Positions 1 through 21,471 of a DNA stretch of 21,471 bases are shown piece by piece. The notes under the pieces were generated by a model that worked only from the letters and a program-made list of their open reading frames with translations, did no database searches and had not been told where the DNA came from. The stretch spans positions 1 to 21,471 of the IMG/VR virus record IMGVR_UViG_3300020427_000010; one strand, given 5' to 3'. The position numbers and the translations under genes were made by a program. Position 1 is the first letter of the stretch. Each line of letters begins with the position of its first letter. The DNA is from a virus.

Positions 1-114
1 TATAGACCTACTAATAGCTGTTGATTTTTTGACAGTAGACAAATCTCCATGAGATGGATGTTTTGTAAAATCCATGTCAAAATCAACGTAATCTTTTCCG
101 TATGTAGTAGCCAT
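1..114 (-). CDS. 25: Baseplate wedge protein gp25, N-terminal part (runs off the left edge)
   Basis: The 38 codons visible before the window edge begin MATTYGKDYVDFDMDFTKHP and continue with a G-D-L-S-x-V-K-K-S-T-A-I-x-R-S-I stretch. This is the typical N-terminus of the T4 gp25 / P2 gpW family, in which a phi-x-phi-x-F-x-x-H-P segment is followed by a D-L-x-x-x-x-x-x-x-A-I-x-x-S-I helix. In the family the protein sits in the inner baseplate wedge and helps trigger sheath polymerisation. It is the last visible gene of the leftward late operon, 25 nt downstream of the 695-residue structural gene. Only the N-terminal third or so is present, so the conserved C-terminal part cannot be checked. 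Confidence 0.8.
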   Translation of the reverse strand, partial: MATTYGKDYVDFDMDFTKHPSHGDLSTVKKSTAISRSI

Positions 115-139
115 ATCTTGCTCTTAATATTTAGTTAAA

Positions 140-2227
140 TTAAAATAATAGTGTTCCTAGCTTCTCTGCTGGGCTCTTATCTTTCCATTTTTCTGCATCA
201 TCACTTCCTTTGTCTAGTGCACTTGCAATCCCTTCCTTCACAGCTTGAGCTGCAGCTTCAGCTTTAGCCAATTCTTCAGGTGATTGAGAATCATCACCAC
301 CAAGAAGACCTAATACAAGTGCTAATAAATCTATTGGGTTTTTACTACCCCCTCCCGCAATAAGTTTATCTCCTTCTGTACCAACAAATAATATTCCTGC
401 TGCGTATCCATGATTTGGAATTCCTGTTGCATTCTGTAATTCTGACTTTATCCCCTCATTACCCCCGCTTTGATTTGGAATGTAAAGGGCGTACACACCC
501 TGAGAGGGCAACGTTATTCGGAAGAATCCCAAAAACTCATCAATAAGGTCAATCAGATATTGTAAAAATGCTTCAATCTCTGCAAGCATGTCAATCATAT
601 CTTGAATAAAAACAGAAGAATCCGAAATCATTCCTTTTAGTTGTTTAACAAAATTCTCTAATGTTTGAAAAAATTCACCCCAGCCAGGAACAACATCTTT
701 GATTTGAATTCCATCAAAATCAGGTGGAGTGGAATCTGGAAGTATCATCAATTTTTCCATTGCAACTTTTCCAACCTTTGGATATATTCTACTCCCATGT
801 GGTGATTCTGTACTACCTTGACCGACCATAACATAATTTTCAAAATTTTCTGTTGCTACACCATAAGATCCTCTTTTTTCCATTTCCAAAACAGTATCGC
901 CAGGAATCCACGGATTATATCCATCAATACCTCTGATTGGAGATACTTCTATCTCCATGTTCACCCATCTTTCATCTGGATTCATATCAAAATCTGCTTT
1001 CTGTGTAGCCGGAACTCCTGGACTCAGAAAAATTGGATCACCCACATCATCAACCACTCTAACTTCTTTCGTTCCTGTCATAGTTGTTGCAATAGTAGCG
1101 GCAGAGTTAACAGACCTTACTTTTCCAAGGCTTCCATATCTCTTCCCCCCTATGATATCTTCTGCAGCAAATAATTTATACTTGGTATCAACCTGAGTCA
1201 ATTTAAGTGTTACATCATTTGGAGTAATAATCTCTGTTAATGAATCTAATAAATTTTGACCAGTAGTTGCTGCAAATTCAGGAATATCAGAAAACATTTG
1301 AGAGAACTTATTAAAAACATCACGAAACGTAGTGAAATCTGGAGCTCCAATAATAATAGCTATTGCTCCACACCCACCATCAAATTCTGTATTCCCTAAA
1401 ATATTAGGTTTACCTGGTGTAACTTTAGAATTGAGTGCCTTTCTTGAGGCTATATAATCTTTAATTATTTTACCATCTTCACTCTCCTTACCCAAATCAA
1501 ATAATTCTAATCCAAAATCTTTCTGTGGATTCCATCCAGTATAAGAATTACCATCAATATCATAAACTGTAGCACCTGCAGCTGGTGCACCAGAAACTTT
1601 CCCCACCAACTTATATCTAGGAACATCCCCCTCATCATCAAATGCTTTTGTAAATTCAGCAATTACTTCTTCTACTGTAAATGTAGGAAATTTACTTGCA
1701 TTTTCAAGGGGATCTGGTATTGGATCAAAATCATTATATCCTGCAGGAATTAATTTTCTTGGCTGGGCTAATTTTGGTTTAACATCTCCTGCGGTTAACT
1801 GTGCTGTTGTAGGCAGTCCCGTCTTATCTACATAATTTCCATTTTCATCTTTCCATTGCCATATTCGTACTCCACCTTCATCTCTTAATTGTTCAAACCC
1901 ATAATCAAATTTTTGTGTTGGAGATACATTTTTATCAAAATATGGATCGACATACAAATAGTAATACCCCGCTTCTTTTAAATCCTGAATCTGTTTAATA
2001 ACTTCATCTGCCAATGCATCCAATGCCATCAAGAGTGGGTTAATATTTTGTAACTGGGCCATAAGTTTAACCACTTCCATTCCAGCACTTGCAAGCTTCA
2101 GAGTAGACTTCACAGTTTCAGCAAGATTTGAGGCGCCCTGCGCCAACGCAGATATATCTCCCGCCTTCGCAATTTGATGGGGTTTCCATTCAGCTTTTGC
2201 TGTTAATAATGCACTAAACTCAGCCAT
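140..2227 (-). CDS. Large structural protein of unknown function (695 aa), baseplate operon
   Basis: I do not recognise this protein. The N-terminal 90 residues are alanine- and leucine-rich helix (probable coiled coil), followed by a long mixed beta-type region with many Gly, Asp, Pro and aromatic residues. A strongly helical, hydrophobic patch lies at about residues 520-570, followed by a region with a Y-A-L-Y-I-P-N motif, and a charged Ala/Lys-rich tail ends the protein. There is no signal peptide. It lies between the gp5-like spike block and gene 25, in one leftward late operon, and its start overlaps the 60-residue upstream gene by 8 nt, which suggests translational coupling. By position it should be a virion component, perhaps a baseplate or fibre-attachment protein. 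The role is inferred from context only. Confidence 0.75.
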   Translation of the reverse strand: MAEFSALLTAKAEWKPHQIAKAGDISALAQGASNLAETVKSTLKLASAGMEVVKLMAQLQNINPLLMALDALADEVIKQIQDLKEAGYYYLYVDPYFDKNVSPTQKFDYGFEQLRDEGGVRIWQWKDENGNYVDKTGLPTTAQLTAGDVKPKLAQPRKLIPAGYNDFDPIPDPLENASKFPTFTVEEVIAEFTKAFDDEGDVPRYKLVGKVSGAPAAGATVYDIDGNSYTGWNPQKDFGLELFDLGKESEDGKIIKDYIASRKALNSKVTPGKPNILGNTEFDGGCGAIAIIIGAPDFTTFRDVFNKFSQMFSDIPEFAATTGQNLLDSLTEIITPNDVTLKLTQVDTKYKLFAAEDIIGGKRYGSLGKVRSVNSAATIATTMTGTKEVRVVDDVGDPIFLSPGVPATQKADFDMNPDERWVNMEIEVSPIRGIDGYNPWIPGDTVLEMEKRGSYGVATENFENYVMVGQGSTESPHGSRIYPKVGKVAMEKLMILPDSTPPDFDGIQIKDVVPGWGEFFQTLENFVKQLKGMISDSSVFIQDMIDMLAEIEAFLQYLIDLIDEFLGFFRITLPSQGVYALYIPNQSGGNEGIKSELQNATGIPNHGYAAGILFVGTEGDKLIAGGGSKNPIDLLALVLGLLGGDDSQSPEELAKAEAAAQAVKEGIASALDKGSDDAEKWKDKSPAEKLGTLLF

Positions 2228-2402
2228 TCTGTTTTTCCTTTTCTTCTCTCTTGATCTTCGACTTTAAAACATTTTCCCAACCGGTTCGTTTTACGGCGAG
2301 AAGATCTGAATACATTTCAGCAAGTTTTTTAGTATTTTCTAACAACTTCTTAATATCATCTCTTCTTAGTTCTGCTTCTTTCCATCTAGATTCTTCTGCC
2401 AT
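2220..2402 (-). CDS. Small charged helical protein (60 aa)
   Basis: A 60-residue, highly charged protein starting MAEESRWKEAELRRDDIKK. Heptad-like spacing of Leu, Ile and Met suggests one continuous helix or coiled coil. Its ATG shares one base with the TAA of the upstream 892-residue gene (TAATG), and its 3' end overlaps the 695-residue gene by 8 nt, so it is locked into the baseplate operon by overlaps on both sides. There is no recognisable domain and no membrane segment. It could be a small adaptor or an assembly factor for the two large neighbours, but nothing in the sequence shows this directly. Confidence 0.65.
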   Translation of the reverse strand: MAEESRWKEAELRRDDIKKLLENTKKLAEMYSDLLAVKRTGWENVLKSKIKREEKEKQNG

Positions 2403-5080
2403 TAGTACTCCTTACCTCTACCATTATAAATTTCATATTTGTTTCTAGCCTTTTTTACTAACTCTACTAGTTGACCTAAACTCTGAATACTTTGTATTAA
2501 ATCTGTCATTAATTTAAGATCTTTTCCTAGTAAATAATTGCAACTATCGTAAATCGCTCTACCATAAGGAGCGTAACCTCCTGTACTATTTGCGGTTGGA
2601 ACAGCTGACACATAAACTGCTGGCGGTGTTCCCCTTGAAGTTGATGGAGATCCAGAGCGAGTTGGTTTACCAATACGTGCATCTATTTCCGCAATTCTAT
2701 TATCAAGATTGGTTTGTAGAGTACCAACTGTGGTAGAAAATGTTACCCATTTTGCATGACCGTTTTGACTACTAAAATTATCAAAATCTTGTTGTGTTCC
2801 ATCATCCTGAGCAGTTAAAGATCCCCACGCTGTATCGCCACCTGCAAATGTTACACTACGGCTAGACATTTCAGCCGCACTATAAAAAGCAGTTAATGAT
2901 GATTTTATGTCTGCCAATGCAGTATCGACTGCATTCGTTCCAGTAGTAGCACAAATATAAGTATCAAAACTTGCATCATTCGCTGAAGCAGAAGTCATGT
3001 GTTTAGTAGATACTCCTTCCATGATTGGATCACGAAATTTCGCTCCACCTGCTGTAGTCCCCTGTAATTCATCTATTACACCTGTTATAAATGCAACATC
3101 TGCATTAGTCGTACTTCCATCGGTTGTCAATTTTCTTGCTGCATAATTAGATACAATAACATAATCTGTTGGAGATATTGCAGACCTCCCTGAAGAATTA
3201 AAACCCACGGTTGGGTTTGTAGTTCCACCAGTAGAATTATGTGTAGGGCCTGAATAAGTTGTTGAATATCCTCCCCGCTTAATTACACCACTACTCACTC
3301 TATAATTATATGCAGTTTGAGTTGATGGTACACTTCCTGTAGTAGAATTAGGCGTTGGATTATACATTGCTTCATCCACCGGAACTATCGATTGAGATCC
3401 ATTTGTACTTGCCGCTAATGTTTGATCTTGTCGTACTAATGTTACCACACTTCCCAAACCTGTTCTTGGAAATGATGCCCGTGGCTCATCATCATTTGGC
3501 ATAGAATGACTTGCAATACTTGTGGCCGATCCTATCGTTGCAAGTGCTCCATTAGCTTGAGGTTCATAATAGAATTTTTCAGCACTATCGATAATATATC
3601 TGTGTTCTGGCAAAGCACCATCTTCATCAGCTCTTTTTACATCCCATCTCACATATCTTCCAGAAGGAATATCATCTTCACCTAATCCAGTAGGTTGTAT
3701 TCCTACAATTTCACTATTGTCTACTTCATACGCTTTATGTGTTCCTCCTATTGCTGGAAAAAATGGATTGTTTTCTACATAAGGATATGAGGTTTCATTG
3801 TATTCTTTTCCTTCAGATACCCAATCACCCCTTGCTCCTTTTGTCAAATCATTCGTTGCATTAGCACTTCCATTATCTGGATCAAAGAAACCAAGTAGGC
3901 CTACAAATTGAGAAGTATTTGCATTTAATAATTTGTGTGGAGAATCATCTGCCGTACTATAATCACCAGCATCATCTCCAACTGGCCTCCAATTTTGATT
4001 TATAACTAATCCTTCTCCGACTACTTCTATCTGACAAAAGATATCATTTTTTTGATATCCAAATGGAACACTATTCACAGTAAGAGTAATCGTTCCATCT
4101 GTTGTTGCAATTCCCGAATTACTAAGTCTGATTTTACTGTCTGCAGAACGTACTGCTGCAATGGTTACGTTATCATCTGGGATCCCTGTTCCACTAATCA
4201 CATCTCCATATTTAATTTTAGTAAGATCTGTCTCTGATATTTCTGTTACCTCTATACTACCTACTGTAGTTGTACCCGTGATAGTGAATGTGTTCACATG
4301 GTCTGCATGTCTTTTTAAATAAAACTTTTGGCCGAATGCTGCACCTACTGTAGTATATTGAGAATTACTACCTTGTGTCAAATGGTCTTGTAATGTCATA
4401 GTGTCTAATTCATTATATAATCCCTCACTTTGTGTTGCTACACTAGCAATGTTCACTTTAGCAAAGTCAGCATTCCATGTTCCCGCTTCACTTCCTACAT
4501 CATCTCCCCAAGCAACAGCATTACCAAAAGGAGTATCTTGATCTGGTGTAGAGTATGGAGTAATATCATCACTAATTTCTATTAGTTCTCCTGTCACCCT
4601 TGATCTAGCTAAATAATAATCTCGTACATCAGTACTAAATGTATTCTCACCCTGTGTCTGTGTTCCTGCTAAAGTAGTTAAATTAATAGTATATGTTTCA
4701 CTAATATCAGTAGCATTGATTCCCATAAAAGAAGTGTTTGGTTCTGTAAGACTGAGTGCACCATTTACTGTTTCATAAGCTGGTAAATTAAATTTTTTAA
4801 TACCTGTTGCATTACCTTTTATAGAACCTGCTCCATAACAAATTAATCTCTGTGCAGCCAATGATTGACATACGGTATGAAGAGACATATTTGTAGAAAC
4901 CCCTGATTCATTTTTTCCTCCTGTAAAGGCTTCACATAGAGCATTTAATCGTGTTTGAGAAAATTCTCTTAGTAGTGTAACAGAATCAAGAATTCCCGTT
5001 CTCGCAGACAAGTGAGTGCGAGGACTGTTATCCAATTCATCCTTTATTTCGATTATTTTCTTGTCAATTGCTCCTGCCAT
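2402..5080 (-). CDS. Large Ser/Thr/Gly-rich structural protein (892 aa), baseplate operon
   Basis: Not assignable to a named T4 gene. The N-terminal 80 residues are helical and charged. The body is rich in Thr, Ser, Gly and Asn, as is common in beta-structured tail proteins. Residues about 264-337 contain a T-I-T-G-T-T-T-V-G-S ... I-S-G-T-G-I-P-D-D ... I-R-L-S ... G-T-I-T-L-T-V pattern, which resembles the immunoglobulin-like or adhesin-type repeats found in phage tail and fibre proteins. The C-terminal 50 residues return to helix. AGGA five bases before the ATG, overlapping the stop of the upstream gene, gives a good ribosome binding site. Likely a virion protein at the baseplate periphery. 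The function is inferred from composition and position. Confidence 0.75.
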   Translation of the reverse strand: MAGAIDKKIIEIKDELDNSPRTHLSARTGILDSVTLLREFSQTRLNALCEAFTGGKNESGVSTNMSLHTVCQSLAAQRLICYGAGSIKGNATGIKKFNLPAYETVNGALSLTEPNTSFMGINATDISETYTINLTTLAGTQTQGENTFSTDVRDYYLARSRVTGELIEISDDITPYSTPDQDTPFGNAVAWGDDVGSEAGTWNADFAKVNIASVATQSEGLYNELDTMTLQDHLTQGSNSQYTTVGAAFGQKFYLKRHADHVNTFTITGTTTVGSIEVTEISETDLTKIKYGDVISGTGIPDDNVTIAAVRSADSKIRLSNSGIATTDGTITLTVNSVPFGYQKNDIFCQIEVVGEGLVINQNWRPVGDDAGDYSTADDSPHKLLNANTSQFVGLLGFFDPDNGSANATNDLTKGARGDWVSEGKEYNETSYPYVENNPFFPAIGGTHKAYEVDNSEIVGIQPTGLGEDDIPSGRYVRWDVKRADEDGALPEHRYIIDSAEKFYYEPQANGALATIGSATSIASHSMPNDDEPRASFPRTGLGSVVTLVRQDQTLAASTNGSQSIVPVDEAMYNPTPNSTTGSVPSTQTAYNYRVSSGVIKRGGYSTTYSGPTHNSTGGTTNPTVGFNSSGRSAISPTDYVIVSNYAARKLTTDGSTTNADVAFITGVIDELQGTTAGGAKFRDPIMEGVSTKHMTSASANDASFDTYICATTGTNAVDTALADIKSSLTAFYSAAEMSSRSVTFAGGDTAWGSLTAQDDGTQQDFDNFSSQNGHAKWVTFSTTVGTLQTNLDNRIAEIDARIGKPTRSGSPSTSRGTPPAVYVSAVPTANSTGGYAPYGRAIYDSCNYLLGKDLKLMTDLIQSIQSLGQLVELVKKARNKYEIYNGRGKEY

Positions 5081-5087
5081 TGTAATC

Positions 5088-5561
5088 CTACGATAAAGGT
5101 CCTGAAAATGGTATTGGTGGTGATCCTGGGATCAATCCACTTACTACCCACGTTTTTGTCCAATCATCTAATATGCCTGCCAACTCTTTTGAAAAACTCA
5201 TCCCCGATGCCTGTGGAGAAGAAAATAATTTTATTAACGGCCCTGTATGAGAAGGTGTTACAGCCGGTGGACCGATTTGATTCATAGACATATATGTTGC
5301 TGCCATAGATGTTAATGCCGTTGCTATCTGAGATCCTATCGCCGCGCCTGATGGTAATTGTGATAAAAAAACTTGTCCGATTGTCATTCCGGTGGGAATA
5401 TCTACTACATTTGATGTAGTAAATCCTCCTGCGTTTTGTCCCATCAGTAAATAATTTTTAAATGCTTTTGCAATCTTTTTTCCTGGGGTCAACGGATCAG
5501 CTTGATGAACTGAAAATACTCCTAATAATTCGCCGAACATTGTTGCTTTAACTAGTGCCAT
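5088..5561 (-). CDS. Unknown protein directly after the gp5-like spike gene (157 aa)
   Basis: A 157-residue protein rich in Gly, Ala, Ser, Met and Pro, with no signal peptide and no domain I recognise. Its ATG overlaps the stop of the gp5-like gene by one base (TAATG), so it is probably co-translated with the spike protein. The C-terminus ends in a Pro/Gly/Ser-rich segment (S-G-L-I-P-G-S-P-P-I-P-F-S-G-P). I looked for PAAR-type spike-tip features (conserved His/Cys zinc site, Pro-Ala-Ala-Arg repeats) because a PAAR-like gp5.4 can lie near gp5, and did not find them. A small baseplate or spike-associated protein is the best guess from context. Confidence 0.65.
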   Translation of the reverse strand: MALVKATMFGELLGVFSVHQADPLTPGKKIAKAFKNYLLMGQNAGGFTTSNVVDIPTGMTIGQVFLSQLPSGAAIGSQIATALTSMAATYMSMNQIGPPAVTPSHTGPLIKLFSSPQASGMSFSKELAGILDDWTKTWVVSGLIPGSPPIPFSGPLS

Positions 5562-7567
5562 TATTCTAAACTTTGTCCTATTTTTAAAGATTGAAGTAGT
5601 GGTAACTTAACAGAAGCCGGAGGCATCGGTGGACCTGACGGACCGGTTCCGGTTGGATGTGTATGTTCTACCACAATATCTATTAGTTCATTTAATATTT
5701 CTGCCAATGATGCAATTAATCCTTTAACTTTTACTTTACCCGTAGAACTTACTGTTACCTCACCTAATAATCCTTGCATAGAAGCTGCGCCTGATGCCTC
5801 TAATTTAAGTGTCGATAATAAACTACTCATTTGAGCATTTCCTGCTATACTAGAAAAATCTATATTTCCCAATAATGCGGTTCCTTTAATACCTGTAGTT
5901 CCCAAATTAGAATTTAATTCTATATCTCCAATAGGTTTTACTGCTACGGAAGCTCCCGCTCCGGCAAGGCCTAAATTCATTTCAACTGCACCAGACAAAA
6001 GATTGTCTGTACATTCCATTCCAATTTTACCTAGAGTAGCGGTTGTCTTTTTAGCATAACCCAAAGTCATTGATGGTAATACCCCAAATATAGATTCATT
6101 TACTGAATCAGTAATATTAAGAGTCATCCCCCCACCGGATTGTAATCCTAGAGAACCTTGAGCATTTAAACTATATGCTCCAGAGTGTACAGAATATTTA
6201 CCACCTACTTTCTTTTTATCATCTCCTATTGTACTAGTATCAGCTGATTTATTTTCAATTATTACATTGTTAGCACTTAACGTAAGTGACTCTGATGCAC
6301 TCATTGTCATCTTGGAGGATTCTAAATTAATTGCTCCCTTTGGATTATTAACATTAAATCGCCCTCTTTTTATAGCAACAGAATAATCACCATCAATCTT
6401 GTCTACTCTATTACCAAGAATATAATTTTCTTGTGAACCATCAACAGTCGTATAGTCACCCGCTTCAATGTGTGTATATTTTGCTCCTAAAATAATATTA
6501 TAATAATTGTTTACAATCTTATCAACTTTAATACCTACTGGATGAATTTCAGTAAAAGTACCTGTTCGATGATACCAATGTAATCTTTCCTCATTGGGAG
6601 TATCATCCATTTCAATAACATGACCACTTTCAGTTTGGTGTACATGATTGTAAGGATAGACAGCTGCCCAGGGAACTTTAGGTTCAGACCAAGCTTTACC
6701 ATCTGATGTAGGAATTTCCATTTGACCGACTTTTCGGTTTTGCATTTTTTCAAAAACAATTCCTGAAATTCTTGGATCACTCTTATCAGTATTTCCACGA
6801 ATTCCCCTCGCTAATCTATTTGTAGTTGGTTCTTTTAAATAATCTAAATTCCTAGTTGTTGATATAGTTGAATCTGCAAGCCCTGTATCAGGGTATGTTG
6901 ATCTAATTGGTTGTTCTACAACTTTAACAGTAAATGGTGGAGTTGGTGATTTCGTTCCAGTTCGACCAATCAAAGACCTTACTTCGGTTTTTTCTGTAAG
7001 GGTAGTATTAGCCGAAATTTTAACTGTCTGTACATCTTCAGTAGGATCAGGATTAGCATTATGAATAATACTTGCAGGTTCTCTGGGCACCATATCAGAA
7101 GCGGGATTATATTGTAAAGTTCTTGGTCCTATTTCATCTTTAAACTCTGGATGCCCCACATCAGCTCCGGGCTCTATATCACCTCTATCTAATCTTGGAT
7201 CGAGAAACCCCTGACCACCTACTGCTGTACCATCATTATTAACTCCCTTTGCATCTAATTCTGGAATACCACCAAGTGTTCCAAAGAACATTGGCTCTTG
7301 TCCTGCCTCACCATCACGATAAAATCCAACAACCCATGTTCCTTCTACTGGACCTAATGGAGATGTACCTACTCCTGTCTGACTTGCTGAAGTAATAGGC
7401 GCAACTGGATATGCCCACGGAAGGGAAATAGTAGGCATGTCATTCTTGTTTTCTGAATGCCACCCCAAAACTCTAATCTTACATCTTCCAAGATAAAGAG
7501 GATCATGGCGGTCTTCGACAACTCCTTGCCACCAAACAAATCCCTCTTTTCCCATAAAGTATGCCAT
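5561..7567 (-). CDS. 5: Baseplate central spike protein, gp5/VgrG-like, without lysozyme domain
   Basis: Residues 1-100 form the OB-fold typical of gp5/VgrG spikes (G-x-V-E-D-R-x-D-P-L-x-L-G-R-C-K-I-R-V, then G-T-W-V-V-G-F-Y-R-D-G and a P-x-x-F-G-T-L-G-G-I-P end). Around residues 300-345 there is an H-Q-T-E-S-G-H-V-I-E-M-D-D-T-P motif followed by H-R-T-G-T-F-T-E-I, the entry to the triple-stranded beta-helix. The body then shows short Ile/Leu/Val-Asn-Gly beta repeats. The C-terminus (from about residue 635) carries H-T-H-P-T-G-T-G-P-S-G-P-P, a metal-binding type spike end. T4 gp5 (575 aa) has a lysozyme domain between OB-fold and helix; none is visible here. The ATG is preceded by AGGA at 8 nt. 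In the family the trimer plugs the gp27 hub. Confidence 0.88.
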   Translation of the reverse strand: MAYFMGKEGFVWWQGVVEDRHDPLYLGRCKIRVLGWHSENKNDMPTISLPWAYPVAPITSASQTGVGTSPLGPVEGTWVVGFYRDGEAGQEPMFFGTLGGIPELDAKGVNNDGTAVGGQGFLDPRLDRGDIEPGADVGHPEFKDEIGPRTLQYNPASDMVPREPASIIHNANPDPTEDVQTVKISANTTLTEKTEVRSLIGRTGTKSPTPPFTVKVVEQPIRSTYPDTGLADSTISTTRNLDYLKEPTTNRLARGIRGNTDKSDPRISGIVFEKMQNRKVGQMEIPTSDGKAWSEPKVPWAAVYPYNHVHQTESGHVIEMDDTPNEERLHWYHRTGTFTEIHPVGIKVDKIVNNYYNIILGAKYTHIEAGDYTTVDGSQENYILGNRVDKIDGDYSVAIKRGRFNVNNPKGAINLESSKMTMSASESLTLSANNVIIENKSADTSTIGDDKKKVGGKYSVHSGAYSLNAQGSLGLQSGGGMTLNITDSVNESIFGVLPSMTLGYAKKTTATLGKIGMECTDNLLSGAVEMNLGLAGAGASVAVKPIGDIELNSNLGTTGIKGTALLGNIDFSSIAGNAQMSSLLSTLKLEASGAASMQGLLGEVTVSSTGKVKVKGLIASLAEILNELIDIVVEHTHPTGTGPSGPPMPPASVKLPLLQSLKIGQSLE

Positions 7568-7582
7568 AGTATTATCCTATTT

Positions 7583-9361
7583 TTATCTTGGGCCTGTTCT
7601 GCCTGTTTCTGGATTTACCGTTGCTGGTGGTCTATTAACATTTGATGTTTCATCGGCTTCTGGTGTTGATCTATCACTTCCAGGTGGAACTTTTAGTGAA
7701 TCTTTAATTGCCTCAAATTCTATCTCATATTTTTCTTTAGTAAAATGGTGTCGTAATTTAGTAATTAAATAATAACCACTTAAATACGCATGATGTTGTG
7801 ATTGTGTCTTTCCATCTCTATCTTCAATATACTGTGTGGGTAATTTAAATTCAATTAAATCTCCTACCGCTCTAGTAGATAATCCCGGCGCTCTAATATT
7901 TAATTTAATATTAGTAGCTTGTTGACCTTGTACTAATCGTGATTGCATCCATTGTTCTACTCTACTAGGAATAATGTTTAAATTGGATTTTACTTGTCCT
8001 CTTACTCCTTGTGATCCTATATCTTCTTTAAATCGAACATCATGTGCAAAATTAGTAGGATAAAAACTTATCACCGATTCAGGCGAACCCAATGCATCTT
8101 GTTTTTCAGTAGCTAGTTTCCCTTTTCCTAAATGAGTAAAAGAATCAGTAAAGTTTTTAGCATCGGCCGCTAGTGTTAGAAACTCTGTTATTTCAGTACC
8201 ACCTGTTGCCTCATTTATAAGTGTTTGTTCCCCAACCGGTTCTAACAAATTAAAATCTAATGTATCATATTTCATTCTAACCAAATCATGTGTAAGTAAT
8301 CGGTTGGAATACATACCTTTTGATAAATTTTGAAGAACATCAAAATTAGAAGAGAATGAATATGAATCAACGGCGGTCATTTCTACAGCAACGTTTTTAG
8401 CATCATCTTTCTGTGCGCCTAATCGTTTTGGTTGGATTACGTATGTTTCTTTAACAGGATCTTCTGGTGCAGTATATACTAGTTCATTTGGTGAGTTAGC
8501 ACTTTCTGGTTCTGTACTATATCCTGTACCTCCACCTGCCATAAGGGTTTCCATAGAAATAAAAAAGAATCCTCTTATAGATTCATAAAAAACAAAACTA
8601 GATCCAACTGCGTGTTTACCCGCAGATACTGCTCTTGATGCCAAGAAATTAAAAGCCTTAAATGGGGCTTGGTTTGGTATAATTAAATTTGTAAGGTTTT
8701 TAGTAGGTTCAATAAAGATTTTTTTAGCAATTCTACCCTTCTTAAAAAATTGTCTATAGAGAGAACTTACTACATCAGATATTTTTCGTGGTTCTAGTGA
8801 AGTTGGATCAAGCGCGGATTTTCTAACCTTTTGTTTTAGATTTAAAATGGCCTCTTCAGAAACGAAAGATAATTGATAGGATTGTAGTTGATCATTCTGT
8901 TTTATAATATTAGAAATTTTAACTACCCTAAATTTTAAATTAATTAAACCTTCATTTTGACTTCCCTCAAAGGGGCCAGGCTGGGTTTGTTGATTTCTTT
9001 CTCTTGCAAGGCCTTTTGTCTTTACTTGAATGTGTATAGTTTCTTCACCAATAATAGGAACACTTTCCAATAATCCTACACCATCTTGAATGCGTATATT
9101 TCCACTAAGATAACTTCCAAAAAGATCTTCATAGATATTAAAATCTGACCACGCCGCCTTTAGGTTAACAAACCCCCTTCTATTGGGAGAAGTAAGGGTA
9201 AGTTTTTGAAGCTCAAAGTCACCAGGGTATGAAGGGACTTTTCCTTGTTCTGCTTTTTTTAAAAATTGGCTTTTAGTTCCATGATCGGCGGTTTCTGTAG
9301 CAGTACCTGTACCAGCTTTCCGCCTATCAAGAATTGTACCAAATCCATCTCGTCCGGCCAT
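7583..9361 (-). CDS. 27: Baseplate hub protein, gp27-like (592 aa)
   Basis: The N-terminal third reads like the hub fold of gp27 and related myophage hub proteins: L-K-A-A-W-S-D-F-N-I-Y-E-D-L-F-G-S-Y-L-S-G and then I-x-D-x-x-x-L-L-x-x-x-P-I-I-G-E-E. These are followed by long alternating beta/helix segments and a C-terminal Y-x-L-S-G-Y-Y-L-I-T-K-L-R-H-H-F block that is common at the end of hub proteins. The gene is immediately upstream of the gp5-like spike gene, which matches the gp27-gp5 complex. At 592 residues it is about 200 longer than T4 gp27 (391). Its ATG overlaps the gp53 stop by one base (TAATG). The C-terminal 40 residues are Pro/Thr/Arg-rich and probably disordered. Family assignment rests on fold-like motifs and gene order. 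Confidence 0.78.
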   Translation of the reverse strand: MAGRDGFGTILDRRKAGTGTATETADHGTKSQFLKKAEQGKVPSYPGDFELQKLTLTSPNRRGFVNLKAAWSDFNIYEDLFGSYLSGNIRIQDGVGLLESVPIIGEETIHIQVKTKGLARERNQQTQPGPFEGSQNEGLINLKFRVVKISNIIKQNDQLQSYQLSFVSEEAILNLKQKVRKSALDPTSLEPRKISDVVSSLYRQFFKKGRIAKKIFIEPTKNLTNLIIPNQAPFKAFNFLASRAVSAGKHAVGSSFVFYESIRGFFFISMETLMAGGGTGYSTEPESANSPNELVYTAPEDPVKETYVIQPKRLGAQKDDAKNVAVEMTAVDSYSFSSNFDVLQNLSKGMYSNRLLTHDLVRMKYDTLDFNLLEPVGEQTLINEATGGTEITEFLTLAADAKNFTDSFTHLGKGKLATEKQDALGSPESVISFYPTNFAHDVRFKEDIGSQGVRGQVKSNLNIIPSRVEQWMQSRLVQGQQATNIKLNIRAPGLSTRAVGDLIEFKLPTQYIEDRDGKTQSQHHAYLSGYYLITKLRHHFTKEKYEIEFEAIKDSLKVPPGSDRSTPEADETSNVNRPPATVNPETGRTGPR

Positions 9362-9936
9362 TACTCAAGTTTCTCCGAATGTTCAGAGAGTATGTCTGCA
9401 ACATACCTTCTATCAATTAACTTAATATCTCGTTTAGCTTCATTTCTATCTACTTCCCACTCATAATAATATACAATCCTTCGTGATGAATCATCAAGAG
9501 TAAGATATGTTGTCTCATCAACTTCAATACATTTCAGAGGATACGCTTCACTTGTCCCCGTTGCTTCTACACGGGCTCTTACTATTTGTTCATAATGATG
9601 TATTGTATTCTTTGCAATTGCAAGTGTACCATATTTACTTCTAACATAATTTCCAAATTCTCTAGTATTCAATGGCCAATCGAAAAGAGGATCATGTATA
9701 TTATTAATCAAAAATATTAACCACGTATATTTTACATCACCATATATCTTAAATGCGGTTATATCAGGTCGTTCTGAATCTGGTATTGAATAAGGAAAAT
9801 AATTAACAATATCATTTTGAATAATGTTTTTTATTTTTGCCTTAACCATAATATTAATCGCAGTCTTAGTTTTTACTGGTTTTGTCCCAGTAATATCATA
9901 ATTAATTTGTGGATAATGTGAAAAAAATTCGGACAT
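9361..9936 (-). CDS. 53: Baseplate wedge subunit gp53
   Basis: This 191-residue protein (T4 gp53 is 196) begins MSEFFSHYPQINYDITG. It contains the family pattern of an R/K-rich helix (I-M-V-K-A-K-I-K-N-I-I), then Y-x-I-x-D-x-E-R-P-D, G-D-V-K-Y-T-W-L-I-F-L-I-N-N-I-x-D-P-L-F-D-W-P and F-G-N-Y-V-R-S-K-Y-G, all typical of T4-type gp53. In the family it joins adjacent wedges around the hub. An AGGAG sequence 8-9 nt before the ATG supports the start. It lies between gene 48 and the gp27-like gene and overlaps the latter by one base, consistent with one late polycistronic message. A strong assignment. Confidence 0.9.
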   Translation of the reverse strand: MSEFFSHYPQINYDITGTKPVKTKTAINIMVKAKIKNIIQNDIVNYFPYSIPDSERPDITAFKIYGDVKYTWLIFLINNIHDPLFDWPLNTREFGNYVRSKYGTLAIAKNTIHHYEQIVRARVEATGTSEAYPLKCIEVDETTYLTLDDSSRRIVYYYEWEVDRNEAKRDIKLIDRRYVADILSEHSEKLE

Positions 9937-9951
9937 AATTATTCTCTCCTA

Positions 9952-10929
9952 TTAAAACCCCTGATCTATTTTTTCTCTATACATCACATCTGTTTCCATG
10001 AACGAAAGTTTCATTGCTATAGACACCGGATATTGTGTACCATCAAAAAATAGAGGTACATTTTCTGTATCAAAATTTAATTCACACCCCGTCAATACAG
10101 ATTTTCCTATATTAAACATGGGATTTGTATCATTATTCGGCAAGGCTCTTCCATTAATATAATAGGTAATTGTAAATGTATCGGGATATCCAAACATCAT
10201 TGAAGGTGCAGTTTGACTATCTCCTCCAGCATGAGAAGGTAACATAGACTTTTTAAACGCACTTACAATTTTTACGCAAACCTTAGATTCTTCTACAGAT
10301 TGTGGTAACATCATAAAATCAAAGTCATGTGTTCTCATATCAGAAGGACCTTTATATGCGGCAATAAGAAAAGGATTAAGTACAGCACCGGTTGCTCGTT
10401 CCATTATTTGTTTTGTTCCTTCTTGGAGAACATTGGCTCTCTCTCCCATTTTAAGCAACCCCACTTTTCCTGTTCCTTCACTTGCCATTCCTGCCGTACT
10501 ATCTGCAATGGCTTTAGCAAGGGTATCGTAATTTAAACCAGCACCTTGCTTTTGCATTGCTCCCACGGCCCGATCTACTCCGGCTCCTATTCCACCCAAT
10601 GAAGTTGTTTCATACTCTGACTTATAAGATGTTCCAAGAGCTCCGCCCGGAATATACATTGCAATATTAAGAGTTGGGTTCTGACTTTTGAAATTTACAG
10701 CTTCAAACATTATCCAATTATCTGTTTGGCTAGACATTCCACCAATATTAGAAGGATATTCCATATATTGTACTGATGTTTGTGCTGAAGTGGTTGGGTC
10801 CATAATTCCACTAGATGAATCATTAGCCAAAGTTAATGGCCCATCATAATCGTAGAATTTTGAGGATTCTTGTACTAACTCACCTTTATCATCATCCCAA
10901 TGGTATATAACTTCTGTGTAAATTTTCAT
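9952..10929 (-). CDS. 48: Baseplate tail-tube cap protein, gp48-like
   Basis: The C-terminal half carries features of T4-type tube initiator/cap proteins (gp48, with gp54 as relative): D-M-R-T-H-D-F-D-F-M-M-L-P-Q-S, F-K-K-S-M-L-P, F-G-Y-P-D-T-F-T-I-T-Y, and a C-terminal F-M-E-T-D-V-M-Y-R-E-K-I-D-Q-G-F. These proteins have a tail-tube-like fold and form the first rings on the hub, on which gp19 polymerises. I prefer the second ATG (10929, protein starting MKIYTEVIYHW, 325 aa). The AAAAGGA motif sits 8 nt before it, while the same motif would abut the first ATG at 10938 with no spacer. Gene 54 is a possible alternative name. First gene of the leftward late operon, 43-50 nt from an exact late promoter octamer. 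Confidence 0.82.
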   Translation of the reverse strand: MKIYTEVIYHWDDDKGELVQESSKFYDYDGPLTLANDSSSGIMDPTTSAQTSVQYMEYPSNIGGMSSQTDNWIMFEAVNFKSQNPTLNIAMYIPGGALGTSYKSEYETTSLGGIGAGVDRAVGAMQKQGAGLNYDTLAKAIADSTAGMASEGTGKVGLLKMGERANVLQEGTKQIMERATGAVLNPFLIAAYKGPSDMRTHDFDFMMLPQSVEESKVCVKIVSAFKKSMLPSHAGGDSQTAPSMMFGYPDTFTITYYINGRALPNNDTNPMFNIGKSVLTGCELNFDTENVPLFFDGTQYPVSIAMKLSFMETDVMYREKIDQGF

Positions 10930-10971
10930 TACGGACATCCTTTTGTGATTGGTATTCTTGAACTATCTATA

Positions 10972-10979
10972 TATTTATA
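10972..10979 (-). promoter_or_regulatory. T4-type late promoter, TATAAATA
   Basis: The minus strand reads TATAAATA, an exact match to the T4 late promoter -10 octamer recognised by gp55 with gp33 and the clamp. It lies 34 nt before the first ATG of gene 48 and 43 nt before the preferred one, correctly placed to drive the whole leftward baseplate operon. It is the only exact copy I noticed by eye in the window. Its last plus-strand base is the A of the gene 4 ATG, so the promoter and the divergent start codon overlap. A gp33 gene further right in the window fits the use of such promoters. Confidence 0.8.
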
Positions 10980-11401
10980 TGGCATACAAAGGAAAATTTC
11001 GCCCTCAAAATTACAAAAAATATAAGGGGGATCATACAAAAATAATTTATCGGTCTGGGTGGGAATTAACCTTCATGAAATACTTAGATCGACAGCCTGA
11101 AGTCTTGCGATGGTCAAGTGAAGAGGTTATTATACCCTATCGTTCCCCTATTGACAGTAGATTACATAGATATTATCCCGATTTTTGGGTCAAAACTGCT
11201 CAGGGTGAGTCACTAATTGAAATCAAACCAAAGAAACAAACTAAACCCCCTAAACCAAACCCCAAACACAGAAGAAGATACCTTAAAGAAGTAAAAGCAT
11301 GGGGAATTAATGAGGCCAAATGGAAGGCGGCAGAAGAGTTTTGTGAACACAAGGGTTGGAAATGGCAAATAATAACAGAGGACACTCTGACAACTAAATA
11401 G
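10979..11401 (+). CDS. 4: Head completion protein gp4 (T4 gp4/gp50), PD-(D/E)XK-like
   Basis: A 140-residue basic protein when started at the ATG of 10979 (MAYKGKFRPQNYKKY); T4 gp4 has 150 residues. It has a TnsA-like restriction-endonuclease-type core: S-G-W-E with E29, Y-Y-P-D-F with D68, and I-E-I-K-P with E81 and K83. A Lys/Pro/Arg-rich segment and a helical C-terminus with two tryptophans follow. In T4 the protein finishes the filled head before tail joining. A TTG start ten codons upstream is possible, but those ten codons (VFLNYLYIY) are unlike the family and are not needed. There is no clear Shine-Dalgarno before the ATG. First gene of the rightward late block. Confidence 0.85.
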   Translation: MAYKGKFRPQNYKKYKGDHTKIIYRSGWELTFMKYLDRQPEVLRWSSEEVIIPYRSPIDSRLHRYYPDFWVKTAQGESLIEIKPKKQTKPPKPNPKHRRRYLKEVKAWGINEAKWKAAEEFCEHKGWKWQIITEDTLTTK

Positions 11402-11408
11402 TTATATT

Positions 11409-12014
11409 ATGGCTACAGTAGAAGAATCCTATTTGGATAAATTAAAAGATGCAATAAGAACAGACCAAGTTGCTGCTAAAGCAAGAGCAGCAGGTAACTG
11501 GTTTCGCTCAATTGTTAATAGAACAAGAGGACAATTTTCCAAAGAAACACCACAGAAAATCCTTTCTCGACAAGATAGTTTGGTGTCTAAAAGTGTACTA
11601 GGAAAAATGTATTTCTATTCTTATAATCCTAAATGGAAAGATGAGCTTCCTTGGTACGATACCTTTCCTTTAGTTTTTCCTATTGAAAGATATCCTGATG
11701 GATTTCTTGGATTGAACTTTCATTATCTTGCTCCGAAACATAGAGCTATATTAATGGATCAACTTAAGATGTTTGCTAATAATAAGAAGTACGATGAAAC
11801 TACTAAGTTAAGATTATCATATAATATGTTAAAAGGTTTTACTAAGATTAAAAGAGCAAAACCAACAGTACACAGATATCTTAATTCTAAAGTTAATTCT
11901 AAATTTGTTCTTGTTAATGCAGATGAATGGGAAGTTGCACTTTTTCTACCAGTAGAGAGATTTAAGAAAGCAACCAAAAAACAAGTATGGGCTCATAGCG
12001 GGAGAATGTTCTAA
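11409..12014 (+). CDS. Conserved T4-superfamily structural or completion protein, function not known
   Basis: A 201-residue protein with a basic N-terminal helix (residues 1-55) followed by a distinctive block: G-K-M-Y-F-Y-S-Y-N-P-K-W-K-D-E-L-P-W-Y-D and F-P-L-V-F-P-I-E-R-Y-P-D-G-F-L-G-L-N-F-H-Y-L. I recall this block as a conserved signature in proteins of T4-like marine phages, but I cannot attach it to a T4 gene number with confidence. It ends with a basic segment (F-K-K-A-T-K-K-Q-V-W). It sits 7 nt after gene 4, and its TAA overlaps the ATG of the tail-tube-like gene by one base. The T4 order 2-4 makes a DNA-end-protector (gp2) role conceivable, but the sequence itself does not show it. 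Confidence 0.7.
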   Translation: MATVEESYLDKLKDAIRTDQVAAKARAAGNWFRSIVNRTRGQFSKETPQKILSRQDSLVSKSVLGKMYFYSYNPKWKDELPWYDTFPLVFPIERYPDGFLGLNFHYLAPKHRAILMDQLKMFANNKKYDETTKLRLSYNMLKGFTKIKRAKPTVHRYLNSKVNSKFVLVNADEWEVALFLPVERFKKATKKQVWAHSGRMF

Positions 12015-12679
12015 TGACAACATCAGCATTTGCAGTTGATGAATTTATGTCCAAATTGGACGGTAAAGGTAGTTATGCAAAAAGTAATAGATTTACTGTT
12101 GAAATTATTGCACCTACAACATTGGTTAGTAGTGTTCAGGCCTCATCAATAGAATTCCTTATTAAAACTGTATCATTTCCAGCTAGAACTTTTGGAACAA
12201 CTACTTACAGAAGTGGTGGTAAATTTGGTTTAGATGTTCCCTATGAAATGACAGAAGAACCCGTAGCAATTTCTTTCTTGGGTACAAATGATTGGTCTGC
12301 TAGAAGCTTTTGGAATGATTGGATTTCACACATACAAAGTACAAGTTCATATAATATGAATTACTATAGAGAGTATATAGGAACTGTTAAAATTTCAGTT
12401 TATAATGAAACAGAGCAAGACACAACAAGCCCCACACATCAAGTAACATTACATGAAGCTTGGCCGAAAACAATAAGCGCTATAGAACTAGGATGGGAAA
12501 GTACAGAGCTGGTGGATTTTGAAGTAGATGTTGCATATAGTTGGTGGACTGCAACTGGCTCAAATGGTACACCATCTACTGAACTCCGACATGGAGAAGA
12601 ACACGGTGGTAGAGGTAGAAGTAGAACAACAAATCGAACACCAAATCGGCCAGCCTTTCGCGGCCGTGGAGGTAGATAA
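12014..12679 (+). CDS. Tail tube family protein (gp19-like fold) with basic Arg/Gly tail
   Basis: Residues 9-180 follow the pattern of T4 gp19: an N-terminal helix F-M-S-K-L, then S-N-R-F-T-V-E-I-I, I-K-T-V-S-F-P-A-R-T-F, an F-W-N-D-W helix, Y-Y-R-E-Y-I-G-T-V-K-I-S-V-Y, and the end block A-W-P-K-T-I-S-A-I-E-L-G-W-E-S ... F-E-V-D-V-A-Y-S-W-W. Residues 191-221 form a basic Arg/Gly/Asn/Pro-rich tail that gp19 (163 aa) lacks. The gene lies beside the hub chaperone and tape-measure genes rather than with a sheath gene. It may therefore be a gp54-type tube initiator or a paralogue of the main tube protein. Start by TAATG overlap with the upstream gene. Confidence 0.78.
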   Translation: MTTSAFAVDEFMSKLDGKGSYAKSNRFTVEIIAPTTLVSSVQASSIEFLIKTVSFPARTFGTTTYRSGGKFGLDVPYEMTEEPVAISFLGTNDWSARSFWNDWISHIQSTSSYNMNYYREYIGTVKISVYNETEQDTTSPTHQVTLHEAWPKTISAIELGWESTELVDFEVDVAYSWWTATGSNGTPSTELRHGEEHGGRGRSRTTNRTPNRPAFRGRGGR

Positions 12680-12704
12680 TCATTTTATATTATAGGAGAA
12701 TATT

Positions 12705-13439
12705 ATGGCATTACCAAGATTGGAAACAGCCACTTATGAATTGACAATCCCTTCAACGGGAAAGAAAATTGAATACCGACCATTTCTTGTAAAAGAAGAA
12801 AAGGCATTATTAATAGCAGCGGAAGATGGTAGTCCAGCCACTATAACCAAAGCTATGAAAGATATCATAACTGCTTGTACAGAAGGAGAAGTTAAGTTAA
12901 AAGAACTTGCATCATTTGATATTGAATATATTTTTCTTCAACTTAGAGGAAAATCGGTTGGCGATATAATAGAAATTAATTTACAAAAACCAGACAGAAT
13001 TAAATGTGAAGAAGAGGTTTGTCCCAACGCTGCACAAATATCAGTCGATATTCGTGATATCGTAATGAATACTTCAGACATGGAAAAGCCTGAAATAGAA
13101 CTTACTGAAGATGTTGGAGTAAAGTTGAATTTTCCTCAAATAGATACAATACAAAAATATGTCAAGACAGGTGGTACACTAGGAACTGAGGATGTATTTA
13201 AAATGATTATTGATTGTATTGAATATATCTGGGATGGAGATGAAATATATAAATCAAAAGATTCTACTAAAAAAGAATTAAATGATTTTATTGAATCACT
13301 TAGTACTGAACAGTTTAATAAGATACGTAAGTATTTTGAAAGTATGCCTAGATTAACACATGAAATTACATGGACTTGTCCAAAATGTGAAAAGTCAGCT
13401 CCCCTAGTACTTGAGGGGTTAGACTCTTTTTTCGGCTAG
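12705..13439 (+). CDS. 26: Baseplate hub assembly chaperone gp26-like; zero-frame product of a probable frameshift pair
   Basis: A 244-residue protein (T4 gp26 has 208) beginning MALPRLETATYELTIPSTGK, then Y-R-P-F-L-V-K-E-E-K-A-L-L-I-A, the signature of the T4 gp26 baseplate-chaperone family. Four cysteines (C101, C106, C225, C228; the last pair as C-P-K-C) could bind zinc. AGGAG 7 nt before the ATG gives a strong ribosome binding site. The last codons are TCT TTT TTC GGC TAG. The T TTT TTC heptamer is in the correct frame for -1 slippage, which would replace the final Gly with a 65-residue extension. Directly upstream of the tape-measure-like gene, this matches the position of lambda G / P2 E type tail chaperones. 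Confidence 0.85.
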   Translation: MALPRLETATYELTIPSTGKKIEYRPFLVKEEKALLIAAEDGSPATITKAMKDIITACTEGEVKLKELASFDIEYIFLQLRGKSVGDIIEINLQKPDRIKCEEEVCPNAAQISVDIRDIVMNTSDMEKPEIELTEDVGVKLNFPQIDTIQKYVKTGGTLGTEDVFKMIIDCIEYIWDGDEIYKSKDSTKKELNDFIESLSTEQFNKIRKYFESMPRLTHEITWTCPKCEKSAPLVLEGLDSFFG

Positions 13440-13496
13440 GGCTGAATCACGACACTCTGGCGAATCATTATCAAACAAACTTCGCTATGATTCAGC
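13427..13496 (+). promoter_or_regulatory. Programmed -1 ribosomal frameshift signal (candidate)
   Basis: 13427-13433 reads TTTTTTC, an X-XXY-YYZ slippery heptamer in the zero frame of the gp26-like gene. After a 7-nt spacer (13434-13440, containing the zero-frame TAG), 13441-13449 GCTGAATCA is perfectly complementary to 13488-13496 TGATTCAGC. Stacked directly inside that stem, 13458-13464 TGGCGAA pairs with 13481-13487 TTCGCTA (one G-U pair). The 9 + 7 bp stem with an 8-nt bulge and 16-nt loop lies at the usual distance from the slippery site. A short CCCCT/AGGGG hairpin lies upstream at 13401-13418. I did this pairing by eye, with no energy calculation. Confidence 0.7.
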
Positions 13497-13630
13497 ATCA
13501 TAAATGGAGCTTAACAGAATTAGATAATATGATTCCATTTGAAAGAGGAATATATGTAATGTTATTACAACAATGGATTAAAGATGAAAATGAAAAAGTG
13601 AGAGAACAAAACGCAAAAAGGAGAATGTAA
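13433..13630 (+). CDS. T-like (gp51-type) extension in the -1 frame, made as a gp26 fusion
   Basis: In the -1 frame relative to the gp26-like gene there are 65 open codons after the slippery site, starting R-L-G-L-N-H-D-T-L-A and continuing with F-A-M-I-Q-H-H-K-W-S-L-T-E-L-D-N-M-I-P-F-E-R-G-I-Y. A small helical domain of this type, with an S-L-x-E-L-x-x-M-x-P-x-E-R-x-I-Y motif, resembles the T part of GT-type tail chaperones. I also recall such frames being labelled gp51-like in marine T4-type phages. The first ATG is only at 13487, inside the motif-bearing region, and there is no ATG, GTG or TTG before it. Expression by frameshift (308-aa fusion) is therefore more likely than separate initiation. 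It ends at a TAA adjoining the tape-measure ATG. Confidence 0.65.
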   Translation, partial: RLGLNHDTLANHYQTNFAMIQHHKWSLTELDNMIPFERGIYVMLLQQWIKDENEKVREQNAKRRM

Positions 13631-15970
13631 ATGGCAACGCCAATTCCCGCTTCTGAGAGCACGTTGCAATCTTTAACGGAACAACTGAAAGAGCAAAACT
13701 TCAAGCTTACCCAAATCCGTAACATCGGTGAGGCTCAAGTGGAAGCTGCTGAAGATGCTGCTGCAGTTGCGAGAGAAGCTGCGAGAGAAGCTGCTAGAGC
13801 CGCAGATGATGATGAAGGTCCCGAAATTGCTGTTAAAGTAGAAATGGAAGAAGCTCCAAGTTTATTCAAAAAATTGAAACTAGGTGGTTTAGCAATGTCA
13901 TTTCTTGGCTCCGCAATGACAGGGCTTACTACAGCATTTAACTGGTTAGGTAATGCATTCGGACCTAAATTGTTAACATCATTAAAATCGATTGCGCCTT
14001 GGGCAATGATCTTAACTGGTCTTACCATGGCTATTGAAGATGGAATTACTGGATGGATGAGCGCCGAATCATGGGGAACTTCTAAGGTTTCTGGATTTCT
14101 TGGTGGATTCTTTGGTGGAGAAGCGGATGGTGGAATAAAGAATGCATTCAAAAATGCGGGAAAATGGGCATTGATTGGTGCAGGAGTTGGTAGTTTTATT
14201 CCAGTAGTTGGAACTATTGTTGGTGGTTTAGTTGGTGCAGCAATTGGTGGAATACTTGGATTTATTGGTGCTAAGAAACTTGCACAAGGATTTGATAAAA
14301 TTGGTGTATGGTTTAAAAAACAATTTGATGATCTTATCTTAGGGCCCATCAAAGCAGTATGGGATATGATTGCACCAGATTGGGCAAAATCAGTAACAGA
14401 TACTATGCAATGGAGTGACCTACTTCCGCCCGGCCTTACCAAACTTTTCAATGGTGAATACTTCAAATTTGATATGCCAAAGTTTGAATGGCTTGATATC
14501 TTTCCAAAATTCCTAGTTGATTTATTTAAGGCAGGAATGAAGGGTGTAAAAGAAGCTGATTTTAAATGGACAGATTTAATGCCAAAATTTCTTGTTAAGT
14601 TTTTCTCAGGTGAATACGATAAAGAAGGCTCATTTGAATGGTCTGATCTCCTACCAGAATTCATTACCAAAATAATCGGTGTAGCAAAAACTGCATGGGC
14701 AGATACTCCGTTCACATGGAAAAGTTTATTACCAAATTTTATTGTTAAAATTATAGAGGGATTTAAACAAACAGGAGAATTTTCATGGATGGATTTAGTT
14801 CCAAAATTCATATCGGATCTAGTATCAGCAGGTGCAGATGAAGCAACCAAAGGTGGTGAATTTAGTTGGAAGGCTCTACTCCCAGATTGGATGATAGGTG
14901 CATGGGATTCTACAAAAGGATTAGCTAGACAAGTAGGTGCTTTTGATTGGAGAGCAATACTTCCAAAATTTATTGCAGATTTATTCCCAGGAGATAAGCC
15001 CCTAACAATCGCGGCTGGATTAAGTGCTATCTCTGGATTTGATTGGAGAGCATTACTTCCCGATTTTATTTCTGACCTATTTCCAGGAGATAAACCTCTT
15101 ACTATAGCGGCCGGATTGGAAGCAATTGGTTCGTGGAATTGGAAATCTCTCTTACCAAAATTCATTCAAGACTTCTTTGATGATCCAACAAAATTAGCTA
15201 AAGAAATTGGTGATAAAGGTTTTGATTGGAAAGATCTCTTACCTGAATTCATTAGAAATTTCTTTACTGACAAGAAAATTGATAAAGTAGCAGAAGTAGC
15301 TGGTCTAGCTATGGATTGGTGGAAGTCTCTACTTCCCGATTTCATTGTAAATATTATGGAAGGTAAATCTCCATTCGCAGATAGAGATGAAGCCGCAGAT
15401 CTGAAGAAGACACAAAAAGCCAAAGATGAACTTGAAGAATCAATGAGTGATTTGACTGGTGGTAGTATTGGGGATATGTTTAATCTTGGAACTTTGATGG
15501 CTCCAATTAGAGAGAAGGTATCAACTCTCCTAGATCCAGAAACAGCTCCGTGGGGATTAGGTAAATTTTCTGGTTTTATGAGAGATAAACTATTGGCCAT
15601 GTTACCATCACCAGAAGGATTGGCAGAAGGTGGTTTGGTAGGCTTGTCTAAAATGGGACCGCAAAGTATGGGCGCGGCTATGGGACTTGAAAGTGGTGGA
15701 TTATTTACTCTATCACAGGGGGAATTTGTTCTTGATAATCAAGCCGCTCAATCATTCTTACAAGCGGCAATGATATTAAAAGGACAAGATTTAAGTGGCC
15801 CTAAACTTGCGGATTTACAAAGAGAATCCGTTGCAACGATGACAACTGGTGGGGGATCTAACGTTGTAGTTTCTGCGCCAACAACCACACAAATAAATTC
15901 AAGTTCAGCAATGGCGCTTCCAATGATGCCTATCCAACCAAGTAATGGAGAAACTGCATTAAATGGTTAG
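13631..15970 (+). CDS. Tape-measure-like tail protein with twelve W-x-x-LLP-x-F repeats
   Basis: 779 residues. Residues 10-60 form an Ala/Glu/Arg-rich coiled coil. Residues 85-140 are hydrophobic helices. Residues 180-215 form a glycine-zipper membrane-type segment (G-A-G-V-G ... V-G-G-L-V-G-A-A-I-G-G). Residues 259-580 contain twelve copies of F-x-W-x-x-L-L-P-x-F-I, with tryptophans at 261, 287, 313, 337, 363, 386, 413, 440, 472, 504, 533 and 564. The C-terminus has L-A-E-G-G-L-V and T-L-S-Q-G-E-F-V-L-D-N motifs common at the end of tape-measure proteins. AGGAG lies 7 nt before the ATG. Its place after a G/GT-like chaperone pair also indicates a tape measure. It is the functional counterpart of T4 gp29 (590 aa), though I see no direct sequence match. 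Confidence 0.78.
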   Translation: MATPIPASESTLQSLTEQLKEQNFKLTQIRNIGEAQVEAAEDAAAVAREAAREAARAADDDEGPEIAVKVEMEEAPSLFKKLKLGGLAMSFLGSAMTGLTTAFNWLGNAFGPKLLTSLKSIAPWAMILTGLTMAIEDGITGWMSAESWGTSKVSGFLGGFFGGEADGGIKNAFKNAGKWALIGAGVGSFIPVVGTIVGGLVGAAIGGILGFIGAKKLAQGFDKIGVWFKKQFDDLILGPIKAVWDMIAPDWAKSVTDTMQWSDLLPPGLTKLFNGEYFKFDMPKFEWLDIFPKFLVDLFKAGMKGVKEADFKWTDLMPKFLVKFFSGEYDKEGSFEWSDLLPEFITKIIGVAKTAWADTPFTWKSLLPNFIVKIIEGFKQTGEFSWMDLVPKFISDLVSAGADEATKGGEFSWKALLPDWMIGAWDSTKGLARQVGAFDWRAILPKFIADLFPGDKPLTIAAGLSAISGFDWRALLPDFISDLFPGDKPLTIAAGLEAIGSWNWKSLLPKFIQDFFDDPTKLAKEIGDKGFDWKDLLPEFIRNFFTDKKIDKVAEVAGLAMDWWKSLLPDFIVNIMEGKSPFADRDEAADLKKTQKAKDELEESMSDLTGGSIGDMFNLGTLMAPIREKVSTLLDPETAPWGLGKFSGFMRDKLLAMLPSPEGLAEGGLVGLSKMGPQSMGAAMGLESGGLFTLSQGEFVLDNQAAQSFLQAAMILKGQDLSGPKLADLQRESVATMTTGGGSNVVVSAPTTTQINSSSAMALPMMPIQPSNGETALNG
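14405..15370 (+). repeat. Twelve tandem protein-level repeats in the tape-measure gene
   Basis: The repeats encode F-x-W-[KRST]-x-L-L-P-x-F-[IL]-x-x-[LIF]-[FIV]. The spacing between tryptophans is 26, 26, 24, 26, 23, 27, 27, 32, 32, 29 and 31 residues: a shorter unit in the first half and a longer one in the second. Copies eight and nine share an identical F-P-G-D-K-P-L-T-I-A-A-G-L linker, but their codons differ at many third positions. The duplication is therefore old, or the protein sequence is kept by selection. Confidence 0.85.
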
Positions 15971-16098
15971 TGTTTATAATGTCCATCTGACAAATGGTAA
16001 ATAAGGGCGTCTATCAAATCAGGGTCTCCCCACGATGATGCCGCCCATATTACTAACAGACTAAAGAATAAAAATCCAAATAATCCATTATTATTCAT
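15967..16098 (-). CDS. 43-residue single-TM protein coupled to gene 32
   Basis: A 43-codon ORF begins MNNNGLFGFLFFSLLVIWAA. A hydrophobic segment of about 16 residues is followed by a polar, acidic tail (S-S-W-G-D-P-D-L-I-D-A-L). Its ATG shares one base with the TAA of gene 32 (TAATG), the same coupling used throughout this genome, which is the main reason to believe it. No strong Shine-Dalgarno is seen, as expected for a coupled start. Its stop region overlaps the end of the convergent tape-measure gene by 4 nt. A small inner-membrane protein, N-in or N-out unknown; function not recognisable. Confidence 0.6.
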   Translation of the reverse strand: MNNNGLFGFLFFSLLVIWAASSWGDPDLIDALIYHLSDGHYKH

Positions 16099-17006
16099 TA
16101 ATCTTGCTCAGCCAATTTTGCAAAGTAGGAATATTCACTATCTGTATCTCCTGCAGTTTCTGCTACAGGTGGTGTTACAGCCGCTTGTTCAGCTGTCATA
16201 GGTTTACCACCATCAAACGGAGCATTATCTTTTGGAGTTGAAGGAAATTGGTTTTCTGGAGTAGTTGTTGTTAACCCCAGAACACGATCCAACTTTTCCT
16301 TCAGGTCTGCATAAGACTTGAAGTTCTTTTCATTAGTAAACTCTTCCAATGAATGTTCTGTTTTCCAAACCTCTTCCATCTTAGATTCTTCACCATCAAG
16401 AGGAGAAGGATTTTCAAACTCACTCTTATCATAGTTTGAGAAGCCATCCATTTTACGAATCTTTATTTTGAAGTTTGCACCTTCCCATAAATCAAAAGGA
16501 TTTATTGGAGTCTCATCTTCAAATTGGGGATTCATCTTATCATTAAGTTTATCCCAGATTTTCTTACCATACTTGTATAAACGAACTTGACCTTCGTTCT
16601 GAGGATTGGCAGGATCTTTCATAATGTAAACATTAGAAATATAAGTGAGCCTACGTTTCTGTTTACGGGCGATCTCTTTATTCGCCTCAATTCCTGAATT
16701 CCAGAGTTGTGAATTATACTCACTTACTGGGTCTTTCTGACCAAGAGTGGTGAGAGAGTTTTCAATGTACCATCCACCTGGTCCCTGAAATCCATGATTC
16801 CATGAACGTGACCACGGAAGGTCTTCACCATCAGGTGCAGGCAGAAAACGAACTACTGCCATACCGTTACCTGACTTGTCCAATTCTGGACGCCAGAAAC
16901 GATCATCATCACCTTGACCTCTAGCTGGGGTATTTATTTTTGCGGTTTCTTTTAGGAGGGATTGGAGTTTATCTCCACGTTTTTTCTTCATATCTGCGAA
17001 CGACAT
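16098..17006 (-). CDS. 32: Single-stranded DNA-binding protein gp32, without the zinc-binding cysteines
   Basis: A 302-residue match to T4 gp32 (301 aa). It has a basic N-terminal arm (K-K-K-R-G-D-K), G-N-G-M-A-V-V-R-F-L-P, W-N-H-G-F-Q-G-P-G-G-W-Y-I-E, a second basic cluster (R-K-Q-K-R-R-L, 114-120), V-Y-I-M-K-D-P-A-N-P-Q-N-E-G, L-Y-K-Y-G-K-K-I-W-D-K and D-L-W-E-G-A-N-F. It ends in an acidic, Pro/Thr-rich tail. The protein coats single-stranded DNA at forks and recombination intermediates. The T4 zinc site (H64, C77, C87, C90) keeps only the histidine (H71); the protein has no cysteine at all. AAGGA before the ATG is a good ribosome binding site. It has its own promoter and a repeat-bearing leader. 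Confidence 0.95.
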   Translation of the reverse strand: MSFADMKKKRGDKLQSLLKETAKINTPARGQGDDDRFWRPELDKSGNGMAVVRFLPAPDGEDLPWSRSWNHGFQGPGGWYIENSLTTLGQKDPVSEYNSQLWNSGIEANKEIARKQKRRLTYISNVYIMKDPANPQNEGQVRLYKYGKKIWDKLNDKMNPQFEDETPINPFDLWEGANFKIKIRKMDGFSNYDKSEFENPSPLDGEESKMEEVWKTEHSLEEFTNEKNFKSYADLKEKLDRVLGLTTTTPENQFPSTPKDNAPFDGGKPMTAEQAAVTPPVAETAGDTDSEYSYFAKLAEQD

Positions 17007-17018
17007 ATTTTTCCTTTC

Positions 17019-17054
17019 GTATATTTCGTATTGCGTTGTATTAATTGTATTGCG
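17019..17054 (-). promoter_or_regulatory. Phased repeats in the gene 32 leader (possible autoregulatory site)
   Basis: In the mRNA leader of gene 32, the tetramer ATAC occurs four times at 9-10 nt intervals (17019-17022, 17028-17031, 17038-17041, 17047-17050). The octamer CGCAATAC occurs twice, 19 nt apart (17028-17035 and 17047-17054). The leader is A-rich with little obvious pairing. T4 gp32 represses its own translation by binding cooperatively to an unstructured, A/U-rich repeated leader next to a pseudoknot. These repeats are a natural candidate for the equivalent, but I do not see a convincing pseudoknot. Confidence 0.4.
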
Positions 17055-17084
17055 ACTTATTTCACTTAATCATCATATACTTAT

Positions 17085-17112
17085 ATTATAACATACTTTT
17101 CTTATTTGTCAA
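17085..17112 (-). promoter_or_regulatory. Consensus sigma-70 promoter for gene 32
   Basis: The minus strand reads TTGACA (17112-17107), a 16-nt spacer, then TATAAT (17090-17085). A TG one base before the -10 element makes it also an extended -10 promoter. Both hexamers match the sigma-70 consensus exactly. Transcription would start near 17078, leaving a leader of about 70 nt before the gene 32 ATG. It lies just after the gene 33 stop, so gene 32 can be expressed by the host polymerase independently of the upstream operon. Confidence 0.85.
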
Positions 17113-17117
17113 GTACC

Positions 17118-17342
17118 TTATATTGGAAGTTTTGAAGTCTTCGGGATAAGATGAAGATTTTCAGCTTCTTCTTGTACGTTTTGTTTGAGCTTTCCGCCGA
17201 CCATTTTACCGGCGGTTTCAGGTTCTAATTTATTTTCTTCACAGTAAAACATAATTGCATCGATATAAGTCATCTTGGTTTTTTGAACCAACTGCTCAAT
17301 GTTTTCCATGAACAACATAGAGTTATTCATTTTAACCGCCAT
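17118..17342 (-). CDS. 33: Late promoter transcription coactivator gp33
   Basis: A 74-residue protein whose centre reads V-Q-K-T-K-M-T-Y-I-D-A-I-M-F-Y-C-E-E-N-K-L-E-P-E and ends in a long helix and an L-P-I tail. This matches my memory of the short gp33 proteins of marine T4-like phages (a Y-I/V-D-A-I-M-x-Y-C-E-x-N motif); T4 gp33 is longer (112 aa). gp33 bridges the sliding clamp and RNA polymerase at late promoters. It lies just upstream of gene 32 as in T4 (59-33-32), and an exact late promoter exists elsewhere in the window. A GAGG about 9 nt before the ATG supports the start; internal Mets at 5, 9 and 12 are alternatives. The start overlaps the upstream membrane gene by 11 nt. Confidence 0.75.
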   Translation of the reverse strand: MAVKMNNSMLFMENIEQLVQKTKMTYIDAIMFYCEENKLEPETAGKMVGGKLKQNVQEEAENLHLIPKTSKLPI

Positions 17343-17619
17343 TAGTTAATGCCTCTGATTCCTTATGTTCTGGATCATCTTTCTCTTTGAACCAGTAGTC
17401 CGTTGACTTCGCTAGGACCGCCACGTAGGCCCCTACCAGAATATTAATCAGTTGCATGTGATTTTCTGTAGTACCTTCTGTAAAGAATAACAAATATATC
17501 AAGATTAAAAAAGTTAGAACAATACCCCATGATAGAGTAATTCTTGCCCAATAATTTTTTACTTTTCTTCTTTCGATTGCTGACATTTCTTCGTTGCCTT
17601 GTTTTGTAGTTATTGCCAT
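17332..17619 (-). CDS. Two-TM membrane protein, holin-like (95 aa)
   Basis: 95 residues with a basic N-terminus (E-R-R-K-V-K-N-Y-W-A-R), a first TM segment at about 27-46, a short acidic turn (T-E-G-T-T-E-N), a second segment at about 56-71 (L-I-N-I-L-V-G-A-Y-V-A-V-L-A), and a charged C-terminal tail. Two TM helices joined by a short turn, 95 residues and a charged tail are the plan of class II phage holins, which permeabilise the inner membrane so endolysin can act. No sequence motif proves this, and an unrelated small membrane protein is possible. GAGGA lies 7-8 nt before the ATG; M12 is an alternative start. The 3' end overlaps gene 33. Confidence 0.55.
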   Translation of the reverse strand: MAITTKQGNEEMSAIERRKVKNYWARITLSWGIVLTFLILIYLLFFTEGTTENHMQLINILVGAYVAVLAKSTDYWFKEKDDPEHKESEALTNGG

Positions 17620-17628
17620 TATATTTCC

Positions 17629-18141
17629 TCAATTATATTCTTCATATTTAATATTTTGTTGTTCTTCAAGTAGTTTTCTATTTTTCATGTGTTCTGCTTC
17701 AATTTCCTCTTTACTTCCTCCGTGATATCCTACTGCATAACCATTTTCACACATCCATTTGTTTACATTGGTCCAACCTGAAAACTCTTGTCCATCTGCG
17801 GTGCAGTTGATCCAGAGTTCTCCAAGAATTCTTCCGAATTTACCTCTACTGTCTTTCTCTGGACACCTGACTTGAATTTCAATGTCATCCCTGTCTGACA
17901 TGATTGCCCAATGTAACCATGATTTGAGGGCAGCTGATGAGAGTTTCCCATAAAACTTTTCTTCCAAATCTCTAGTTCTGGATTCTGGTGTATCGATTCC
18001 AAGCAAGCGTATCCTTCCACAGTACCTAACATCGAACCCAAGATCAATAATTGCATCAATAGTATCTCCATCTACAACTTTCTCTATTGCTGTTATGTGG
18101 TAAATAAATTCACAAGGGTTTTCATTTTTATATTCAGCCAT
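17629..18141 (-). CDS. Staphylococcal-nuclease-like (thermonuclease family) endonuclease
   Basis: 170 residues with the SNase fold motifs: V-V-D-G-D-T (D24, D26), R-I-R-L-L-G-I-D-T-P-E-S (R45, D50, E53) and G-K-F-G-R-I-L-G-E-L (R104), then W-M-C-E-N-G-Y-A-V. The residues equivalent to S. aureus D21, R35, D40, E43 and R87 are all present, so a calcium-dependent phosphodiesterase activity is likely. There is no signal peptide, so it should act in the cytoplasm, perhaps on host DNA or RNA. It overlaps the upstream gene by 8 nt; GGAG lies 10 nt before the ATG. Such genes occur in marine T4-like phages. Confidence 0.87.
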   Translation of the reverse strand: MAEYKNENPCEFIYHITAIEKVVDGDTIDAIIDLGFDVRYCGRIRLLGIDTPESRTRDLEEKFYGKLSSAALKSWLHWAIMSDRDDIEIQVRCPEKDSRGKFGRILGELWINCTADGQEFSGWTNVNKWMCENGYAVGYHGGSKEEIEAEHMKNRKLLEEQQNIKYEEYN

Positions 18142-18409
18142 TATATGTATTCTCCCATTCTAATTTCCATGTATCTTCCACAGGGGTTACTTTTAATCGA
18201 CCCAAATCTCTTGTTTCAGGATAAAGATATGTAAAACCTTGTCCACCATAATTAGGGTTTACTTCATGGGGTTCACCCCTTTCTATTCTTCCGGCCAAGT
18301 CTGTTAAATCTCTTGTCTCTATATATTTTTCATAATCTATTCTTTCTCCTGGTATTAATTCATATCTTGGTACTTCTGTTCTGTATCCACCTTTATACTC
18401 CATTGACAT
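18134..18409 (-). CDS. Unknown protein directly after the tmRNA (91 aa)
   Basis: 91 residues starting MSMEYKGGYRTEVPRYELIP, mostly polar and acidic with many Tyr, Arg, Glu and Gly; no domain recognised and no membrane segment. I chose the ATG at 18409 because AGGAG lies 7 nt before it. A longer frame from a GTG at 18466 would run through the structured 3' end of the tmRNA coding piece and has no ribosome binding site. Its 3' end overlaps the nuclease gene by 8 nt, so the two are probably co-translated. Confidence 0.65.
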   Translation of the reverse strand: MSMEYKGGYRTEVPRYELIPGERIDYEKYIETRDLTDLAGRIERGEPHEVNPNYGGQGFTYLYPETRDLGRLKVTPVEDTWKLEWENTYNG

Positions 18410-18425
18410 AAATTGACTCCTATTG

Positions 18426-18618
18426 AAAGTTAGCTGACCGTGCTTCTGTTCCCAAGTGACGGCCACAACTCGGCTATAGCCTATGCAGCGATTGCATAAG
18501 CATATGCGGGTGTATAATCGTTGTTATTTGCGATTACTTTAATGGACCGTTACGGTGGACGCCCTACCGGATACCTCTCTACATGACTTGACAATCAATC
18601 GAATTCTACTACAGCCCC
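18426..18618 (-). ncRNA. tmRNA coding piece
   Basis: Starts at GGGGCTG (18618) and contains ATTCGA (18604-18599). TGTCAA (18593-18588) can pair with TTGACA (18783-18778) of the acceptor piece as a short P2 helix. A candidate H-type pseudoknot pairs CGGT (18569-18566) with ACCG (18556-18553) and GGGC (18564-18561) with GTCC (18547-18544). It ends 12 nt before the resume codon, close to the spacing in E. coli tmRNA. TAATC precedes the resume GCA, like the TAGTC of E. coli. After the tag stop, GAGTT/AACTT and GGCCGT/ACGGTC (18471-18427) form a stem that probably marks the 3' end. Confidence 0.82.
18481..18531 (-). other. tmRNA proteolysis tag frame
   Basis: From the resume codon GCA (18531-18529) the frame reads ANNNDYTPAYAYAIAA and then TAG (18483-18481). 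With the alanine carried by the charged tmRNA, the added tag would be 17 residues. Known tags end in a small hydrophobic group such as A-L-A-A; the Y-A-I-A-A end here resembles it and could be read by ClpXP. Confidence 0.85.
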
Positions 18619-18627
18619 ATCAATGAA

Positions 18628-18717
18628 CTACAGATAAAAAATAACAATAATATATGCAGCTGCTACTATAATTCCTAATACTAACATTGCGAGTACAAAC
18701 ATTTTATTGTTACTCAT
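18628..18717 (-). CDS. 29-residue membrane peptide inside the tmRNA spacer
   Basis: A 29-codon ORF starting M-S-N-N-K-M-F-V-L-A-M and running as one hydrophobic stretch rich in Val, Ile, Ala and Leu to its TAG. AAAGGA lies 6 nt before the ATG, overlapping the last A of the tmRNA CCA. The ORF fills 90 of the 110 nt between the acceptor piece (ends 18729) and the coding piece (starts 18618). A polar N-terminus followed by one TM helix is the plan of many small phage membrane peptides. Being short it could be chance, but the ribosome binding site and snug fit argue for a real gene. Confidence 0.5.
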   Translation of the reverse strand: MSNNKMFVLAMLVLGIIVAAAYIIVIFYL

Positions 18718-18728
18718 CTATAATCCTT

Positions 18729-18790
18729 TGGTGGAGCTGATGGGAATCGCACCCATGTCTTAACTGCTATCCATATATGTCAACAGTATC
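18729..18790 (-). ncRNA. tmRNA acceptor piece
   Basis: Contains a 5-bp T stem ATGGG (18756-18752) and CCCAT (18744-18740) around the 7-nt loop TGCGATT, then the acceptor strand CAGCTCC and ACCA. The second T-loop base is G rather than the usual T. The T arm and CCA were what first looked like a tRNA, but no D or anticodon arm exists upstream; the partner acceptor strand is 110 nt downstream. The 5' end is uncertain, placed just before the possible P2 strand TTGACA (18783-18778). Confidence 0.8.
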
Positions 18791-18802
18791 AATAATATTT
18801 AT

Positions 18803-18819
18803 GTCACAAAAGATGTGAC
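18803..18819 (-). other. Perfect hairpin at the end of the exonuclease gene, just upstream of the tmRNA
   Basis: GTCACA-TCTTT-TGTGAC on the minus strand forms a 6-bp stem with a 5-nt loop that spans the exonuclease stop codon. No U-run follows, so it is not a standard terminator. The next bases read CATAAATA (18803-18796), one mismatch from the late promoter octamer. It may mark a processing site or insulate the tmRNA transcript. Confidence 0.45.
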
Positions 18820-19478
18820 TCATAATATAATTTTTTAGCTTCCCAAATTTTATCAACCCAATCATCTCTTTTCTCTACAAACAATTGGGGGTGTTCTTCA
18901 TCAACAGCAATAATTATTACTACTTGTGAAACTGGTATCTTTGTAAGTTCTTCGTATGCAACCCCATAGAATGCACCTTGAGCAAAATAACTCTCACACC
19001 ATTCCTTCTTCTTAATTCTGTTACTAGTCTTGTAATCAATTACAGATAATACACCATCGAACTCGGCAATTAAATCCGTTCTACCTGCGACACCAAAATG
19101 ATCTGAGTACAATGCTAACTCAACTCCGTGAACGTTATCGATTCTTTCAAGGAACGGTTCAATGTTCTTGAATAGTTCAACAATGTTCGGCGTTTGTCCG
19201 TCAAGATATCCGTCTTCGTTTTTGATATAGGATTCACAGACAGAATGTAGGCTTGTTCCTCTGCGGGAAGCCTTACCGGAGATTTTGTTCGCTTCGGTTT
19301 CTCCAACACGCTTTCTCCACTCCTGTATAGAAGCTTTGGAGAATTCGCTAAGTATAGTTGTGATTGACGGGTATAGTCCACCTTCAGGGGTAACATAATG
19401 TCTCTTTCCATTGTGATTTTCAGTTCTCATTCCAAAAGACAATTCAGGTCTATTGGCGAGATGTATAAATTTTTTCAT
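18804..19478 (-). CDS. PD-(D/E)XK family exonuclease (RecB/MGME1-like)
   Basis: 224 residues with the motifs of single-domain RecB-family nucleases: R-G-T-S-L-H (R73-H78), E120, G-R-T-D-L (R133, D135), V-I-D-Y-K-T-S (D148, K150) and Q-G-A-F-Y (Q167, Y171). This order (H, D, D-x-K, Q-x-x-x-Y) is that of MGME1- and Cas4-type exonucleases, so a metal-dependent DNA exonuclease is expected, probably in phage recombination or host DNA breakdown. Cas4-type iron-sulphur cysteines are absent. The start overlaps the FmdB-like gene by 4 nt. The 3' end meets the hairpin before the tmRNA. Confidence 0.85.
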   Translation of the reverse strand: MKKFIHLANRPELSFGMRTENHNGKRHYVTPEGGLYPSITTILSEFSKASIQEWRKRVGETEANKISGKASRRGTSLHSVCESYIKNEDGYLDGQTPNIVELFKNIEPFLERIDNVHGVELALYSDHFGVAGRTDLIAEFDGVLSVIDYKTSNRIKKKEWCESYFAQGAFYGVAYEELTKIPVSQVVIIIAVDEEHPQLFVEKRDDWVDKIWEAKKLYYESHLL

Positions 19479-19756
19479 AAATTATTATTAGGAAATCTTT
19501 TTGAATTCTTCAAATCTTTAATCTTATCTGAATACCATCCTGGCACTTTCTTGGTAGAATGTCTGGTACGAATATTGTCATAAGCAAAGCCTGAAGCGGC
19601 AACAATTATTTGTTTGACTTCACCACCACAAATATCGGCCGCCCTATGAACCTGTTGCTCACAAGGATATTCGGTTGGTATTTCCCTATCGGCAATTTTT
19701 AAACTTTCTTCAAAAGTGTGGCCACATTTTTCACACCTATAATCATACGTTGGCAT
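19475..19756 (-). CDS. FmdB-family zinc ribbon protein (93 aa)
   Basis: Begins MPTYDYRCEKCGHTFEESL, the standard FmdB-type N-terminus, with C8-x2-C11 as the first knuckle and C32 and C43 as a looser second pair. A short S-G-F-A-Y segment follows, then a basic tail ending in K-R-F-P-N-N-N-L. FmdB-type proteins are small putative regulators; their molecular role is not well defined, and in phages they often lie among nucleotide and DNA genes. It overlaps the upstream gene by 14 nt and the exonuclease gene by 4 nt, so it belongs to the same transcription unit. Confidence 0.8.
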   Translation of the reverse strand: MPTYDYRCEKCGHTFEESLKIADREIPTEYPCEQQVHRAADICGGEVKQIIVAASGFAYDNIRTRHSTKKVPGWYSDKIKDLKNSKRFPNNNL

Positions 19757-20294
19757 CTTCTAAAATCCAGCTTGGGGGTGTTCGTGTTGCTCCTTCTGGT
19801 GTACTCCATTCAGCATCATTTTCCTTACAATAATCTATATAATAGTCTCTATATCCCGCGATGGTATTTTGAATTTCATCTTCAAGTTCATATTCTTTTG
19901 GCCATTCCCTATCAATTTGTGGGGGAGGAGTTAAATCACCTTCAGCAATATTTTCTGGAATATGACTCAACTTATTATATAATCTATTCCAATCTTCGTG
20001 CATTCCATCAAACCGATACCAATATTCTTTGTTCATCCAAAACCAAAGATCATGTAACCATTTATAATTTGTTTTGGTATCTTTGGCCCAGGCTACAGCG
20101 AGTTCCATCTGAACAAATGGGAAGCCTGGGTCTAATTCATCAAGGTCTTTAATTATTGAACCTTCAGGATTTAAAAGATGATGAGTATTACACAATATTT
20201 GTGTATATGGTGGTATCATCTCAATTAAATGTTTATCACAATGTGCGTAAGCACACATTTTCGGATCTGAATCCAAAAAATATATATTCATCAT
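19743..20294 (-). CDS. Conserved phage protein with HCDKH motif, function unknown
   Basis: 183 residues. The N-terminus I-Y-F-L-D-S-D-P-K-M-C-A-Y-A-H-C-D-K-H-L-I-E-M-I with a following Y-T-Q-I-L is a pattern I recall from many T4-like phage proteins of unknown function (D-x-D-P-x-x-x-A-x-x-H-C-D-K-H-x-x-x-M-I). The His/Cys/Asp cluster (H18, C19, D20, H22) looks like a metal or active site. The middle is Trp/Tyr-rich (W-L-H-D-L-W-F-W-M). The C-terminus T-P-x-G-A-T-R-T-P-P-S-W is also typical. No enzyme can be named. The start overlaps the endolysin gene stop by 4 nt (ATGA). Either of two adjacent Met codons could be the start. Confidence 0.75.
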   Translation of the reverse strand: MMNIYFLDSDPKMCAYAHCDKHLIEMIPPYTQILCNTHHLLNPEGSIIKDLDELDPGFPFVQMELAVAWAKDTKTNYKWLHDLWFWMNKEYWYRFDGMHEDWNRLYNKLSHIPENIAEGDLTPPPQIDREWPKEYELEDEIQNTIAGYRDYYIDYCKENDAEWSTPEGATRTPPSWILEDANV

Positions 20295-20911
20295 AATGTT
20301 TTATAATGTGTCCTATAAAAAATATGTGTATCTATCTTTGTAGTTACTTTTTTCTTCTTCGCCCATCTTGGAGCTGGAATATAACTAGCATGATAGTGAA
20401 GAGCACCGTCTGTGATATCAGGTAATTCTTCTTGTCTTAAGAGAACATATTTTGCCAGTTCTTGAGAATCTTCCCATAATCTAGAGCCTTCTCTTGGATC
20501 ATCACCCTTGCCGTCACAATACCAACTAAATTGACATCTATCTCTTACTGGCAGTTTTTTACCAGATGAATGAGTATAATGAAGTCCATCATAAACTACT
20601 TCACAAACAGTATTTGGAAATCTTTGTGAATCAACTCTATTCAATGTTACATGTGCAACGGCTAATTTTCCTGCAGTACTCTCTACTGCAGCTTCAAAAA
20701 ATATATTCTTTGCCATGCACAAAACTTCTTTATCATTTACTACTAAACTTTTACTAATAACGTTATCAGCTATATCAACTAATCCACTTGTTGTTGTATT
20801 TTGTGGATGCATATAAAAAAAGTCACCCGTTACTATGGATGATTGTCCACCAATGCTTCCTGTCATAGCTGAAGCAGTGAATATAATTAGAAATAAAAGA
20901 TATTTCTTCAT
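20291..20911 (-). CDS. SleB-type cell wall hydrolase (endolysin) with N-terminal signal or SAR segment
   Basis: 206 residues. K2-K3 precede a hydrophobic, Ala/Gly/Ser-containing segment (4-22) with no sharp cleavage site, which could be a Sec signal or a signal-arrest-release anchor. The catalytic domain (62-206) has the SleB/Hydrolase_2 pattern: A-K-N-I-F-F-E-A (E73 as catalytic acid), A-x-V-T-L-N-R-V, C-Q-F-S-W-Y-C-D-G, and A-L-H-Y-H-A. These enzymes cut peptidoglycan glycan strands. Export without a holin pore would fit the SAR model, with the two-TM protein at 17332-17619 as pinholin or holin. A purine-rich AGAGGGA precedes the ATG. Confidence 0.85.
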   Translation of the reverse strand: MKKYLLFLIIFTASAMTGSIGGQSSIVTGDFFYMHPQNTTTSGLVDIADNVISKSLVVNDKEVLCMAKNIFFEAAVESTAGKLAVAHVTLNRVDSQRFPNTVCEVVYDGLHYTHSSGKKLPVRDRCQFSWYCDGKGDDPREGSRLWEDSQELAKYVLLRQEELPDITDGALHYHASYIPAPRWAKKKKVTTKIDTHIFYRTHYKTL

Positions 20912-20941
20912 TTCCCTCTTTTGATTAGGTTAACTCGTACC

Positions 20942-21265
20942 TTAAAACTTTTGCCTATTTCTTTTAGGGCTTTTTATAACAGTATCTACTGAACCTAATT
21001 GCGATGACTTAACGAAATCTTCAATATCAAAATCTGATTCTAAAATATCAGGTCCTAAAGGCCCTCGAAATTTTTTTACAGATTCATCCCAATTTAAAGT
21101 CATCACCGCATTTAATGGTTCAACAAATCTTGCTGTAACGGAACGAGGTATAGCTGAAGCAGTGTCATAATTAATCCGCCGGAGCTCGGCTTCTTTAATC
21201 GTTTCTACTCCTTCAGATATACGCTTAAAATTAACTATCCTATTTTCAAATTTGTATAAATCCAT
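20942..21265 (-). CDS. Unknown protein (107 aa)
   Basis: 107 residues starting MDLYKFENRIVNFKRISEGV, mixed charged and hydrophobic, with a proline/glycine turn (R-G-P-L-G-P-D) near residue 70 and a basic end (S-P-K-R-N-R-Q-K-F). No domain recognised and no membrane segment. It starts 3 nt after the upstream partial gene and lies 30 nt before the endolysin start, so it is part of the same leftward unit. No clear Shine-Dalgarno is seen, which suggests coupling to the upstream gene. Confidence 0.6.
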   Translation of the reverse strand: MDLYKFENRIVNFKRISEGVETIKEAELRRINYDTASAIPRSVTARFVEPLNAVMTLNWDESVKKFRGPLGPDILESDFDIEDFVKSSQLGSVDTVIKSPKRNRQKF

Positions 21266-21268
21266 ATA

Positions 21269-21471
21269 TTATGGTAATATTTCTGGAAAAGTTTTTTTAA
21301 CTAGTTTATATGTTAGGCCTCTATAGCGTAACTTTTTGTCTTTAACTTGAATTACAACTTCAGCCTCTTTAGGATGTAACCCTTCTAACATTTGAACAAA
21401 AAGTTGCTCTCTTCGTAATTGAGTAAGTCCGTCATGACCCCCTTCAATGTATAGATAAAATTTTCTAATAT
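21269..21471 (-). CDS. Unknown protein, C-terminal part (runs off the right edge)
   Basis: An open frame of 66 full codons enters from the right edge and ends at TAA 21271-21269. It reads K-F-Y-L-Y-I-E-G-G-H-D-G-L-T-Q-L-R-R-E-Q, then M-L-E-G-L-H-P-K-E-A-E-V-V and K-D-K-K-L-R-Y-R-G-L-T-Y-K-L-V, ending F-P-E-I-L-P. This end resembles, from memory, the C-terminus of a conserved family of unknown function in marine T4-like phages (possibly DUF6433). The other two frames on this strand contain stops. Coding is likely; the identity is tentative. Confidence 0.55.
   Translation of the reverse strand, partial: IRKFYLYIEGGHDGLTQLRREQLFVQMLEGLHPKEAEVVIQVKDKKLRYRGLTYKLVKKTFPEILP

What the first reader, a model, noticed from the sequence alone, without database searches (positions are those of the whole stretch)
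18426..18790. A phage-encoded, circularly permuted two-piece tmRNA
Seen: T arm plus encoded CCA precede, rather than follow, a GGGGCTG acceptor strand on the minus strand. The two strands pair over 7 bp with a G3-U70 wobble, and ATTCGA and an open 16-residue resume frame follow in the right order. Known: this arrangement is that of the two-piece tmRNAs of alphaproteobacteria and picocyanobacteria; some other phages carry ordinary one-piece tmRNA genes. Inference: this phage supplies its own ribosome rescue RNA, useful when host mRNA is being cut by phage nucleases, and probably took the gene from its host lineage. I cannot say whether this particular case has been reported.
Basis: partly seen in the sequence, partly recalled or inferred. 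Interest (0 to 1): 0.92.

Follow-up and report, generated by a model that had tools for sequence, protein, structure and literature searches.

The report
Phage tmRNA with nested micro-gene
An uncultured marine T4-like phage carries its own two-piece ribosome-rescue RNA, which is already known from phages; unexpectedly, the throw-away spacer of that RNA gene holds a complete tiny gene for a membrane peptide, and related phages swap different tiny genes in and out of this slot.

Summary
Rfam tmRNA_permuted scores 107 bits (cut-off 47) and alpha_tmRNA 57 bits (cut-off 50) at the stated place. The acceptor pairs over 7 bp with G3-U70, and the tag is ANNNDYTPAYAYAIAA. Phage-encoded two-piece tmRNAs are already published (Buchholz 2022, 53 phages), so the tmRNA alone is a new member of a known kind.

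The 110-nt spacer between CCA and the acceptor 5' strand is filled by a 29-codon ORF for a single-transmembrane peptide (18717-18628, minus strand). In a census of this tmRNA clade, 57 of 73 distinct loci carry such an ORF; 12 have a 25-42-nt hairpin instead. Across all phage spacers of 85-400 nt, 29 of 60 clusters have a full-length ORF, against 1.0 in shuffles. The largest family shows dN/dS 0.37. Near-identical tmRNA bodies differ only in spacer content.

The two spacer ends pair in one conserved register, masking the ribosome-binding site and start codon. I infer a cargo slot in which a micro-mRNA rides in the tmRNA precursor. No expression data exist, and the peptide's function is unknown. 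I found no report of protein genes in tmRNA spacers.

The parts
18435..18841 (-). permuted two-piece tmRNA gene (precursor), alpha_tmRNA model extent; tmRNA_permuted core 18481-18790
   Evidence: RF04321 107.1 bits, RF01849 57.1 bits
18740..18756 (-). T arm ATGGG-TGCGATT-CCCAT
18729..18739 (-). acceptor 3' strand CAGCTCC plus ACCA
18619..18728 (-). intervening spacer (IVS), expected to be removed on processing
18628..18717 (-). nested 29-codon ORF MSNNKMFVLAMLVLGIIVAAAYIIVIFYL (single TM), AAGGA Shine-Dalgarno-like at 18728-18724
   Evidence: homologue in L652 (14 of 29 identical, same architecture)
18713..18726 (-). 5' arm of the spacer stem; contains most of the Shine-Dalgarno-like sequence and the start codon
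18625..18638 (-). 3' arm of the spacer stem; contains the stop codon
18612..18618 (-). acceptor 5' strand GGGGCTG (expected RNase P cleavage before 18618)
18481..18531 (-). tag frame ANNNDYTPAYAYAIAA, stop TAG
18804..19478 (-). upstream PD-(D/E)XK exonuclease, used as syntenic anchor
18134..18409 (-). downstream small gene of unknown function

Best explanation
The locus is a phage-encoded permuted tmRNA gene whose precursor is cut by tRNA-processing enzymes at CCA and at G1 into a two-piece tmRNA that works with host SmpB in trans-translation (inferred from family membership). The spacer is a cargo slot: here it holds a complete micro-gene for a 29-residue single-transmembrane peptide, bounded tightly by CCA and the RNase P site. 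The spacer ends form a stem stacked on the acceptor stem, which hides the ribosome-binding site and start codon. The peptide is therefore most likely made either co-transcriptionally, before the 3' arm exists, or from the excised fragment once its 3' end is trimmed, so that its synthesis is tied to tmRNA transcription and processing. Shown: tmRNA structure, ORF conservation, stem, cargo exchange. Inferred: translation, timing, membrane action.
For: tmRNA; co-varying acceptors. ORF: 57 of 73 distinct clade loci (complete pattern scan); 29 of 60 spacer clusters of 85-400 nt vs mean 0.99, maximum 5 in 500 dinucleotide shuffles; MEKx family 40 nt sequences dN/dS 0.37, 0.49 outside the stem, third-position excess, other frames 0.88 and 1.47; indels only in the leader; 29 of 29 distinct MEKK N-terminus hits lie in the tmRNA spacer; 21 of 23 short peptide families strongly hydrophobic, well above shuffled codons. 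Stem: one register, 88.5% paired vs 43-54% slid, several compensatory pair types; window fold -45.8 kcal/mol, z -6.8. Exchange: 30 changes of spacer type on the exonuclease tree (minimum 15), window's sister L002 carries another ORF; L208 vs L666/L655 identical from T arm to tag, differing in the spacer.
Against: No transcript, ribosome-profiling or proteomic data. The window's own peptide family has only a handful of members (L001, L035, L652), so its coding status leans on the other families. AT-rich DNA favours hydrophobic codons, though shuffles do not reach the observed values. Twelve relatives do without an ORF. The stem would inhibit translation of the folded precursor. The fold z-score includes the acceptor stem. 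All ORF-bearing cases are metagenomic; the cultured phages examined lack a closed ORF in the spacer.
Confidence: 0.77

Rival explanations
1. A plain phage two-piece tmRNA; the spacer ORF is a chance open frame in a spacer kept only for its fold.
For: Spacer end-stem is conserved with and without ORFs; short ORF-less spacers exist; many other phage spacers of 80-120 nt have no ORF.
Against: Full-length ORFs 29 of 60 vs 1 expected; dN/dS 0.2-0.4 in three families; tight bounding by leader and stop in many unrelated families; hydrophobicity far above shuffled codons.
Confidence: 0.13
2. The spacer peptide is a type I toxin-like or lysis-related membrane peptide whose mRNA is silent until processed, as with hok-like mRNAs; the tmRNA gene serves as its processing scaffold. 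(A more specific version of the best explanation, not exclusive of it.)
For: 26-34-residue single-TM peptides; 5'/3' end pairing over the ribosome-binding site; the structure-then-processing scheme is established for type I toxin mRNAs (abstract of PMC11228461).
Against: No antisense antitoxin sought or seen; other slots hold 50-62-residue, mostly basic, soluble peptides; no family match.
Confidence: 0.3
3. A decayed, non-functional tmRNA captured with other host DNA, for example as an attachment-site remnant.
For: tmRNA genes are common integration targets and fragments occur in prophages (PMC9004378).
Against: All parts intact, compensated acceptor changes, conserved tags across dozens of related T4-like phage contigs.
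Confidence: 0.02

Closest known systems
Permuted (two-piece) tmRNA, Rfam RF04321 / RF01849 alpha_tmRNA
   Same: Gene order, acceptor pairing with G3-U70, T arm, tag frame ending in a hydrophobic -AA, 3' terminal motif
   Different: T loop is TGCGATT instead of the alphaproteobacterial GGCGGTA type; spacer is a 110-nt protein-coding insert instead of a mostly 7-74-nt non-coding spacer
Phage-encoded two-piece tmRNA of Methylophilales phage Melnitz and other marine phages (PMC9004378)
   Same: T4-like marine phages, tmRNA between the exonuclease and gp33 late-transcription coactivator
   Different: Mosig and HTVC008M spacers are 44-49 nt without ORF; Melnitz has a 142-nt spacer whose frame does not close inside it; no glutamine riboswitch matched here
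tmRNA genes with inserts: group I introns with homing endonucleases; one permuted tmRNA with a tRNA-Ala gene in its spacer (PMC11915505)
   Same: A second gene rides inside a tmRNA gene and is removed from the mature RNA
   Different: Here the insert is a protein micro-gene filling the spacer, repeated in many unrelated sequence families and exchanged between phages
hok-type and other type I toxin mRNAs (PMC11228461, PMC8309996)
   Same: Short single-TM peptide; mRNA ends pair and hide the ribosome-binding site
   Different: No antitoxin RNA found; mRNA is embedded in a tmRNA precursor; toxicity untested

Membership tests
Permuted tmRNA (RF04321) | covariance-model match over the gathering score | tested here: met
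   107.1 bits vs 47
Permuted tmRNA (RF04321) | acceptor 3' strand and CCA upstream of the acceptor 5' strand, 7 bp, G3-U70 | tested here: met
   compensated in relatives
Permuted tmRNA (RF04321) | tag reading frame with Ala resume codon and hydrophobic C-terminus | tested here: met
   ANNNDYTPAYAYAIAA; related tags in relatives
Permuted tmRNA (RF04321) | RNA processed to two pieces, charged with alanine, tags proteins with SmpB | not testable with these tools
   needs RNA and protein from infected cells; no SmpB in 7 related phage records
alpha_tmRNA (RF01849) | match over cut-off | tested here: met
   57.1 vs 50 bits, much weaker than Melnitz (106.7)
alpha_tmRNA (RF01849) | alphaproteobacterial T loop GGCGGTA/GGCAGTA | tested here: not met
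   loop is TGCGATT; 0 of 372 alphaproteobacterial genomes hold the phage-type T arm
Protein-coding gene (spacer ORF) | purifying selection on the reading frame | tested here: met
   dN/dS 0.37 (MEKx), 0.21 (MDKV), 0.31 (MDxx); for the window's own family only one diverged homologue, 14 of 29 identical
Type I toxin | short hydrophobic single-TM peptide with structurally masked ribosome-binding site | tested here: met
Type I toxin | antisense RNA antitoxin and toxicity | not tested
   no experiment or antisense search done

The most novel reading that the evidence does not exclude
The spacer of phage permuted tmRNA genes is a dedicated, exchangeable expression slot for micro-genes: the tmRNA precursor carries a hidden mRNA for a membrane peptide that is released or unmasked by tRNA-type processing, coupling ribosome rescue to peptide production during infection.
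Probability: 0.5. Interest if true: 0.88.

Novelty: new variant of a known kind. Interest (0 to 1): 0.72.

Why it matters
It would be the first protein gene I know of that lives in the excised spacer of a permuted tmRNA, turning a piece of RNA thought to be waste into a messenger. It shows a compact way for phages to stack functions, gives a set of more than 20 unstudied short membrane peptides, and makes testable whether tRNA-type processing can switch on translation.

Tried and rejected
ARAGORN as offered missed the gene. blastn of the window tmRNA against cultured phages found nothing. The Melnitz spacer looked like a cultured example, but its frame runs on into the tmRNA body. Beta-type permuted tmRNAs of cultured Pseudomonas, Xanthomonas and Stenotrophomonas phages have 107-126-nt spacers with the same end-stem but no ATG ORF. 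One bacterial long spacer (L541) is a tandem duplication, not a gene. Two gapped pattern scans were unspecific and biased to TTGAT ends; the census does not share that bias.

Full report
Observation. The window is a 21.5-kb contig of an uncultured T4-like phage (gp32, gp33-type coactivator, baseplate genes). On the minus strand at 18841-18435 Rfam finds a permuted tmRNA: RF04321 at 107.1 bits (cut-off 47) and RF01849 alpha_tmRNA at 57.1 bits (cut-off 50). In syntenic relatives, found through the neighbouring exonuclease and read without requiring pairing, both acceptor strands change together, which speaks against a pseudogene.

What is known. Two-piece tmRNAs are published for phage Melnitz and 53 phage genomes, mostly marine (PMC9004378). 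The tmRNA database paper lists permuted genes with one tRNA-Ala gene and one repetitive element in the spacer, but no protein gene (PMC11915505). So the tmRNA itself is a new member of a known kind. Literature searches found no report of protein ORFs in the spacer, within an open-access library only.

The nested ORF. The 110-nt spacer contains, directly after CCA, AAGGA and an ATG that opens a 29-codon frame ending 9 nt before the acceptor: MSNNKMFVLAMLVLGIIVAAAYIIVIFYL. In relatives the spacer is likewise filled, by a set of different peptides. A complete pattern scan of this tmRNA clade (98 stretches) gave 73 distinct loci: 57 with such an ORF, 12 with a 25-42-nt hairpin and no ORF, 1 longer spacer without an ORF by my criteria and 3 cut or unresolved. 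Over all phage spacers of 85-400 nt, 29 of 60 sequence clusters have a start close after CCA and a stop near the end, against a mean of 0.99 and a maximum of 5 in 500 dinucleotide shuffles. About fifty alphaproteobacterial spacers examined (sampled partly for length) were mostly 7-74 nt and none carried a comparable ORF; the longest listed values in that table include scan artefacts and a tandem duplication.

Coding evidence. The largest family (MEKx, 40 distinct nucleotide sequences) has dN/dS 0.37, and 0.49 when the codons inside the stem are left out; two other families give 0.21 and 0.31; the other frames of the MEKx family give 0.88 and 1.47. Length changes fall in the leader, not in the frame. 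All 29 distinct hits to the MEKK N-terminus lie in tmRNA spacers. 21 of 23 short families are strongly hydrophobic over 17 residues, well above shuffled codons. The window's own family has one diverged homologue, L652, with 14 of 29 residues identical and a similar leader. A second group of slots holds 50-62-residue, mostly basic, peptides, many ending in KDW-KDLW(D/E).

Spacer stem. In spacers of 40 nt or more, spacer base j pairs with base -(j+5): 88.5% of cells pair in ORF clusters and 85% in others, against 35-54% when the register is slid, with AT, TA, GC and CG all seen at single positions. TGAT stands before G1 in 27 of 29 ORF clusters and 41 of 47 others; some of these were fetched with patterns that required it. 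In the window the stem is 14 bp, 18726-18713 with 18638-18625, and covers most of the Shine-Dalgarno-like sequence, the start codon and the stop codon; the acceptor-plus-spacer hairpin folds at -45.8 kcal/mol (z -6.8, including the acceptor stem). The ORF thus sits largely in the loop of a hairpin that is a general part of permuted tmRNA precursors.

Exchange. On a tree of the neighbouring exonuclease (109 rows) spacer type changes 30 times where 15 is the minimum; the window's closest relative L002 carries a different ORF. L208 and L666/L655 are identical from the T arm through the tag, yet have a 103-nt ORF spacer and a 25-nt hairpin; L013 and L018 are a second, less close pair. L602 shows a spacer whose ORF was cut out by an internal deletion that kept both stem arms. 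These are metagenomic assemblies, so single pairs could in principle be chimaeras; the repeated pattern on the tree is the stronger argument.

Mechanism. Shown: tmRNA structure, ORF under selection, masking stem, cargo exchange. Inferred: the RNA acts with host SmpB (none in 7 related phage records); the peptide is made co-transcriptionally or from the processed spacer; it acts at the membrane. The masking resembles type I toxin mRNAs, where structure silences the nascent transcript until processing (PMC11228461), but toxicity and an antitoxin are untested.

Origin. The T loop is not of the alphaproteobacterial type and no sampled alphaproteobacterial genome holds the phage-type T arm, so recent capture from an alphaproteobacterial host is not supported; the host is unknown.

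Noticed in passing
L576 about 17901-18250 (NC_020484, about 145185 on): Pelagibacter phage HTVC008M carries a permuted tmRNA (49-nt spacer, tag ANFNEYALAA) that is not annotated in its RefSeq record.
   Followed up: partly
L577 45973-46390 (MZ577097, phage Melnitz): The Melnitz tmRNA spacer is 142 nt with GGAG and an ATG frame that stays open through the spacer and 13 codons into the tmRNA body (MFKWLSKTRLVV...); if translated, processing would leave it without a stop codon.
   Followed up: partly
L699, L700, L701, L702, L703, L704, L705: Cultured Pseudomonas, Xanthomonas, Stenotrophomonas and Acinetobacter phages carry permuted tmRNAs (103 to 124 bits, one 77; four also over the beta_tmRNA cut-off) that are not annotated in these records; the six longer spacers (107-126 nt) share the end-stem and TGAT but have no ATG ORF.
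   Followed up: partly
L173 about 6918-6996: The spacer of this viral permuted tmRNA-like locus begins with what looks like a tRNA gene (ATGCTCCTTAGCTCAGTTGGTAGAG...).
   Followed up: no
L602: A 42-nt spacer is an internal deletion of the MEKK ORF that keeps both stem arms, as expected if the stem is needed and the ORF is not.
   Followed up: partly
L541 1600-1950: A bacterial permuted tmRNA with a 309-nt spacer made of tandem copies of one segment.
   Followed up: no
L208, L619, L626: The tag frame in this subclade is 20 residues (ANFFAANNSDYSPARVALAA), possibly with an internal second resume site GCTAATAAT.
   Followed up: no
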